Shown here: piece after piece, positions 1 through 64,000 of the stretch
Numbering within the stretch: position 1 is the first letter of the stretch
Layout: every line of letters starts with the position of its first letter
Assembly (NCBI RefSeq): GCF_002087085.1
Contig: NZ_MWQY01000005.1
Coordinates: 124,001-188,000 of the forward strand
Source of the DNA: Marispirochaeta aestuarii
GTDB lineage: Bacteria > Spirochaetota > Spirochaetia > JC444 > Marispirochaetaceae
Length of the DNA stretch: 64,000 nucleotides
Direction: 5' to 3'
The notes under the pieces: model-generated
The model's input: the letters and a program-made list of their open reading frames with translations, nothing else
Database searches by the model: none
Told to the model about the DNA's origin: nothing
Program-made: the position numbers and the translations under genes

Positions 1-681
1 TTCGTCCGTTATATAATGGATAACAGCCGAATACCCGTCATGGGCCACGCCGACGGAATCTGTCATACCTATATTCATGCCTCTGCGGATCCGGGAATCG
101 CGGTACGGGTTGCGGTGGATGGAAAGGCCCAGTACGTTGCTGTCTGCAATGCCACGGAAACCATCCTAATCGACAGATCCGTTGTAAAAATCATTCTGCC
201 TCTGCTTGTTAACGCCCTGGAGGCGGCGGGCGTCAGGATAAAGGCCTGTGCAGTATGCAGAGAGCTTATACCCGGCCTTGAAGAAGCGGTGGAGGAAGAC
301 TGGAGCACCGAGTATCTTGATCTGATCGTATCCGTAAAGGCGGTGGAGGGTCTGGAAGAGGCGGTTGATCATATCAACCGCTACGGTTCCGGGCATACCG
401 ATGCAATTGTGGCCAGCGATACGACGGCATCGGATTTTTTTACCTCCCGGGTGGATTCGGCCAATGTCTTTGTAAACTGCAGCACCAGGTTCTCCGACGG
501 TTTTCGCTACGGTTTCGGCGCCGAGGTGGGAATCAGCACCGGAAAGCTCCATGCCCGGGGCCCGGTGGGACTGGAAGGCCTGTTGACCTACAAGTACAAG
601 CTGACAGGCACGGGCCAGATTGTTGCAGATTACGCTTCGGGTAAAAAGCATTTTACCCATCGAAAGCTGGATATTAACTGA
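1..681 (+). CDS. proA: Glutamate-5-semialdehyde dehydrogenase (gamma-glutamyl phosphate reductase), C-terminal part
   Basis: ProA reduces gamma-glutamyl phosphate to glutamate-5-semialdehyde with NADPH, the second step of proline synthesis in the cytoplasm. The frame is open from base 1, so the gene is cut by the window edge and 226 C-terminal residues are visible. The stretch IPVMGHADGICHTYI, the catalytic-cysteine segment VAVCNATET and the C-terminal signature GAEVGISTGKLHARGP are typical of the family. The stop codon shares one base with the proB start (TGATG), so the two genes are translationally coupled. The order proA then proB is the reverse of the common proBA order. Confidence 0.95.
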   Translation, partial: FVRYIMDNSRIPVMGHADGICHTYIHASADPGIAVRVAVDGKAQYVAVCNATETILIDRSVVKIILPLLVNALEAAGVRIKACAVCRELIPGLEEAVEEDWSTEYLDLIVSVKAVEGLEEAVDHINRYGSGHTDAIVASDTTASDFFTSRVDSANVFVNCSTRFSDGFRYGFGAEVGISTGKLHARGPVGLEGLLTYKYKLTGTGQIVADYASGKKHFTHRKLDIN

Positions 682-1790
682 TGCGTGATTTTTCTTACTG
701 TAAACGGGTTGTCGTCAAGATAGGGACCAATCTGCTCTCATCCCCTGAGGGAGTACGGGAAGACTTTCTCGAAAGAGTTGCCAGGGATATCTGCGTCCTC
801 CGGGAAAAAGGGCTGCAGGTGGTCGTTGTAACCTCCGGAGCCGTAGGAATGGGGGCCAGGGAACTCGGATTAAGCGGCAAGGTCACCAGGATAAATATGC
901 GCCAGGCCTGTGCAGCCATCGGTCAACCCCTTCTGATGCAGTCATACCGCTCGGTATTCGGCAGGCTCGGGGTCAATATCGCCCAGTTGCTTCTTACTCC
1001 GGAGGTCCTCAATAACAGGAAAAGCTATCTTACCCTGCGGGATTCCCTGGAAACCCTGTTTTCCCTTCGGGTGCTTCCTGTTGTGAATGAGAACGACAGT
1101 GTCTCCACCAGTGAAATAGGCAATGCCTTTGGAGAGAACGATCGCCTGAGTGCTCTTGTGGCCAGTAAGATCGACGCCGATCTTCTGATTCTTATGACCG
1201 ATATCGACGCTTTATACGATGCCGACCCTCGAAGCAACAGCGAGGCAAAGCCGCTGAGTATAGTGGAGGAGCTTACTCCGGAAATTCTGGCAGCCGCCGG
1301 CAGTGCCGGCAGCGCACATTCCACCGGGGGCATGCGCACAAAACTTGATGCTGTCAAGATCGCCCGCCGGGCCGGCTGCAGGGTTGTGCTTGCCCACGGA
1401 AACACCGAAAACATGCTGGAAAGAATCATCGCGGGAGAGGCAATCGGAACGCTGTTTCTCGCCCGGCCCAGAATAAAGAACCGCAAACGCTGGATCCTCT
1501 ACAGCTGGCCGGAAGGTTTCCTGCGGATCGACGAAGGTGCAGCCAGTGCTCTTCGGGAGCACAAGAGCCTGCTGCCCAGGGGACTTACCGCCGTTGAGGG
1601 TAATTTTCCAGCCGGCGCCGTGGTCCAGATAAATGATATTGCCAAAATCATTTCAAATTTCTCGTCCACTGAACTGCAGAAGCTTATTGGGCTTCACTCC
1701 TCCAGGATCACCGAAATCCTCGGTAAAGAAGCGCCGGTGGTAATAGCCCGCCCGGAGGAGACGGTATTCCTGGATGAAAAGGATGACTGA
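681..1790 (+). CDS. proB: Glutamate 5-kinase with C-terminal PUA domain
   Basis: ProB phosphorylates glutamate to gamma-glutamyl phosphate, the first and feedback-controlled step of proline synthesis. The 369-residue protein has the full-length two-domain plan. An amino-acid kinase fold occupies about residues 5-245 (VVVKIGTNLL, VVTSGAVGMG, NENDSVST, FGENDRLSALVA, STGGMRTKLDAV). A PUA domain follows at about residues 270-355. The ATG start overlaps the last base of proA. The enzyme supplies the substrate of its upstream neighbour. Confidence 0.96.
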   Translation: MRDFSYCKRVVVKIGTNLLSSPEGVREDFLERVARDICVLREKGLQVVVVTSGAVGMGARELGLSGKVTRINMRQACAAIGQPLLMQSYRSVFGRLGVNIAQLLLTPEVLNNRKSYLTLRDSLETLFSLRVLPVVNENDSVSTSEIGNAFGENDRLSALVASKIDADLLILMTDIDALYDADPRSNSEAKPLSIVEELTPEILAAAGSAGSAHSTGGMRTKLDAVKIARRAGCRVVLAHGNTENMLERIIAGEAIGTLFLARPRIKNRKRWILYSWPEGFLRIDEGAASALREHKSLLPRGLTAVEGNFPAGAVVQINDIAKIISNFSSTELQKLIGLHSSRITEILGKEAPVVIARPEETVFLDEKDD

Positions 1791-1834
1791 AGGAGACCCG
1801 CAGGTGCCTTGAGGAAGGTCGCCTTTAATAACTA

Positions 1835-1958
1835 CTCTTTTTTCCATATCCTGAGTCGTCAGGATTTTCCGCGATCCTCAACTCTTGTTACGACAAGCGT
1901 ATGCGGGCACTATAAAAATTTTCCTTCCTGACTATGGAAAAAATACCACGCTTTTAGA
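1835..1958 (+). repeat. Dispersed intergenic element, copy 1
   Basis: This 124-base stretch lies between the convergent ends of proB and the RNA methyltransferase gene. It aligns without gaps to 59118-58995 on the opposite strand, with about 95 of 124 identical positions counted by eye, including a 21-base identical run at 1930-1950. Arms at 1838-1848 and 1933-1943 are perfect 11-base inverted repeats. An inner hairpin CTTGT-TACG-ACAAG lies at 1883-1896. No convincing ORF is present. Whether it is a decayed mobile element or a structured RNA cannot be decided from two copies. Confidence 0.75.
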
Positions 1959-1970
1959 GGTGCCCGGATG

Positions 1971-3062
1971 TTATCCGAGGGAGAGAAGGGCGAGGCTTTC
2001 GAGGTGATAGGTCTGGGGGAACATGTCAAAGGCTTCCAGAAGTTCAATCCTGTAACCCGCTCTTTCAAAGGCCTTCAGGTCGCGCATGAGGCTTGCGGGA
2101 TTGCATGATACGTAGGCTACCAGCGGTATATGAAGTTCCGCCAGCAGGGGAGCCTCTTTTTTCACTCCCTTGCGGGGCGGGTCGAGGATCAGAACATCGG
2201 TTGCAGCAGCCTCCCTTCTGAGAGCTCCGTAGACAGACGCGACCTTCCCCCTGGAGTAGTGCAGACGTCTGTTATTTCCTGCCGCTTCCCGGGCGGCTGC
2301 GACAGCTTCGGCGGATACGTCCCAGCCGCTGATCGATTCGGCTGCGTCTGACAGAGGCAGGGAGAGGTTACCGTCTCCGCAGAACAGATCAAAAACCCTC
2401 GGTTCCGGGTAATACTTGAGAATATGTCCTCGCAGCCGCTTTTTCAGCAGCCTGTTTCCCCCGGTGTTGGTCTGCCTGAAGGCTTCGTCCGTTCCGGCGG
2501 TGAGAATGCGGACCCCGCCGTCTTCGTTTCTCAGTTCAAAACGTTCCGGCAGCTTCCCGATCTCCTGTTGTCCCAGGGGAGGGTCCCTCAGCCAGTCCCT
2601 TAAGGGCGCTTCGGCAATAAGACAGTCTTTCACCTGAATCAGATCCCTGCTTCCTGCGGCGTAATACCCGATCTTTTGATCCCTGCGGTGCAGGCTTATG
2701 CGGCAGCGATACTCCAGTTCAGAGGGGGAAGGAAAGACAGATATTTCCCGGGGAGAATTCGAAAGATCTTTTTCTGCCATGGATGCAAGAATCTCTTTTT
2801 TGGCAGTGACCTGGGCCGGATATGTAATATGCTGCCACTGGCATCCGCCGCAGCTGCCGAACCAGGGGCAGGGAGCTTCGCTGCGAAAGGGCGATGCTTC
2901 CAGAATGCTGGTTATTTTTCCTCTGCGGTAGGAGGGTTTAAGCTCGATCTCTTCGATTTCCACGAGATCCTGCGGTGCGCTGAAGGGTATGAACCAGACC
3001 AGCCCGTCTTCCCGTGCCAGACCGTCCCCGCCGTAGACCAGTTTTTCTATGCGTAGAGGCAT
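1971..3062 (-). CDS. Class I SAM-dependent RNA (uracil-5-)methyltransferase, TrmA/RlmD family
   Basis: The protein probably methylates C5 of a uridine in rRNA or tRNA using S-adenosylmethionine. Its 363 residues start with a TRAM-like beta domain (about 1-50). A cysteine cluster follows (CPWFGSCGGC at about residue 64, and a further Cys in VKDCLIAE), which in this family binds a 4Fe-4S cluster. The C-terminal Rossmann methyltransferase has FDLFCGDGNLSLPL (SAM binding), LDPPRKG and YVSCNP with the catalytic cysteine. The C-terminal HLESLALL motif is also typical. The exact target base cannot be read from sequence, so no gene symbol is given. Confidence 0.9.
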   Translation of the reverse strand: MPLRIEKLVYGGDGLAREDGLVWFIPFSAPQDLVEIEEIELKPSYRRGKITSILEASPFRSEAPCPWFGSCGGCQWQHITYPAQVTAKKEILASMAEKDLSNSPREISVFPSPSELEYRCRISLHRRDQKIGYYAAGSRDLIQVKDCLIAEAPLRDWLRDPPLGQQEIGKLPERFELRNEDGGVRILTAGTDEAFRQTNTGGNRLLKKRLRGHILKYYPEPRVFDLFCGDGNLSLPLSDAAESISGWDVSAEAVAAAREAAGNNRRLHYSRGKVASVYGALRREAAATDVLILDPPRKGVKKEAPLLAELHIPLVAYVSCNPASLMRDLKAFERAGYRIELLEAFDMFPQTYHLESLALLSLG

Positions 3063-3069
3063 TCCTGAA

Positions 3070-3525
3070 TCATGCCTCGTCTTCGTCGGATGGAAAGAGG
3101 AACTGATATTCCTCCTGGGAAATAACTTCCCTGGGAGTGGACTGCATATCCGAGGAGAGCAGGGATTTCTGCAGTTCCTCCACGTCTCTCCGGTGGGAAT
3201 CCGTCATTTCGCTGAATTTCTCCAGGAAGGGAGTAAATGCTTCTCCCATGCCCGAGGAGTTGGATATGATAATGGACAGGAAGTCCGTAAAGCGCTGTTT
3301 TACCGTAATGATTCCACGGGTGACGCTTTCTGCCTGAACTATGCGGTAGCTTTCACCCAGGGCTGAATACAGGCGTCCTATGGTGGTGTCGATGAAAAAT
3401 ATGTCTTCGATAATCTTGTCGAAAAAAAAGAGCCGGTCCAGGTTCAGGGCGACGCCGCCGTCGAGGGTGTTCAGAAGTTCATTCAGGAAATATAAATCCT
3501 CTTCAAAGTGAATTGTCTGTCCCAT
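3070..3525 (-). CDS. Unknown protein, 151 residues
   Basis: I do not recognise this family. The product is acidic, predicted mostly helical, without signal peptide, membrane segment or cysteine motif. It begins MGQTIHFEEDLYFLNELLN and ends in an acidic tail (PSDEDEA). The gene ends seven bases upstream of the methyltransferase start, which suggests one minus-strand operon. A Shine-Dalgarno-like GGAGG lies just upstream of the ATG. Its promoter region is shared with the divergent rpsF operon. The coding call rests on a good start, tight spacing and a clean long frame. Confidence 0.7.
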   Translation of the reverse strand: MGQTIHFEEDLYFLNELLNTLDGGVALNLDRLFFFDKIIEDIFFIDTTIGRLYSALGESYRIVQAESVTRGIITVKQRFTDFLSIIISNSSGMGEAFTPFLEKFSEMTDSHRRDVEELQKSLLSSDMQSTPREVISQEEYQFLFPSDEDEA

Positions 3526-3573
3526 GGCTCCTCCTGCCTGTCAGTACAAATATCGTCTGAGTAAGGAGTTGAC

Positions 3574-3602
3574 TTGACAGTTATATTGTCTTGTGGTAGT
3601 CT
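3574..3602 (+). promoter_or_regulatory. Promoter of the rpsF operon
   Basis: TTGACA at 3574-3579 is followed after 17 bases by TAGTCT at 3597-3602. This is a good sigma70-type promoter about 65 bases upstream of rpsF and the only strong candidate before this ribosomal protein/replication operon. Confidence 0.75.
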
Positions 3603-3616
3603 GCCCCGACCTCTTT

Positions 3617-3641
3617 ATCCGGAGATAATATTACTCCGGAT
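3617..3641 (+). promoter_or_regulatory. Hairpin in the rpsF leader
   Basis: ATCCGGAG (3617-3624) and CTCCGGAT (3634-3641) form a perfect 8-bp stem around an AT-rich 9-base loop, between the promoter and the rpsF ribosome-binding site. Many bacteria control rpsF-rpsR by an S6:S18-binding RNA leader. This hairpin sits where such a leader would be, but I cannot confirm the conserved CCG contact, so the role is inferred. Confidence 0.4.
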
Positions 3642-3670
3642 CGAATTATTAGTCCATGAGGAGGGACAAT

Positions 3671-3952
3671 TTGAGAGAGTACGAATTTACGGTCATTTTC
3701 CGTCCGGAAGATGACGCCTACAAGAACGGCTATGAAAACCTGAAAAAGCTTATGGAAAAATACGGGTTTACCTCGTCCAGGGATGAGGACATGGGCGTTC
3801 GTGATCTTGCCTATCCCATTAAAAAAACCGAACGCGGCCACTACCGCTACATGGAGATTTCTGCATCCCCCGAAAAGGTCGCGGATATCGACAAGGAGCT
3901 TAAACTCGTCCAGGACGTCCTGAAGTTCCTCTTTGTCAGAAAAGAATCCTAA
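3671..3952 (+). CDS. rpsF: 30S ribosomal protein S6
   Basis: S6 is a small-subunit protein that binds 16S rRNA together with S18. The TTG at 3671 is chosen as start because it gives the canonical N-terminus MREYEFTVIF and sits five bases after AGGAGGG. The in-frame ATG at 3656 overlaps that ribosome-binding site and would add five unlikely residues. The 93-residue product has the usual length. It heads the cluster with ssb, rpsR, rplI and dnaB, a common bacterial arrangement. Confidence 0.95.
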   Translation: MREYEFTVIFRPEDDAYKNGYENLKKLMEKYGFTSSRDEDMGVRDLAYPIKKTERGHYRYMEISASPEKVADIDKELKLVQDVLKFLFVRKES

Positions 3953-3970
3953 AATACGGGGAGGACTTCC

Positions 3971-4402
3971 ATGGCGAATTTGAATCATGTAACTTTGATA
4001 GGTCGGCTGACCCGGGATTCAGAATTGAAGTACACCAATTCCGGTATGGCTGTTGCCCGTCTGTCCATAGCTGTAAACCGCAGAAAGAGGTCCGGTGATC
4101 AGTGGACGGAGGAGGCAAATTTCTTCGATATTACGGTTTTTGGCAAAACCGCGGAGAGCTTGTCTCAATACCTGGTAAAAGGCAAAGAGATTGCCGTGGA
4201 AGGAGAGCTGCGGCAGAGCCGATGGGAACAGGATGGTCAGCCGAGAAGCAAGGTTGAGGTTGTTGCAAACAATGTTCAGCTCCTCGGCGGTCCCAGGGGA
4301 GGAGAATCCCGGGGATCTTCCCAGTCCTATGGAAATGACCAGGTAGAACGATATACCCCCGGTGGCGGGGACGACGGTTTTGAAGACGATATTCCATTTT
4401 AG
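3971..4402 (+). CDS. ssb: Single-stranded DNA-binding protein
   Basis: SSB coats single-stranded DNA and recruits replication and repair proteins. The 143-residue protein has an OB-fold over about residues 1-108 ([54 protein letters not shown]). A glycine/serine-rich linker leads to the acidic tip [10 protein letters not shown], which binds partner proteins. The position between rpsF and rpsR is the classical one. Confidence 0.97.
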
Positions 4403-4446
4403 TCGAAAAACCGGTAAAAAAGCAGAAGATCAAGGAGAATCAAGAT

Positions 4447-4779
4447 ATGAGTTCTGAAGATACTCAGGATAGAGAACGAGAAGACGACGGCCGGCAGAAT
4501 GACGGCCGCGACGACGGCCGGGATGATGGTCGTGACGGAGGCCGCGGTTTTCGCCGGGGCGGTGGAAAGCCTTTTTTCAGGCGGAAGGTCTGCAAATTCT
4601 GTACCCAGAATACGCTGCCGGATTACAAGAATCCCGATGCCCTGCGAAGATTCGTAACGGAGCGGGGGAAAATTCTTCCCCGGAGAATTACCGGCACCTG
4701 TGCAAAACATCAGCGCGCTCTTTCCCTGGAGATTAAAAAGGCCCGCGTGCTTGCCTATCTTCCCTTTGTGAAGAAATAG
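4447..4779 (+). CDS. rpsR: 30S ribosomal protein S18 with a DGR-repeat N-terminal extension
   Basis: S18 pairs with S6 on the small-subunit platform. The conserved core starts near residue 42 ([10 protein letters not shown]) and continues with [34 protein letters not shown]. At 110 residues it is longer than usual because about the first 40 residues are a low-complexity segment of repeated D-G-R/D-D-G-R units. These are encoded by near-identical 9- to 12-base DNA units rich in GACGGCCG. Whether the extension is kept on the ribosome is unknown. Confidence 0.95.
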
Positions 4780-4810
4780 GCCCTGGAAAGTCGAGAGGAG
4801 AAATAGCAGT

Positions 4811-5422
4811 ATGAAGATTATTCTCAAAGAAGATGTGTATAACCTCGGAGAGGAAGGCGATATTCGCGTGGTAAAACCCGGATATGCCAGGAACTATCTT
4901 ATCCCCCAGGGGCTGGCAGTTCCTTTTAACAAGGGAAACGCCGCAATGTTCGAGCAGCGCCGGGAGGCGATTGAAAAGCGGAAAGAAGAGAAACGCAACG
5001 CCGCCATGGGACTCAAGGAGAGGATTGAAACCCTCGAGCTTACCATCCCCATGCCCGCCGGCGATACGGGTAAACTCTTTGGCTCAGTTACAAATGCTAC
5101 AGTTTCCGATGCTCTGGCAAAGGAAGGCATCCATGTTGAGCGCAAAAAGATCGACCTTGTTGAACACACCATAAAAATGATTGGCAAACACAAGGCCCGG
5201 ATAAAGCTCTATGAGAGCAACGTCGCTGAGCTCCAGTTTCTGGTTGTGGACGAGAAAACCGGTGCGGTGGAACCCAAGGGAACCGTAAAAGCTGAAAAGG
5301 AGGCCCCTGTACAACAGGATGCCCCCGAGGAAGAGACCTCCTCCGAAGAGGAAGCTCTGGACGAGGCTGCGGCTGAAGAAAGTGAAGACAGCGTAAAGGA
5401 AGAAGTCGGCGAGGAAGAGTAG
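4811..5422 (+). CDS. rplI: 50S ribosomal protein L9 with acidic C-terminal tail
   Basis: L9 binds 23S rRNA near the L1 stalk and helps maintain reading-frame fidelity. The N-terminal domain (MKIILKEDVYNLGEEGDIRVVKPGYARNYLIPQGLA) and the central helix and C-terminal domain are typical, but typical L9 is about 148 residues and this one has 203. The extra 50 residues after LQFLVVDEKTGAVEP are dominated by Glu, Asp and Ala. The tail is probably disordered. The gene ends seven bases before dnaB. Confidence 0.95.
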   Translation: MKIILKEDVYNLGEEGDIRVVKPGYARNYLIPQGLAVPFNKGNAAMFEQRREAIEKRKEEKRNAAMGLKERIETLELTIPMPAGDTGKLFGSVTNATVSDALAKEGIHVERKKIDLVEHTIKMIGKHKARIKLYESNVAELQFLVVDEKTGAVEPKGTVKAEKEAPVQQDAPEEETSSEEEALDEAAAEESEDSVKEEVGEEE

Positions 5423-5429
5423 GCAAGCG

Positions 5430-6767
5430 ATGCCTGAACGCCTTAAAGATTCAGTTCCGCCCCATAATGTGGATGCCGAAAAGGCCGTCCTCGGGGCGGT
5501 ATTTTTAAATCCAGATACCTTCGGTACCGTTCTGGAACAGCTCCGGGGAAAGGACTTTTTTAAAACAGGTCACCGCAAGATTTTTGAAGCCATGGTTTCT
5601 CTTTTTAACAAGGGAGAAACCATGGATCTCATTACCGTAACGGACGAACTCCGCAACCAGGGCGACCTGGAATCCGCAGGGGGGCTTGGCTATGTGTCAG
5701 GCCTCACCGATGCTACTCCCACCAGCGCCAACGTGAGTTATTATACAGGTATAGTCCGGTCCTTAAGTCTCCGGCGTAATCTGCTCAACGTTGCTCACGA
5801 AATGATCTCCGACGCTCAGAATGACACGATCCAGACCCGCCAGATTATTGAAGAGGCGGAGCGACGGATTTTCGATATCGCCGAAGAGAACCCCACGGGT
5901 CACTATAAAACCGCAGGGGAGGTAATTGCCAGAACAATAGAGGCAATAGAAAAGCTGTATCATACCAAGGACAGCTTTACCGGGATTCCCTCGGGCTTTG
6001 CCGATCTGGACAAAATGACCTCCGGTTTTCAGAAGTCGGAGTTCATTGTAATAGGTGCCCGTCCCTCGGTGGGTAAAACAGCCTTTGCCCTGACCATGGC
6101 TTCGAATATGGCTATCCGATATAAGCGTCCCATCGGGTTCTTTACCCTGGAAATGTCCGACATGGCCCTTATGCAGCGTCTTGTGGCTGCGGAAGCCCGC
6201 ATAGCCTCGGACATTTTGCGGACCGGAATGCTGAAGCCCTCGGACTTTCATAAGCTGACCGAGGCTGCAGGCCGGATCTATGAGGCTCCCCTGTTTATTG
6301 ATGATTCCCCCAATATCAAGCTCCTGGACCTCCGGGCCCAGGCCAGACGTATGCGTCAGCAGGAGAAGGTGGAGGCAATCTTTGTGGACTATATAGGTCT
6401 GGTGGAACCGGAAAACAAATACAACGTTCCTCGCCACGAGCAGGTTGCGGAAACCTCCCGTTCCCTGAAATCCCTGGCCCGGGAACTGGATATTCCGATT
6501 ATCTGCCTCTCCCAGGTCGGACGGCAGTCGGAGGGAAAAGCCCCGAGCCTCGCGGACCTCCGGGAATCGGGGTCTATTGAACAGGATGCCGACGTGGTAA
6601 TGTTCCTTCATCGCGACCGGGGCGAGAAGGAGGGGACCCAGGATGTAAACAACGTGGAAACCGAACTAATTGTCGCCAAGCAGAGAAACGGTCCCGTGGG
6701 GACCATCAAGGTGGCCTTTATTCCCAAGTATACGAAGTTTGAGGCCTTCAGCTACGAAAAGGTTTAG
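5430..6767 (+). CDS. dnaB: Replicative DNA helicase DnaB
   Basis: DnaB is the hexameric 5'-3' helicase that unwinds the replication fork and binds primase DnaG, also encoded in this window. The 445-residue protein has the N-terminal helical domain (VPPHNVDAEKAVLGAVF, about 10-110), a linker, and a RecA-like ATPase with Walker A GARPSVGKTAFAL near residue 205, the helix GFFTLEMS and LSQVGRQSEG. It is the last gene of the rpsF cluster. No intein or insertion is visible. Confidence 0.97.
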   Translation: MPERLKDSVPPHNVDAEKAVLGAVFLNPDTFGTVLEQLRGKDFFKTGHRKIFEAMVSLFNKGETMDLITVTDELRNQGDLESAGGLGYVSGLTDATPTSANVSYYTGIVRSLSLRRNLLNVAHEMISDAQNDTIQTRQIIEEAERRIFDIAEENPTGHYKTAGEVIARTIEAIEKLYHTKDSFTGIPSGFADLDKMTSGFQKSEFIVIGARPSVGKTAFALTMASNMAIRYKRPIGFFTLEMSDMALMQRLVAAEARIASDILRTGMLKPSDFHKLTEAAGRIYEAPLFIDDSPNIKLLDLRAQARRMRQQEKVEAIFVDYIGLVEPENKYNVPRHEQVAETSRSLKSLARELDIPIICLSQVGRQSEGKAPSLADLRESGSIEQDADVVMFLHRDRGEKEGTQDVNNVETELIVAKQRNGPVGTIKVAFIPKYTKFEAFSYEKV

Positions 6768-6771
6768 CGCG

Positions 6772-6792
6772 CCGGTTTTTCTGAAAATCCGG
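6772..6792 (+). terminator. Possible terminator hairpin after dnaB
   Basis: CCGGTTTTTC (6772-6781) pairs with GAAAATCCGG (6783-6792) with one mismatch, six bases after the dnaB stop codon. The loop is very short and no T-run follows. It may be a weak terminator or an mRNA 3'-end stabiliser. Confidence 0.35.
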
Positions 6793-6827
6793 ATGCATAG
6801 CTGCTCCGGAATTACAATTGACGGAGC

Positions 6828-6856
6828 TTGACTGCAATCTGGCGCGGTTATAGTAT
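6828..6856 (+). promoter_or_regulatory. recA promoter
   Basis: TTGACT (6828-6833), 17 bases, then TAGTAT (6851-6856) lie about 65 bases upstream of the recA ATG. I found no clear LexA operator (neither the E. coli nor the Bacillus type) around it, so SOS control cannot be claimed from sequence. Confidence 0.65.
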
Positions 6857-6921
6857 CTACGTAAAATCAAAAGAGACTTTCCCCGGTTCATCTTTTGTAA
6901 GTGCATATCAGGAGGACAGCA

Positions 6922-8058
6922 ATGGCAAAAAAGAGCATGCCCGAGACCAGACCCGCTCCGACGAATAATGAAGAAAAGCAGAAGGCCCTGGAAGCCGCCC
7001 GGCTGCAGATAGAAAAGCAGTTTGGAAAAGGCTCCCTCATGCAGCTGGGGAAGGAACGTCAGGACCTGCATATAGAATCGATACCCTCCGGATCCATCCT
7101 GCTGGACGCGGCCCTGGGGGTCGGCGGGTATCCCAAGGGCAGGGTTATAGAGATATACGGTCCCGAATCTTCGGGAAAAACCACCCTGGCGCTGCATGCA
7201 ATCGCGGAGGCTCAGAAAAGGGGTGGAATAGCGGCATTCATCGACGCCGAACATGCCCTGGATCCGGGGTACGCCCGGAATCTCGGGGTAAACATCGACG
7301 AGCTGTGGGTATCCCAGCCCGATACGGGAGAACAGGCTCTGGAGATTGCAGAGTCTCTGGTTCGTTCCGGAGCGGTAGATATTATCGTAGTCGACTCTGT
7401 AGCTGCTCTTACTCCCCAGGCGGAAATAGAGGGAGATATGGGAGATTCCCACATGGGTCTGCAGGCCCGGCTTATGAGCCAGGCCCTTCGCAAGCTTACC
7501 GCCACCATCGCCAAATCTCATTCCTGCCTGATATTTATCAACCAGATCCGCATGAAGATCGGAGTAATGTTCGGCAACCCTGAAACTACAACAGGAGGAA
7601 AGGCTCTCAAGTTCTATTCCTCCGTACGGGTGGAGGTTCGAAAGATCGAAACCATCGCCAAGGGAACTGATGACGCCATCGGAAACAGGGTTCGCGTAAA
7701 GGTGGTGAAAAACAAGGTGGCTCCGCCATTCAGAAAAGTGGAGCTGGAGATAATGTTCGGAAAGGGGATATCCTCCTCCGGAAGCCTGCTGGATGCTGCG
7801 CTGAAATTTGAGCTGATCGAAAAGAGCGGCAGCTGGTACTCCTTCGGCGAGGAACGGATCGGCCAGGGCAGGGAGAATGCCAAACTCTTTCTTGAAAGCA
7901 ATCCCGACATTGCCGAGGAAATTGAGAAAAAACTCCGAATACTCCTCTTTCCCGCCGCTGCGGTTGAAAAAGAGGATAAAGCAAAGAAGACCGGGGAAAC
8001 AAAGAAAGCCGATTCTACTGCCGGGACAGTGGAAGATCCGAAGTCGGAACTCTTTTGA
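6922..8058 (+). CDS. recA: Recombinase RecA
   Basis: RecA forms filaments on single-stranded DNA, catalyses strand exchange and stimulates LexA self-cleavage. The ATG at 6922 is chosen because AGGAGG lies just before it; an in-frame GTG at 6901 has no such site. The 378-residue product shows [12 protein letters not shown] (Walker A, about residue 79), the LexA/ssDNA loop regions, [21 protein letters not shown] and a lysine/glutamate-rich tail. Its stop codon overlaps the TTG start of folK. Confidence 0.97.
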
Positions 8059-8645
8059 CGGAACAAAAGGGATCTTTCGAGGGACATCGGGTCTATCTCG
8101 GCCTTGGTTCGAATACCGGTGATTCCGAAGGCATCCTTCAGGGGGCTGTCCGGGAACTAAGAGCACACTTCAGGGACCCCCGGGTTTCCCCGTTTTTCCG
8201 GACCCGCCCCCGGGACGATTTGCACCAGCCCGATTTTATTAACGCAGTTTTCTCCGGGCTGACGGATATACATCCGTATGAGATTCTGCAGATCACACAG
8301 GACCTGGAAAACAGGCATGGACGCCTGAGAGATCCCGATCGACCCAAGGGGCCGAGAACGCTTGATATTGATATCCTTCTCTATGGAAACCTGCAGATTC
8401 ATGGACCTGATCTTGAAATTCCGCACCCCCGCATGAAGGAACGCAAGTTTGTCCTTGTTCCCCTGCTGGAGCTCGATCCGCTGTTGCGGGAGCCGGAAAC
8501 CGGCATCTATTACGGGGAGTATGCTGCCGGACTCGAAGATCAGGGTATTTACTACATCTCCCTGAACCACTATAGTACTACCTTGTCGTGGGAGGATCGC
8601 GCGGAAGGGTATGGAAGCAAGTACGGTAACCAACGAAAGCAGTAA
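8055..8645 (+). CDS. folK: 2-amino-4-hydroxy-6-hydroxymethyldihydropteridine pyrophosphokinase (HPPK)
   Basis: HPPK transfers pyrophosphate from ATP to 6-hydroxymethyl-dihydropterin in folate synthesis. Family motifs are [22 protein letters not shown], and the ATP/Mg segment [23 protein letters not shown], followed by [14 protein letters not shown]. The start is a TTG that overlaps the recA stop by four bases, indicating coupling. At 196 residues it is longer than the usual 160. The extra C-terminal part runs 35 bases into scpA and shows no known domain. Confidence 0.93.
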
Positions 8646-9462
8646 CGATAATTACCGTTTCAAGCTGAATCAGTTTGAGGGGCCTCTGGACCTTCTGCTT
8701 TTTCTGATAAAAAAATCAGAGATTAATATATACGATATCCCCATTGCGCAGATTACCGAGCAGTACCTGGAGTATCTGAATATCGTCGAAGCGGTCAATC
8801 TGGACAACATTACCGAGTTCTATGTAATGGCGGCAACCCTGCTCTATATTAAATCCCGTATGCTGCTTCCGGTGGAAGTTGATTTCGATGATGAGCTTGA
8901 GGACCCCCGTCAGGAGCTTGTGGATCGTCTTATCGAGTACCAGAAGTACAAGAAGATTTCCGAACTGATGATGGACAAGGAAAATGAGAGCGAATGGGCC
9001 ATCGAAAGGAAAAAAAAGCAGAGGGTGCTGCCCTTCGACGATAAGGATGATTTGTGGGATAAAATAGATGTCTGGGAGCTGTTAAAGACCTTTTCGTCCC
9101 TTATTTCCAATATCTCTTCGGAACGGATCCTCAATCTCTACGAAGAGGTTTCCATAAACGAAAAGATCAGCCTGGTGAACGAGCTTCTTGAAGAACGGGA
9201 ATACTGTCTGTTTACCGATCTGGTGATTAAAGAAAACTCCATCATGGAGATAATCTGCGCCTTTCTCGCGATTCTTGAGCTGGTAAAACTCAAGCGTATA
9301 TCAATTTATCAGAACCGGATGTTCGGTGATATCCGCATATACAGCCATCCCGACGCGGGAAAAGAAGATGAATATCCGGAGCCTGAGCCGGAATTCCCGG
9401 ATATGTCAGATGCACCGGAAAACATTGAAGAGGAGCAGGGAGGAGATGACCCTGGAACGTGA
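8611..9462 (+). CDS. scpA: Segregation and condensation protein A
   Basis: ScpA is the kleisin subunit that bridges SMC heads in the bacterial condensin. The N-terminal motif FKLNQFEGPLDLLLFLIKKSEINIYDIPIAQITEQYLEYL and LYIKSRMLLPVE are diagnostic. The C-terminal winged helix is near residues 200-245. The 283-residue protein ends in an acidic, proline-rich tail. The gene overlaps folK by 35 bases and scpB by 17 bases, so the whole run is one operon. The SMC partner is outside the window. Confidence 0.95.
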   Translation: MEASTVTNESSNDNYRFKLNQFEGPLDLLLFLIKKSEINIYDIPIAQITEQYLEYLNIVEAVNLDNITEFYVMAATLLYIKSRMLLPVEVDFDDELEDPRQELVDRLIEYQKYKKISELMMDKENESEWAIERKKKQRVLPFDDKDDLWDKIDVWELLKTFSSLISNISSERILNLYEEVSINEKISLVNELLEEREYCLFTDLVIKENSIMEIICAFLAILELVKLKRISIYQNRMFGDIRIYSHPDAGKEDEYPEPEPEFPDMSDAPENIEEEQGGDDPGT

Positions 9463-9988
9463 AGCTGCAATAATCGAAGCCATATTGTTTCTGGAATCCG
9501 AGCCCATAGACGTAAAGACCATCGCAAAGATCAGCCGCCTGGATAAGGATATAGTGGAAGGAGGGCTGAAATTCCTGGAGGAACACTATGCCGAACAGGG
9601 GCATGGTCTTGATCTTCGGGAAATCGGTGGAGGTTTTCTCCTGAGCCCCAAGGAAGAGCTCTGGGATGATCTCAAGGAGCGCTATGGAAAGAAAAACGAT
9701 GCGAAACTCTCCCGGGCAGCCATGGAAACCCTGTCTATTATCGCCTATTCCCAGCCCATAACCAGGGGAGAAATCGAGGGCATTCGGGGCGTAAGCGCCG
9801 ATGGTATGATCAAACTGCTGTTAGGCAGAAACCTCATAAAAGAGGTCGGTAAAAAAGAGGCCCCCGGAAGGCCGGTACAGTACGGTACGACAAAGGAGTT
9901 TCTGAAGGTCTTCCGGCTGCGCAGTATCGCTGATCTTCCGAAGCTTGACGAATTGAATCAGGACAGGTTTGAACTTGATGGCAGATAA
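9446..9988 (+). CDS. scpB: Segregation and condensation protein B
   Basis: ScpB dimers bind ScpA and complete the SMC-ScpAB condensin. The ATG at 9446 follows GGGAGGAG and gives an N-terminus (MTLEREAAIIEAILFLESEPI) typical of the family; the open frame extends further upstream but only inside scpA. The 180-residue product has two winged-helix domains with ALETLSIIAYSQPITRGEIEGIRGV-like sequence (here AMETLSIIAYSQPITRGEIE) and GRPVQYGTTKEFL. It overlaps both neighbours. Confidence 0.95.
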   Translation: MTLEREAAIIEAILFLESEPIDVKTIAKISRLDKDIVEGGLKFLEEHYAEQGHGLDLREIGGGFLLSPKEELWDDLKERYGKKNDAKLSRAAMETLSIIAYSQPITRGEIEGIRGVSADGMIKLLLGRNLIKEVGKKEAPGRPVQYGTTKEFLKVFRLRSIADLPKLDELNQDRFELDGR

Positions 9989-10718
9989 TAAGGATAACGA
10001 AATCCGGCTGCAGGTATTTCTTGCGCGATCGGGTATCGCATCACGAAGGGGTTCCGAGGATCTTATTCGTCAGGGACGGGTACGGGTCAATGGCAGGGTG
10101 ATAACCCGCATGGGCGAGAAGGTTTCCCTTGGCGATACAGTAGAGGTCGACCATAAGAAAATTTATCCTGACCGCAGATTTGTTTATGTTGCATTATATA
10201 AGCCGAAATTTGTCGTCTCTTCCCTGAATGATCCGGAGGGACGGACAACAGTAGCGGATATTATCAAGGGGAAATTCCCGTTCCGGCTTTTTCACGTCGG
10301 CAGGCTGGATTACCTCTCGTCGGGACTCATGTTCCTGACAAACGACGGGGAGTTCAGTCGGTTTATCACAAGCCCTGCTGTGGGAATTGAAAAGGAGTAC
10401 CTGGTGGAGGTGTCCAGGCCCATCAGCAAGGAGCTTCTGGACAGCTTTGTCCGGGGAATCACGATTGATGATGAAGTGCTCTCTGTCAGTTCATACAGGC
10501 TTGCGGGGGAAAAGGTTGCCTATCTGATCCTCAAAGAGGGCAAGAATCGCGAGATTCGACGGCTCTTTCATCACAATAAAATACGGGTAAAGAAGCTGCA
10601 TCGCGTCAGAATCGGCTCCGTAAACATCAAAGGAATGGTTCCCGGGGAATATCGTCTTCTTGCGGCGAGGGATCTGAAGGAACTGGGTTACAGACACGGA
10701 GGGGCCTTATGGTCGTAG
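9978..10718 (+). CDS. rRNA pseudouridine synthase, RsuA/RluB family
   Basis: The enzyme isomerises a specific uridine of rRNA to pseudouridine. An S4-like RNA-binding domain (about residues 8-55, RLQVFLARSGIASRRGSEDLIRQGRVRVNGR) precedes the catalytic domain with HVGRLDYLSSGLMFLTNDG. That motif holds the catalytic aspartate and is followed by KEYLVEV and EGKNREIRRL. The ATG at 9978 is preferred over the TTG at 9969. Position next to scpB suggests the RluB (23S) type, but RsuA cannot be excluded. It overlaps cmk by ten bases. Confidence 0.9.
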   Translation: MADNKDNEIRLQVFLARSGIASRRGSEDLIRQGRVRVNGRVITRMGEKVSLGDTVEVDHKKIYPDRRFVYVALYKPKFVVSSLNDPEGRTTVADIIKGKFPFRLFHVGRLDYLSSGLMFLTNDGEFSRFITSPAVGIEKEYLVEVSRPISKELLDSFVRGITIDDEVLSVSSYRLAGEKVAYLILKEGKNREIRRLFHHNKIRVKKLHRVRIGSVNIKGMVPGEYRLLAARDLKELGYRHGGALWS

Positions 10719-11383
10719 CAATAGACGGACCGGCGGGGGTTGGGAAGAGCAGTATTTCCGTTGAACTCGCTGGAAAAACGGGATTTCATTATCTGAATTC
10801 CGGGAATTTTTATCGAGCCGTGACCTACGCTGCCCTGCGGGAGAACCTCGATCTGGAAACACAGAGTATCGTTGAATCCTTCGCGGCCACCATTCAGTTT
10901 GAGTACCGGGACGGAGATATCTATCTGGCGGGAGACAATATAACCGCGGAGCTTCACAGCGACCAGGTTGACGCTCAGGTTGCTCAGGTCTCCTCCTTTC
11001 GTGGTGTCCGGGAGTGGGTTAATCAGCGTTTGCGAGAAATTTCCAGCCGACGGGATATTATCGTTGAAGGCCGGGATATAAGCACGGTGGTTTTTCCCGA
11101 CGCCGAGCTGAAGGTTTTTCTTGACGCCAGTCCGGAGGTTCGCGCCAGACGCCGCTTCGACCAGGGTGTCAGCGGGCTGAGTCTTGATGAGATAGCCGAA
11201 GGAATACGAAAGCGGGATGAAATTGACCGGTCCAAGGAGTGGGGACGTCTTGTCCGGGCTGAAGATGCCCTTTATGTTGATACTTCGGGCTTGACCATAG
11301 AAGAAGTTTGTGCCAAAGTAGTACGGAAAATTCACGAGATAACGCGTAAAAATATCGAGGAGACCGAGTCGAAGCATGAGTGA
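10709..11383 (+). CDS. cmk: Cytidylate kinase
   Basis: Cmk phosphorylates CMP and dCMP to the diphosphates. The 224-residue protein has the P-loop AIDGPAGVGKSSIS at its start, LNSGNFYRAVTYAAL, the (d)CMP-binding segment IIVEGRDISTVVFPDAELKVFLDAS and a LID-like RKRDEIDRSKEWGRLVRAEDALYVDTSG. A ribosome-binding site GGAGGGG precedes the ATG. It overlaps rpsA by eight bases; the cmk-rpsA pair is conserved across many bacteria. Confidence 0.95.
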   Translation: MVVAIDGPAGVGKSSISVELAGKTGFHYLNSGNFYRAVTYAALRENLDLETQSIVESFAATIQFEYRDGDIYLAGDNITAELHSDQVDAQVAQVSSFRGVREWVNQRLREISSRRDIIVEGRDISTVVFPDAELKVFLDASPEVRARRRFDQGVSGLSLDEIAEGIRKRDEIDRSKEWGRLVRAEDALYVDTSGLTIEEVCAKVVRKIHEITRKNIEETESKHE

Positions 11384-13076
11384 TCGAGAGCCTAACAACG
11401 GAGAGATGATACAATCCGAACTCCAGGAAGAATACCTCAAGAGCCTCGATGAACTGGAAGAGGGCCAGCTTGTTGAAGGTACGGTAATCGAGATTGGTCC
11501 GGAACAAGTATTTGTCGATGTAGGATACAAATCAGAAGGAAAAATCCCAACCGAAGAGTTCGAAACGGAACCCTCAATCGGTGACACCGTTTCGGTCGTC
11601 CTTGTAAGCAAAGAAGGGAAAGGCGGTCAGGTCGTTGTATCCAAAAAACGTGCCGACATGATCTCCTTCTGGCGGACCCTCAAGGAGGCCTCGGAGACGC
11701 AGGAACCAGTGGAGGGTACCTTTTCCAAGGTTATCAAGGGCGGCTTCGAAGTCGATCTCGGTTGCGGTATTACGGCCTTCAACCCCATGAGTCAGACCGA
11801 TGTGCGCCGTGTGGAAGATCCGGAAACCTTTGTCGGAACAAAATCAAAATTTTTGATTGAGCGTTTTCAGAAAGAAAAACGAGCAAGAATAGTACTTTCC
11901 CGCCGTTCATGGCTGGAGCGTGAGATAGAGAACAAGAGGGAAGAATTCTTCAACACCATTAAAGAAGGCGACGAAGTCGAGGGAAGGGTAAAATCCTTTA
12001 CCTCCTTCGGAGCTTTTATCGACCTTGGCGGGTTTGACGGCCTGCTTCATATAAACGACATGAGCTGGGGACACGCTTCCCGTCCCAAGGATTACGTCAA
12101 AAAGGACGAGGATCTGCGGGTCAAGGTCATAAAAATAGACCCGGAATCGAAAAAAATAAATCTTTCCCTCAAACACCTTACGCCGGATCCCTGGACGGTA
12201 TTCGAATCTAAATACCATGTCGACGATGTCGTTAAGGGTAAGGTAACCAAACTTGCAGATTTCGGTGCTTTCATCGAACTGGAAGATGGAATCGAGGGGC
12301 TGGCCCACGTGTCGGAGCTTTCCTGGGTGAGGAGAATCAAACACCCGAAAGAGGTGCTTGCCATCGGCGACGAAGTGGAAGTAAAGATCCTCGATTACGA
12401 TCTGGAAGCCGGCAGGGTGTCTCTGGGACTCAAACAGGTCCTGCCGAATCCCTGGGACTCAATTGAAGAACAGTATCCGGTGGGCAAACGTATGACCCTG
12501 GAGGTCAAAAAGCTTACCAATGCCGGCGCTTTTCTCGAGATAGAGGAAGGTATCGACGGGTTTCTGCATGTCGACGATCTCTCCTGGACCAAGAAAATCC
12601 GGCATCCCTCTGCAATGCTGAAGGAAGGCGAAAAGGTTGAGGTTGTCGTAATTGAGCTGGACAAGGAAGCCCGGAGAATTCGTCTTGGCGTAAAACAGCT
12701 CTCGGATGACCCCTGGCAGGCCCTGAAATCCGCTTTCCCCAAGGGAAGCAGAATCGAGGGGACGGTCAGCGGAATAACGGATTTTGGTGTCTTTGTCCGG
12801 GTGCAGGGCGATATAGAAGGACTCATTCCCAGGGCTCACTGTTTTGGCCCCGGCGAGGAACCCGTGGAAGATCTCGGCACAGTCTTCAAGGAAGGTGAGC
12901 CGGTTACTGCGGCTGTAATTGAGATCAATACCAACACCCAGCGTCTTGGGCTCTCCATCCGGGATCTCAAGAAGAAGCAGCAGCGGAAGGAGATGGCAAA
13001 GTACATTCATGATGAAGAGGAAGAATCGACCTTTACTCTCGGTGATTTTCTCAAAGACAAAGGTATCGATTCTTAG
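11376..13076 (+). CDS. rpsA: 30S ribosomal protein S1
   Basis: S1 captures mRNA on the small subunit and unwinds leader structure. The 566-residue protein contains six S1/OB repeats, at roughly residues 33-100, 118-185, 205-273, 290-358, 377-446 and 464-535. The best conserved read like FTSFGAFIDLGGFDGLLHINDMSWG and LADFGAFIELEDGIEGLAHVSELSW. Length is close to the E. coli protein. The first 25 residues are an acidic leader. It is the last gene of the overlapping recA-to-rpsA series. Confidence 0.95.
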   Translation: MSDREPNNGEMIQSELQEEYLKSLDELEEGQLVEGTVIEIGPEQVFVDVGYKSEGKIPTEEFETEPSIGDTVSVVLVSKEGKGGQVVVSKKRADMISFWRTLKEASETQEPVEGTFSKVIKGGFEVDLGCGITAFNPMSQTDVRRVEDPETFVGTKSKFLIERFQKEKRARIVLSRRSWLEREIENKREEFFNTIKEGDEVEGRVKSFTSFGAFIDLGGFDGLLHINDMSWGHASRPKDYVKKDEDLRVKVIKIDPESKKINLSLKHLTPDPWTVFESKYHVDDVVKGKVTKLADFGAFIELEDGIEGLAHVSELSWVRRIKHPKEVLAIGDEVEVKILDYDLEAGRVSLGLKQVLPNPWDSIEEQYPVGKRMTLEVKKLTNAGAFLEIEEGIDGFLHVDDLSWTKKIRHPSAMLKEGEKVEVVVIELDKEARRIRLGVKQLSDDPWQALKSAFPKGSRIEGTVSGITDFGVFVRVQGDIEGLIPRAHCFGPGEEPVEDLGTVFKEGEPVTAAVIEINTNTQRLGLSIRDLKKKQQRKEMAKYIHDEEEESTFTLGDFLKDKGIDS

Positions 13077-13088
13077 TTAAATTATGGT

Positions 13089-14615
13089 ATGCTCAGCCAA
13101 AATATTGATGCGGGTAAATTCGAAACACTAATTGAGATTAACACCCTCATAAACTCCGATTATTCGGATCCGAAAGCACTGTTAACGCGGATCCTTGAAT
13201 CGGCGACACGCCTCACCGCTGGTGAGGCGTCTTCGTTATTACTGCTGAACTCTGAAAACAATAAACTGTACTTTGAGATTTCCCTGGGTTCCAAAGGGCC
13301 GGATGTGCAGCAGTTCTCGCTGAACCTGGGCGAGGGCATAGCCGGCTGGGTAGCCCAGAACAACCGCAGTCTCATTGTGAATGACGTGGAAAAGGATAAG
13401 CGCTTTTTCGCGGATATAAGCGAACAGATCGGTTTTTCAACAAAATCCATACTTGCAGTACCCATGCGCATCAAAGAACAGTGTGTCGGCGTTATTGAGA
13501 TTATCAACAAGACAGATGGAGCCCTCTTTGAACAGGAGGACCTGGAATGGCTCGAGGTCTTCGCCAACCAGGCCGCCCTTGCCATAGTAAACGCCCGAAG
13601 TTTCCAGAAGGTTCAGAACGAGGTCTCCTTTCTGCGCGGACAGATTGATGAAAGGCAGTATTCCACCTTTGTGGGCAGGAGCGAGGCCATACGCAGCTGT
13701 CTTTCCATAGCCCATAAAGCGGCCGTCACCGACAGTTCTGTCCTGATAACCGGTGAAAGCGGTGCGGGCAAGGAGCTCGTGGCGGAACAGATCCACATGA
13801 ACTCCCATCGCAGGGGAGGCCCCTTTATCCGGGTCAACTGTGCGGCATTGCCGGAGAGTCTCATAGAGAGTGAGCTGTTCGGACACGTCAAGGGAGCTTT
13901 TACCGATGCAGCCCAGGACAGGCGGGGGCGTTTCGAACTTGCCGACGGGGGCACCATTTTTCTCGACGAAATCGGAGAGGTCCCCCTTAACGTTCAGGCA
14001 AAACTGCTCCGGGTTATCCAGAGCAGAGTATTCGAGAGGGTCGGGTCTTCCGAGCCAATGAGTTCAGATGTGCGTATTATTGCAGCCACAAACAGGAACC
14101 TGGCGAAGTCAATTGAAAACAACAGTTTTAGAAGGGATTTATATTACCGATTAAACGTGCTCCCCATTACGGTTCCGGCTCTCAGGGAACGCCAGGAGGA
14201 TGTTCCTTTACTTGCTGAGCATTTTTTAAAACTCTACAGCGCAGAGATGAACAAGAAGATAACCGGCTTTTCCTCTGAAGCCATGGAAATATTAATGCGC
14301 TACGAGTGGCCCGGAAATGTTCGGGAACTGCAGAACGTAATTGAACGGGCTGTTGTGCTTGCGGGGAACGAAAAATTGCAGGCAGAGGATCTTATGCTGA
14401 TGCAGGATGCCACGGAAAGCTCGTCCATTTATCAAGGACGGACCCTGAAGGAAGCCATCAATTTGTTTAAACGTCATTTTGTTACGGACACCCTTAAAAA
14501 AAACGGGGGAGTCCAGAAACACGCTGCCCGGGAACTGGGCATACAGAGAACATATTTATCAAGACTCATAAAAGAGCTTAATATTAGTTTGACCAACGAA
14601 AACGAGGAGTACTGA
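13089..14615 (+). CDS. Sigma54-dependent activator: GAF, AAA+ and Fis-type HTH domains
   Basis: The protein should open promoters of sigma54 RNA polymerase in response to a ligand bound by its GAF domain. A GAF domain fills about residues 15-165. The AAA+ domain (about 190-420) has Walker A GESGAGKE, Walker B GGTIFLDEIGE and RRDLYYRLNVLPI. A Fis helix-turn-helix lies at the C-terminus (QKHAARELGIQRTYLSRLIKEL). The sigma54-contacting loop reads GAFTDA instead of GAFTGA. No receiver domain is present, so it is not a classical two-component regulator. The next gene starts two bases after its stop. Target promoters are not visible here. Confidence 0.92.
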   Translation: MLSQNIDAGKFETLIEINTLINSDYSDPKALLTRILESATRLTAGEASSLLLLNSENNKLYFEISLGSKGPDVQQFSLNLGEGIAGWVAQNNRSLIVNDVEKDKRFFADISEQIGFSTKSILAVPMRIKEQCVGVIEIINKTDGALFEQEDLEWLEVFANQAALAIVNARSFQKVQNEVSFLRGQIDERQYSTFVGRSEAIRSCLSIAHKAAVTDSSVLITGESGAGKELVAEQIHMNSHRRGGPFIRVNCAALPESLIESELFGHVKGAFTDAAQDRRGRFELADGGTIFLDEIGEVPLNVQAKLLRVIQSRVFERVGSSEPMSSDVRIIAATNRNLAKSIENNSFRRDLYYRLNVLPITVPALRERQEDVPLLAEHFLKLYSAEMNKKITGFSSEAMEILMRYEWPGNVRELQNVIERAVVLAGNEKLQAEDLMLMQDATESSSIYQGRTLKEAINLFKRHFVTDTLKKNGGVQKHAARELGIQRTYLSRLIKELNISLTNENEEY

Positions 14616-14616
14616 A

Positions 14617-15285
14617 ATGGAAAATCAGGAAAAGCTGGGTCTGGGCACACACATTGCCCAATGGATTCAGAAACGGAAAAAGATTCTGCTCTCAACTTTT
14701 GCAATTCTTATTGTTGTTCTGGCCGTGCTGGGGATACTCAGCAGTCTTGCTTCGGCGAAAAGCAGGAAGGCGGCAGAAAGTCTGGTGGAGTTTGAAGAAC
14801 TCTATACCCAGTGGAATAATGCAACAACGGAGGAACGGGAAGGTTTTATCGAAAAGATCGTAACAGCTTTTGATGAAATTGAGACAGAGTATTCCGGCAC
14901 CTATGCCCATCAAAGAGGTTTATTCATGATGGGAGACTTTTACTTTACCAATGAGGACTGGGAGAATTCACTGGACAAGTACCTGGCCCTTGCCGGGAGC
15001 TACAGTGAAAGTTACCTGGCCCCTGTTGCCTTGTACAATGCCGCTGCGGCCTGCGAAGAGCTCGGGGATAATGAAAGGGCCCTTGAAAACTATCGCCGCA
15101 TATCCGACGAGTATTCTGAATCGGCTCTTGCGCCCCGATCTCTCTTTTCTGTCGGTCGCCTGGAGGAACAGATCTCAGCTGATCAGGCGCTGTCGGCATA
15201 CAATGAGCTTATTGAAAGCTACCCTCAGAGCAATTGGACAAAGCTGGCACGAAGCCGTATAATTGAGTTGAATATTTCAAAATAA
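14617..15285 (+). CDS. Membrane-anchored TPR protein
   Basis: The protein has a short cytoplasmic N-terminus, one membrane helix at about residues 28-48 (LLSTFAILIVVLAVLGILSS) and an outside region with TPR-like repeats (about 95-215; for example APVALYNAAAACEELGDNERALENYRRI and LAPRSLFSVGRLEE). The plan recalls YfgM/BamD-type periplasmic TPR proteins that help outer-membrane protein assembly, but identity is not certain. It directly follows the sigma54 activator and precedes the cyclase, which suggests cotranscription. Confidence 0.75.
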   Translation: MENQEKLGLGTHIAQWIQKRKKILLSTFAILIVVLAVLGILSSLASAKSRKAAESLVEFEELYTQWNNATTEEREGFIEKIVTAFDEIETEYSGTYAHQRGLFMMGDFYFTNEDWENSLDKYLALAGSYSESYLAPVALYNAAAACEELGDNERALENYRRISDEYSESALAPRSLFSVGRLEEQISADQALSAYNELIESYPQSNWTKLARSRIIELNISK

Positions 15286-15312
15286 CGTATCCCGCAACAA
15301 AGGGGCAGAGGG

Positions 15313-17733
15313 GTGAAGAAAAACACAAAACGAAGACGTAAGATACTGGAGACTAAATACTTTGGTTTTCTTATAGGTCTTTTTCTATTTGGATTCATCC
15401 TTCTGCTTAATGAAAACACCAGCATTTTCAGCAACATCGAGGAGCAGATGCTGGATGTTCATTTCGGATTTAAAACAGTTACCGGGAGGGAGAGCATCCA
15501 GGAAGGGGTTCTTCAGGAAGAGTTTGATCCGAAAATTTCCGATGATATTCTTATTGTCGCCATTGATTTCAATTCCCTCAGTCAGTTTGGAAAATGGCCT
15601 TTTCCAAGGTACCGGGAGGCGGACCTTCTGAACTCCTTTTCCCGCATCCAGAATCAGGATGAGCGGGAACGTTCGGTCTTTCTCGATATATTCTTTATTG
15701 AGCCGGATGAAAAAGGCTATGACGATGTCCTGCTCCTGGAAGCCATAGATGACAACGAAAGGGTTTTTCTGGAGACAGTACTGGATGAATTCCCGCCGTC
15801 CTCCAGGGAATACGATGAATTTTTCAGCCGGCAGGATGTTTTGATTGAACGCTGGGGAAAAATTACGAATATCCAGGGAGACTGGCATGAGATCCCTGCC
15901 TTCTATGGACTCCAGCCGCCCTTGATACCCTTCGCAGAGAAGAGCCGCGGGTATGGGCATGCCAATTTCAACACGGATTCAGACAAGGTGTACCGACGAC
16001 AGCAGCTGGTTGCAAAATCATCCCGTCTTGTCGAAAGCTTTCGACTCGATGATCTGATTTCAATGAGTTCTGCTCTTCCCGTGGACAGTTCCCGTTTTGA
16101 GCGTCTTGAATGGGTCGATAAAAAGGAACGGCCCCATACCATACCCCCCGGTACAACACCGGAGGATTTTGCGCAGATTGTGGAAGAGATAAAAGAAAAT
16201 GCACCCCTTCGCACCGTGGATACCGACAATGACGGTACTATAGATGAGTCCTACCATGTAATCCGAAAATATCAGGACATCTTTGTCCCTGCCATTACAC
16301 TGTCTCTTGCTCTGGATTACTTCAATAAAAGCTGCGACGACCTGGAGGTCGTTCTCGGTGAGTATATTCGTATACCCGAACCCATGAAATTCGATGTGGA
16401 AAACTCCACCTGGCTGCCCTATGAGATCACTGTGCGGGATGCGGTATACAATGCTGACGAGGTGCTGGAAAAGCCTGCAGAAACCAGAATACTGGAAGAG
16501 ATAAAGATTCCCATCGATGAATATGGAAATATGCTGATCAATTACATGGGCCCCAAATCCTTCGCCGATCCTCAAGGGAGAAAAACCTTTCCAGTCAGGT
16601 CCTTTGCCGGGTATGCTGCGAATCCCCCTGGAACGGATCCTGAAACCTGGCCCCGGACAAAGGCGCTGGGGAATAAAATCATCATGGTAGGTGCCTTTGC
16701 CAGAGGCATAGCGGATGACGAAAAACCGACCCCCTTTGGACTGATGTACGGGGTGGAAATTCATGCCAATGCCCTGAATACAATCCTTATGGACAACTTT
16801 CTCCACCACGTCCCTGCATGGGTAAACTACCTGGTTCTCTTTGCGGCTGTTATGCTTGTGGCCTTGATCAGTTCACGCATGCCGACTCTCTGGGCTCTGG
16901 TATTGCTGCTTGCAGGTCTTCTGGCTCTTTTTCTGACCGTATCTATTGTTTTTGAATCCCGGAACCTGATCATTGATTACAGTCCCTCGGCAATTGCAGC
17001 CGTTCTTACCTTTCTCTCCATTATCGCCTACAGGGTCATGACGGAAGAACGGGACAAGCGGATGATCCGCAATATGTTTGGAAAGTACGTATCCCCGGGT
17101 GTGGTAGACCATCTTATTGACAATCCCCCTGAACTGGGCGGGGTAGACAAACAGTTGACTGTTTTCTTTTCCGATGTGCGCGGTTTTACAACCCTGTCCG
17201 AAAGCATGACTCCCCAGGAACTTCTGAACCATCTCAATGTCTATTTCACGCTTATGACAGATATTATCCTGGATTACAAAGGTACCCTGGACAAGTATGT
17301 CGGGGACGAGATAATGTGCTTCTGGGGTGCCCCGCTGCCACAGGAAGAACACGCCCTGCTTGCCTGTCAATGTGCGCTTAAACAGAAGAAGGCCCTGGAA
17401 GAGCTTAACGCCTCCTGGCCGCCGGAAAAGCGTATCAATATAGGAATCGGAATCAACTCTGGTATCATGACCGTTGGAAACGTGGGTTCAGAAGGCCGAA
17501 TGAACTACACCCTGATGGGAGACCCCGTTAACCTGGGGGCACGCCTGGAGGGCACCAATAAACAGTATGGTACGACCATTATCATAAGTGAGTTTACCTA
17601 CGGTTTTGTAAAAGATAAGGTCACGGCGCGGGAACTCGATAACATCCGTGTAAAGGGAAAGAACAAACCGGTACTGATCTATGAACTTGTGGACTGTCTT
17701 GACGACGGGGCATCTGGACCGGCAGCCGGTTAG
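15313..17733 (+). CDS. CHASE2-domain adenylate/guanylate cyclase, membrane-bound
   Basis: This is a receptor-type class III nucleotidyl cyclase. A first membrane helix (about 15-35) leads to a long external CHASE2 sensor (about 40-490). Three membrane helices follow (about 497-575), then a cytoplasmic catalytic domain from about residue 610. The metal-binding aspartates lie in FFSDVRGFTTL and LDKYVGDEIMCFWG. The Lys of LDKYVGD and the Asp of LMGDPVN fit adenylate specificity, and VNLGARLEG holds the transition-state Asn and Arg. cAMP production is therefore inferred. The start is a GTG after a purine-rich site. The stop lies ten bases before the lipoprotein gene. Confidence 0.9.
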   Translation: MKKNTKRRRKILETKYFGFLIGLFLFGFILLLNENTSIFSNIEEQMLDVHFGFKTVTGRESIQEGVLQEEFDPKISDDILIVAIDFNSLSQFGKWPFPRYREADLLNSFSRIQNQDERERSVFLDIFFIEPDEKGYDDVLLLEAIDDNERVFLETVLDEFPPSSREYDEFFSRQDVLIERWGKITNIQGDWHEIPAFYGLQPPLIPFAEKSRGYGHANFNTDSDKVYRRQQLVAKSSRLVESFRLDDLISMSSALPVDSSRFERLEWVDKKERPHTIPPGTTPEDFAQIVEEIKENAPLRTVDTDNDGTIDESYHVIRKYQDIFVPAITLSLALDYFNKSCDDLEVVLGEYIRIPEPMKFDVENSTWLPYEITVRDAVYNADEVLEKPAETRILEEIKIPIDEYGNMLINYMGPKSFADPQGRKTFPVRSFAGYAANPPGTDPETWPRTKALGNKIIMVGAFARGIADDEKPTPFGLMYGVEIHANALNTILMDNFLHHVPAWVNYLVLFAAVMLVALISSRMPTLWALVLLLAGLLALFLTVSIVFESRNLIIDYSPSAIAAVLTFLSIIAYRVMTEERDKRMIRNMFGKYVSPGVVDHLIDNPPELGGVDKQLTVFFSDVRGFTTLSESMTPQELLNHLNVYFTLMTDIILDYKGTLDKYVGDEIMCFWGAPLPQEEHALLACQCALKQKKALEELNASWPPEKRINIGIGINSGIMTVGNVGSEGRMNYTLMGDPVNLGARLEGTNKQYGTTIIISEFTYGFVKDKVTARELDNIRVKGKNKPVLIYELVDCLDDGASGPAAG

Positions 17734-17743
17734 GGCAGGGGAA

Positions 17744-18478
17744 GTGTCAAAGTTCCTGGTACCTCTGATTACCTTGATCGTAATGTCCATGGTAATCTCA
17801 TCATGCGGTATGCCAACCGAGGCATATCTGTATGCGCCTGTCAGAAGGACTGTAGATTTTGACAGCGGAATAATGAATTTCGAGAATTCCACGGAGAACG
17901 ACGCCGATATTTTTTTAGGATACATGCTTTTCTATCGATTTTATCTTTCGGGTAATTTACCCGCCGGTACAGGTGATACTGATGCCTGGGATGATCTGGG
18001 GGAAGCTTTTTTTACCACATCGGTATTGAATACCTACGACAAGGAAAACGAACGGGGTTATTACAGTACGGCAAATAATTATTCTCTTTTCAAGATTCTG
18101 GAGATTCCAATGGGGAACAGGGGCGATGCTTTTATTGTTACCCTTGATTTCAGTGATCTTGGGGGAGTAAATACCTTCGGTAATCTTCTGGGCAGCGATT
18201 TTGATTTAAGGCGATCCTTCCAACGGGAAGAACTGGGGGATGATAAATGGATCGAAGAAATAACTGTTGGCGGCGAAAGGATATTTTTCTCTGAAATTCT
18301 TCAGGACTACGATATAACTGATTCTGACCTTCCTCCCGGTATTACAGAACCCCTGGCAGAAAAAGAGCTGGTCTGCGCGGTGTGGACAGTGGCCTATGGT
18401 TTTGATATTTACGATACTTTTCAAAACGTGTACAGTAAGCCCGTCTATCTGGGTAATTTTATGTTTACCATAAATTAA
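17744..18478 (+). CDS. Putative lipoprotein of unknown function
   Basis: The GTG at 17744 is chosen because it follows AGGGGA and gives a lipoprotein signal peptide (MSKFLVPLITLIVMSMVISSC). The cysteine is residue 21, in a lipobox ISSC of the relaxed spirochaete type. The open frame upstream only overlaps the cyclase. The 244-residue product is acidic after the signal and has no domain I recognise. It probably belongs to the cyclase operon and sits in the outer or inner membrane facing the periplasm. Confidence 0.75.
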   Translation: MSKFLVPLITLIVMSMVISSCGMPTEAYLYAPVRRTVDFDSGIMNFENSTENDADIFLGYMLFYRFYLSGNLPAGTGDTDAWDDLGEAFFTTSVLNTYDKENERGYYSTANNYSLFKILEIPMGNRGDAFIVTLDFSDLGGVNTFGNLLGSDFDLRRSFQREELGDDKWIEEITVGGERIFFSEILQDYDITDSDLPPGITEPLAEKELVCAVWTVAYGFDIYDTFQNVYSKPVYLGNFMFTIN

Positions 18479-18495
18479 TTAAAGGCAGGCATCAT

Positions 18496-18789
18496 ATGTT
18501 CAGCTACTATTTTAACATTGCCCTGGTGTATATCCTTCTAGGTTTTATTACAGCGGTGTTCTTTTATTTTATACTGAAAAGGGACATCTTCGGCCGTTTC
18601 TGGGGCGCCTTGATCGTTGCTCTCATAGGCTCCTTTGCCGGGGGAGTCTTCGGCTATATCCTGGATGATCTTATTACGCGTCTGACGAGGGTCAACGGGA
18701 CGGTAAATATTTTCCCGCCCCTTATTACGGCATTTATCTGTATCTGGGTATTCTCGAACCTGAGCGAAAAACAGAAAAAGGATGACTGA
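18496..18789 (+). CDS. Small integral membrane protein
   Basis: The 97-residue protein has three hydrophobic segments (about residues 5-27, 36-58 and 71-88) and a charged C-terminal tail (LSEKQKKDD). The second segment is glycine-rich (LIVALIGSFAGGVFGYIL), resembling the small YeaQ/YmgE-like membrane proteins, but I cannot assign a family with confidence. It lies 17 bases after the lipoprotein gene with an AGGCAGG-like ribosome-binding site. Confidence 0.65.
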   Translation: MFSYYFNIALVYILLGFITAVFFYFILKRDIFGRFWGALIVALIGSFAGGVFGYILDDLITRLTRVNGTVNIFPPLITAFICIWVFSNLSEKQKKDD

Positions 18790-18854
18790 CATTACTTCCG
18801 ATAATTTATATTCTGTCTACCTGAGTGTTGCCTGGAATAAGAAGGATTTACGGT

Positions 18855-19658
18855 GTGACCGATAGAAAAGAAACCTTTAATGATCTTTACGCTATAATCT
18901 CCCGCTTGAGAGCACCCGACGGATGTCCCTGGGACAGAAAGCAGACCATGGAGGATATGAAAAAATATCTTCTTGAAGAGAGCTATGAAACTGTAACAGC
19001 TGTTCAGGAAAATGACAAGGAATCAATAAAAGAAGAAATTGGTGATGTTTTCCTGATACTCTCCATGATGATGCGAATTGCTGAGGAGAACGGTGATTTT
19101 TACCCCGGCGATGTATTCAATGAAATATGCCGGAAACTCGTACGCCGTCATCCCCATGTCTTTGGAGAAGAAGAAATTGATGATCCCGAAAAAGTAAAGG
19201 AAAAATGGGACGAGATAAAAACCACGCTGGAAGGCAGAAAAAAGAAGAAAGGGGTACATGCCGTCTCTCCAGGCTTCCCTCCCCTGGAACGCTCCTACAA
19301 GATTCAAAAAAGAGCGGCTAAAGAAGGATTCGACTGGGAAGATCACAATGGCCCTTTCAGGAAGATCGAAGAAGAACTTGAAGAACTGAAGAATGCCATC
19401 GAAAAGAGAAAAAACAGCGATACGGAAGAAGAACTGGGTGATCTGCTTTTCTCCGTAGTCAACATAGCGCGCAAATTGAATGTTGATCCCATGACTGCCC
19501 TGCACCGGACAAACCAAAAGTTCCTTGCACGATATTCGGAAGTAGAGCGTCTCATGAAGGAAAATTCATTGGAGATGAAACAGGAGAATCTGGAAATTAT
19601 GGACCGCTACTGGAACCAGGCAAAGAAACTGGAACAGAATCCGGATGTTCAGACCTGA
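18855..19658 (+). CDS. mazG: Nucleoside triphosphate pyrophosphohydrolase MazG
   Basis: MazG hydrolyses NTPs or dNTPs to the monophosphate and pyrophosphate and helps clear aberrant nucleotides. The GTG at 18855 is chosen over an upstream TTG because AGAAGGA precedes it. The 267-residue product has two MazG domains. The first has CPWDRKQTMEDMKKYLLEESYE and EEIGDVFLILSMM; the second has FDWEDHNGPFRKIEEELEEL and EELGDLLFSVVNIAR. Its 3' end overlaps the convergent radical SAM gene by 62 bases. Confidence 0.95.
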   Translation: MTDRKETFNDLYAIISRLRAPDGCPWDRKQTMEDMKKYLLEESYETVTAVQENDKESIKEEIGDVFLILSMMMRIAEENGDFYPGDVFNEICRKLVRRHPHVFGEEEIDDPEKVKEKWDEIKTTLEGRKKKKGVHAVSPGFPPLERSYKIQKRAAKEGFDWEDHNGPFRKIEEELEELKNAIEKRKNSDTEEELGDLLFSVVNIARKLNVDPMTALHRTNQKFLARYSEVERLMKENSLEMKQENLEIMDRYWNQAKKLEQNPDVQT

Positions 19659-22044
19659 AATAGGTTTTTATCCGGGTAAGCTCAAATTCTTCAAGATTAT
19701 CCGTAAAGCTGCTGCGTAAAAGACGGCTGATTCCTTTTACATCCGCTTTTCCGTCGGGGTAAAAAAATCGAAACACATAATTCTCCTCCTGTTCAAGGGG
19801 AGTATCTAAATGTGGAGAAAAGAGGTTTTGAATCTCCTGTTCATGTGTTTCTGCAAAATTTCTTCGCACTTTCAATTCGTAATCTGAACCATGGTAATAA
19901 GACATTACAGATTTAACACCCTGGGGAAAATCGAAAAAGGTTCCGGAAATAATTCTCATTCCCTCCGGCATCGAGGTGTTACATAAACGGGAGAATTCAC
20001 GGGGTTCGAAATCTTCATCAAGGAAAATCATGGCAACCTCATGGTATGACGAAACTCCAAGAGACAGGGGATGTGCAAACTCCAGTTTAGGCTTGGGATT
20101 GAAACCCTGGGTATACTGAACCGGGATCTCCTGCCGGGTGAAAAGCCGTTGGAAAACAGTAACAAGGTTTTTATGTGAAAGAAACCTGGAGGGACCTTCC
20201 TTCGTAAAACTGAAAAGAAACCGTTTGAATTTTCGCGCATTTTCTATAGGCTGCACTTTATTTTCCGGTTTATCATTCAACGCAGGTTGTGCCAGATCAA
20301 TTCCTTTTTCGTCATCGCAGGCACCGCAGTTGTGGCGGCAGAGCTGCTTACAGGGGTCGGTAAGCTCACCCTTTTCTGCCCGTCTGTATTCAGCCTCGAG
20401 GTATGATTTACGTACACCTATATCAATGGAATCCCAGGGGAGAACTTCATCTGCGCTCCGGGGACGGGAGACTTCACTGATGGGATCCCAGCTTTCTTCC
20501 TGCAGTATCTTTCGCCACAGGTCACGATTGAGATATTCTTCCCAGGCGTCCAGGCGGGCTCCCGCGTAATAGGCTTTTTCTATAATGCCCCCTACCCGTT
20601 CATCCCCCCGCGAGATGAGGCCCTCGAGGATCGAGGCAAAAGGAGAATGGTATCCGAATTTATACAGCTTTCTGTTCAGGCCGTTCCGAATAGAGTGAAT
20701 TGTATTGAGTGCCTTTTCCTCGCTCAGCTGATAGGATCTCTGAAAAGGAGTATGCGGTTTGGGAATAAAGGTGTTAACCGTAAGATGTATGCGTACTCCG
20801 GTCTTTTTACGTATCTCCTCGAGGTAATCGATGATGGCCTGGGGAGTGCTCTCGGAATCCTGGGGAAGCCCGATCATAAAATAGAACTTGGCGCTTCTCC
20901 AACCGAATTTCTTCGCGGCATTGAGTATTTCAATGATTCTTTCCGCCGGTACTTCCTTGTTGATGCTCAGTTGTCCTGCAAGTTCCGGAGTCTCAACGGC
21001 AAAGGTCAAGCCACTCTTACGGACTTCAGATATTCGATTCAGGATAGGCAGGGTGAAACTGTTGACCCTGAGAGAGGGCAGACTGAAAGAAACCTGACGA
21101 TCAGAAAATCTTGCTGTAAGCAGGTCTACAAGAGACTGTAATTGTGAATAGTCCCCGGTCGAAAGACTCGACAAGGTTATCTCCCTGTAACCGTATTTAT
21201 GGAAAAGATACTCCGCTTCTTCCATAATGATATCGATTTCTTTTTCCCTGTGAGGCCTGTAGACGACGCCGGCATGGCAAAATCTGCAGCCGTTTGGGCA
21301 TCCGCGCATTATCTCGACAACACCATGATCCTGTACCGCGCTCATACCGGGCAAAGGAAATTTTTGAAAGAACGGATTGCAGCCGAAGCCCTGCCATACA
21401 GCACGAGAGGTTTTTTCCGATTTTCCCGGGTACCAGATGTTCGGATGCTGATGAACCAGCTCGAGCAGTTCCCTTCGTCCAGCCCCTTTGGTTTTTGCGT
21501 CCCGCAGTTGTTCTATCAATTCGCTCCAGACCTGCTCTGCTTCACCTATGAATACGGCATCCAGAAAATTCGATAAAGGAGCAGGATTTGTCAAGGCACT
21601 TCCACCGGCAACCACTATGGGATCCCCGGGACCTCTATCGGCGCTGCGGAGGGGCACTCCGCCCATATCGAGAACCGAAAGAATCGACGTAGCGGAGAGC
21701 TCATAACCAACGGTAAAGGCCAGAATATCAAAATCCCGGACGGGACGGGCGTTTTCAAGGCTGTATAAGGGAAGGTTTTTTCTGTTCAACAGCTCTTCAA
21801 AATCGGGAGCCGGAACAAAGACACGTTCGCAGGCGACATCTTCCAGAGCATTCAGCATGCTATAAAGAATCCTGATGGAATAATTGGACATGCCTATTTC
21901 ATACAGATCAGGAAATGAAAGAGCTATCCGAAACTTCGTATCCTCGGGCTTTCTGATGATGGCATATTCACCGCCCACATAGCGTGCCGGTTTTTCAACC
22001 GACAACAGGCTGTTGCCGAGAGCGTCAAGAATATTGGTACGCAT
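19597..22044 (-). CDS. B12-binding-like radical SAM protein fused to a DUF2344 domain
   Basis: This 815-residue protein has an N-terminal cobalamin-binding-like domain (FRIALSFPDLYEIGMSNYSIRILYSMLN). A radical SAM core follows, with the CxxxCxxC cluster in MRGCPNGCRFCHAG (about residue 262), which binds the 4Fe-4S cluster. A C-terminal DUF2344 region lies at about 610-800 (FLFSFTKEGPSRFLSHKNLVTVFQRLF, QGFNPKPKLEFAHPLSLGV). A Cys-rich stretch (CKQLCRHNCGACDDEKG) joins the two. The reaction is unknown. In other genomes the two halves are often separate neighbouring genes, near RNase G and rplU. Here it is the last gene after rodA. Confidence 0.88.
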   Translation of the reverse strand: MRTNILDALGNSLLSVEKPARYVGGEYAIIRKPEDTKFRIALSFPDLYEIGMSNYSIRILYSMLNALEDVACERVFVPAPDFEELLNRKNLPLYSLENARPVRDFDILAFTVGYELSATSILSVLDMGGVPLRSADRGPGDPIVVAGGSALTNPAPLSNFLDAVFIGEAEQVWSELIEQLRDAKTKGAGRRELLELVHQHPNIWYPGKSEKTSRAVWQGFGCNPFFQKFPLPGMSAVQDHGVVEIMRGCPNGCRFCHAGVVYRPHREKEIDIIMEEAEYLFHKYGYREITLSSLSTGDYSQLQSLVDLLTARFSDRQVSFSLPSLRVNSFTLPILNRISEVRKSGLTFAVETPELAGQLSINKEVPAERIIEILNAAKKFGWRSAKFYFMIGLPQDSESTPQAIIDYLEEIRKKTGVRIHLTVNTFIPKPHTPFQRSYQLSEEKALNTIHSIRNGLNRKLYKFGYHSPFASILEGLISRGDERVGGIIEKAYYAGARLDAWEEYLNRDLWRKILQEESWDPISEVSRPRSADEVLPWDSIDIGVRKSYLEAEYRRAEKGELTDPCKQLCRHNCGACDDEKGIDLAQPALNDKPENKVQPIENARKFKRFLFSFTKEGPSRFLSHKNLVTVFQRLFTRQEIPVQYTQGFNPKPKLEFAHPLSLGVSSYHEVAMIFLDEDFEPREFSRLCNTSMPEGMRIISGTFFDFPQGVKSVMSYYHGSDYELKVRRNFAETHEQEIQNLFSPHLDTPLEQEENYVFRFFYPDGKADVKGISRLLRSSFTDNLEEFELTRIKTYFRSEHPDSVPVSLPGSSSGP

Positions 22045-22058
22045 GCTACATCCTTGTA

Positions 22059-23372
22059 CTAGAAATGATATCGCCGTTGATGTATATTCAACAGGATTCC
22101 TATGGAAATAAGGGAGTTGAGTATCGATGAGCCGCCGTATGAAACGAACGGCAAAGGTATCCCGGTTATCGGCATAATTCCCATGGTCATACCGATATTA
22201 ACGACCATATGAAAAAAAAGCATTCCTACTATACCAGCGCCAACGATCTTTCCATATCGGTCTTTCGCTGTCCAAATTATATAAATTCCACGAAGCAGAA
22301 CAACAGTAAAAAGAAGAAGAATCAGAAAACTCCCGATGAATCCCCACTCTTCGGCAATAATTGAAAAGATAAAGTCAGTACTCTGCATGGGCAGAAATCG
22401 ATACTGGCTCTGAGTCCCCTGCAAAAAACCCTTGCCGTAGAGTCCTCCGGATCCTACAGCTGTAATCGATTGTATAATATGCCAGCCGGTCCCGCGGGGA
22501 TCAATTTCCGGATCAAGAAATACAATAAGCCGCATTATCTGATAATCCTTAAGCACTTTTTGCATTAAAAATGCGCCGATAAAGGATAATGCAGAAGAAA
22601 AAGCAAAGAAACCGGTCCAGTAAAAATATTTTCTGTGATACGAAATAAAGCCTATAAGCGATAGTATGGTGATCAGTACTGCCACCAGAATCAGGTACGG
22701 CCAGAAGGAAGCCTCGGTAAGAATACGAATCAAGAACCCTTCATTGTGAAGGATTGCGCTGTTCCATTCGGGGAGAATTCCGAGAATGATTGTGAGGAAC
22801 CCGCTGAGGACAAGGAAAAAAAGATACCGTAACGGTACGAGTGCAATAAAGGCCGAAAAAAGATAAATCGGTACAAATACCAGTGCTGTTCCCATATCAG
22901 GCTGGAGGAGGATAAGGCCCATGGGAAGGGCAACGATTCCCAGGCTCATGAAAAGGGTGCTGAGCTTCCTGATGGAGTTGCGGTGCTGATCGAAAAAGTA
23001 TCCGAGGTAGAGTATTGTAAGAATTTTCATTAATTCAGACGGTTGACCCACATGGAATGAACCCAGGGTTATCCATGCTCTGGCTCCGTTGACGACTTTG
23101 CCAAAGACAAGGGTATAGACCAGAACCAGAATACCGGCAAGATAAAAATAGAGAGACCATTCGCCAAGGCGTGAATAATTACCAAAACTGAACAGGAGAC
23201 ACAGTACCAGTCCGATTGATATGGAGATTATCTGCTTTATATATTCGTTGGAGTAAACAATACCGCTGGATGAAACACCTGATGAGTATATAAAAAGAAC
23301 GCCGATAAGCATAAGGGCTATCACGGATAGGAAAATGAAAATATCAAAGCCGAGAAATGATCGAAGTTTCAT
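22059..23372 (-). CDS. rodA: Peptidoglycan polymerase RodA (SEDS family)
   Basis: RodA is the glycosyltransferase that polymerises lipid II in the elongasome, working with the transpeptidase MrdA. The 437-residue protein has about ten membrane helices and SEDS motifs such as VVNGARAWITLG, QPSELMKI, LLQPDMGTALVF and the C-terminal GIMPITGIPLPFVSYGGSS. The start codon overlaps the mrdA stop by one base, so synthesis of the polymerase/transpeptidase pair is coupled. Confidence 0.95.
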   Translation of the reverse strand: MKLRSFLGFDIFIFLSVIALMLIGVLFIYSSGVSSSGIVYSNEYIKQIISISIGLVLCLLFSFGNYSRLGEWSLYFYLAGILVLVYTLVFGKVVNGARAWITLGSFHVGQPSELMKILTILYLGYFFDQHRNSIRKLSTLFMSLGIVALPMGLILLQPDMGTALVFVPIYLFSAFIALVPLRYLFFLVLSGFLTIILGILPEWNSAILHNEGFLIRILTEASFWPYLILVAVLITILSLIGFISYHRKYFYWTGFFAFSSALSFIGAFLMQKVLKDYQIMRLIVFLDPEIDPRGTGWHIIQSITAVGSGGLYGKGFLQGTQSQYRFLPMQSTDFIFSIIAEEWGFIGSFLILLLFTVVLLRGIYIIWTAKDRYGKIVGAGIVGMLFFHMVVNIGMTMGIMPITGIPLPFVSYGGSSILNSLISIGILLNIHQRRYHF

Positions 23373-25243
23373 CAGGGCTTATCCCTGAAAAGATCGGGAA
23401 ACATCCACTGCCAGCGTAAGGACTTTACTGCCTGTTTGAAATCCTCGTCTGCAAATATCCCCTGGAAAATAATATTTGCCGCCTTTGGTGCCCACCATTC
23501 CCAATCATTTACTGCTTCAACATTAATTGCCACTACCACTTGATCTTCAGGAGGTCCGTTGAAGGGTGCGTAGGCTACAAACCATGAACTCCACTGGTCC
23601 TCGAATCCCGCCTCTCCGGTTCCGGTCTTGCCGGCCACCTCCACTGCCTGTGTTGTCAACACCACCTTGGCAGTTCCATCGACGATTACACCGCGAAGAT
23701 ATTCCTGAACCTTTTTAAAGACCTCCGGATTAATCGTTGACTGTTGTAGTATTTCCGGTTCCTGTTCTTCAACAACTGATCCTGAAACAGGATCCCGTAT
23801 TTCCTTTAGAAAATGCGGCCGGTAAATAATACCTTCGTTGACTACCATGGCCATCATGTTCGCCATCTGTACAGGAGTAACAAGCAGGTCGCCCTGCCCT
23901 ATTGATATATTGGCTGTATCTCCACCCACCCATTTTACATTAAATGTCTCTTCTTTCCATTGCGGGCTCGGCACCCTCCCTGCGGTTTCTCCCGGAAGGT
24001 CGACATTCGTCGTCTGTCCAAAACCAAACTGCTGGGAGAAGTTTATTATACGATCAACGCCAAGGTAGCGGAGTCCAACGGTCCAGAAGTAGACATTACA
24101 GGATTCAGCGAGTCCTCCTTTCAGATCAAGGGGGCCATGACCTGTCTTTTTGTGACAGTTGAAAACCCGATTTCCGATACGCAGATAGCCGGGGCAATCT
24201 ATTTTCTGTTCAGGAGGAAACACCTTCTCTTCCAGAATTGCCGTTGTCATAACGGTCTTGAAGGCCGACGCTGGGGCATAGGAGGCCTGGATAGCCCTGT
24301 TGAGAAAGGGAAAACGGGGGTCGAGGCTTGTTTTTCTGTACTCGGAAGGATCCCTCTCCGTTCCGAACATGTTTGGATTGAACCAGGGATACGATACCAT
24401 TGCAAGGATCTCCCCGGTGGATGGTTTTAAAACAACGACAGACCCGACTCTGGGGCCAAGGGCTTCTTCCACCAGTTTCTGAATCCTGCGGTCTATTGTA
24501 AGAACGAGGTTGTTGCCGGAAACGGGGGCCTGCACATCCACGCCGGGCTGAAAAACCCTTCTGCCCCTGACATCCACGGTGGAATATCGAATTCCGTCAG
24601 TTCCCCTAAGCAGCTTGTCGTATACTTTTTCAATTCCGCTCTTTCCAAGAGTTGAAGACTGGGAGTATCCCTGGTTATACAGAACCTGAAGCTCTTCCCT
24701 GGTAATATCACCTACATAGCCGATGATGTGCGACAAAGAACCCGGCACGGTGTAGGAACGAATTGATTTGTTGTTCCAGGTAATACCGGGAAAATCATCT
24801 ATGTGTTCTGCAAGATAACTGATGGTCCTCAGATCGACACCCGACGCGACCTCTACGGGCTGATACAGGTGATCATAGGAAGGCAGAATTCTTCCTTCAA
24901 TCTGTTCGACCGTCAGATCAAGGACCTCGGCCAGCCTTGGAAAAATCAGTTTGCGATCCGCCCTGGAAAGCTCCGCAGGTATGACGTTCACCGCGAAGGA
25001 TGGGATATTAATGGCCAGGGGAAGGTCAAAGTTACGGTCGTAAATCTCCCCCCGCTGGGCAGAGATTATCGAACTCCTTCGGGCGACCTGTTGAGCCCGG
25101 CGCTGGAATTCATTAGCCCTGATCACCTGTAAACTGAACAGATACAGAACGAAAATCAGGATGCTTACCACAAAGATACCGCCAATAGTCAAAAGGCGCA
25201 GTTTGTTTGATGGGTTATCCCGCTCGCCAAAACCGATACTCAT
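23372..25243 (-). CDS. mrdA: Penicillin-binding protein 2 (elongation transpeptidase)
   Basis: MrdA cross-links peptidoglycan in the lateral wall. The 623-residue class B PBP has an N-terminal anchor (about 17-40), a PBP dimerisation region and a transpeptidase domain. Its three active-site motifs are SAFK (about residue 325), SCN (about 381) and KTG in VAGKTGTGEAG (about 540). It overlaps mreD by four bases and rodA by one. The serine motif is in the context YAPASAFKTVMT rather than the more usual STFK. Confidence 0.95.
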   Translation of the reverse strand: MSIGFGERDNPSNKLRLLTIGGIFVVSILIFVLYLFSLQVIRANEFQRRAQQVARRSSIISAQRGEIYDRNFDLPLAINIPSFAVNVIPAELSRADRKLIFPRLAEVLDLTVEQIEGRILPSYDHLYQPVEVASGVDLRTISYLAEHIDDFPGITWNNKSIRSYTVPGSLSHIIGYVGDITREELQVLYNQGYSQSSTLGKSGIEKVYDKLLRGTDGIRYSTVDVRGRRVFQPGVDVQAPVSGNNLVLTIDRRIQKLVEEALGPRVGSVVVLKPSTGEILAMVSYPWFNPNMFGTERDPSEYRKTSLDPRFPFLNRAIQASYAPASAFKTVMTTAILEEKVFPPEQKIDCPGYLRIGNRVFNCHKKTGHGPLDLKGGLAESCNVYFWTVGLRYLGVDRIINFSQQFGFGQTTNVDLPGETAGRVPSPQWKEETFNVKWVGGDTANISIGQGDLLVTPVQMANMMAMVVNEGIIYRPHFLKEIRDPVSGSVVEEQEPEILQQSTINPEVFKKVQEYLRGVIVDGTAKVVLTTQAVEVAGKTGTGEAGFEDQWSSWFVAYAPFNGPPEDQVVVAINVEAVNDWEWWAPKAANIIFQGIFADEDFKQAVKSLRWQWMFPDLFRDKP

Positions 25244-25746
25244 CGGTCCTCACTCCGAATATTGAAAGGCACTATTCCGGTAAGACGTAAAAGTCCAAAA
25301 CAGATAGGAGAAATAAGGGCGTGAAACAACAGCATCAAAGGAAAGGAACCGGAGAAAGGATGGCTCGATACTGCAATGGAAAAAATGGTAATGAGCAGGG
25401 TTCCGGTAAGCAGGTTGATCAGGCCGGCAAAAAACATGAGTACCATGGGCATGAAAATGGGATCAAGAAAGATTTTCCCCCGCAAGGAACCCGCCAGATA
25501 ACCGACCAGGCTGAAGGAAAAGCTGTGCAGGCCCAGAGGAGCTGCGGACAGAAAATCCACAGCAAGGCCCAGGCAAAAACCAATAAGCACTGCGCGCATC
25601 GAACCTTGCGCATGGGCAATGAAAATAAAGAACACCAGATAAATCCCCGGTTCAAGTCCAATTATTCCCAGTTCGCGGACGATTATGGTCTCCAGAAGGA
25701 GTAAACCCGTCAGCATAAGTATCTGTACAGCAGGATGGCGAATCAT
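25240..25746 (-). CDS. mreD: Rod shape-determining protein MreD
   Basis: MreD is a small polytopic membrane protein of the elongasome. The 168-residue product is hydrophobic with about five membrane helices, and its position between mreC and mrdA with four-base overlaps on both sides identifies it. Sequence alone is weakly conserved in this family, so context carries most of the call. Confidence 0.88.
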   Translation of the reverse strand: MIRHPAVQILMLTGLLLLETIIVRELGIIGLEPGIYLVFFIFIAHAQGSMRAVLIGFCLGLAVDFLSAAPLGLHSFSFSLVGYLAGSLRGKIFLDPIFMPMVLMFFAGLINLLTGTLLITIFSIAVSSHPFSGSFPLMLLFHALISPICFGLLRLTGIVPFNIRSEDR

Positions 25747-26609
25747 TTGGATGTTTCTCCGGAAGTTGGGGACTGAATATCAAGAACAACGACATACTCC
25801 AGACGGGAAAAATCTATAATAGGTTCTATGGAAAGTTCCAGATCCGGTTCCCACTCCTTGGAACCGATTGAGCGTACCCTTCCGATAAAAATATCCGGTG
25901 GATATATGGAATCGAGACCCGAGGTCTCAACCAGATCCCCGAACTGGATTTCTTCTCTGGCTGCCTTAACGACATAGCGCATGATTATTGGATGATGTAT
26001 TCCGCCTCCTCCCTGAACAAGCCCTTCAAAGCGGGAGTTCTGCAGTCTGCTGCTGACATAGCAGTTTGCGGAGATCAGAGGGAGGACTCTGGATGTAAAG
26101 GGTCCGGTTTCCAGAATTTTACCTACGACACCCTGGAATCCCTGCTGATAGGCAATAACCGGCATGTCTCTGGAAATCCCGTCCCGGCTCCCTTTATTAA
26201 TAGTAAAGGAATGGAAGTATGCCGAGGGGTCCTTTGCAATTATTCTTGAAGGAATATGTCGATAATCCAGTTCTTCCGTTAATTCCAGCAGGGTTCTGAG
26301 ACGTTCATTCTCGCTCCGCAGATTAACCAGATCTCTCTGGATCAGCTGATAATCCTCCATTTTTTCCCGGAGAGCTTCATATTCGCTTTTCAGCATCTTC
26401 AATTCCGTGATGGAGTTTGCAGTTTCGCGGAAAAAGTTCTTGACCCCTGCAAATCCGATCTGGAAGGTGGAAAGTACGGAATACCCGAATTGTGCGGGAT
26501 TTATTGAAAAGGACTTTGTGTCCACCACGAGAATCACCAGGCTTAAAAATAAGGCCGCAAGGAGTGTTAAACCCCTTCGGCGCTTGAAGAGAAAACCATT
26601 TTCGTTCAT
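25743..26609 (-). CDS. mreC: Rod shape-determining protein MreC
   Basis: MreC is the periplasmic scaffold that activates the MrdA-RodA complex. The 288-residue protein has an N-terminal membrane helix (about 12-32) and a coiled coil (about 62-105, ELKMLKSEYEALREKMEDYQLIQRDLVNLRSENERLRTLLEL). Two beta domains follow with IAKDPSAYFHSFTINKGSRDGI and GRVRSIGSKEWEPD. It starts six bases after mreB. Confidence 0.94.
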   Translation of the reverse strand: MNENGFLFKRRRGLTLLAALFLSLVILVVDTKSFSINPAQFGYSVLSTFQIGFAGVKNFFRETANSITELKMLKSEYEALREKMEDYQLIQRDLVNLRSENERLRTLLELTEELDYRHIPSRIIAKDPSAYFHSFTINKGSRDGISRDMPVIAYQQGFQGVVGKILETGPFTSRVLPLISANCYVSSRLQNSRFEGLVQGGGGIHHPIIMRYVVKAAREEIQFGDLVETSGLDSIYPPDIFIGRVRSIGSKEWEPDLELSIEPIIDFSRLEYVVVLDIQSPTSGETSK

Positions 26610-26614
26610 AAGGC

Positions 26615-27658
26615 TTACGAATTCAGATTATTATAGATTGTCTGGTTGCTCGCCATATCCTTTGTATGCTGAAAATACATCCCCGCTCCGTTGGCCACGC
26701 ACAGAAGAGGGTCCTCCGCCAGTATAACGGGCACGCCGGTTTCTTTGCTGATGAGCTTGGGCAGACCCTTGAGGAGCGAGCCTCCTCCGGTCATGACGAT
26801 CCCGCGTTCAACGATATCCGCTGCGAGTTCCGGAGGGGTTTGTCCCAGAGTTCTCTTTATCTCTTCGATTACGGCGTTGATCGGTTCCTGAAGGGCTTCC
26901 CGTACCTCTACCGAGTCTATCTCAAGCCGGCGGGGCAGGCCCGTTATTGCATCCGTACCTTTAATCTCCATCTTCTCTATGGTTTTATCAGCAATTGCAT
27001 TTCCAATCTTGATCTTCAGGTTTTCTGCGGTCTGCTCACCCACAATCAGGTTGTGAACGTTTCTGACGTGTTTGATTATAGCTTCATCAAACTCATCTCC
27101 CCCAATACGGATGGCCTTGCTTACGACCATTCCGCCCAGGGAGATAACAGAAATTTCTGTTGTCCCGCCCCCAATATCGCAGATCATGTGCCCTGCGGGT
27201 TCAAATATGGGAATCTTGGCTCCAATGGCAGCGGCAAGGGATTCCTCGATGACCTTTACCTCTCTGGCGCCTGCCTTATATGCCGCTTCTTCGACTGCCC
27301 GGCGCTCAACTTCGGTGATACAGGTGGGAACACCTATGACCATTCTCGGTTTGACGAACCAACGCCGGGGCAGTACTTTACTGATAAAGTAGCGGATCAT
27401 TTTTTCGGTGGTCTCAAGGTCCGCGATGACTCCGTCCCGGAGCGGCCGGATCGCAATAATATCCCCGGGAGTCTTCCAGAGCATTCTTTTTGCTTCAACA
27501 CCGACGGCTACGACTTTTTTTGTTCCCCGTTCAACGGCGACTACGGAGGGTTCACTGATTACAATACCTTTACCCCTGACATAGATAAGGGTATTGCAGG
27601 TACCAAGATCTATACCAATTTCAGTGGAAAACGCGTCGGCGATATTAAAAGCTCCCAT
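26615..27658 (-). CDS. mreB: Actin-like rod shape-determining protein MreB
   Basis: MreB forms membrane-bound filaments that orient wall synthesis. The ATG at 27658 is chosen because a strong GGAGGATT site lies just upstream; the open frame extends further back into the TPR gene without a comparable site. The 347-residue product has the actin-fold signatures [37 protein letters not shown] and [17 protein letters not shown], and the C-terminal [17 protein letters not shown]. Confidence 0.96.
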
Positions 27659-27674
27659 TAGGAATCCTCCAGCA

Positions 27675-28628
27675 TTAGTTGTAAAGTTTCTGACGCGCTC
27701 CATGGTGCGTCGGGTCAATCTCAAGCGCCTTCCGCCACTCAGCGCGCGCTTTGATAGTATCATTCAATTCATCATAAATCGAGCCCAAATAAAAATATGA
27801 ATCCGCTGAATTCCTGTTGATCGCCAGTATCTCTCGATACTGCTTTTCAGCCTTCAGATATTCCTCACGATTCATGTATATCCTGCCCAGCAGAAACCGG
27901 GCCTTTTGCTGCGTAGCCACATCAGTCGTTGCATTCAGGCAGCGCAGGAGGGTTTCTTCAGCCCGGGAAAACTCTTCCATCGAGAAATAGGTCTGTCCAA
28001 GAACAAGATATAAAGTATCGGATGGATTTTGATCAAGGGATTTCTCAAAATATTCTACACTCTTGCCGTACTCCCCGAGTTCAGAGTACGCAAGACCAAG
28101 GTACTCGTAACTGTCTGCCCCCTGGTACCCCAATTCAAGGGAACTCAGCATATAATCTATCGCAAGATCAGAGTAATAACGACCTTTGTGGTAATATGTT
28201 TTTGCCAGAATATAATGGACGCTTCCCTTCAGGGGGTAGTCTTCCGCGAGGTCTGCAAGCCTGAGGTGTTTTATTGCCTGATCAAAAAGGGGGATTTTGT
28301 CTTCCAGGGTAAACTTTGCAACCCCGCGGTAAAAAAAGGAAAAACCATTATAGATAAGAGCTTCCGGATTAAGCGGAGATGAATCCAGGATTTCCTCGCA
28401 GCGAAGATTTATCTGTTCATAATTCATCTGTTCCCAGAGGAGTTTCAGTTCCTCCCGCATGCTCAGCTCGTTTCCATTGACCTGCATAATCTTGTTTATG
28501 GAAAGCGCACCGACAGTTATGGAAAGAACAACAACAATGCCGGAAACAAGCATCTTAAGACCGCTTTTACGCCTTCCGTACCCCTGGGATGCACGCGAAA
28601 AGTTGAACCGATCCTTTGGTAGTTGCAT
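27675..28628 (-). CDS. Membrane-anchored TPR repeat protein upstream of mreB
   Basis: The ATG at 28628 (MQLPKDRFN) is chosen since the upstream part of the frame overlaps rnpB. The 317-residue product has one membrane helix at about residues 27-48 ([19 protein letters not shown]). Beyond it are about six TPR repeats, such as [33 protein letters not shown] and [33 protein letters not shown]. It ends 16 bases before mreB. A role as a periplasmic scaffold for wall-building proteins is plausible from context but not proven. Confidence 0.8.
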
Positions 28629-28651
28629 CGTTGCCTCGTATATAAAATAAA

Positions 28652-29027
28652 GAAGCAGACCTGTAAGCCGGATTCTGTCGTGGATAGCCATCTATCTGTG
28701 ACTGCCGTTACCGGCAGCCTGATGCAGCCTACCCGCAGACTCTGGGCGAACCACCCGTCTGCTGTATGGCTTTGCTCCGGATGAGGTTTACCATGCCCTC
28801 CAGGTTACCCTGGAAGCGGTGGGCTCTTACCCCGCCTTTTCACCCTTACCTGACAACCAAACCAAAGGTTCAGTAGTCAGGCGGTATATTTTCTGCGGCA
28901 CTTTCTGTCTGCATTGTACTTCATCAGAAACACTATGCAGCCCGGGAGTTACCCGGCATCCTGTTCTGCGGAGCCCGGACTTTCCTCCGCAGTTAAAAAA
29001 CTGCGGCGACTATCTGGTCTGCTTCAG
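28652..29027 (-). ncRNA. rnpB: RNase P RNA (bacterial type A)
   Basis: This is the catalytic RNA that matures tRNA 5' ends. Read on the minus strand, GAAGCAGACC at the 5' end (29025-29016) pairs perfectly with GGTCTGCTTC at the 3' end, forming the P1 stem. Hallmark segments are GGAGGAAAGTCCGGGCTCC near the 5' end and ACAGAATCCGGCTTA near the 3' end, with GGGTAAGAGCCCACCG in between. The exact ends are set from P1. It fills the only gap over 300 bases between protein genes in the window. Confidence 0.96.
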
Positions 29028-29033
29028 CTATGT

Positions 29034-29062
29034 AGTTTACCCCTACTCCTCGGAATCGACAA
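29034..29062 (-). promoter_or_regulatory. Promoter of rnpB
   Basis: On the minus strand TTGTCG (29062-29057), 17 bases and TAAACT (29039-29034) end about seven bases before the rnpB 5' end. The -35 element lies inside the last codons of the zinc-ribbon gene. RNase P RNA can therefore be made independently of the surrounding operon. Confidence 0.65.
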
Positions 29063-29828
29063 GGTCTGCCAGACTGCCAGTGTCCTCATCCTGGAAATAG
29101 TATGCGTCCTCAGCGATTTCTGATTCGCTGTAAAAAAGAATCCTGCTGCAGTAAGGACAAAAAAGAATCTTCTCCCCGTTGCGAACATCATTCACAAATT
29201 GCGAAGGAAGCTGCATGTGACATCCGGTACAAACGGATGCTTTTACCGGAACAATACCGACACCGGATTTTGACCGAATAATTCTCTCGAATTTGAAGAG
29301 AATGTCCTCGTCCAATCCGGGAATAACATCCTTCTCTTCAGATTCAAGCTGCTTGAGGACCTCTTCCTTCTGGGCGCTCTCATTTTTTATCTTTTCCTGC
29401 TCCGCCGAGAGTTCCTCTTCCTGGAGCTGTATCATGCTCTCTTCCCGCTCGAGGGTTGCATTGATCTCTTCAAGTTCCTTCTCTTCCCGCAGAATGTCCT
29501 TGCGCAGCTGCTGTTCCTTTTCTGTCGCGTCACGGATTTCTTTATCGAGGGCTTCGTATTCACGCTGAGTGGTAATCTGGTCCATCTGCTTCTCATAGGT
29601 CTCACGCTGGGTTTCAGCGTCGGAGAGCTTGATACGCAGAGACTTGATTTTTTCGTTAATCCGCTCTCGTTTGGCATTTTTCTCGATATACGATTTCTTG
29701 AGACGGTTCAACAGTTCGGTTTTGGTGGTCAGCGCCTTGGGAATATCATGGATTTCCCGTTCAATTTCGTACTTCTGCGAAAGAATATCCTGCAGGGTAC
29801 GTAATTTGTCAAAAACCTCGGTCATCAT
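29043..29828 (-). CDS. Coiled-coil protein with C4 zinc ribbon (CT398/CdsZ-like)
   Basis: The 261-residue protein has a long charged coiled coil (about residues 5-160) followed by a zinc ribbon with CTGCHMQLP and FCPYCSRILFY. That is the layout of the bacterial zf-RING_7 proteins, of which Chlamydia CdsZ is one. In other bacteria the gene often lies near rpoD, dnaG or rnpB, as here. Function outside secretion systems is unsettled. No type III secretion gene is in the window. Confidence 0.8.
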   Translation of the reverse strand: MMTEVFDKLRTLQDILSQKYEIEREIHDIPKALTTKTELLNRLKKSYIEKNAKRERINEKIKSLRIKLSDAETQRETYEKQMDQITTQREYEALDKEIRDATEKEQQLRKDILREEKELEEINATLEREESMIQLQEEELSAEQEKIKNESAQKEEVLKQLESEEKDVIPGLDEDILFKFERIIRSKSGVGIVPVKASVCTGCHMQLPSQFVNDVRNGEKILFCPYCSRILFYSESEIAEDAYYFQDEDTGSLADLVDSEE

Positions 29829-29858
29829 AATGCTTATTGCCCTCGTATAGTAATTTAT

Positions 29859-31706
29859 TTAGTTATCGATATAGTCTTTGAGCCGCCGGCTACGCTTTGG
29901 ATGGCGTAATCGACGGAGTGCTTTTGCTTCGATCTGGCGTATTCTTTCTCTGGTTACATTAAAGTAGAGACCGACCTCTTCAAGGGTCAGGGAGTATCCG
30001 TCCTCAAGGCCGAATCTCATCTTCAGAACCTCCTGTTCCCGGGGAGGAAGGGTGTACAGCACGTCCTGAAGCTGTTCCTGCAGCAGTTTAAAAGCTGTCT
30101 GGCTCGCCGGATTCTCTATATCCTTGTCCTCGATGAAATCACCAAGCAGGGAGTCCTCCTCCTCACCAATGGGTGTCTCGAGAGATATAGGTTCCCGGGC
30201 AACGTTCTTGACGGATTTTACCCTGGCCACGGACCACCCCAGACGCTCAGCTACTTCTTCGTCGGAGGGTTCCCGGCCAAGAACCTGCATGAGTTGTCTG
30301 GATTCCCGTACCACCTTGTTTATCTGTTCAATCATGTGAACAGGAACCCTGATCGTCCTTGCCTGGTCTGAGATCGAACGGGTTATTGCCTGCCTGATCC
30401 ACCAGGTGGCATAGGTGGAAAACTTGTAGCCCTTGCGGTATTCAAATTTTTCAACCGCCTTTATAAGCCCTATATTGCCTTCCTGAACAAGATCGAAGAA
30501 ATGCAGTCCCCGGTTGGTGTATTTCTTTGCAATACTTACAACCAGTCGCAGGTTAGCCTGAATCAGCTTATCCTTGGCTCCCTTCATCATATGCTGACCC
30601 TTCGATATACGTTCAGCATGTTCGAGGATGGACTCTATATTCTCTTCGAACTCAATCTCAAGGTTCCTCAGTTTCTTTTCGGTAATCTGAATCTGACGGA
30701 TCTTTTCTTTTATTTCATCGGCGCTGAGCTCGAGATCCGATTCAATTCTCCTGCGTTCATCAGGAATCGCCAGACCGCGGCCCATGGTTCTCAGTTCTCT
30801 GGTACTGCTGACCCTCAGGCGCCTCTCGATTCTCTGCTGCTCCTTACGATAGCGTTTTATCTTTTTTTCCGCATTGGAAAATTTATCCGATAAAAGCAGG
30901 ATCTCTTCCTGGTGGAGGTCGATACCGGCAATCTTCTTTATCAGGCCTGACCGTTTTGCCGCCAGCTCCGAGCTGGTCAGAATGTCTTCTCCAAGAGATA
31001 CAAGCTTGTTCTTCTGGTCGATGTACTGCCGGATACCGGGAGCAAGAACCCGAAGGGGTTCACGGTAAAACTGGTTCAGCCTCCTCCGCTCAGCCAGCAG
31101 TTCGGAAATCTCCTTCTTTGAAAGATCCATCTCTCTGGGATCAACCTTGGAGAAGGTTTTCTGGATAAGGTGAAAAATCTCGGGGATTATAAGCCCGGAG
31201 GCTTTTACCACCTGTTTGATGATATTCTCACCATCCTCCATGCGCTTGGAAAGCTCGACTTCCTGCTCGGCGGTCAGAAGGTTTTCCTTTCCTATTTCCC
31301 GCAGATAGAGGCGGATGGGATCATCTATGGCGGAATCCTTGTCACCGAGAACAACGCGTTTTTTTGAAGCGGCGACTTTTGTCTTTTCCATATCCTCTTC
31401 ATGTTCTTCGGTTTCTTCGATGTCCTCTGACTCTTCGTAGTCATCGGATAATTCTTCGGAATCATCCTCAAGGGTGACATCTTCCACTTCGTCTTCTTCA
31501 GCGATGGAAGGCATATTCAAATCCAGATTATCCTCCTCAATTTCGACATGATACTGTTCCAGCAGACTGAACACATCCTCGATTTTTTCTGAGTTGACAA
31601 TCTCTTCGGGTAGAAAGTCGTTAACCTCATCATAGGTGATCTTCTTTTTCTTTTTTGCGTATTCCAAAAGCTTGGTAATAGCTGGATCATTGATCAGCTC
31701 TGTCAT
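29859..31706 (-). CDS. rpoD: Primary RNA polymerase sigma factor
   Basis: RpoD directs RNA polymerase to housekeeping promoters. The 615-residue protein has region 1.1 (about 5-60) and a long acidic insert (about 60-115). Region 1.2 is at [22 protein letters not shown]. Region 2 is at [55 protein letters not shown]. Regions 3 and 4 end in [22 protein letters not shown]. Its start overlaps the dnaG stop by four bases. Promoters seen in this window (TTGACA, 17 bases, TAGnnT or TATnnT) fit a sigma70 factor. Confidence 0.97.
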
Positions 31707-33454
31707 GCCTGTCTCACCCTTAGTTTCTGCAATTCATCGGTCAGGTACATTTTCTCTGTCAGTAAACTCTTCAGCTCTTCACGGGAGACGCCATTGCGTT
31801 CGGCCCTGTCCAGCGCCCGAATAACATCCTTCTGTCTTCGGGCAAGCGCTCCGTACCTGACCCTGCGCAGTGCTTCCTGAAGAACCAGTTTTGGATCGGG
31901 TCCAAGTTCGCCCGAAAAAGCTTTATCAAAAATCAAGCCTCGAACTTCTTCATTATCGACATTTTGGGCAATAGCATTCATATCCAGTTCGTCCCGCCTG
32001 AAGGCATCTTCCAGAATAATAAACAGCTGTCGTGCGCGGGCATCCTTCAGGTCGTCTGCGTTAACATACTGCCGGATAAAGGGGAAATGCTCGGGGTAAG
32101 CAGCTGCACCTAACATGAGGAAAAGATCCGAACCAATTCGCTCCGGATCTTTCTGCTCCCGCGGAACCTCTCGAGACGGCGTAGTTTTTTGCGAAAGATC
32201 AGCAGTTAGTGCAGTAACGTTGACCTCCAACATATCGGACAGGCGTCCAAGGTACCCGTCCCGTTTAACAGCTGAGTCCTGCGCCTCTATAAAGGGTGCA
32301 AGATCGGAAAGAATGCGGTGCTTTCCTTCCGGGGTGCCTGCGGAAAAACGGGCCATGGCCTTTTCCACAAGATAATCAAGGCTATTTATAGTATATTGTA
32401 ATAATTTTTGCAACGCCTGACCACCCTCTTTTTCAAGGATATCCGCGGGATCTTTTCCTCCGGCGACAGCGGCTATGGATGTCTCGATACCGGACTTTGC
32501 ACAGAGAACAATCGATTTGGCTGCGGCGGCCTGACCGGCGTCATCATTGTCGAAAAGAAGGATGCCCCTGTCTGCATAGCGTTTTAAAAGATTCGCCTGG
32601 TCCTGGGTGAAGGAAGTACCCAGGGGTGCCAGGGACTCAGGGATTCCGGCCTGGTAAAGGGCCATCACATCCATATACCCTTCGCAGAGAAAGAAACGAC
32701 CTGAACTGCGAACAGCCTTTACTGCTTTATCAAGACCGAAGAGGGTTCTGCTCTTCCTGAAGATCGGGGTCTCCGGGCTGTTCAGGTATTTGGGTCCCTC
32801 CCCCTCCAGCAGTCGTCCTCCGAAGGCTATTACTCTGCCCTGGGTCGAGGCTATGGGGATTATAAGGCGGTTGCGAAAAAGAGGATACCGGGAATCGTTG
32901 CGGGAGAAGAGTCCGGATTCCGCCAGAAAGTCAGAGGAGTATCCCTTTTTTTTCAGGAAATCATACAGCCAGTTGGGGTCCTGAGGAGCGTATCCCAGCT
33001 GAAAGGTATCGATTATATCATCAGAAAAACCCCGGGCATACAGATAGTCCAGGGCTTTTTTCCCCGTTCCTGTTTCCTTCAGAAGATAGTGAAAACTCCG
33101 GGTTACTCCGGCGTAAAGATCAAAGAGCGCTCCCACCCTGCTCTGGTTTTGCCTGTCCTTTTCCTCCAGGATCTCGACCCCTGCCCGCTGTCCGAGGTAA
33201 TGCACAGCCTCGGAAAAATTCAGGCTCTCCATCTCCATGACGAACTGAAAAAGGTTTCCTCCCTTGTGGCAGCCGAAGCAGTAGAAGAGCTTCTTTTCTT
33301 CATTCACCGAAAAGGAGGGGGTTTTTTCCGAATGGAAGGGACATAAACCGCTGTACTGACCGCCGGAAAACCTGAGGCTTGTATACTCGGATACAAGATC
33401 CACCATGGAGGTTTTGTCGCTTATCTCATTGATTACCGCGTGGGAAATAGCCAT
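31703..33454 (-). CDS. dnaG: DNA primase
   Basis: DnaG makes RNA primers for replication and binds DnaB. The 583-residue protein has the N-terminal CHC2 zinc-binding domain ([30 protein letters not shown]). The TOPRIM catalytic core carries [16 protein letters not shown] and [16 protein letters not shown]-terminal DnaB-interaction region follows. It ends with a four-base overlap into rpoD and starts six bases after mltG. Confidence 0.96.
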
Positions 33455-33460
33455 GCCGAT

Positions 33461-34483
33461 TTATCTGCCCTTTATATAAAGCTGCTTGGCCTGGTTGTGT
33501 TCCGACAGGGTAGTTGTAAAGCGATGGCGTCCGATCTCGGGGTCCTCCACGAGAAAGTAGAGATAATCCGTATCCGCAGGAGAAAAGGCGGATTGCAGCG
33601 CTGTTCTTCCGGGATTACATATGGGCGCGGGAGGCAGTCCGTAGTGCCGGTAGGTATTGAAGTCCGAGGATACTTCAAGGTCCCGGTAGGTCAGGAATTC
33701 CGGATGCGGCCTGTCCATTTCCTCTGTCAGGACATACACGACAGTAGCGCATGACTGCAGGGGCATACGGATCTCGAGCCTGTTTTTGAATACCGAAGCT
33801 ATCAGAGGCGCTTCTTCCGGAAGGCGATATTCCCGTTCCACAATGGAGGCCAGTATGACGGTCTCATGCAGCTCTTCCGGAGCATAGTCTTCGCGCCGGA
33901 TTCCCGATTCCTCCAGCTTTCCGAAGAAGGTTCCTGCCATGTGGCGCAGAACGGATTCGGGGGCTGTATCAAGGGGCATTCGATAGGTATCCGGATAAAG
34001 GTAGCCCTGAAGAGAGTTCCCGGGTATTCCAAGTTCGTCGAGGAGAGACCGGGATTGTGCGGCGGCGATGAAATCATCAGCTTTAACTATACCTTTTTCC
34101 TCCAGGATCTGAGCGATCCTCCGCAGAGTCAGGCCCTCGGGAATTGTAACCTGAACAAGAAACTGTTTACCCGTAAGCAGGATATCGTGGACTTCAAACA
34201 TCGATGCACCTGGTGGCAGACTGTAGTAACCGGTCTGAAGATCATCGTCGGTTTTCATTATCCTGGCATATAATCTCAGAGCAAGAGCTGATCGGATAAA
34301 TCCGCGGTTCTCCAGCTGTTCGGCGATTATGCCGAGGGAATCGCCGGGACGTACCCGGAAAAAGGCATCCCCCGGCGATGTATCCGGGGCCTTTGTATAG
34401 TAAAGCGCGGCTCCGCCGGCTGCCGCCCCTGAAACAGTCAGGACCAGCAGAGCCGCAATCAGAACACGAAGTAGATATCTCAT
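33461..34483 (-). CDS. mltG: Endolytic murein transglycosylase MltG
   Basis: MltG cuts nascent glycan strands and sets their length. The 340-residue protein has one N-terminal membrane helix (about 5-28), a LysM-like segment (FFRVRPGDSLGIIAEQLENRGFI) and the YceG domain. The catalytic glutamate lies in ILASIVEREYRLPEEAPLIASVFKNRL (about residue 217), and the C-terminal segment has YGLPPAPICNPG. Its ATG overlaps the stop of the giant envelope gene by four bases. It links the wall-elongation set to dnaG-rpoD. Confidence 0.94.
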   Translation of the reverse strand: MRYLLRVLIAALLVLTVSGAAAGGAALYYTKAPDTSPGDAFFRVRPGDSLGIIAEQLENRGFIRSALALRLYARIMKTDDDLQTGYYSLPPGASMFEVHDILLTGKQFLVQVTIPEGLTLRRIAQILEEKGIVKADDFIAAAQSRSLLDELGIPGNSLQGYLYPDTYRMPLDTAPESVLRHMAGTFFGKLEESGIRREDYAPEELHETVILASIVEREYRLPEEAPLIASVFKNRLEIRMPLQSCATVVYVLTEEMDRPHPEFLTYRDLEVSSDFNTYRHYGLPPAPICNPGRTALQSAFSPADTDYLYFLVEDPEIGRHRFTTTLSEHNQAKQLYIKGR

Positions 34484-37400
34484 TTCTCGAGTACAAACTC
34501 CACTCGCCGGTTTTTCCAGTTGACGCTTCGGTCTCCCGGGTCAGCTATGGTCCTGGTTCCCCCCATACCTGCCACATTCATTCTGGCGGGGTGAATGCCC
34601 CGTTCAACGAGAGACTCCCGTACAGTTTTTGCCCGTTCCTCTGATAGGGGTTTCAGCTCCTGTTCTTCCTCCACAGGACCCCGGACGGGATCATTGAAGT
34701 AGATCGGGTTGGCGTGTCCCTCGATGGTTATCCGATAATTCCTGTACTTGTTGAGTATCTCGGCAATGCGATCGAGGACAAACATGTTTTTGGCTGCCGT
34801 CTCCTCATCCCGTTCGGAATACTGTGCACTGTTCGGCTCAAAAACGATTGAGGCAATCTGTATTTTGAGCTTGTTTCCGTCACGGATAACCAGAACATCC
34901 ACAGGTATTTTCCCGTTTACCACACTTGTGTTTGCAAGATCATCGTGAATGGTAAAGCGGAAAGGATAATCCTCGGCCGATATGACCAGTTCTCCGCTGT
35001 TCGATCGGCCGTCCCAGATCAGTTCCTCCGCGGGCATTCCGGTTCCGGAAAAGCTTGTAAAGAGGTTCATCTCCCGATCGAATATTTCAAATTTCCAGGT
35101 TTCGATGGGGCTCAGGTCCTCTACATCGATGCTGAAATGTATTTCGTCATCCACGCCGTCATTATCCGGCGAAAAGGGCAGCGGATCTGCCTGGATGCTC
35201 ACCACAGGTGATGTAGCATCGACCCGCAGGGCCTTAAGTTCTGCCTGAGGCTGATCCCCTTTCAGATAGTTGACAATAAGCCGCGGTCGGTACAATCCGT
35301 CCCGCACTCGCTTCGAATCGCCGGTGCCGTTCCAGAGTATCCTGTCGGGAACCTCGGAACGTCCCTGGAAGCTCGCATAGGACTCTCCCGTAGTTTCATC
35401 GACAATTTCGAGTTTCCAGTCAGTAATCCCGTCCCGCAGGTTGACGATGGGGAAGAAGGTGATGGTATCGAATCTGCCATCGTTGTTGGGCGAAACCCTG
35501 GACGCGTCGGCGGTAAGATAGGCGCTGGTTTTTCGGGTGTCCATCTCTATTCCATCCAGCTCCACCAGAACCGAGTTTCCGGCGGGATCCGTGGAGCTGA
35601 GCCGATACCGGTATTCACCGTCGGGAAGCTGGTTGCCCATCTCATCCCGTCCGTACCATGTCAGGCTGCCGGGCATCTCTTTCCAGCGGTAGCTGCGTAC
35701 CACGTCTCCCGCCTCGTTGATAATGCTCCCCTGCCACATCTCCTCGGAACTGCCGCTTTGTCGCAGCACAATCTGGTCCCTGCGTCCGTCGCCGTTGGGA
35801 GAAAAGAGGGTGTAGGCAGCGCTGAGCTCTGCCCGGGGAGCGATCCGGTCCATAACAAAGCCGGTGGAAACCGATTCGGCGATACTTCCGTTTCTGTCAA
35901 TCACCCGGATCGCGGCTTTGTAGTTTCCGTCGGGAATTCGGGCCCCGGAGTCTCCGATTCCGTCCCAGCGGTACTGGGCGGCAAGAGAACCGCTTCCGGT
36001 ATAGGTTTTTACTGTCTGGTTCCCGCTATTGAGAATTGTAATGGTGTAGGATTCAACCCCCTCGGCGACTCTTACATTTGGTTTAATCAGGATTTCATCC
36101 TTGATTCCGTCGCCATTGGGCGAGAAGGCATCCGTATCGGTGAAGATGGCGACCACAGTCTCCTTTGTGCTGAGTCGTATGCTGCGGCTCTCTGCGGAAA
36201 AGGAGTTGCCAGCTCTGTCTGTGGAGCTCAGAATGTAGCGGTAATCGCCGTCTTCGGTAATTGAACCCTCTTCCGAGGTTCCGTTCCAGATAATCTCCGA
36301 TTCGGGTTGGTCAATCCACCGGTACTCCCGGATCACCCGGTTGTCAGTGTCGACGATCTGACCGAGCCATTCATGTTCGACACTCGCATCCTGGGTAATG
36401 GTAAGGGTGTCCCGATTGCCGTCTCCGTCCGGAGAGAATATCTGGGGCGACGCCGCCACCGTTGCAGCCGGAGCCGTTATATCCAGGGTAAAGACCGGCG
36501 AAATTTTGCTCGGTGAATTTCCGTTGCGATATACACCGGATATCCTGGCGGTATAACTTCCCTCCGGCAGAAGAGCACCATTGTTGTTCCGACCGTTAAA
36601 ACTGTAAGTGGACGGCGGGTCGCTGGTCCCGGATCTGCTCCACTCCACCCTGCCGGCACCGTTAAGGACTTCAAGCTGCCAGCTGACAAGGGATTCCGGG
36701 GTCGGGATGTCCAGACCGAAAAGAACAGTATCCTTTACGCCGTCTCCGTTGGGGGAAAACCAGGCGGAATCGATGGAAATGGAAACCGGCCGGGGCTGGG
36801 TATCCACTATGATATTTTCAACCGAACGGGAAACCGAGTTACCGGCCCGGTCGGTACTGCTGATGGTATATGTATAGACCCCGTCGGCCACAAGGTTTCC
36901 GGAATCATTCGTTCCGCCCCAGACAAGGTCCCCGGGTTCCTGGTCGCGGTATTTTGTTGTGAACACGTTTCTGCCATCGCTTCCGGTTATCTCGATGTCC
37001 CACAGCTCTTCCAGGGTCCCGCTCTGGTTGATTCGAATGGTATCCTTGAGCCCGTCGTCGTTGGGAGAAAAAATCAGGTCCAGGGGGGGGATCCCCTGGA
37101 TATCAACTTCCGGATTCCTGGTATCGATTACCAGGGGATACGGTTCTGTCCGGGACCGGTTGTTATTGTCGTCCCAGGCCTGGAGGGAAAAATAATATAC
37201 CCCGTCCGGAGCGACGGAACCGTCTTCCGTTGTTCCGTCCCAGCGCAGGGTTTCCGGGATGGGTATTCCGCTCTTTTTTTGAAAGAAGCGGCGGAGAATA
37301 TCCTTGAAGGTGATTTCCTGGGGTCTCTCTTCCTTGTTTCCGATACTCCTGACAATAGTGCCCTCTTCGTCCCTGATTTCCAGAGCATAACCCTTGATAT

Positions 37401-38760
37401 ACCGGGTGTCACGGATAGTAAACGGAAAGGAGAGATCATCCTGCACTCCGTCGTTGTTGGGGGACAGATATACAGCGTCGGGAATTTTATGCAGGACATT
37501 TTTTTCTGCAGACTTGTCTTCCTTGGTGTTTTCCTGCTGGACCAGCTGTCGAGACTTGTGGTTCTTGGTTGTATTCTCTTTTCCGCTCAGGCCCTTTATC
37601 GACTGCGGGGTCTTCAGGAGACTTATTATGGAGTCCCCGTAGGGCTGCTCGATCAGGGATACGGAATCCTCGGTGTTCTCTTCCGGGCTTTCATCCCGGG
37701 ATTCCCTGTAGGGAAGATCACCAAGATCGATATCAATTTTCGGGGCTTCCTCATCTATTATACCCAATGGAAGGGTAACGCCCACCCCCGCGCCCCAGGC
37801 ACCGTTGGAAAGGGGTGCGATTCCAAAATGAGGCTGAATATCTCCACGATCCCATCCGCGCCCGGAGAGATCTATCAGGTCTCCTCCGGAGAGGCTGGTC
37901 TGGAAGGAGAACCGCAGTCCGAAGGAGGGAATAAAACGGTACGCTTCAAAATCGCCGTCAAAAATGGAACGGGCATCAAGAGCGGAGGAGACTCCAACCT
38001 GCAGGAAATTATCGACATGCGCAAGAAGTCCGAGATTCCAGCGAAGGTTCTGTACGCTGGGCAGAATAAAGTCAGAACTGAGATCCAGGGCAAATCCGTC
38101 TTTTTCTACCGGAGTAAAGGCCGCACCGGCTATCAGCGTAAAGGGGGATGGAACGGCAGTATAGTCGTCGGAAGGGTTATACCATATACCGACATCCTTG
38201 GCTGTCAGTCCCCAGCGAAAATTGTTGAGTCCTCTGTAGCTGGCGGGAAAATGGATAAAACCGACATCCAGGGTGGTACCCCAGTCAAAGGAATCGCTGG
38301 AACCCAGGTATACATTGAGTCCGGTTCCGACATAGAGATCTTCATAGACATCCTTGGCAAAACCAAGATTGAGGGCACCCATGGTTCCGAGATCGATGCC
38401 TTCATATTCACTGCTGACAAGGTGTCCCGACCAGCTGAATACTCCCAGCTTGCTGGGAATAGAGTTCCCCAGGTTGACGGCATGGCCGGCTATGCCTTCG
38501 TCATATTCAGTATCATAGATGGCAACGTACCCGATATCGAAGGTCATCCTTTGAACGGCGGCTGCAGACGCGGGGTTCCACGTTGCTGCGGCGGGAGCTT
38601 CCGTGGAAACCAGGGAGGGGCCTGTCCCCAGGGTCCATGGGGAGAGCATGCGGAAATAACTCTCTTCTCCGGGAGGAGGATTAAAATCACCATACAGCGG
38701 ACTAAGAGCGGTAACTGCCGCCACTATCATTACAAAGAGATAAAATTTGTACCTGCGCAT
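34480..38760 (-). CDS. Giant envelope protein: outer-membrane barrel, eight FlgD/CHU-like Ig repeats, OmpA domain
   Basis: The 1426-residue protein begins with a signal peptide (MRRYKFYLFVMIVAAVTALS). A beta-barrel-like region follows (about 25-340; SPWTLGTGPSLVSTEAPAAATWNPASAA, then alternating aromatic strands), then a charged linker (about 340-425). Eight repeats of about 105 residues follow, each opening with FSPNGDGxxD-type sequence, at about residues 429, 564, 668, 775, 879, 986, 1089 and 1196. The end is an OmpA-like peptidoglycan-binding domain (about 1290-1426; ITIEGHANPI, LSEERAKTVRESLVERGI, NRRVEFVLEK). It likely spans the outer membrane and grips the wall. The function is unknown. 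Confidence 0.85.
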   Translation of the reverse strand: MRRYKFYLFVMIVAAVTALSPLYGDFNPPPGEESYFRMLSPWTLGTGPSLVSTEAPAAATWNPASAAAVQRMTFDIGYVAIYDTEYDEGIAGHAVNLGNSIPSKLGVFSWSGHLVSSEYEGIDLGTMGALNLGFAKDVYEDLYVGTGLNVYLGSSDSFDWGTTLDVGFIHFPASYRGLNNFRWGLTAKDVGIWYNPSDDYTAVPSPFTLIAGAAFTPVEKDGFALDLSSDFILPSVQNLRWNLGLLAHVDNFLQVGVSSALDARSIFDGDFEAYRFIPSFGLRFSFQTSLSGGDLIDLSGRGWDRGDIQPHFGIAPLSNGAWGAGVGVTLPLGIIDEEAPKIDIDLGDLPYRESRDESPEENTEDSVSLIEQPYGDSIISLLKTPQSIKGLSGKENTTKNHKSRQLVQQENTKEDKSAEKNVLHKIPDAVYLSPNNDGVQDDLSFPFTIRDTRYIKGYALEIRDEEGTIVRSIGNKEERPQEITFKDILRRFFQKKSGIPIPETLRWDGTTEDGSVAPDGVYYFSLQAWDDNNNRSRTEPYPLVIDTRNPEVDIQGIPPLDLIFSPNDDGLKDTIRINQSGTLEELWDIEITGSDGRNVFTTKYRDQEPGDLVWGGTNDSGNLVADGVYTYTISSTDRAGNSVSRSVENIIVDTQPRPVSISIDSAWFSPNGDGVKDTVLFGLDIPTPESLVSWQLEVLNGAGRVEWSRSGTSDPPSTYSFNGRNNNGALLPEGSYTARISGVYRNGNSPSKISPVFTLDITAPAATVAASPQIFSPDGDGNRDTLTITQDASVEHEWLGQIVDTDNRVIREYRWIDQPESEIIWNGTSEEGSITEDGDYRYILSSTDRAGNSFSAESRSIRLSTKETVVAIFTDTDAFSPNGDGIKDEILIKPNVRVAEGVESYTITILNSGNQTVKTYTGSGSLAAQYRWDGIGDSGARIPDGNYKAAIRVIDRNGSIAESVSTGFVMDRIAPRAELSAAYTLFSPNGDGRRDQIVLRQSGSSEEMWQGSIINEAGDVVRSYRWKEMPGSLTWYGRDEMGNQLPDGEYRYRLSSTDPAGNSVLVELDGIEMDTRKTSAYLTADASRVSPNNDGRFDTITFFPIVNLRDGITDWKLEIVDETTGESYASFQGRSEVPDRILWNGTGDSKRVRDGLYRPRLIVNYLKGDQPQAELKALRVDATSPVVSIQADPLPFSPDNDGVDDEIHFSIDVEDLSPIETWKFEIFDREMNLFTSFSGTGMPAEELIWDGRSNSGELVISAEDYPFRFTIHDDLANTSVVNGKIPVDVLVIRDGNKLKIQIASIVFEPNSAQYSERDEETAAKNMFVLDRIAEILNKYRNYRITIEGHANPIYFNDPVRGPVEEEQELKPLSEERAKTVRESLVERGIHPARMNVAGMGGTRTIADPGDRSVNWKNRRVEFVLEK

Positions 38761-38793
38761 GTATCCCTCCGATATTGTTGGACCTGTGTAAAT

Positions 38794-39003
38794 TTAGCCT
38801 TTTTGTTCCAGAACATCAATCTTTTGGGCGTAGAGTTCCTTCAGGTTCTCCATTTCGTCGATTGACAATCTGTCGTACAGATAATCCGATAGACGCTCAT
38901 GAAACGAGGAGAGGGCCGGATCAAGTTCCGACTCCCGTGCCCTCAGAAACAGGAAAAGAGAGACAATTTCTCGAGAACTCATGGTAAACGGGAGTTCCGT
39001 CAT
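38794..39003 (-). CDS. Small helical protein, 69 residues
   Basis: The ATG overlaps the stop codon of the upstream metallo-beta-lactamase-fold gene (ATGA), which is strong evidence of coupled translation. The product is charged and predicted helical (SSREIVSLFLFLRARESELDPALSSFHERLSDYLYDRL), without signal peptide or cysteines. I do not recognise it. It is followed after 33 bases by the giant envelope gene. Confidence 0.65.
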   Translation of the reverse strand: MTELPFTMSSREIVSLFLFLRARESELDPALSSFHERLSDYLYDRLSIDEMENLKELYAQKIDVLEQKG

Positions 39004-39944
39004 ATTTCAAACTCCATACCTTCCACAGCAGAATGGATTTCAAGGCTGCTGTTTTTCTGGTGATCCAGGTACCATCGGGCGGACTGCTCGATGGAATAGA
39101 TCTTCTTATCGTCGTACTGGGGTTCATGATGAAAAAGGTACAGTCTGCGGATTTTCCAGGCAACCGCAAAATCCACCGCCAGGCTGTAGGATGAGTGTCC
39201 CCAGTCGTATTTTTCTATTGCTTCGTCCAGGGTATACTGACTGTCCATTATCAGGGTATCCACATCCGAGTAGAATGAACTGTTTTCCGGATTTACCTTG
39301 AAATCTTCTTCAACTAGTTCCGTATCGGATGAAAAAATGAAGGAGGATCCGCCTTCTTGAATCTTGTAGGAATACGAACTTCCGGGGTGTTTCATTTTTC
39401 TCCAGGAAACAGACGACTGTCCCAGATCCATGGTGTTTCCCTTCAGATGGTGAAAAAAGAGTACAGCCTTCATGCTCTCCATGCTGACAGGAAAATAGGG
39501 TTCCCGCATCTGATTCCCGAGGATTTCCCGCAGATTCGGAAAGGGACTGTAAAAATGGATCTCGCATCGGGGGTCATAAACCTGGGGGGCAAAAAAGGGA
39601 AGTCCCTGCAGATGGTCCCAGTGAAAATGGGTAAAGAAAACATGGTATACCCGAATGTGTTCTCCCCTCTTTTTAAGGAATGCGCCGAGCTCCCGGATAC
39701 CGGAGCCGGCGTCGATGATGATCATGGTATCATCGCTGAGACGTACTTCAAGACAGGTTGTATTTCCGCCCGCGGTTCCCATTATGTAAGGGGGCAGATC
39801 GTGGAGAAACCTCTCTCGGCTCTCCTGGCTTTCAAGATGGTGGGCTTCTATCCGCTGGACTACCGCGGCAATGCGGCTTTGTATCTGCTGGTAGCTCAGA
39901 GGGGTCGGAATGGAACCCCGGACTCCCCAGAAGCGTACCTTCAT
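39000..39944 (-). CDS. Metallo-beta-lactamase-fold hydrolase
   Basis: The protein begins MKVRFWGVRGSIPTP and has TAGGNTTCLEVR, the metal-binding motif THFHWDH (about residue 122), FSSDTE and a late FHHEP histidine. This matches a widespread group of bacterial MBL-fold proteins annotated as phosphodiesterase-like or PhnP/RNase Z-related. The substrate is not defined; cyclic nucleotides are one suggestion for relatives. The 314-residue gene overlaps both neighbours by four bases. Confidence 0.85.
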   Translation of the reverse strand: MKVRFWGVRGSIPTPLSYQQIQSRIAAVVQRIEAHHLESQESRERFLHDLPPYIMGTAGGNTTCLEVRLSDDTMIIIDAGSGIRELGAFLKKRGEHIRVYHVFFTHFHWDHLQGLPFFAPQVYDPRCEIHFYSPFPNLREILGNQMREPYFPVSMESMKAVLFFHHLKGNTMDLGQSSVSWRKMKHPGSSYSYKIQEGGSSFIFSSDTELVEEDFKVNPENSSFYSDVDTLIMDSQYTLDEAIEKYDWGHSSYSLAVDFAVAWKIRRLYLFHHEPQYDDKKIYSIEQSARWYLDHQKNSSLEIHSAVEGMEFEI

Positions 39945-40387
39945 GCATCATCTCCAGAGAGCAGAGCTTCGGAACGCCGGGCTTCCAGAAGACGATCTAT
40001 CTCTTTTTGAGAATAGAGTCGCCCCCGGTTCACTCCCGGACATTCTCCTGACATGGCCTCCCAGTCTTCTCTGCTGTTTAAAAAGGGTTCCCAGAAAGGA
40101 TAGGTTCTGCACTGAAGCGGACGTGACTCATAAACACTGCAGCCTCCGTCTTTCCAGAAGATGCAGTCATAGTTATCTTTTTCCCGGAGACTGAGGCGGG
40201 AAAAACCGTGGATATTTACACTTCGGCAGTATTTTTCCAGGAATTCCGCGCGGCTGAGTTCTTTAGCGGCACAGAGGCGGGAAAGATCATTGTCTGAAAG
40301 AAACACATACCCCGGTTCATGGCGGCAGCAGCGGGAACAGCCGGTACATTCAAAGCGGAGCCCCCTGGAATAAAATGGTGTATTCAT
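39941..40387 (-). CDS. YkgJ-type cysteine-cluster protein
   Basis: The 148-residue protein has the conserved cysteine pattern FECTGCSRCCRHEPGYVFLS near the start and CIFWKDGGCSVYESRPLQCRTYPFW in the middle, with a further CPG. This is the signature of the YkgJ/UPF0153 Fe-S or zinc-binding family. Function is unknown. It is the first gene of the long minus-strand series and overlaps the MBL-fold gene by four bases. Confidence 0.85.
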   Translation of the reverse strand: MNTPFYSRGLRFECTGCSRCCRHEPGYVFLSDNDLSRLCAAKELSRAEFLEKYCRSVNIHGFSRLSLREKDNYDCIFWKDGGCSVYESRPLQCRTYPFWEPFLNSREDWEAMSGECPGVNRGRLYSQKEIDRLLEARRSEALLSGDDA

Positions 40388-40441
40388 TATTAATCGTCCT
40401 TTTTTACCGGGATACTAGCCACATCTAAAGGATATACCATT

Positions 40442-40485
40442 TAACGCAAAAAATAAAAAAGGCTCTCTTGATCGTCAAGAGAGCC
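40442..40485 (-). terminator. Rho-independent terminator of tRNA-Tyr
   Basis: GGCTCTCTTGA (40461-40471) and TCAAGAGAGCC (40475-40485) form a perfect 11-bp stem with a three-base loop. On the minus strand a long T-rich tract follows. It lies 11 bases after the tRNA 3' end. Confidence 0.92.
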
Positions 40486-40496
40486 TTTCAGGCTGA

Positions 40497-40578
40497 TGGG
40501 GAGAGAAGGATTCGAACCTTCGAAGGCTGAGCCAACAGATTTACAGTCTGCCCCCTTTGACCGCTCGGGAACCTCCCC
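40497..40578 (-). tRNA. tRNA-Tyr (anticodon GTA)
   Basis: The minus strand reads as an 82-base type II tRNA with GGGGAGG/TCTCCCC acceptor arms (one G-U pair), anticodon stem-loop CAGACTGTAAATCTG, a long variable arm and the T-loop GGTTCGAATCC. The anticodon GTA decodes tyrosine codons. The 3' CCA is not encoded and must be added by the nucleotidyltransferase. Confidence 0.96.
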
Positions 40579-40589
40579 AGGCAGGCAGC

Positions 40590-40618
40590 AACATACCATA
40601 GAGAAAAAAACGTGTCAA
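40590..40618 (-). promoter_or_regulatory. Promoter of tRNA-Tyr
   Basis: On the minus strand TTGACA (40618-40613), 17 bases and TATGTT (40595-40590) precede the tRNA by 11 bases, so the precursor leader should be only a few bases long. Confidence 0.8.
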
Positions 40619-40641
40619 TAGATTCCACAAAAAACGGCATG

Positions 40642-41109
40642 TTACGAAAAAGATCCGGAGGCTTCGGCGTTGCTGATTTTGATGAAATCCAGGGGCGACA
40701 TTTCTATCTGGAGTCCCCGTTTTCCTCCGCTGAAAAGTATGGTTTCATAGTCGAGTGCCCGGGAATCGACAAAAACCGGAATCCTTCGTTTTTGTCCAAG
40801 AGGGCTTATTCCTCCCAGAATATATCCTGTTACCCGTTCCGCTTCACCCGGATCGGCAAGTTCCATCTTTTTTTCCCCCGCGAGCCTGGCGGCTTTTTTC
40901 AGATCGAGCTGCCGGTCCACCGGGAGCATCCAGGAGGAGTATTCCCCTCCGGCGGATCGGAGAACCAGGGTTTTGAAAACCCTGCCGGGTTCGACCTTCA
41001 GTTTTTCTGCGGCCTCCGGACCAAAGGCGGAAGCCCGGGGATCATGGTCGTATTCCCGGATTGTGAAGATGACACCTGTTTTCTTCAGGCCTTGCAGAGC
41101 GGGCGTCAT
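40642..41109 (-). CDS. ybaK: Cys-tRNA(Pro)/aminoacyl-tRNA deacylase, YbaK/EbsC family
   Basis: YbaK-type proteins hydrolyse mischarged Cys-tRNA(Pro). The 155-residue protein shows the family core: YDHDPRASAFGPEAAEKLKVEPGRVFKTLVL, MLPVDRQLDLKKAARLAGEKKMELADP and TGYILGGISPLGQKRRIPVFVDSRAL, including the conserved GGISPLG segment. Its ATG overlaps the stop of the upstream small gene by four bases. Confidence 0.93.
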   Translation of the reverse strand: MTPALQGLKKTGVIFTIREYDHDPRASAFGPEAAEKLKVEPGRVFKTLVLRSAGGEYSSWMLPVDRQLDLKKAARLAGEKKMELADPGEAERVTGYILGGISPLGQKRRIPVFVDSRALDYETILFSGGKRGLQIEMSPLDFIKISNAEASGSFS

Positions 41110-41375
41110 TGTTCGAGTTCTCCCAGGTCGGGAAGATTGAGTTCTTCTTTGAACTCTCCTTCGATGGGAAGAATACTCTCTGCCTGACTCTTATTCTCAA
41201 AAAAATCAGTATCCACCGGAACATAGGTGTCCACCGGCGTAATCTTACGTGTTTTTTTGTCGAACTCCCAGATTTCCATGATTATTTCGTTTCCGGCAAT
41301 ATGCTTTATTCTGTACAGAGGAACCTTTCGACCGCTGTAGCGTGGAGCATACCATCTTCCTGTTCCAATTTTCAT
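41106..41375 (-). CDS. Unknown small protein, 89 residues
   Basis: The product begins MKIGTGRWYAPRYSGRKVPLYRIKHIAGNEIIMEIWEFDKKTRKITPVDTYVPVD and has no signal peptide or cysteine motif. I do not recognise the family. The ATG at 41375 is the best start but lacks a clear ribosome-binding site. An alternative start would lie in the divergent capA gene. The stop overlaps the ybaK start, so the pair is coupled. Confidence 0.65.
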   Translation of the reverse strand: MKIGTGRWYAPRYSGRKVPLYRIKHIAGNEIIMEIWEFDKKTRKITPVDTYVPVDTDFFENKSQAESILPIEGEFKEELNLPDLGELEQ

Positions 41376-41400
41376 ACTGTTTATACTATACTCCATAGCC

Positions 41401-42840
41401 ATGATTAAAGCAGTTCCTTTTTTGCTCATATTTCTTGGTACCCTGTTTTCCTGTCTGGGAGACGACCCGGTGACAGTATCCTTTGACGGAACGGAAATTG
41501 ATCCGGAACTGTTTACCCTTCCGGAGGGCTTTGTTTTTCACAGAAACAACAGCCCTTCATACCCCGATCTTCGGTTGTCGGTGCGGGAGACTGTCGGCTC
41601 CGAACAGCCGAGATTCTCCCTCTCCAAAGAATACCTTGTACCCCTGAAGGACAGAAATGATTACCGGGAATCGATGAATCCTGATGAAATTCACAAGGAG
41701 GGGCTTCCTCTTGTTCCGCTTTCCAGTTGGGAATATGCGGGAAGGGGCGTCATGGTAAAGGGACTCAGTCCGGCGGACAGGGAATATCCTCTCGTAAAAT
41801 GGAGGCATCTTGTTCTTGACTGGAATAATCCCCCTGATCCTGTCCTCAGCGATAGAATCGAAAAAGCTTTAACCGAGTACCTTGGAGCCGCCGGACCGGA
41901 TACTTCCCCCGCAATCGTCTGGCTTGGAGCCGTTGGGGACATGATGCTCCAGCGGGGTATAGAGGATATGCTCATCAATCGACCCGACGGGAAGGAGAAG
42001 ACTTTTTCAGACCTTCTGCCCCAGCTGTCCGCTTTTGATCTCCTCATGGGTAACCTGGAGGGAGCTGTAACCCGCAGGGGCAGCAAAACTCCCAAGAGTT
42101 ATAACTTCCGGTTTCGTCCCGAGGTTCTGGCGCCTTTAGGTCAGGCTGGATTTGATTACCTTTCCCTTACCAACAATCACTGTTATGACTACGGTGAGGA
42201 AGGCTTTCTCGATACCCTTGAGTATCTGGAGGAGTATGGGATCAGAACTTCCGGCGCGGCGGAATCCCCTGAGGAAGCCCTTGAGCCGGCGCTTTTTACC
42301 CTGCGGGGCCTGACAGTCCGCATTCTCTCCGTTGGTGCCTATCCGCGGGAGAGAAACGGATTTAACGGCGAAAGCGAGGCCCGGGTTACAGCCGACCGTG
42401 CCGGAATACTCTGGTACGGTAAAGAGGCGCTGTCGGCAATATCCGGATTTTCCGATGATGAGGGAATAGATATTGTCATGGTGCATGGAGGTCATGAGTG
42501 GCAGCGCGTTCCCGATGACGAACAGCGGAGCCGCTACAGATCCATCATCGATGCCGGAGCTGACATTGTGTTCGGATCCCACCCGCACGTACTTCAGGGG
42601 GCCGAGTCGTACAAGGGAGGAGTCATCTATTACTCCCTGGGGAACTTCCTGTTTAACGGAATGGAAGAGATGCCCTATGCGGAGGACTCTCTTGTCGCTT
42701 CCCTGGGAGTCTGTGGCGGAAAAATACTGTATCGGCGGGATATCCCTGTCCGGATAAACGGACCCTCTGTACGGATCGACAAAAGCGGTCGTATAACAGC
42801 TCAGTTCCGGGACCTTTCTGAAGGACTCAGTCTTCCCTAG
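41401..42840 (+). CDS. CapA-like metallophosphatase-fold lipoprotein
   Basis: The protein has a lipoprotein signal (MIKAVPFLLIFLGTLFSC, cysteine at residue 18) and a C-terminal CapA/PgsA-type domain with GAVGDMMLQRG, GNLEGAV, TNNHCYDYGEEGFLDTL, VHGGHEW and GSHPHVLQG. In Bacillus CapA acts in poly-gamma-glutamate assembly. Stand-alone relatives like this one have no proven role. The first about 160 residues match nothing I recognise. It starts 26 bases from the divergent small gene and ends six bases from the convergent M48 gene. No capBC partner is near. Confidence 0.88.
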   Translation: MIKAVPFLLIFLGTLFSCLGDDPVTVSFDGTEIDPELFTLPEGFVFHRNNSPSYPDLRLSVRETVGSEQPRFSLSKEYLVPLKDRNDYRESMNPDEIHKEGLPLVPLSSWEYAGRGVMVKGLSPADREYPLVKWRHLVLDWNNPPDPVLSDRIEKALTEYLGAAGPDTSPAIVWLGAVGDMMLQRGIEDMLINRPDGKEKTFSDLLPQLSAFDLLMGNLEGAVTRRGSKTPKSYNFRFRPEVLAPLGQAGFDYLSLTNNHCYDYGEEGFLDTLEYLEEYGIRTSGAAESPEEALEPALFTLRGLTVRILSVGAYPRERNGFNGESEARVTADRAGILWYGKEALSAISGFSDDEGIDIVMVHGGHEWQRVPDDEQRSRYRSIIDAGADIVFGSHPHVLQGAESYKGGVIYYSLGNFLFNGMEEMPYAEDSLVASLGVCGGKILYRRDIPVRINGPSVRIDKSGRITAQFRDLSEGLSLP

Positions 42841-42845
42841 TTACT

Positions 42846-44117
42846 TTACTCTTCCCTGGCCCGGCGATTACGCATCGCTGCAATCCGTTCGGTTATCGTG
42901 GGATGGCTGTAGTGAAAAAAACTGTACAGCCGATGGGGAACGGGGTTCGATTTATTGTTCCAGTGCAGCTTCATCAATCCTTCCGCCAGGGGATGATAAT
43001 CTCCGCAGTACTTCTGGGCAAAGGCATCAGCGGCATACTCTCTGCGGCGGGAAAACACGGAAATAACAGGAGACAACCAGAACGTAAGGGGTGAGCTGAA
43101 AAAGAGTGCAATCACCAGCAGGGCGTGAACCGATGAGCTTTGAAAACCAAAAGTCATAAAGAGTTCATTCCAGTTCAGCAGGCAGGCAAACAGTAAGAAG
43201 GTGCAGAACAGAAAAAAAACTGAACCGAGAAGCTGTCGCAGCGTATGGCCCAGTCTGGCATGTCCCAGCTCATGGGCAACTACGGCTTCGATCTGTTCGT
43301 CCGAGAGGCTATCCATAAGGGTATCGAACAGGGCTATACGTTTTGAGGAACCAAATCCGGTAAAGAAGGCATTGGAGTGGGCACTTCGTCGGCTCCCGTC
43401 AATGACCTGGATAGATCTGAAGGTAAAGCCCGTTTTTTCCGCCATGGTCTGTAAACGTTCCTTCAAGGGCCCTTCCTCCAGCGGGCTGAAACGGAAAAAA
43501 AGGGGTGCGATAAGCACGGGAAAGAGAAATGCGATCAGCAGCTGAAAAAAGGCGACAAGAAGAAAACTGTAAACCCACCAGGCTGAACCAAGATTCTGCA
43601 CCAGCCAGATCAGGGACAGAGCGAGGGGCAATCCCAGGACAGCAGAGAGGAGAAGGCCTTTCAGGATATCCTGCAAAAAAATCCCCGCCGTCATCCTGTT
43701 GAAACCGTGCCGTTCTTCGATGATAAAATGTGAACAGGCGCTGACTACCGTGGCGGGAATAGAAAAAACGAGGGCCGTTCCGAACAGTGTTCCAATACCC
43801 CTCAGATACAGGTTTCCGCTGATGCCGATGAAGATGGATTCGATTTTCCCGGGGATTTTCAGGAAAACCAGAAGAAGGATCAGAAGGAAATCCAAGGTCA
43901 GGGTCGAGATTGCGAAGCGTGTGCGATCTTTCGTATATACGAGGGCCTGAGACAGGGCTTCCGGATTCTGCCCTTCCGGTAAGGGTCCTTTTTCAGGGCC
44001 GGAGCTTTCCGCCATGCGTAGATTTCGGAGATTCAGGAATTCAAGAAATACAGAAAAAAGAAACTCAGCAGAAAGAAGACAGAGGTATATACTCAGGATT
44101 GTATGGGTTTGCATCAT
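42846..44117 (-). CDS. M48-family (Ste24-like) membrane metalloprotease
   Basis: The zinc motif HELGH lies in QIEAVVAHELGHARLGH and the third ligand region in RREYAADAFAQKY. About six to seven membrane helices flank it, as in CAAX protease Ste24/HtpX relatives. The open frame starts at 44138, inside the terminator of the upstream gene, so the ATG at 44117 (MMQTHTILSIYL) is the more likely start; the first residues are uncertain. It probably cleaves membrane proteins for quality control; the substrate is unknown. Confidence 0.88.
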   Translation of the reverse strand: MMQTHTILSIYLCLLSAEFLFSVFLEFLNLRNLRMAESSGPEKGPLPEGQNPEALSQALVYTKDRTRFAISTLTLDFLLILLLVFLKIPGKIESIFIGISGNLYLRGIGTLFGTALVFSIPATVVSACSHFIIEERHGFNRMTAGIFLQDILKGLLLSAVLGLPLALSLIWLVQNLGSAWWVYSFLLVAFFQLLIAFLFPVLIAPLFFRFSPLEEGPLKERLQTMAEKTGFTFRSIQVIDGSRRSAHSNAFFTGFGSSKRIALFDTLMDSLSDEQIEAVVAHELGHARLGHTLRQLLGSVFFLFCTFLLFACLLNWNELFMTFGFQSSSVHALLVIALFFSSPLTFWLSPVISVFSRRREYAADAFAQKYCGDYHPLAEGLMKLHWNNKSNPVPHRLYSFFHYSHPTITERIAAMRNRRAREE

Positions 44118-44125
44118 TTCAGGAT

Positions 44126-44155
44126 AAAAAAACAGCATCCCGAAAATCAGGATGC
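44126..44155 (-). terminator. Terminator after the small zinc-ribbon gene
   Basis: On the minus strand GCATCC and GGATGC form a 6-bp stem (44155-44150 with 44140-44135) with a nine-base loop, followed by a run of seven T after TG. It lies 23 bases beyond the stop of the zinc-ribbon gene and overlaps the possible N-terminus of the M48 frame. Confidence 0.7.
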
Positions 44156-44177
44156 CGCAGTTTTGACGGGTTGAAAA

Positions 44178-44372
44178 TCAGAGAGCCGCTACAGCGTCCT
44201 GAAGCTTATCATGAGCCAGAGCCGCCTTGCACTGTTTGCAGACCATATATTTTTTCTCTTTAAGTTCGACTTCGCTGGTTACCTTGATTCCGGTCCGCTT
44301 ACACAGAGGGCAGGTACCCCTACCGCTTTTTACCTTGTCACGAATACCGCTTCCTCTATTAGCCTTAGACAT
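44178..44372 (-). CDS. Small zinc-ribbon protein, 64 residues
   Basis: Two CxxC pairs (GTCPLCKRTG and YMVCKQCKAAL) separated by about 27 residues make a zinc ribbon. The N-terminus is basic (MSKANRGSGIRDKVKSGRG). A ribosome-binding site AGAGGAGCG precedes the ATG, and a terminator follows. It resembles a ribosome- or RNA-binding ribbon in size and charge, but I cannot assign it to a named ribosomal protein. Confidence 0.75.
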   Translation of the reverse strand: MSKANRGSGIRDKVKSGRGTCPLCKRTGIKVTSEVELKEKKYMVCKQCKAALAHDKLQDAVAAL

Positions 44373-44483
44373 AATCGCTCCTCTTGCCTTGTTTCCTTAT
44401 TTGAAGTATCCCGTTCCCGGGGCTTTATCCAGATATCAGTGTCCGAATACAGCTGTAGAGTATAGTTTTCCCCGGGAAAAAAG

Positions 44484-45203
44484 TCAATCTGCGGCATCCT
44501 CGGCCGTGTCGAGTTTGAAGACCTTGTAGATCCACGTATTATGTTCGTTTATTGCCTCATACAGGCCGTCTCTGTCGCGGTTTTTCAGGGCTGTAAGCAT
44601 CTTGTCGTGAAAATAGTAGGTGTCCTGGGTATAATCTCTGGACTGCAGATAACTGCCGGGAATATTCTTGATGATCTGACTGACAAGATCATGAATATGG
44701 TAGATGACCGTATTATGAACCGATTCGTACAGAATTTTGTGGAACAGGTGATCCGCCGCCAGAGCCTTTTCCGGATTATCGACGTTCTCCTTGAGTTCCT
44801 GCACCGCCGCCTCCGCTTCGCGGATTTCTTCATCAGTAATTCTTTGAATAATTTTATCCACCAGGGCTGACTCGAATATGGTTCTGGCCTCGATTATTTC
44901 AAACAGGGGTTGAGTGTCGTGGGACAGTACAAGTTCGATGGGTCCCCGTATAAGGTTTCCTGCTTTCTTTGTTACGTAGTAGCCCGAGCCCCGGTGAACC
45001 TCCAGGAGTCCCATGGCTTCGATAGATCGAAGGGCTTCCCGTATTGAGCTTCTCCCAACCTGCAGCTGGTCGGAAAGTTCCTTTTCGGTTGGTAATTTAT
45101 CACCGTCCTCAAGATCGTTCCAGATATACCGGGTAAGCTGTTTCATCAGAGCCTTTTTTAAAGGCTCCTTGGCAATTGGTTCAAGACCATTTTTTTTCAT
45201 CAT
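44484..45203 (-). CDS. GntR-family transcriptional regulator, FCD (FadR) subfamily
   Basis: The 239-residue protein has an N-terminal winged helix (DKLPTEKELSDQLQVGRSSIREALRSIEAMGLLEVHRGSGYYV, about 35-78). A C-terminal FCD effector domain follows, with the metal-site histidines expected in AADHLFHKILYESVHN, YYFHDKML and INEHNTWIYK. FCD regulators usually sense organic acids. It is divergent from the dehydrogenase operon. The shared motif in three nearby promoters makes it the best candidate for their repressor; that link is inferred. The ATG at 45203 follows AGGATT; 45200 is an equal choice. Confidence 0.9.
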   Translation of the reverse strand: MMKKNGLEPIAKEPLKKALMKQLTRYIWNDLEDGDKLPTEKELSDQLQVGRSSIREALRSIEAMGLLEVHRGSGYYVTKKAGNLIRGPIELVLSHDTQPLFEIIEARTIFESALVDKIIQRITDEEIREAEAAVQELKENVDNPEKALAADHLFHKILYESVHNTVIYHIHDLVSQIIKNIPGSYLQSRDYTQDTYYFHDKMLTALKNRDRDGLYEAINEHNTWIYKVFKLDTAEDAAD

Positions 45204-45278
45204 AAAATACAATCCTGGTTTGTCGCGATAATCCTACTACTATTACTATATGTAATCTTATTTTGCAAGAAACAAATA

Positions 45279-45317
45279 TTGACATTCAACATTATCCATA
45301 TTAGTCTGATAGCAGAC
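45279..45317 (+). promoter_or_regulatory. Promoter with putative operator for the dehydrogenase-transaldolase operon
   Basis: TTGACA (45279-45284), 17 bases and TAGTCT (45302-45307) form the promoter. The palindrome GTCTG-ATAG-CAGAC (45304-45317) covers the -10 region and start point. The 13-base motif at 45301-45313, read on the minus strand as GCTATCAGACTAA, recurs in the dctP and tctC promoters. Confidence 0.65.
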
Positions 45318-45355
45318 ATCAAGCAAGCTTTTTTTCATAATATATGGAGTTATAT

Positions 45356-46093
45356 ATGCCTCGAACAGTAATTATCAGCGGAGCATCCAAGGGAATAGGA
45401 AAAGAGACAGCCAGGGTGTTCGCCGCTGCGGGAGACCAGGTAGTAGTCTTCGATGTAGACAGGGAAAAGGGCGAAGGGTTCTGCCGGGAAGAAAAAGCCG
45501 CCGGCAGGAAGGTCGATTTTTCTGCCGTCGACATTACCAACACCGAGAATGTCCGCAGTGCTGTAGAAAAAGCGGCAAATCAGTACGGAGGGGTCGATGT
45601 ACTGGTCAACTGTGCCGGTATTCTTGATCTCCACTCCTTTTCCGAGACCACCGAGGAGGTCTGGGACAGGGTGATGGGTATAAACCTTAAGGGGGCCTTC
45701 CTTCTGAGTCAGGCTGTTTTACCCTTTATGTCAAAGAACAAATCAGGAAGAATTATCAATATTGCTTCTTCTGCGGGAAGAACCGGAGGGGTCAAGACGG
45801 GGGTCTCCTACTCTGTTTCAAAAGCAGGTATTATAGGACTGACAAAAACCCTGGCACGCATGGCTGCACCGGACAAGGTTACAGTGAACTGTATAGCCCC
45901 CGGAACAACCAACACCGATATGGCAAGACAGTTCTCCAGCGAAGATACCGAGGCTATTCTCAGGCAGGTACCCCTGCATAGCCTGGTGGAGCCGGAGGAT
46001 ATTGCCCGGGCGGTCTACTTTCTGGCTTCTGATTCTGCAAAGATGATTACCGGTATCTGTCTGGATATTAATGGCGGCATTTACATGGGCTGA
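45356..46093 (+). CDS. Short-chain dehydrogenase/reductase (FabG-like)
   Basis: The ATG at 45356 follows GGAG and gives MPRTVIISGASKGIGKETARVFAAAG. The 245-residue protein has the NAD(P)-binding GASKGIG, NCAG and the catalytic Ser (NIASSAGR) and Tyr-Lys (YSVSKAG), with PGTTNTDMA near the end. It oxidises or reduces a hydroxyl/keto group of an unknown substrate. Being first in the operon with a transaldolase-like and an isomerase-like gene, it is more likely a sugar or sugar-acid dehydrogenase than a fatty-acid enzyme. Confidence 0.9.
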   Translation: MPRTVIISGASKGIGKETARVFAAAGDQVVVFDVDREKGEGFCREEKAAGRKVDFSAVDITNTENVRSAVEKAANQYGGVDVLVNCAGILDLHSFSETTEEVWDRVMGINLKGAFLLSQAVLPFMSKNKSGRIINIASSAGRTGGVKTGVSYSVSKAGIIGLTKTLARMAAPDKVTVNCIAPGTTNTDMARQFSSEDTEAILRQVPLHSLVEPEDIARAVYFLASDSAKMITGICLDINGGIYMG

Positions 46094-46134
46094 GCCCCGT
46101 ATAAGAATAAATACTTTTATTTTCAGGAGTTTTT

Positions 46135-47178
46135 ATGGCAAATAATCCCTATCTTAAATGGATGGCAGACAACACCCCTACCCAGTGGTGTAATGACTCT
46201 GCAATACTGTCGGATCTTCAATCCGCCCTCGAAGACGGTGCCGTCGGCTGCACCACAAATCCGCCCCTCTCCTTTGAAACCCTGAGTACCCGTCCCGGGG
46301 ACTTTGAAAAAGAGTACAAAAATCTCGATGAATCGGCGAAGTGCAATGACCGGGCTGTCGAAATGATTGGCGTGGTAGTGCGAACCATCGGTTCTATACT
46401 CAAGGATAAGGGTCCCTGGAAGGACGAACAGTTCGGATATGTGAGGGCGCAGGTTCAGCCTGCCCTGGGTAGAGACAAGGACGCCATGCTGGAGATGGGA
46501 AAGAAACTTCGCTCCTTCGGCGACAACGTCATGGTCAAGATACCCTGCACCACTGCCGGAATCTGGACCCTGGAGGAGCTGGCGGCTCTTGGTATTCCCA
46601 CAACGCCGACAGTCTGCCTGACGGTTTCCCAGTTTATCGCTGTTGGCGAGGCCCATGATCGTGGACGGGCCCGGGCTGAAAAGGCGGGAATCAAACCTGC
46701 ACCCTCCACGGCTGCCCTGGTTATGGGGCGGCTTCAGGACTATCTAACTGCGCTGAACGAAATTCGCGGAACCGGGCTCTCCTTCTATGATCTTGAATGT
46801 GCAGCACTGGCTGTCACCAAACGCTGCTACCAGGAGAACGTAAAACGGGGGTTCAATCAGAAACTCATGCCTGCAGCTTTCAGAAGCCCCCGCCAGGTTG
46901 AACAGATGGTTGGCAGTGATGTTGTCATGACCATCCATCCCAAGGTTCAGAAAGCCCTTCTGGAGGCCGAAGGCAAGGGAGAGATAAAACGGGGCAACTT
47001 CATTGATGACCCGGTTGATCAGGCTGCCCTGGACAGGGTTGCAAAGGCACTGCCTGAGTTTACTCTGGCATTAGAACCCGGTGCAATTCCTGTCGGTGAG
47101 TTCGATTTCCACGGAGGGACTGTAATGACCCTGCAGGGATTCGATCTGACGGGCTGGCAGAAGCTCCTTACGCTGTAG
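46135..47178 (+). CDS. Transaldolase-family aldolase
   Basis: The 347-residue protein has the TIM-barrel transaldolase pattern, with TTNPPLSFETL near the start and the Schiff-base lysine in VMVKIPCTTAGIWTLEELAALGI (about residue 141), then TPTVCLTVSQFIAVGEA. It is longer than TalB-type enzymes and diverges after the barrel. The family cleaves or forms C-C bonds of ketose phosphates. The substrate here is not known. The gene starts 42 bases after the dehydrogenase and ends two bases before the isomerase-like gene. Confidence 0.88.
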   Translation: MANNPYLKWMADNTPTQWCNDSAILSDLQSALEDGAVGCTTNPPLSFETLSTRPGDFEKEYKNLDESAKCNDRAVEMIGVVVRTIGSILKDKGPWKDEQFGYVRAQVQPALGRDKDAMLEMGKKLRSFGDNVMVKIPCTTAGIWTLEELAALGIPTTPTVCLTVSQFIAVGEAHDRGRARAEKAGIKPAPSTAALVMGRLQDYLTALNEIRGTGLSFYDLECAALAVTKRCYQENVKRGFNQKLMPAAFRSPRQVEQMVGSDVVMTIHPKVQKALLEAEGKGEIKRGNFIDDPVDQAALDRVAKALPEFTLALEPGAIPVGEFDFHGGTVMTLQGFDLTGWQKLLTL

Positions 47179-47180
47179 TA

Positions 47181-48002
47181 ATGGGTATTCCGTATTTGAG
47201 TCTTGCCGTCTCCGAGGAAAAACTCGGAGACAGTGCTCCCGTTCTGTTTCAGGACGGCATAGTGAATGGTATGCGCTCAGCAAAGGATCTCGGATTCACG
47301 GGGGTGGAGATACATATACGCAACCCCGGAAGCCTGGATGTCGATGCACTGCTTGAGGCGGAAAAGGAGCTTGGAATCAAAATATGCGCGGTAGGAACCG
47401 GCCTTGAATATTCCCTGAACAAGCTGTGCTTTACCTCCGAAGATGCAGGGGTACGCCGGAAAACCGCAGAGCGCTTCAAAGAGCATATCGACCTGGCCCG
47501 GAAGTTGAAAGCATCGGTGTTCATGGGTCTTTGCCGGGGCACCGCGCCGGATTATGGATCGAGACAGACATATCTGGAACGATTCGCAGAGGAAATTCTC
47601 CCGGTTCAGAAATATGCGGATGAGAAACAGGTTATCCTTACACTGGAACCGATCGCTTACTACATGACGAACCTGCTGAATACGGTGGACGAGTGTCTCG
47701 AGTTTATGGACCGCCCGGGATTCGAGAATCTTGAACTCCTGCTGGACTCCCACCATATGTATCTGGAAGACAAGGATATGTACGGCGAGGCCTTTGACAA
47801 GTGCGCAGGAAAAATCGGGCATTTTCATGTATCCGACAGTAATCGCCGTCATCCCGGCGCAGGGAATGTCGATTTCGACCGGATAGCTGTCAAGCTGAAG
47901 GAGATGGGCTATGACCGCCCCGTATCCCTTGAAGTGCTGCCCCAGCCCTCCGGAACAGAGGCTTCACAACGCTGCATGGATTGGATGAAGCGACACTGGT
48001 AA
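47181..48002 (+). CDS. Sugar phosphate isomerase/epimerase-like TIM-barrel protein
   Basis: The 273-residue protein belongs to the xylose isomerase-like TIM-barrel family (AP endonuclease 2 fold). Metal ligands probably include the Glu of VILTLEPIAYY, the Asp/His of LLLDSHHM, the His of GHFHVSDSNRRHPGAG and the Glu of VSLEVLP. Relatives include hydroxypyruvate isomerase, ketose 3-epimerases and inosose enzymes. The start lies two bases after the transaldolase stop with no clear ribosome-binding site, so translation is probably coupled. Confidence 0.88.
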   Translation: MGIPYLSLAVSEEKLGDSAPVLFQDGIVNGMRSAKDLGFTGVEIHIRNPGSLDVDALLEAEKELGIKICAVGTGLEYSLNKLCFTSEDAGVRRKTAERFKEHIDLARKLKASVFMGLCRGTAPDYGSRQTYLERFAEEILPVQKYADEKQVILTLEPIAYYMTNLLNTVDECLEFMDRPGFENLELLLDSHHMYLEDKDMYGEAFDKCAGKIGHFHVSDSNRRHPGAGNVDFDRIAVKLKEMGYDRPVSLEVLPQPSGTEASQRCMDWMKRHW

Positions 48003-48014
48003 AACAGACCTATG

Positions 48015-48059
48015 AAAAAAAGGGGCTGCCCGAGAGAAATCTCCCGGCAGCCCTTTTTT
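48015..48059. terminator. Bidirectional terminator
   Basis: GGGCTGCC (48023-48030) pairs with GGCAGCCC (48046-48053). A run of A precedes and a run of T follows the stem, so it can stop transcription from both the isomerase-like gene (+) and the convergent second dehydrogenase (-). Confidence 0.9.
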
Positions 48060-48060
48060 A

Positions 48061-48858
48061 TCAGGTCGAGGCCTTGTCGATAGGCCATGGGGTGCAGGCG
48101 GATAATCCGCCGTCGATGTAAACAGTCTGTCCGGTAATGAAGGAAGAGGCCTCGGAAGCGAGGAACACCACGGTTCCAATCATATCTTCCACCTCGCCGA
48201 ACCGCCGTAAAGGAGTATGTTCCATGGCCCAGTCCTTCATGACCGGTTGTGACCAGAGGGAGCGGTTGAAATCGGTAAGGATGAAACCGGGCCCGATTCC
48301 GTTTACCCGTATCCCGTATTCACCCCATTCCGATGCAAGGGCTTTGATCATTCCGTGCATCCCGAATTTGCTGATCACATAGGGCATTACCCTGGTCAGG
48401 GGCGCAAAGGTGTTGTAGGACTCCACGTGAACCTGGGACCCGCTCTTCTGGGCTATCATCACCTTGCCGACCTCCTGGGCCATGAAAAAGGCACCGCGGA
48501 TGTCGACATTCGTGACATAATCGAACTCATCCGGAGTGTAATCTTCCGCCGGCTTTCTGATTGTCAATCCGGCCACATTCAGGAGAATATCAATTCTGCC
48601 ATATTTTTCTTTTATTGCAGCTACAGTTTCCCGTATGTTTTCAACATTGGCCACATCGCACACATAGGTATCCGCCCGGGCTCCTGTTTCCCCGGTTATT
48701 TTGTCCGCGGCTTCCTTGAGGGTATCCCCTTTCCGACCGGTGATAATCACCTTTGCCCCTCGTTGCGCGAATCCTTTTGCCAGCTCGAAGCCGATGCCGC
48801 GGCTGGCACCGGAAACAAGGGTTACCTTCCCGTCCACGGAAAAAAGCTTGTCCTTCAT
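48061..48858 (-). CDS. Short-chain dehydrogenase/reductase (gluconate 5-dehydrogenase-like)
   Basis: The ATG at 48858 is chosen because AAGGAGAT precedes it; the frame upstream lacks a site. The 265-residue product has SGASRGIGFELAKGFAQRG, VCDVAN, NVAGLTIRKPAEDY, the catalytic Ser in HVESYNTF, and Tyr-Lys in YVISKFG. FNRSLWSQP and ITGQTVYIDGG follow. This pattern resembles gluconate 5-dehydrogenase and 2-deoxy-gluconate 3-dehydrogenase, but specificity cannot be fixed. It is the second dehydrogenase of the catabolic region. Confidence 0.9.
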   Translation of the reverse strand: MKDKLFSVDGKVTLVSGASRGIGFELAKGFAQRGAKVIITGRKGDTLKEAADKITGETGARADTYVCDVANVENIRETVAAIKEKYGRIDILLNVAGLTIRKPAEDYTPDEFDYVTNVDIRGAFFMAQEVGKVMIAQKSGSQVHVESYNTFAPLTRVMPYVISKFGMHGMIKALASEWGEYGIRVNGIGPGFILTDFNRSLWSQPVMKDWAMEHTPLRRFGEVEDMIGTVVFLASEASSFITGQTVYIDGGLSACTPWPIDKAST

Positions 48859-48920
48859 TGCCTGAATCTCCTTGAAAGAATGCACTGAAATGCATAATGG
48901 ATTATTTGTTTTTACTTCGG

Positions 48921-50678
48921 CTATCTGCGATAGATCAGCTCGGTATAATCTTCCGGTATCCTCTCCAGAATCTCAGAATCGATAACGAAGAGTCCGTCCC
49001 GGGCATCGGACGAGGCATATACCATTCCCCCGCCTTCATCGATCCACACATCAAGGCTGCCCTGGTTCTTCCCCTCGGAGTCACGCACTTTTATGCGGTA
49101 ATCCGGTTTTTCAGAAGAAAGGCCTCTTGTGGCGGATTCATCTGCTGAGAGCTTCCGGGTGTAAACCAGTTTTTCCAGGGCAAAAACAAGGCCCCATGAC
49201 TTCGGCGAATCTGCGGCGCTGCGCTCAGGTTCCGTGAGCAGCCAGTCGGAACCGGATTTTTCAAGGATTATGGTTTCGTTCTTCCCCAGAATCTCTAAGG
49301 AACCGACAGTTCGGGATTCAAAGGAGAGCAGGTGCCGGTCTTCGAAGTAATCCGCATCGATCTGAAAACCCTCGAGAAAATCAGCGGAAACCGCAAAAGG
49401 TCTGTTCCTGAAGGAGGAAAACCCGGGAAGAACTTCGCCTTTCACAGCTTTTTTGCCGAGTTCTACCCAGTGCTGAGTTCCATCATCCTCTGTAAGAGTT
49501 ACCTGCAGCTGTATTGCTGTATTGTTCTTCTGTACATCAAGGTCTGCCGGAAGCTCTTCAACATCAGTCAGGGTAAGCAGATTGATAAGCTGCCTGACAG
49601 CTGCATCATCCGCAGGAATGTCCTGTTCATTCGAAAGGTACCAGCCGCTTTGCTCTTTTTTCAGCCCGATGTCCCCGGACTCTGTGCTGATAATAATTTC
49701 CTGAATAGCATCGGGGTCAAACCTCAGGACTGCCCTTGAACGGAGCTGATCATAGCTGATGGGCAGATTGCTCACTAGCCCCCGGGGAATACCCAGGGCG
49801 TAGGGTATGCGGTCGGTTGTAATATACTGAAGGTCCTCTCCGTAGGAGTCGAAAAAGGATACGGCCTCTGTGCTGCCGTCGCTGATGGTAAACTCAACTC
49901 TGAGTTGGGGCTCTGCCTGTAGCGCAGCTTCCCGGGAATCGGGAAAATCGCTGGCCCGAAGAGAGAGAATCCCCTCAAGCAGTTTCCTGACTTCTCCGTT
50001 GTTGCCGGGTGCCGCTTTCGGGGAGCTAAGCTCCCACCAGGGGGGCTGTTTTTCTACGATTACGGGACTCGTATTTCCGGTTAAAGCACCGCTCAGTCTG
50101 ATTTTCTCGATACTACTGATGGAAAGGTCCAGAACTGTCCTGTCCCGGTACTCTTCCAGGGGAAGGGTAAATACTTCTCTGGCGTCTCTATAGGCTTTAT
50201 AGTAATTGCCGCTGGACGGTACGTAGGTATATACATACCCCACATCCAGGGGAATCTGTCTTCCCAGGGAGAAGCTCTCTGTCTGACCGTCCCGGGACGA
50301 CACCGTAACGCTGATAACTTCGCTGCCTTCGAGACCGAACTCTTCAAGAGGCAGACTTGTGTCAATCTCCATGGGGACGCCCACCAGTTTGTCCACGGTT
50401 TCGATAACGGACTGCATGGTTTCGGCCGAGGCCAGGCTGTAGAGGGGCTCTTCCATGACCCACCCGTCCTCTGTTCTGGAGAACTTCAGAGCCGGTCGAT
50501 CTGCGGTTTCGATACTCAGCGTACTGATTGAATCCGCCTCCATGGTAACGAGGGGATCGACCCTGCGCTCCTCCTCCCCGTCCGCGCCACCGGTAACAAG
50601 GAGGAGAATCAGCAAAAGCGCAAATATAGCGCTCAAGATCAGTACAGGCTTTATTTTTTCCATCGGGATACCAGCCAT
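48921..50678 (-). CDS. DUF4340-type envelope protein of a Gld-like ABC system
   Basis: The 585-residue protein has one N-terminal membrane helix (about 12-30) and a long outside region with repeats typical of DUF4340 (SIETADRPALKFSRTEDGWVMEEP, VIVEKQPPWWELSSPKAAPGNNGEV, GDIGLKKEQSGWYLSNEQDIPADDAAV, NETIILEKSGSDWLLTEP). These WxLxxP-like modules occur in four blocks. The ATG at 50678 follows GGAGCAGG and overlaps the gldG-like gene by 28 bases. It is the last gene of the ABC operon. Confidence 0.85.
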   Translation of the reverse strand: MAGIPMEKIKPVLILSAIFALLLILLLVTGGADGEEERRVDPLVTMEADSISTLSIETADRPALKFSRTEDGWVMEEPLYSLASAETMQSVIETVDKLVGVPMEIDTSLPLEEFGLEGSEVISVTVSSRDGQTESFSLGRQIPLDVGYVYTYVPSSGNYYKAYRDAREVFTLPLEEYRDRTVLDLSISSIEKIRLSGALTGNTSPVIVEKQPPWWELSSPKAAPGNNGEVRKLLEGILSLRASDFPDSREAALQAEPQLRVEFTISDGSTEAVSFFDSYGEDLQYITTDRIPYALGIPRGLVSNLPISYDQLRSRAVLRFDPDAIQEIIISTESGDIGLKKEQSGWYLSNEQDIPADDAAVRQLINLLTLTDVEELPADLDVQKNNTAIQLQVTLTEDDGTQHWVELGKKAVKGEVLPGFSSFRNRPFAVSADFLEGFQIDADYFEDRHLLSFESRTVGSLEILGKNETIILEKSGSDWLLTEPERSAADSPKSWGLVFALEKLVYTRKLSADESATRGLSSEKPDYRIKVRDSEGKNQGSLDVWIDEGGGMVYASSDARDGLFVIDSEILERIPEDYTELIYRR

Positions 50679-51994
50679 ACACCTGCTCCGGCGATCAGCG
50701 CCATGGCGGGAAGCAGAACAATAAGCAGCCAGAAGACGGCCCGGGTTTGTCCCTCCGTAAGAATTATGGGGGTGTGGCTTGGATCCCTGGACCTGATGCC
50801 AATAAGACTCGGATCGCTGGTCAACCAGGCAAAGGTATTCATGATGAGGTCTTTATTTCCGGAGACATCAATGTAATCGTCGTCCGCAAAATCCGAATCT
50901 CCGTAGATGACCATTCTGCCGCCGCCTTTCCCGTCGGAATCCTCCCTGCTCAGGGCTACACCGAGGGTCAGGGGTCCGGGTACATCAAGCTCCGGGTCAA
51001 AGCGCGTCTGGCCCTCTCCCAGGGCCTCATAATCCATCTCTGCCCAGGTATCGGCGCCGGTCCTTGCAAGAACACTTATTTCCGTCCCTTCCGGTTTTTC
51101 TTCGGCCACAGTAATCGAGCGGGCTATGGGAAAAAAGGTAATCAGATCAATGGATTCGGTTATACTGTGACGACCGTAGTCGGAGACGATGGGGAACAGA
51201 TAATCCCCGCCCATCACCTGGCTTCTCTCGTCCACGATCGTGTCGATTCCCAGAAGGATCCCGTTTTCTGCGAGGTACTCCTCAAGACCTGTACGCCTGT
51301 AGGGATCGGCCATGAAAAGTATGTTTCCCCCGGTTTCAAAATATTCTGTAATCAGTCCGATTTCGTGGTCCGAGAGGGCCTCCCGAAGTCCGGCTATGAC
51401 AATAGCGTCTGCATCATCGGGTATGCTGTCTTCCCTCAGCAGAAGAAGTTCCCGTGTCTCGTAGTGCTCGTCCTGAAGTGCGCCTGCGAGTTCTCTGAAA
51501 CCTTCTTCCGGAGTCTTCTCACCGTGACCGGATAAAAAGTAGAGAACGCTTGTGGAGTCAACGGCAAGACGGTGTATTGCGTTGGTGATGGATTCTTCTT
51601 CCTGACTTACCACCTTGGTTTCCCGTCCCTGATACTCCAGTACAATGGTACCGTTACTGCCGACCTCGTATTTTTCAACAAGACGGGGATTCTTGGACGG
51701 ATCGACCAGCTCGAACTCGAAGCCGGTATAACTCTGTCGGTACTGATCCAGGAGGTCCCGGGTGCTTTCCCGGTTGTAGTCATCGGTCAGAAAAAAGGCC
51801 GTTGCCTTCAGGGGGGAGCCGTCAAGCTCCCTGAGCACATTGAGGCTCTTCTCCGACAGACTGTAAAGCTTTCGATCAGTCAGATCTGAGCGCAGGGTAA
51901 AGCGATACGAAAGGACCTGGACAATGACCAGAATCGCCAATAATAGAAGGGGAATAACCAGTAAAGAATAATCAAAAGAACGTTTAGTCGCCAT
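50651..51994 (-). CDS. GldG-like substrate/auxiliary subunit of an ABC system
   Basis: The 447-residue protein has an N-terminal membrane helix (about 10-30), a periplasmic GldG/IFT52-like domain and a C-terminal membrane helix (about 420-440). Domain features are LYSLSEKSLNVLRELDGSPLKATAFFLTDDYNRESTRDLLDQY, LSGHGEKTPEEGFRELAGAL and FMADPYRRTGLEEYLAENGI. It is the partner of the permease and ATPase next door. In Bacteroidetes GldAFG is linked to gliding, but homologues in non-gliding bacteria have no known cargo. Confidence 0.87.
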   Translation of the reverse strand: MATKRSFDYSLLVIPLLLLAILVIVQVLSYRFTLRSDLTDRKLYSLSEKSLNVLRELDGSPLKATAFFLTDDYNRESTRDLLDQYRQSYTGFEFELVDPSKNPRLVEKYEVGSNGTIVLEYQGRETKVVSQEEESITNAIHRLAVDSTSVLYFLSGHGEKTPEEGFRELAGALQDEHYETRELLLLREDSIPDDADAIVIAGLREALSDHEIGLITEYFETGGNILFMADPYRRTGLEEYLAENGILLGIDTIVDERSQVMGGDYLFPIVSDYGRHSITESIDLITFFPIARSITVAEEKPEGTEISVLARTGADTWAEMDYEALGEGQTRFDPELDVPGPLTLGVALSREDSDGKGGGRMVIYGDSDFADDDYIDVSGNKDLIMNTFAWLTSDPSLIGIRSRDPSHTPIILTEGQTRAVFWLLIVLLPAMALIAGAGVWLVSRWKK

Positions 51995-51997
51995 AAT

Positions 51998-52768
51998 TCA
52001 ACTCTTCCATGTACGTCGCTGCAGATTTATCAGGGTTAATCCGGCGAAGAAAACTGTAATGTTCAGAAAGAAAATCGCATCATTGGAGTTGATTACTCCG
52101 CGATTAAAGTCACGAAAGTGGTTATAGACGGACATCTCTGAAAGGACTCTTCCGAAAACGCCGGGAACAAACGAGGCGGTCCATTCAATTGCCCACAGGA
52201 GCAGGATTATTCCGAAGGACAACACCGCTGCGATTATCTGGTTTTCCGTGAGGGAGGAAAAGAAGGTACCTATGGAAATAAACGCAAGTCCGACAAAGAA
52301 GAGTCCCAGGTACGAGGTCAGTACCGGAATTATCTCGATCCGTCCGAAAAACGATACAACCAGAGGAAACAGAAGCGTGAGCCCCAGGGTGATGGCCAGT
52401 ACGGCAAAGGCGGAAAAAACCTTCGCCAGGACCACGTCCATATATCGCACCGGAAAGCTGATGAGGAGCTCAAGGGTTCCGGTCTTTTTTTCCTCGGAAA
52501 AAACCCTCATGGTAATCAGGGGTACCAGGATCAGCATGACAAAGAGGTAATTTGAATGCACGGGGGCAAAGACCGCTTCGGTAATATTGAGGACCATGGA
52601 TCCGGAGGAACCGTAGGATCCCTGCATGCTCAGCATGGAAAAATAGATAAAATTACGATAGAAAAAATACCCGCAAACCAGGGTGAACATGGCTATGTAG
52701 ACATAGACAACGGGTGAGCTGAAATAGGATTTGAGTTCGCGCTTTGTAATTGCCAGAAAACCGTTCAT
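51998..52768 (-). CDS. ABC transporter permease (GldF/ABC-2 type)
   Basis: The 256-residue protein has six predicted membrane helices and the ABC-2 style N-terminus MNGFLAITKRELKSYFSSPVVYVYIAMFTLVCGYFFY, with RVFSEEKKTGTLELLISFPV in the cytoplasmic loop. It is the membrane channel for the GldA-like ATPase, whose stop codon overlaps its start by four bases. Confidence 0.88.
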   Translation of the reverse strand: MNGFLAITKRELKSYFSSPVVYVYIAMFTLVCGYFFYRNFIYFSMLSMQGSYGSSGSMVLNITEAVFAPVHSNYLFVMLILVPLITMRVFSEEKKTGTLELLISFPVRYMDVVLAKVFSAFAVLAITLGLTLLFPLVVSFFGRIEIIPVLTSYLGLFFVGLAFISIGTFFSSLTENQIIAAVLSFGIILLLWAIEWTASFVPGVFGRVLSEMSVYNHFRDFNRGVINSNDAIFFLNITVFFAGLTLINLQRRTWKS

Positions 52769-53712
52769 ACAGCGCCGCCCTCCTCTGTAACAAGGTTCAG
52801 GAATACATCTTCCAGACCCGCAGTCACCACCGACAACTCCAGAAGGCGGTGATTCTTTTCCAGGATCTTTCGGACCATCCGATCCCGGGGATCGTTTTCC
52901 AGATCCGCGACCACGCGGAACTGTACTCCGCCGGAGACCGGATGATGCACTGTTCTTATGTCCCGTATTCCCTGAAGGGATTCGAGGTCAGCGGTAATCT
53001 CCTGTTCAGGTCCGTCGACGGTGAGGAGGAACTCCGAGTGGGACTGAAGCCGCTGAGCCAGGGCTTCAGGTGAGTCCTGGGCCAGGATTTTTCCCTTTGA
53101 AATGATCACAACCCTGTCACAGATCATACTGACCTCCGGCAGGATGTGGCTGCTGAGAATGACGGTGCGGTTTCCCTTCAGACCCTGAATGAGTTTACGG
53201 AACTCGAAGGTCTGGGTCGGATCGAGACCGACAGTCGGTTCATCGAGAATGATAACGGGAGGATCCCCCACAAGGGCCTGGGCAAGACCGAGACGCTGTC
53301 GATAACCCTTCGACAGTTTTCGTGCCGTCCGGGTTCTGACAGATTCCAGGCCGCATTCTGCAACGACCTTGTCGATCTGCTCTGATCGCTGCCGGGGAGG
53401 AACCTTTTTTATTTCACAGACGAAACGAAGGTATCCCTCTACGGTCATATCCAGATAAACCGGAGCACTTTCCGGCAGATAGCCGATACGCTGCTTTACC
53501 TCCAGGGGATTACTGAGAATGGAATATCCATCCACCTTGATGTCCCCTGAACTCGGCGTAAACAGACCGGTCATAATCCGCATGGTTGTGGTTTTCCCAG
53601 CGCCGTTGGGACCGAGGAAACCGACTGTCTCCCCTGCCTGGACGCTGAAGCTTGCATTATCTACGGCCCTTACCGGGCCGTAGTTTTTCGTTAATTCTTC
53701 TACTGAGATCAT
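52765..53712 (-). CDS. ABC transporter ATP-binding protein (GldA-like)
   Basis: The 315-residue ATPase has Walker A GPNGAGKTT, signature LSKGYRQRLGLAQAL, Walker B VIILDEPTVGLDP and H-loop LSSHILPE, plus a C-terminal extension of about 85 residues typical of ABC-2 exporters. The ATG at 53712 is preferred to an upstream TTG. It starts 36 bases after dctM, so read-through from the TRAP operon is possible. Confidence 0.93.
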   Translation of the reverse strand: MISVEELTKNYGPVRAVDNASFSVQAGETVGFLGPNGAGKTTTMRIMTGLFTPSSGDIKVDGYSILSNPLEVKQRIGYLPESAPVYLDMTVEGYLRFVCEIKKVPPRQRSEQIDKVVAECGLESVRTRTARKLSKGYRQRLGLAQALVGDPPVIILDEPTVGLDPTQTFEFRKLIQGLKGNRTVILSSHILPEVSMICDRVVIISKGKILAQDSPEALAQRLQSHSEFLLTVDGPEQEITADLESLQGIRDIRTVHHPVSGGVQFRVVADLENDPRDRMVRKILEKNHRLLELSVVTAGLEDVFLNLVTEEGGAV

Positions 53713-53747
53713 ATGTGGTATCAATTAATAACCAAAAATGCTGTATC

Positions 53748-55034
53748 TTACAAGTAACCGAAAACCTTCGGAGCAAAAAGTACCAGGTCCGGCATAAAGG
53801 ATATCATTCCGATAACCAGAAGGTGGATAACAAAGAAGGGAAACACCGCCTTTGCCACCCGTTCCATACTGATTTTTGCGATATCCGCACTGATGAACAG
53901 GCACAAACCCACGGGAGGTGTAATCAGCCCCAGGGCGAGGGCGGTAATCATCAGCATACCGAACTGGATTTCATGCAGGCCCGCCTGAGCTGCCAGAGGT
54001 GCAAGTGCCGGTGCAAGCATGATGATTGCAGCGCCGGGGTCCATTACCGTACCGACTAAAAGGAGGATAAGGTCGATGAGCAGAATAATTACCACGGGAC
54101 TTTCGCTTATGGAAAGAATCGTGCGGGTAATCATGGCCGGAACCTGGTAGGTACTGAGAACCCAGGAGAAGAGGTTCGCCGCTGCCAGGAGCAGGAAAAC
54201 CGAACCCGTGCTCAATGCAGAGTTAAGGATTATCTTCGGAAGGTCCCGGTACTTGACAGTCTTGAGAACGTACAGGGATATAAAGAAGGCATAACCTACA
54301 GCGACGCCCGCTGCTTCGGTGGGTGTAAAGACGCCGCTCAGGATTCCTCCAAGGATAATCAGCGGCATTATGAGGGCCACTATGGCCTGTCCGATTATGG
54401 AAAGTTTCTCCTTTGTGGTAAGGTTCAGCACTTTCTTGGGGAAGTTCAGTTTCTTCGCAAGAAAGATAACCACCGCCATGTCGGATAAACCGAAGAGGAC
54501 ACCCAGGGGGATACCGGCAGCAAAGAGGGCTCCGATGGACTGCCCCATGGTGGCCCCGTAGATTACCGCCAGGATACTTGGAGGAATGATCGGCCCCTGC
54601 AGGGATGACGATGCGGTTACCGCCGCACTGAAATCAGGGGTATAACCGTCTTTCTCCATGGCCGGGATGAGCATGGACCCAAGGGCCGAAACGTCAGCTG
54701 CTGCCGAACCGGTTATACCGCCGAAGAACATGCTGGCTATGATATTTGCGTGGGCGAGAGCACCCCTCATTCTTCCGACAAGCATATCCGCGAACTTGAT
54801 CAGGCGTTCGGTGATCCTGCCGCTGTTCATCAGGTCCCCCGCCAGGATAAAGAAGGGAATACACATCAGCGGAAAGGAATCAAGTCCGGTAAATATGCGC
54901 TGGGCGACTACTTCCATGGGCACCGTTCCCATGAAAGCGACCCCCACGAGTCCCATGAGGCCGAGAGACACCCCGACGGGAACACCCACGAAGAGGGTGA
55001 AAACAAATGTTAATACTGCTAAAAAGAGTCCCAT
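53748..55034 (-). CDS. dctM: TRAP transporter large permease
   Basis: DctM is the sodium-coupled translocation subunit of TRAP carboxylate transporters. The 428-residue protein has about twelve membrane segments and family motifs such as GLDSFPLMCIPFFILAGDLMNSG, ASMFFGGITGSAAADVSALGSMLIPAMEKDGY, QGPIIPPSILAVIYG and GLITPPVGLCLFI. GGAGGT precedes the ATG. The partners dctQ and dctP lie just upstream. Confidence 0.95.
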   Translation of the reverse strand: MGLFLAVLTFVFTLFVGVPVGVSLGLMGLVGVAFMGTVPMEVVAQRIFTGLDSFPLMCIPFFILAGDLMNSGRITERLIKFADMLVGRMRGALAHANIIASMFFGGITGSAAADVSALGSMLIPAMEKDGYTPDFSAAVTASSSLQGPIIPPSILAVIYGATMGQSIGALFAAGIPLGVLFGLSDMAVVIFLAKKLNFPKKVLNLTTKEKLSIIGQAIVALIMPLIILGGILSGVFTPTEAAGVAVGYAFFISLYVLKTVKYRDLPKIILNSALSTGSVFLLLAAANLFSWVLSTYQVPAMITRTILSISESPVVIILLIDLILLLVGTVMDPGAAIIMLAPALAPLAAQAGLHEIQFGMLMITALALGLITPPVGLCLFISADIAKISMERVAKAVFPFFVIHLLVIGMISFMPDLVLFAPKVFGYL

Positions 55035-55090
55035 TTAACAATGACCTCCGATCCTAAAGCTATAAGAATGTACGACCACCCCGGTTTGCA

Positions 55091-55579
55091 TTAAGACCGG
55101 ACCAGTTTGCGCAACATGAGAATAAAAGATTCCAGAGAAAGAAAAACTCCTCCCACTGGAATTGAGAGATAGGGAATCCACATCGGCCAGTTCATGCTCG
55201 GCGAACGCTGATTGACAACAAAAATTGCCATCTTGAAGCCTGTATAGCTTATGGTGGCAAAGAAAGCGAACATGAACACATCGGCAATAAAAAATGCGAC
55301 GGGGGTGTATTTACCCCACACCCTTTCAACCAGCGATGAAAGGCCTATGTGGCGTCCCTCCCTGAGAGCGATGGCCATGGAAAGGAGGGCTGTCCAGACC
55401 ATGATGTACCTGGACATCTCTTCGGACCATGAGGGAGCGGAATTCAGGACGTAGCGCATAAAAACCGCGTATAGAATGATGACAGTCAGTATGCTGTAAA
55501 AAAAGACCAGCACAGGTCTCATGATCTTCTGATACAGCTCACTGAATTTGTCTAATCCTGCAAGCAATGATTTAACCAT
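55091..55579 (-). CDS. dctQ: TRAP transporter small permease
   Basis: DctQ is the four-helix membrane partner of DctM. The ATG at 55579 (MVKSLLAGLDKF) is chosen because the upstream part of the frame runs through a strong hairpin after dctP. The 162-residue product shows MRYVLNSAPSWSEEMSRYIMVWTALLSMAIALREGRHIGLSSL, which is the DctQ signature. The gap to dctM is 56 bases. Confidence 0.93.
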   Translation of the reverse strand: MVKSLLAGLDKFSELYQKIMRPVLVFFYSILTVIILYAVFMRYVLNSAPSWSEEMSRYIMVWTALLSMAIALREGRHIGLSSLVERVWGKYTPVAFFIADVFMFAFFATISYTGFKMAIFVVNQRSPSMNWPMWIPYLSIPVGGVFLSLESFILMLRKLVRS

Positions 55580-55612
55580 ATATACCCACTCACGTAAAAT
55601 TAGAATAATGAA

Positions 55613-55638
55613 GGATGCCCCGTTTTCGCGGGGCATCC
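55613..55638 (-). terminator. Intra-operon hairpin between dctP and dctQM
   Basis: GGATGCCCCG and CGGGGCATCC form a perfect 10-bp stem with a TTTTCG loop (minus-strand loop CGAAAA), 28 bases after the dctP stop. On the minus strand a T-rich but broken tract follows. Such hairpins usually stop part of the transcripts and stabilise the dctP mRNA, giving more binding protein than permease. Confidence 0.75.
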
Positions 55639-55665
55639 ATTGATGTTTGAACTTTGTGTAAAAGA

Positions 55666-56757
55666 CTACTGCTGGATTACAAAACCGTTTCCGGGTTCTG
55701 TTCCAGAAGGAGCTACGAGGCCTTTCTTGACGGTGTCGATGGTTTTCATGAAGTCATTAACCCACTTGGGGTCGATTTCGTTCTTGATCCACTCCATAAC
55801 CGGGCCCTGGGTCGCCTGCTGGAACTGAGCGATCTCTTCGGCAGAGGGGGTATAAACTTCCATACCCTCTTCGATCAGAGCGCCAACGGCGGTTACGTTG
55901 GAAACATAGGTTTCCAGAGACTTGTGAATGGTACCGGAGATATCAGCGCCTTCGTAAACGATCTGACGCAGATCTGCGGGCAGACTGTTGTAGAATTTGT
56001 TGTTGATGAAGGTGAAGTCGATACTGTAGATGTGTCCGTCCAGGGTGTAGTACTTCTGTACTTCATAGAACTTCATGGCCTGTACGAGGCTCGGGGGATT
56101 CTCCTGTCCGTCTACAACCTTCTGCTGCAGAGCGCTGTAGAGCTCGCCCCAGGCGATGGGTACTGCGTTGGCGCCGAGTTCATTGACCATTGCCATGTGT
56201 CCGCGGTGTTCCATGGTCCGGATCTTGAGACCCTTCATGTCAGCGGGAGTACGAACGGGGCGTACGTTGTTGGAGAAGTTACGGAAACCGTTCTGGTTAA
56301 CGTCCAGATTGCGGATACCGGTATCCTTCACCATTTTGCCCATCAGGTTCTTCATGTAGGGGCTGTCGGCAACTGCCCAGGCTTCAGTGTAGGTGCGGAA
56401 TGCATAGGGAACGGAAAGAGCCAGAATCTCCGGGAAGAAGATACCTACGGTTCCTTCACTTACGTTACACATCTGAATACTGCCGAGCTGAACGCCTTCC
56501 AGCTGTTCCCGTTCGGAACCAAGTTCGTTGGCGGGATAGATCTCTACCTTGATCCGTCCGCCGGACCGGGCTTCAACGTAATTCTTGAACATTACGGCAT
56601 CCGCATGGGCGGAAGCGGTCAGTACATCAGGCGGATCTCCGGTGGCATACTTGATGGTGTACTGGGCCTTGCTGGTGTCCGCAGCTTCTCCTTCGCCGGC
56701 GGCAAAGAGAGAGAGGGAGAAGAGGGCGACCAGTAGAACAACTAACAATTTTCGCAT
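55666..56757 (-). CDS. dctP: TRAP transporter substrate-binding protein
   Basis: DctP captures the carboxylate in the periplasm. The ATG at 56757 follows AAGGAGGT and gives a signal peptide (MRKLLVVLLVALFSLSLFAAG) without lipobox cysteine. The mature protein has IKYATGDPPDVLTASAHADAVMFKNYVEARSGGRIKVEIYPANELGSEREQLEGVQLG and KIRTMEHRGHMAMVNELGANAVPIAWGELYSALQQKVVDGQENP, the family ligand region with its conserved Arg. Length is 363 residues. It heads the dctPQM operon. Confidence 0.95.
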   Translation of the reverse strand: MRKLLVVLLVALFSLSLFAAGEGEAADTSKAQYTIKYATGDPPDVLTASAHADAVMFKNYVEARSGGRIKVEIYPANELGSEREQLEGVQLGSIQMCNVSEGTVGIFFPEILALSVPYAFRTYTEAWAVADSPYMKNLMGKMVKDTGIRNLDVNQNGFRNFSNNVRPVRTPADMKGLKIRTMEHRGHMAMVNELGANAVPIAWGELYSALQQKVVDGQENPPSLVQAMKFYEVQKYYTLDGHIYSIDFTFINNKFYNSLPADLRQIVYEGADISGTIHKSLETYVSNVTAVGALIEEGMEVYTPSAEEIAQFQQATQGPVMEWIKNEIDPKWVNDFMKTIDTVKKGLVAPSGTEPGNGFVIQQ

Positions 56758-56796
56758 ACAAAACCTCCTTAGGTTACTGTGAATCGTACACAATTT

Positions 56797-56825
56797 ACCG
56801 TATCATAGGTCTGATATCATGTCAA
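56797..56825 (-). promoter_or_regulatory. dctP promoter with shared operator motif
   Basis: On the minus strand TTGACA (56825-56820), 17 bases and TACGGT (56802-56797) form the promoter. The spacer holds GATATCAGACCTA (56818-56806), the motif shared with the tctC and dehydrogenase promoters. The 30-base block is identical to the tctC promoter at 25 positions. Confidence 0.65.
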
Positions 56826-56863
56826 ATAAAAAGATCTGGGGTTCAAAAAAATCATTAAAATAT

Positions 56864-56892
56864 TTGACAATGTCTATTCAGCCCCCTAGGAT
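56864..56892 (+). promoter_or_regulatory. Promoter of the 2-hydroxyacid dehydrogenase gene
   Basis: TTGACA (56864-56869), 17 bases and TAGGAT (56887-56892) lie 44 bases upstream of the ATG and diverge from the dctP promoter. The shared 13-base motif lies about 45 bases upstream of this -35 box, so a regulator bound there could influence both directions. Confidence 0.7.
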
Positions 56893-56936
56893 TCATGGTA
56901 GTAGATTCGAAGGTACATCGCAAGGAGATTTCGAAT

Positions 56937-57908
56937 ATGGCGGAGCAGCAGGAAATTCTGGTTACCATGGCAACAAATTTACGGGACATCCTGTATGATC
57001 ATATGGAAAAAAGGATTTCCTCCGCAGGTTTCAAATTGAATGCTGTTTTCAGCGATACCCCCCTTGAAGACGCAAAGCTCAAAGAGAAGATAAAAAATGC
57101 CGCCGGGTTCATTGTAAGCCTGGAAAAGGTCAATGACGATCTGCTGAAGGGGGCAAAAAATCTGAAGGTCGTCTCGAAATACGGTGTAGGTACTGACAAC
57201 ATCGATCTTGCAGCCGCCGAAAGTCACGGCGTAGAAATAGCCAACTGTCCGGGTTCCAACAGTAATGCCGTAGCGGAACTCGTGATCGGACTGATGATTA
57301 CCATGTCCCGGAACACTCAGAATCTCTGTGACAGACTCAGGGAAGGCAGGTGGACCACGGAAGTAGGATTTGAACTTGCCGGCAAACGGGTGGGCATCCT
57401 GGGATTCGGTAATATCGGACGCAGGGTCGCAAAATATCTGAAGCCCTTTACAGGGGATATTCTTGTCTACGATGTCTTTGTGGACAGAAAAGCTGAAGGT
57501 GAGTACGGAGTGCGGTACACGTCCGTGGATGAGATCATCGAAACATCCGACTACATTACGCTGCATCTGCCCCTGCTTCCTGAAACACGGCACCTGATTG
57601 ACAAGGACAGCCTTGCAAGGATGAAAAAAGGTGTATATCTGATCAACGCGGCCCGCGGAGGAGTGGTCGATGAGGATGCCCTCTTCGACGCCGTAGTCAG
57701 CGGAAGGGTTGCCGGCGCGGGAGTCGATGCCTTTGAGTTTGAACCGCCCACAGCTTCCAGAATGCTGAAGGATGAGCGTTTTATTGTATTACCCCACATC
57801 GGGGCCGCCACCGTTGAAGCCAGTTTCAATATGGTGAACATGGCGATAGACAATGTTCTCTCCGTTCTCGCAGGAAAAGGGAATCCCCATCCGGTCAGGA
57901 TGGTTTAA
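56937..57908 (+). CDS. D-isomer 2-hydroxyacid dehydrogenase (3-phosphoglycerate dehydrogenase-like)
   Basis: The ATG at 56937 is chosen because AAGGAGAT precedes it. The 323-residue enzyme has the NAD-binding GILGFGNIGRRVAKYL, the catalytic Arg in NAARGGVVDEDAL, the Glu region FEFEPPTASRML and the catalytic His in VLPHIGAAT. It lacks the ACT domain of long PGDH forms. With transporters on both sides it probably acts on an imported hydroxy acid or its product; specificity is unknown. Confidence 0.92.
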   Translation: MAEQQEILVTMATNLRDILYDHMEKRISSAGFKLNAVFSDTPLEDAKLKEKIKNAAGFIVSLEKVNDDLLKGAKNLKVVSKYGVGTDNIDLAAAESHGVEIANCPGSNSNAVAELVIGLMITMSRNTQNLCDRLREGRWTTEVGFELAGKRVGILGFGNIGRRVAKYLKPFTGDILVYDVFVDRKAEGEYGVRYTSVDEIIETSDYITLHLPLLPETRHLIDKDSLARMKKGVYLINAARGGVVDEDALFDAVVSGRVAGAGVDAFEFEPPTASRMLKDERFIVLPHIGAATVEASFNMVNMAIDNVLSVLAGKGNPHPVRMV

Positions 57909-57909
57909 A

Positions 57910-57938
57910 TTGACATGACATCAGACCCATGATAGGCT
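57910..57938 (+). promoter_or_regulatory. tctC promoter with shared operator motif
   Basis: TTGACA (57910-57915), 17 bases and TAGGCT (57933-57938) begin two bases after the dehydrogenase stop codon. The spacer contains GACATCAGACCCA (57917-57929), nearly the same as in the dctP promoter. This implies joint control of two different transporter types. Confidence 0.7.
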
Positions 57939-57973
57939 TGAATGTCACGTATTCGTACTTAGGAGGTACATGA

Positions 57974-58936
57974 ATGAAAAAATTTTTAGCGGTGTTACTG
58001 ATCCTCGGGCTCTCCCTGGTGGTGTTTGCCGAAGGACAGGGAGAAGCCAAGAAGATCGACTACCCGACTAAACCGATCCATATGGTTGTTCCATGGGCAG
58101 CGGGTGGCGGAACTGACGCTGTAGCCCGGGTGCTCGCAAAAGAGGCAGAACCCTTCCTCGGAACCACCATCGTTGTGGAAAACCGGACAGGCGGCGGCGG
58201 AGCTGTCGGCCACAGTGCTGTTTCTCAGGCAAAACCCGATGGATACCTTATCGGTCTCACAACGGTAGAGCTGATTATTCAGCCCCATATTCAGGAAGTT
58301 CCCTACAGCCATGAAGAGATGGCTCCCATCATTCAGGTTAACTCTGATCCTGCGGCAATTACTGTTCCCGCTGACTCCGAATGGGACACCCTGGAAGAGT
58401 TTCTGGATTACGCCAGGGCACATCCCGGCGAACTGCAGTGCAGCGGTACCGGTTATGCCGGTATCTGGCATATCGCCCTGCTCGATCTCTCCCAGAAAAG
58501 CGGAACCGAGTTTACCTTTGTTCCTTCCCAGGGAGCAGCTCCTGCAGTTACCGAGCTTCTCGGCGGTCATATCGACTTTGTAAGCTGCAGTCCTCCCGAA
58601 GTAGCAGCCCAGGTAGAGGCCGGACAGCTGAAGATGCTGGCGGTTTCCGGCAATGAACGCCACCCCAACTTCCCCGATGTCCCCACCATGGCGGAACTCG
58701 GCTACGACGTACAGACGACTGTATGGCGGGGTGTTCAGGCTCCCAAGGGTACTCCCCAGGAAATCATCGACATTCTCCACGACGCCTTCAAAAAGGCTTA
58801 TGAATCCGAAAACTTCAAAAAGACCATGAATAACGTGGGGCTTGGTATGGTTTATCGGAACGGCGAGGATTTCAAAAAAATGATTGCCGAAAGTTACGAC
58901 ACCTTCGGCGAGATTGTTTCCGCCTTCGATCTTTAG
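57974..58936 (+). CDS. tctC: Tripartite tricarboxylate transporter substrate-binding protein
   Basis: TctC binds a carboxylate in the periplasm for TctAB. The 320-residue protein has a signal peptide (MKKFLAVLLILGLSLVVFAEG) and the family features YPTKPIHMVVPWAAGGGTDAVARVLAKEAEPFLG, VVENRTGGGGAVGH, FVPSQGAAPAVTELLGGHIDFV and PDVPTMAELGYDV. AGGAGG lies in front of the ATG. A terminator follows it, separating it from tctBA, which allows unequal expression. Confidence 0.94.
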   Translation: MKKFLAVLLILGLSLVVFAEGQGEAKKIDYPTKPIHMVVPWAAGGGTDAVARVLAKEAEPFLGTTIVVENRTGGGGAVGHSAVSQAKPDGYLIGLTTVELIIQPHIQEVPYSHEEMAPIIQVNSDPAAITVPADSEWDTLEEFLDYARAHPGELQCSGTGYAGIWHIALLDLSQKSGTEFTFVPSQGAAPAVTELLGGHIDFVSCSPPEVAAQVEAGQLKMLAVSGNERHPNFPDVPTMAELGYDVQTTVWRGVQAPKGTPQEIIDILHDAFKKAYESENFKKTMNNVGLGMVYRNGEDFKKMIAESYDTFGEIVSAFDL

Positions 58937-58952
58937 GTTTTTCTAAAAACTG

Positions 58953-58980
58953 AATCCCGGCACATAGGTGCCGGGATTTT
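58953..58980 (+). terminator. Terminator after tctC
   Basis: AATCCCGGCAC (58953-58963) and GTGCCGGGATT (58968-58978) form a perfect 11-bp stem with an ATAG loop. Only a short T-run follows, so it may be leaky and pass some transcription into tctBA. Confidence 0.85.
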
Positions 58981-58994
58981 ATTGTATGGGAAAT

Positions 58995-59118
58995 TCTAAA
59001 AACGTGGTATTTTTTCCATAGTCAAGGATGCAGGATTTGTTAGCCCCCGGAAACCCTTGTGATAACAAGAGTCGGGGGCCGTGGAAAATCTTGACGAAGC
59101 AGAATATGTGGAAAAGAG
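58995..59118 (-). repeat. Dispersed intergenic element, copy 2
   Basis: This stretch lies between tctC and tctB and is the inverted second copy of the element at 1835-1958, sharing the 21-base core at 59003-59023. In this copy the inner hairpin CTTGT-TATC-ACAAG is enclosed by a GC clamp (GCCCCCG with CGGGGGC, 59042-59079). TTCTAAAA and TTTTAGAA flank it at about 58994 and 59123 and could be short terminal inverted repeats. The gene gap is 241 bases; the rest holds only the tctB ribosome-binding site. Confidence 0.75.
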
Positions 59119-59177
59119 CAGATTTTAGAAATGCCCTATAATGACACCAGCTCAAACAGAAAAGAGGGAGCAGTACA

Positions 59178-59648
59178 GTGTTCAAGAAAGCTGAAATAGT
59201 ATTTGGAGGAGCTGCCATCCTGTTCGCCCTCCTGTTTTTCATTCTGGCAGGCGATTTCCCTGGCGCCAGAGGCCATGATGTAGGTATGGCCTTTTATCCC
59301 AGGGTACTCAGTGTCCTCATTATCGTTCTCTCCTTTATTGTAATTTTTCAGGGAATAACAAGAAAGGAGACAGAAACAGAAAGCACGGGGACTCTTTTTT
59401 ATACGGAGGACAATGGTGTACGGCGGGTTGTACTGCTGATACTGGCAACCTTGATTTATCCGTTCCTTCTTCAATATGCCGGGTTCCTTATCCTTACACC
59501 GGTGTATCTCGGATTCCTGATGTGGGTTATCGGCGCCGGCAAAATACCCAGGATATTGCTGCTTTCCGTTCTTACCACTGTCTTAATCTATGTCATTTTT
59601 CAGCGTATGTTGAAAATCCCCCTGCCTACGGGTCTCTTCTACAACTGA
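59178..59648 (+). CDS. tctB: Tripartite tricarboxylate transporter small membrane subunit
   Basis: TctB is the four-helix small subunit. The 156-residue protein starts with a GTG after GAGGGAG and has helices at about residues 8-25, 40-62, 84-110 and 120-150, with PRVLSVLIIVLSFIVIFQGI. Context between tctC and tctA supports the call because the sequence itself is weakly conserved. Confidence 0.88.
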   Translation: MFKKAEIVFGGAAILFALLFFILAGDFPGARGHDVGMAFYPRVLSVLIIVLSFIVIFQGITRKETETESTGTLFYTEDNGVRRVVLLILATLIYPFLLQYAGFLILTPVYLGFLMWVIGAGKIPRILLLSVLTTVLIYVIFQRMLKIPLPTGLFYN

Positions 59649-59673
59649 CCTGTGAGCGGAGAGTGAGGAAAAT

Positions 59674-61161
59674 ATGGAAGCTATACTAAGCGGTCTGGAA
59701 CTACTCTTACAGCCCCTTCCTTTGCTGATGCTCTTTTCCGGTGTAATAGGCGGTATTGTCGTGGGAGCACTCCCCGGGCTGACCGCCACCATGGGGGTTG
59801 CCATTCTTGTCCCCTTTTCCTTTGGAATGGAACCGGTTCCGGGGCTTTTGATGCTCCTTGGACTCTACGCAGGAGCCATATACGGCGGTTCTGTGGCAGC
59901 CATTCTGATAAACACACCGGGAACCCCCTCGGCGGCTGCTACAATTCTGGACGGAACTCCTCTGTTTAACAAGGGCGAGGCCGGACGGGCAATCGGCATG
60001 GCGACCTTTGCATCGGTTTTCGGCGGTATAGGAAGCGCGATTTTTCTGGTAACCCTGGCTCCCCTTCTTTCGAGGTTCGCCCTTGCCTTCAGCGCACCGG
60101 AATATTTTGCCCTGGCGGTACTGGGAATAACGATCATCGGCAGTATATCCAGCGGTTCCCTTGCAAAAGGACTCCTGAGCGGGTGTATCGGTCTTATAAT
60201 AGCCACCATCGGTATGGATCCTATTCAGGGATACACCCGATACACCTTCGGCACCGTCAACCTTATGGGAGGAGTTCCCTTCATACCCGCCCTGATCGGG
60301 CTCTTTGCCGTTTCCGAGGCCATAACGCAGTTTGAACGGCTCATTGAACCGATAAAGGAAGAAGTCAACCTGAAGAAACTTATTCCGAGTTTTTCCGATA
60401 TAAAACGGGTTATGCGGACCATGCTGAAGAGTACGGTTATCGGGACCTTCGTAGGGGCACTGCCCGGAGCAGGCGGCGATATCGCCTCCTTCGTCTGCTA
60501 CAACGAAGCCCAGAGAAGCTCCAAACATCCGGAAACCTTCGGTACCGGAGAGATCGAAGGTGTCGCCGCGGCGGAAACGGGAAACAACGCATCCACCGGC
60601 GGAGCGCTTATTCCGACCCTGAGCCTTGGAGTTCCCGGAGACTCGGTTACAGCCATCATTATCGGCGCCCTGATGGTTCAGGGACTGCGGCCGGGTCCCC
60701 TGCTTTTCAGGGATCACCTGGATATCGTAAACGCCCTATTTATCGGCTTTATTGCGGCGAATGTATTTTTCGGCATCTTCGGCCTGATGATGGCAGGATT
60801 TCTCTCAAAACTGATTATGATTTCCAAAAGGTCCCTGATCCCGATCATCATGGTCCTGGCGATAGTCGGTTCCTTTGCCATGCAGAACAACATTTTCGAC
60901 ATCTTTCTGATGCTGCTCCTGGGAATCTTCGGTTATCTTGTACGCAAGATAAATGTCCCCCTGGGCCCGATCGTACTGGCCCTGATCCTCGGTCCCATGG
61001 TGGAGGAAAACTTCCGCAAGTCTCTGGTGATGTCCTACGGGGATTACTCGGTCTTTTTCGTACGCCCCATTTCTGCGGTGCTCCTTCTTCTCGCCCTGAT
61101 TTCGGTGATCACCACCATCGTCAGGGAACGAAAGGGAAAACACCTGCCCGGAACAGAATAG
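59674..61161 (+). CDS. tctA: Tripartite tricarboxylate transporter large membrane subunit
   Basis: TctA is the ion-coupled permease. The 495-residue protein has about twelve membrane helices and highly conserved family segments: VVGALPGLTATMGVAILVPFSFGMEP, AAILINTPGTPSAAATILDG, IGTFVGALPGAGGDIASFVCYNEAQRSSKHPE and IPTLSLGVPGDSVTAIIIGALMVQGLRPGPLLF. It completes the tctCBA set. A long imperfect inverted repeat (61164-61207) follows and runs into the 3' end of the convergent mtnN gene; it may act as a terminator but lacks a T-run. Confidence 0.95.
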   Translation: MEAILSGLELLLQPLPLLMLFSGVIGGIVVGALPGLTATMGVAILVPFSFGMEPVPGLLMLLGLYAGAIYGGSVAAILINTPGTPSAAATILDGTPLFNKGEAGRAIGMATFASVFGGIGSAIFLVTLAPLLSRFALAFSAPEYFALAVLGITIIGSISSGSLAKGLLSGCIGLIIATIGMDPIQGYTRYTFGTVNLMGGVPFIPALIGLFAVSEAITQFERLIEPIKEEVNLKKLIPSFSDIKRVMRTMLKSTVIGTFVGALPGAGGDIASFVCYNEAQRSSKHPETFGTGEIEGVAAAETGNNASTGGALIPTLSLGVPGDSVTAIIIGALMVQGLRPGPLLFRDHLDIVNALFIGFIAANVFFGIFGLMMAGFLSKLIMISKRSLIPIIMVLAIVGSFAMQNNIFDIFLMLLLGIFGYLVRKINVPLGPIVLALILGPMVEENFRKSLVMSYGDYSVFFVRPISAVLLLLALISVITTIVRERKGKHLPGTE

Positions 61162-61176
61162 GGCCTTTCCCATCTT

Positions 61177-61869
61177 TCAGGGAATTCGCCTGAGGAGATG
61201 GGAAAGAACACCGACCAGGTGAGTTGACGCGACGGCAAGGAACTCCTGAAAATTTTTGGGAGCCCTGCCGTCCGCTGCGTCGGAAACAAAGCGAAGCACA
61301 AGAACCGGTACATTGTAGACCCTGGCTGTAAGGGCAACGGAAGCGCCTTCCATTTCCACAACAGCGCCATCCAGTTCACTGAAGAGTTTCTGCCTCAGGG
61401 GCGAGTCCCTGTCGGTCACGAAGGTGTCACCCGTGAGGACCCGTCCGAAGTGGACAGCATAATCCTCTCCCCGGTAGGACTCCATGATTCTCAGGAGCTC
61501 CGGGTCTCCCGGAATCTCCCTGTAGGGAGTAAACGGGATGGCCCCCACGGGATACCCGAGACCTCTGACATCCATGTCGTACTGCAGGCAGTCGGTGCCG
61601 ACCACAAGATCACCGATATTCAGCCCCTCCTTTATGCCCCCGGCAATGCCGGCAAAAATCAGACGTTCCGGTCTGTAGCGCATGATCAGTTCCGCAGCGC
61701 TGAGGGCGGAAAGGACCTTTCCTACCCCTGATTTGGCGATCACTACATCCTTTCCTTCAATCCGTCCCAGATGGTACTCCGTCAGGCTCCCCTTCTCTCT
61801 CCTGTCGCCCCCTGACGCTTCAACGAGGGCTTCAACTTCTTCGCGCATTGCACCGAGTATACCTGTCAT
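61177..61869 (-). CDS. mtnN: 5'-methylthioadenosine/S-adenosylhomocysteine nucleosidase
   Basis: The enzyme splits adenine from MTA and SAH in the activated-methyl cycle. The 230-residue protein has GILGAMREEVEAL, IFAGIAGGIKEGLNIGDLVV, the substrate Glu in VEMEGASVALTA and the catalytic Asp in LRFVSDAADGRAP. The ATG follows GGAGAG. It shares its upstream region with the divergent dapL gene. Confidence 0.93.
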   Translation of the reverse strand: MTGILGAMREEVEALVEASGGDRREKGSLTEYHLGRIEGKDVVIAKSGVGKVLSALSAAELIMRYRPERLIFAGIAGGIKEGLNIGDLVVGTDCLQYDMDVRGLGYPVGAIPFTPYREIPGDPELLRIMESYRGEDYAVHFGRVLTGDTFVTDRDSPLRQKLFSELDGAVVEMEGASVALTARVYNVPVLVLRFVSDAADGRAPKNFQEFLAVASTHLVGVLSHLLRRIP

Positions 61870-61896
61870 GGAAATATCTCTCCTTCAGCATGCTGA

Positions 61897-61925
61897 TTGA
61901 AACTGAAATCATTGTCCGCTATACT
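61897..61925 (+). promoter_or_regulatory. dapL promoter
   Basis: TTGAAA (61897-61902), 17 bases and TATACT (61920-61925) lie 33 bases upstream of the dapL ATG. Confidence 0.7.
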
Positions 61926-61958
61926 TGTGGCTGAATCCAAACAACTTCAGGAAACAAT

Positions 61959-63173
61959 ATGATTACAGTAAACGAGCATTATAGCAAGCTTCAAGCCTCA
62001 TATCTTTTTGTTACCATCGCCCGCAAAATCAAGGATTTTCAGGAACAGCACCCGGACGTCGACCTTATCAAGCTGGGCATCGGTGATGTGACAAAACCCC
62101 TGCCGTCGGCCTGTATCGATGCCTTTAAAAAAGGGGTCGAGGAGATGGCGGATGAAAAGAGCTTTCGCGGATACGGCCCGGAACAGGGATACTCCTTTCT
62201 GCGGGAGGCCATAGCCCGGAACGATTTCAGGGACCTTGGAATCGAGGCGGAGGACATCTTCATTTCCGACGGAGCCAAGTGCGATACAGGAAACTTTCAG
62301 GAACTCTTTTCCACGAATTCCAGAGTAGCCATACCAGATCCGGTCTATCCGGTTTACGTCGATACCAATGTAATGGCCGGACGCAGCGGGGTCTGGAAGG
62401 ACGGGCGCTACGAGGGCCTCCATTACCTGGAAGCAAACTCGGAAAACGCCTTTATACCCGCTCCCCTGAATGAGAAGGTCGACCTGATCTATCTCTGTTT
62501 TCCCAACAATCCCACCGGTCAGGTCGCCAGCCATGATCAGCTGGCCCGGTGGGTCGAGTATGCCAGGGAAAACAAGGCCCTGATTCTTTTCGATGCGGCT
62601 TATGAAACCTTTATCCGCGACGACAGTCTCCCCAGGTCAATCTATGAAATACCCGGCGCACGGGAAGTGGCAGTTGAGTTCCGGAGTTTCTCGAAAACCG
62701 CGGGCTTTACCGGTACCCGCTGTGCCTTTACCGTCGTTCCCCGGGAGTGCCGGGCCTACACGAGCGACGGAGAAGCTGTCAATCTTCAGCCCATGTGGAA
62801 CCGCAGACATTCCACCAAGTTCAACGGCGTATCCTATCCCGTTCAGCGGGCTGCCGAGGCGGTCTACTCTCCGGAAGGAAAAAAGCAGGTACGGGAACTC
62901 TCGGACTACTACCTCGGAAATGCCGCCATAATCCGGAAAAACATGGAAGCCCTCGGATTTACCTGTATCGGCGGAGAGAACTCCCCCTACATATGGGTAG
63001 ACGGCAGAAGGGATTCCTGGGATTTCTTCGACCTGCTCCTGTCGGCAGGGGTGGTCGTTACCCCGGGGAGCGGTTTCGGACGCTGCGGCGAAGGCTATAT
63101 CCGCATAAGTGCCTTTAACGATCGGGAAAAGGTGCTGGCGGCCATGGAACGGATTAAATCCTCTCTGGCATGA
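61959..63173 (+). CDS. dapL: LL-diaminopimelate aminotransferase
   Basis: DapL converts tetrahydrodipicolinate directly to LL-diaminopimelate, bypassing the DapD/C/E route to lysine. The 404-residue fold-type I PLP enzyme has the N-terminus [42 protein letters not shown], the PLP lysine in [13 protein letters not shown] and [15 protein letters not shown]. This enzyme occurs in spirochaetes, chlamydiae and plants. No other lysine-pathway gene is in the window. Confidence 0.95.
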
Positions 63174-63177
63174 TAAA

Positions 63178-64000
63178 ATGAAGATACTGGATCCCCGTTT
63201 CGGTCTGTTCGTTGGTGACAGTGACTCCTGTGCCCTGGAGAGACTGAAATACGGCGAAAAGCTTCCCGGGAAAGGTTTCAGTCCTGAGGATTTGTCTCTT
63301 ATCCTCTCCCCTTCGGGTTGGCGCGGGGTCTTTGCATCATCGGAAGACGATGATTCCGGCGAACCGGCGGAGCGGATGCTCTGGGCGGCCCTGTCTATGG
63401 CAGGAGCCGCGGCGGAGTATTTTTCCGCCTTCAGCGGTAAACCCACAATTCTGGTGGGCTGCGATGCACGTCCCACGGGACCTGCAATCTGCGAGATATT
63501 CTTAAGGGTCTTTCTGGCCCTGGGGATTCCCTGCGAATACCTCTTTATAACTCCGGCCCCGGAAATAATGGCCGCAGCACGAAACAGGCGGGAGTGCGGC
63601 GGATTCTGTTACATCAGCGCGAGCCATAACCCCATCGGTCACAACGGGGTAAAACTCGGCAGACAGGACGGCGGGGTACTTCCCGGAATCGAGGCGGCGC
63701 CGATTATCCAGCGAGTTAAGGATATCCTCGCTTCCCCGGAGGAACTCGACAGACTGCGTGAATCAGCCGATGGAGCGGATTCGCGCAATCTGGAAGCCCT
63801 CTTTCAGCAGGTCTCGGACGCCCAGAACAGGGCGTCCCGGATCTATTCCGCGTTTTCCGGCAGCGTTGTGTTCGATACATATCCGGATAAAAAATCTGCC
63901 CTGCAGGAATCCCTCAAAAAGATGCCCCTTGGAGTCGTGGGAGAGCTGAACGGCAGCGCCCGGGGAGTCTCCATCGACCGGGAATTTATGGAAGACCTGG
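63178..64000 (+). CDS. Phosphohexomutase (phosphoglucomutase/phosphomannomutase family), N-terminal part
   Basis: The ATG at 63178 lies four bases after the dapL stop and the frame stays open to the window edge, giving 274 residues. The active-site phosphoserine loop reads CYISASHNPIGHNGVKLG (about residue 150), preceded by ILVGCDARPTGPAICEIFLRVFLALGI, both typical of the alpha-D-phosphohexomutase superfamily. The N-terminus (MKILDPRFGLFVGDSDSCALERLKYGEKLP) is longer than in classical enzymes. The downstream metal-binding and substrate domains are outside the window, so glucose or mannose specificity cannot be judged. Confidence 0.85.
   Translation, partial: MKILDPRFGLFVGDSDSCALERLKYGEKLPGKGFSPEDLSLILSPSGWRGVFASSEDDDSGEPAERMLWAALSMAGAAAEYFSAFSGKPTILVGCDARPTGPAICEIFLRVFLALGIPCEYLFITPAPEIMAAARNRRECGGFCYISASHNPIGHNGVKLGRQDGGVLPGIEAAPIIQRVKDILASPEELDRLRESADGADSRNLEALFQQVSDAQNRASRIYSAFSGSVVFDTYPDKKSALQESLKKMPLGVVGELNGSARGVSIDREFMEDL

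Follow-up and report, generated by a model that had tools for sequence, protein, structure and literature searches.

The 149-bp repeat that occurs twice in the window, i.e. the stretch of 64,000 nucleotides of the Marispirochaeta aestuarii genome analysed here, is with high confidence a non-autonomous DNA transposon, namely a type II MITE, most likely moved by an IS5-family transposase that is encoded elsewhere. Its sequence family is new, but elements of this kind are well known, and neither a novel RNA nor a novel control site is involved. Two 16-bp terminal inverted repeats enclose a non-coding, imperfectly palindromic interior of about 117 bp. According to the mechanism proposed here, a DDE transposase of the IS5 family, supplied from elsewhere, would recognise these repeats and move the element, and insertion would take place at AT-rich, mostly intergenic sites with duplication of 4 bp.

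A preliminary description of this DNA had reported a 124-base intergenic repeat at positions 1835-1958 (+) and 58995-59118 (-), alignable without gaps with 95 of 124 positions identical. Realignment gave exactly the same count, and the 21-base run of full identity (1930-1950 and 59003-59023 on the opposite strand) was found as described. The repeat itself is therefore real; its boundaries were set too short, as the 124 bases are the inner part of the 149-bp unit, whose length was set by alignment of the copies with their flanks. Over the full unit, 109 of 149 positions are identical between the two copies, and the terminal inverted repeats are recognisable. In agreement with the earlier reading, no gene was assigned to either copy.

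Copy 1 (1817-1965, +) is located between two convergent genes, as had been proposed: a proB-like (glutamate-5-kinase-like) gene (681-1790, +; domains AA_kinase and PUA) and an RNA uracil-methyltransferase-like gene (1971-3062, -). Its left terminal inverted repeat (GGTCGCCTTTAATAAC, 1817-1832, +) deviates from the consensus GGGCACCTCTAAAAAC at four positions, and its right one (GCTTTTAGAGGTGCCC, 1950-1965, +) shows one mismatch. The adjacent bases GGAA (1813-1816, +) and GGAT (1966-1969, +) agree in three of four positions and are possible remnants of a target duplication. Copy 2 (58988-59136, -) lies between tctC and tctB, again as described before, with three mismatches each in the left (GGGCATTTCTAAAATC, 59121-59136, -) and the right (GTTTTTAGAATTTCCC, 58988-59003, -) terminal inverted repeat. 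The same interval harbours a strong terminator-like hairpin (58952-58979) directly after tctC and 8 bases from the MITE. Copies 1 and 2 differ from the consensus of the window genome at 20 and 24 positions, respectively; in a comparison of 21 full-length copies, both rank with the more degraded ones. Each is an old insertion in a decayed state, and no role is evident for either. A clean 4-bp duplication was kept at neither of them, which counts against the interpretation as a MITE.

BLAST detected the repeat at 34 places in the window genome, most of them full-length query matches with 74-88% identity, which is far beyond chance. With a covariance model trained on 28 full-length copies, 38 distinct places on both strands were found in this genome (G000; 4.21 Mb, a draft of 78 contigs with an estimated completeness of 97%), 27 places, likewise on both strands, in a second genome of the same genus (G002), and two weak ones in a genome of another genus of the family (G003). 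The same model revealed no copies in a third genome of the genus (G001) or in the remaining genomes of a sample of 60 genomes of the class, and the exact 22-base core had no match in the collection of genomes of other species, from which close relatives may be missing. The repeat family is thus restricted to two of the three genomes searched in the genus and, weakly, to one other genus of the family. In the consensus, the unit is bounded by the 16-bp terminal inverted repeats GGGCACCTCTAAAAAC...GTTTTTAGAGGTGCCC, which are perfect there and in several copies. The preliminary description had suggested a genome-wide search, in which many intergenic copies with conserved ends would speak for a MITE- or REP-like repeat, and copies of precisely this kind were detected. 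Annotators can consequently label about 38 stretches of this genome rather than look for RNAs there. In another genome of the class (G036), three loci (L057, L061 and L064) hold short elements of 80-193 bp whose filling differs but whose 16-bp ends are the same; they seem to represent a MITE family of their own within this IS group.

Traces of transposition were found at the flanks of the copies. In both genomes together, the flanking 4 bp were identical in 15 of 44 entries in comparison to 2.2 expected from shuffled partners (none of 2000 shuffles was as high), a count that is approximate because the list has double entries for three G002 copies, and one of the ends is interrupted in eight G002 copies. 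No enrichment was seen among the 44 entries for duplication lengths of 2, 3 or 5-9 bp, and a single sharp length of 4 bp is what a transposase leaves behind. Most of the duplicated sites are rich in A and T (TTAT, TTAA, ATAA, GTAT and others).

Furthermore, empty sites were detected in both directions. The neighbours of copy 1 are adjacent in G002, where the site lacks the element and only 23 bp separate the matched flanks, versus 194 bp here. Conversely, a G002 copy (C3:335879-336027; L132:580-728) splits a reading frame with ATAA on each side. The frame is designated uridine-kinase-like on the basis of a Walker-type motif and general resemblance. Its counterpart in G000 is uninterrupted and can be aligned without gaps to the G002 flanks after one ATAA is dropped. 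Among the copies compared, none had flanks in common between G000 and G002; the orthologous site of copy 2 was not located in G001-G003. Empty sites in both directions together with the lack of common flanks demonstrate that the element has moved and is no fixed RNA gene.

The candidate mobiliser was found in G002. This genome possesses seven IS5-family transposase genes with 100% identity, situated in elements whose ends carry the MITE repeat. By pairing of end sequences, two of these elements were recognised as plain units of 1,239 bp; the others have the same ends, and in some of them an insertion of the IS3 or IS110 type breaks the element. The transposase comprises 339 amino acids and was assigned to IS5 by NCBIfam NF033581 (275 bits, cut-off 140); its Pfam domains are DUF772 and DDE_Tnp_1. 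The outer 16 bp of the IS match the MITE ends; the IS ends are GGGCACCTCTAAAAACTAGAGG and GGGCACCTCTAAATACTACTC, and the latter agrees with the MITE end GGGCACCTCTAAAAACTACTC in 20 of 21 positions. Another family of the class has a transposase that is 88% identical, and here the same ends are present without a mismatch, together with a TTAT duplication. Similar ends also occur on more distant IS5 elements from other phyla: the NCBI-annotated IS5 transposases of Aliarcobacter and of a Cereibacter plasmid (53% and 49% identity) belong to elements with the ends GGGTACCTCTAAAAA and GGGCACCTCGAAAAA and the 4-bp duplications ATAT and TGCG, respectively. Since ends and duplication agree in G002, the 88% relative, Aliarcobacter and Cereibacter, they appear to be characteristic of this branch of IS5.

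From these sequence comparisons it is probable that the MITE is mobilised in trans by an IS5 transposase, and we infer that the mover was the G002 enzyme or a close relative of it that the present assembly lacks. In the 78-contig draft of the window genome, no IS5 transposase of the G002 type was found at E ≤ 1, which has to be counted against the MITE interpretation. A partner IS in the same genome would lend support without being a requirement, as it may be lost or unassembled, and IS copies often collapse in draft assemblies. Apart from the ends, no similarity between the MITE and the G002 IS was seen, and no IS-derived interior was recognisable; a simple deletion in this IS in recent times is therefore not the origin of the MITE. 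In viral contigs, neither a related transposase nor an exact 18-base end was present. The 21-base IS-like end matched a single Oscillospiraceae MAG and nothing else, and the matches lie close to the ends of contigs. In this MAG (RGIG4139, L101-L108), contigs start or stop near sequences carrying GGGCACCTCTAAAAACTACTC, which are probably another IS5-type element that collapsed in the assembly.

The MITE might also belong to another transposase family, for example of the IS4 or IS1634 type, with ends that merely resemble those of IS5. The sole DDE_Tnp_1 match in the window genome is indeed an open reading frame of 306 amino acids on C43, which we take to be IS4-like. However, no matching terminal repeat was present at this locus within three mismatches, and the resident transposase was therefore rejected as mobiliser, whereas the IS5 element of G002 agrees with the MITE in ends, duplication length and host genus. 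In addition, none of the ends published for the IS4 subgroups and for the families derived from them starts with GGGC, and duplications of the IS4 family proper comprise 7-13 bp (PMC2266710, Table 1), which makes partners of the IS4 type unlikely. The probability of a partner from another family is hence regarded as minimal.

The 149-bp unit is an imperfect palindrome over its full length, with a self-complementarity of 58-72% in six copies versus about 50% in shuffled sequences, and the majority consensus folds into one long hairpin of about -55 kcal/mol. Such a fold would also be expected if the repeat were an independent non-coding RNA gene or a structured regulatory RNA present in many copies. 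Pair-preserving double changes (37 versus 8.5 cells) exceeded shuffled and slid controls, which could likewise indicate an RNA; as a purely passive filler would not need them, they are counted against the MITE interpretation. Many of these changes trace to a G002 subfamily (L125, L126, L134 and L135), in which the central hairpin AACTCTTG...CAAGAGTT was exchanged as a whole for another one, TCCTGCACCAAA...TTTGGTGCAGGA, while the arms remained unchanged; this exchange, too, could speak for an RNA. However, pairing is built into any full-length palindrome, and most of the paired changes are confined to few subfamilies; where single copies have mismatches in their outer repeats, these are mostly left unpaired and uncompensated. 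Moreover, the sites compared are not common to the two genomes of the genus, exact 4-bp duplications mark the copies as insertions, and one copy resides inside a coding gene, the uridine-kinase-like gene of G002. Rfam yielded no match at the gathering threshold or at E ≤ 1, in line with the earlier statement that no known riboswitch or REP family was recognisable, and a riboswitch or other known RNA was rejected on this basis. An RNA gene is thus extremely unlikely. Of the earlier alternative of a dispersed element or an independent RNA, the first half is borne out by the many intergenic copies, conserved ends and target duplication; the second half is not supported in view of the empty Rfam result, the lack of conservation of the compared sites and the mostly uncompensated mismatches in the terminal repeats.

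The distribution of changes fits a palindrome that is kept in the founders of subfamilies and drifts in dead copies, and it calls for no RNA function. A somewhat speculative and on the whole unlikely extension of the MITE interpretation is that the full-length hairpin itself is selected in copies that still transpose, and that the paired changes, including the exchange of the central hairpin, maintain the palindrome between subfamilies. In that case, folding into a cruciform or a single-strand hairpin would be part of the amplification of the element.

A long imperfect palindrome could as well be a REP/ERIC/BOX-like repeat that was domesticated as a terminator or as a stabiliser of mRNA 3'-ends and is kept for its benefit in intergenic regions. 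Most copies are intergenic, and among 22 copies, whose gene contexts were obtained with a rough ORF caller and are only indicative, seven lie between convergent genes, and several copies are found within 30 bp of a stop codon. The contexts are nevertheless mixed, since the remaining copies are between codirectional (10) or divergent (5) genes. Neither window copy contains a GC-rich hairpin followed by a T run, as in an intrinsic terminator, or any other terminator- or promoter-like pattern, and the hairpin after tctC lies outside copy 2; a terminator or promoter role was rejected for this reason. Such a role could also arise after insertion, and it leaves the terminal repeats with their 4-bp duplication unexplained. 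Retention of the repeat as a domesticated terminator or stabiliser is therefore considered very unlikely.

In its features, the 149-bp repeat conforms to type II MITEs as defined for prokaryotes (PMC10969869). Like these, it is shorter than 500 bp, possesses terminal inverted repeats within the range of 4-30 bp, is mostly intergenic and forms a hairpin; direct repeats are found in younger copies, and only the ends resemble an autonomous IS. What distinguishes it is the new sequence family, the near-palindrome over the full length and the exchangeable central hairpin. With the IS5 family (NF033581, transpos_IS5_4) it shares ends of the GGG[C/T]ACCTC type and 4-bp duplications, as present in the G002 IS, the 88% relative, Aliarcobacter and Cereibacter, but it contains neither a transposase nor a recognisable IS-derived interior. 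QMITE2 of Coxiella burnetii (PMC10969869) is also a multi-copy element of similar size (~190 bp) and a target for an IS1111-type element; it differs in its longer repeats (23-29 bp) and duplications of 7-9 bp. The Chunjie MITE of Geobacter uraniireducens (PMC10969869), likened here by description and not by sequence, is dispersed in some 38 copies with conserved terminal repeats and can interrupt genes; its length, however, is 235 bp. In the literature, which was covered in part, nothing relevant on MITEs in spirochaetes and no paper on this repeat family was found. The assignment as a MITE makes an ordinary transposon family with defined ends out of a seemingly mysterious repeat.

Beside the IS5 elements, G002 harbours an IS110-family element of 1,347 bp (Transposase_20 and DEDD_Tnp_IS110), which repeatedly uses the end repeats of the MITE and of IS5 as insertion target. 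The insertions share one position in the end repeat, TTTAGAG^GTGCCC, and affect eight or more MITEs as well as several copies of IS5 (L070, L071, L072, L076, L089, L098-L100, L120-L122, L124, L127, L128, L131, L133 and L137); the IS110 copies, checked over 500 bases of flank, are identical. IS1111 relatives, IS4321/IS5075, are already known to target transposon ends, according to work cited in PMC11187229. Taken together, the IS, the MITE and an IS110-type IS landing on both form a compact system, in which MITE amplification and targeting directed by a guide RNA may be studied together. The non-coding region of 241 bases upstream in the IS110 element holds AGGGCACC and TTTAGAG, short matches obtained by k-mer search with no estimate of chance occurrence. 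Of the two sides of the insertion point, one is matched by the complement of a given strand and the other by the sequence of that strand itself. Such an arrangement would be expected of a target-guiding RNA (PMC11187229, PMC11208160).
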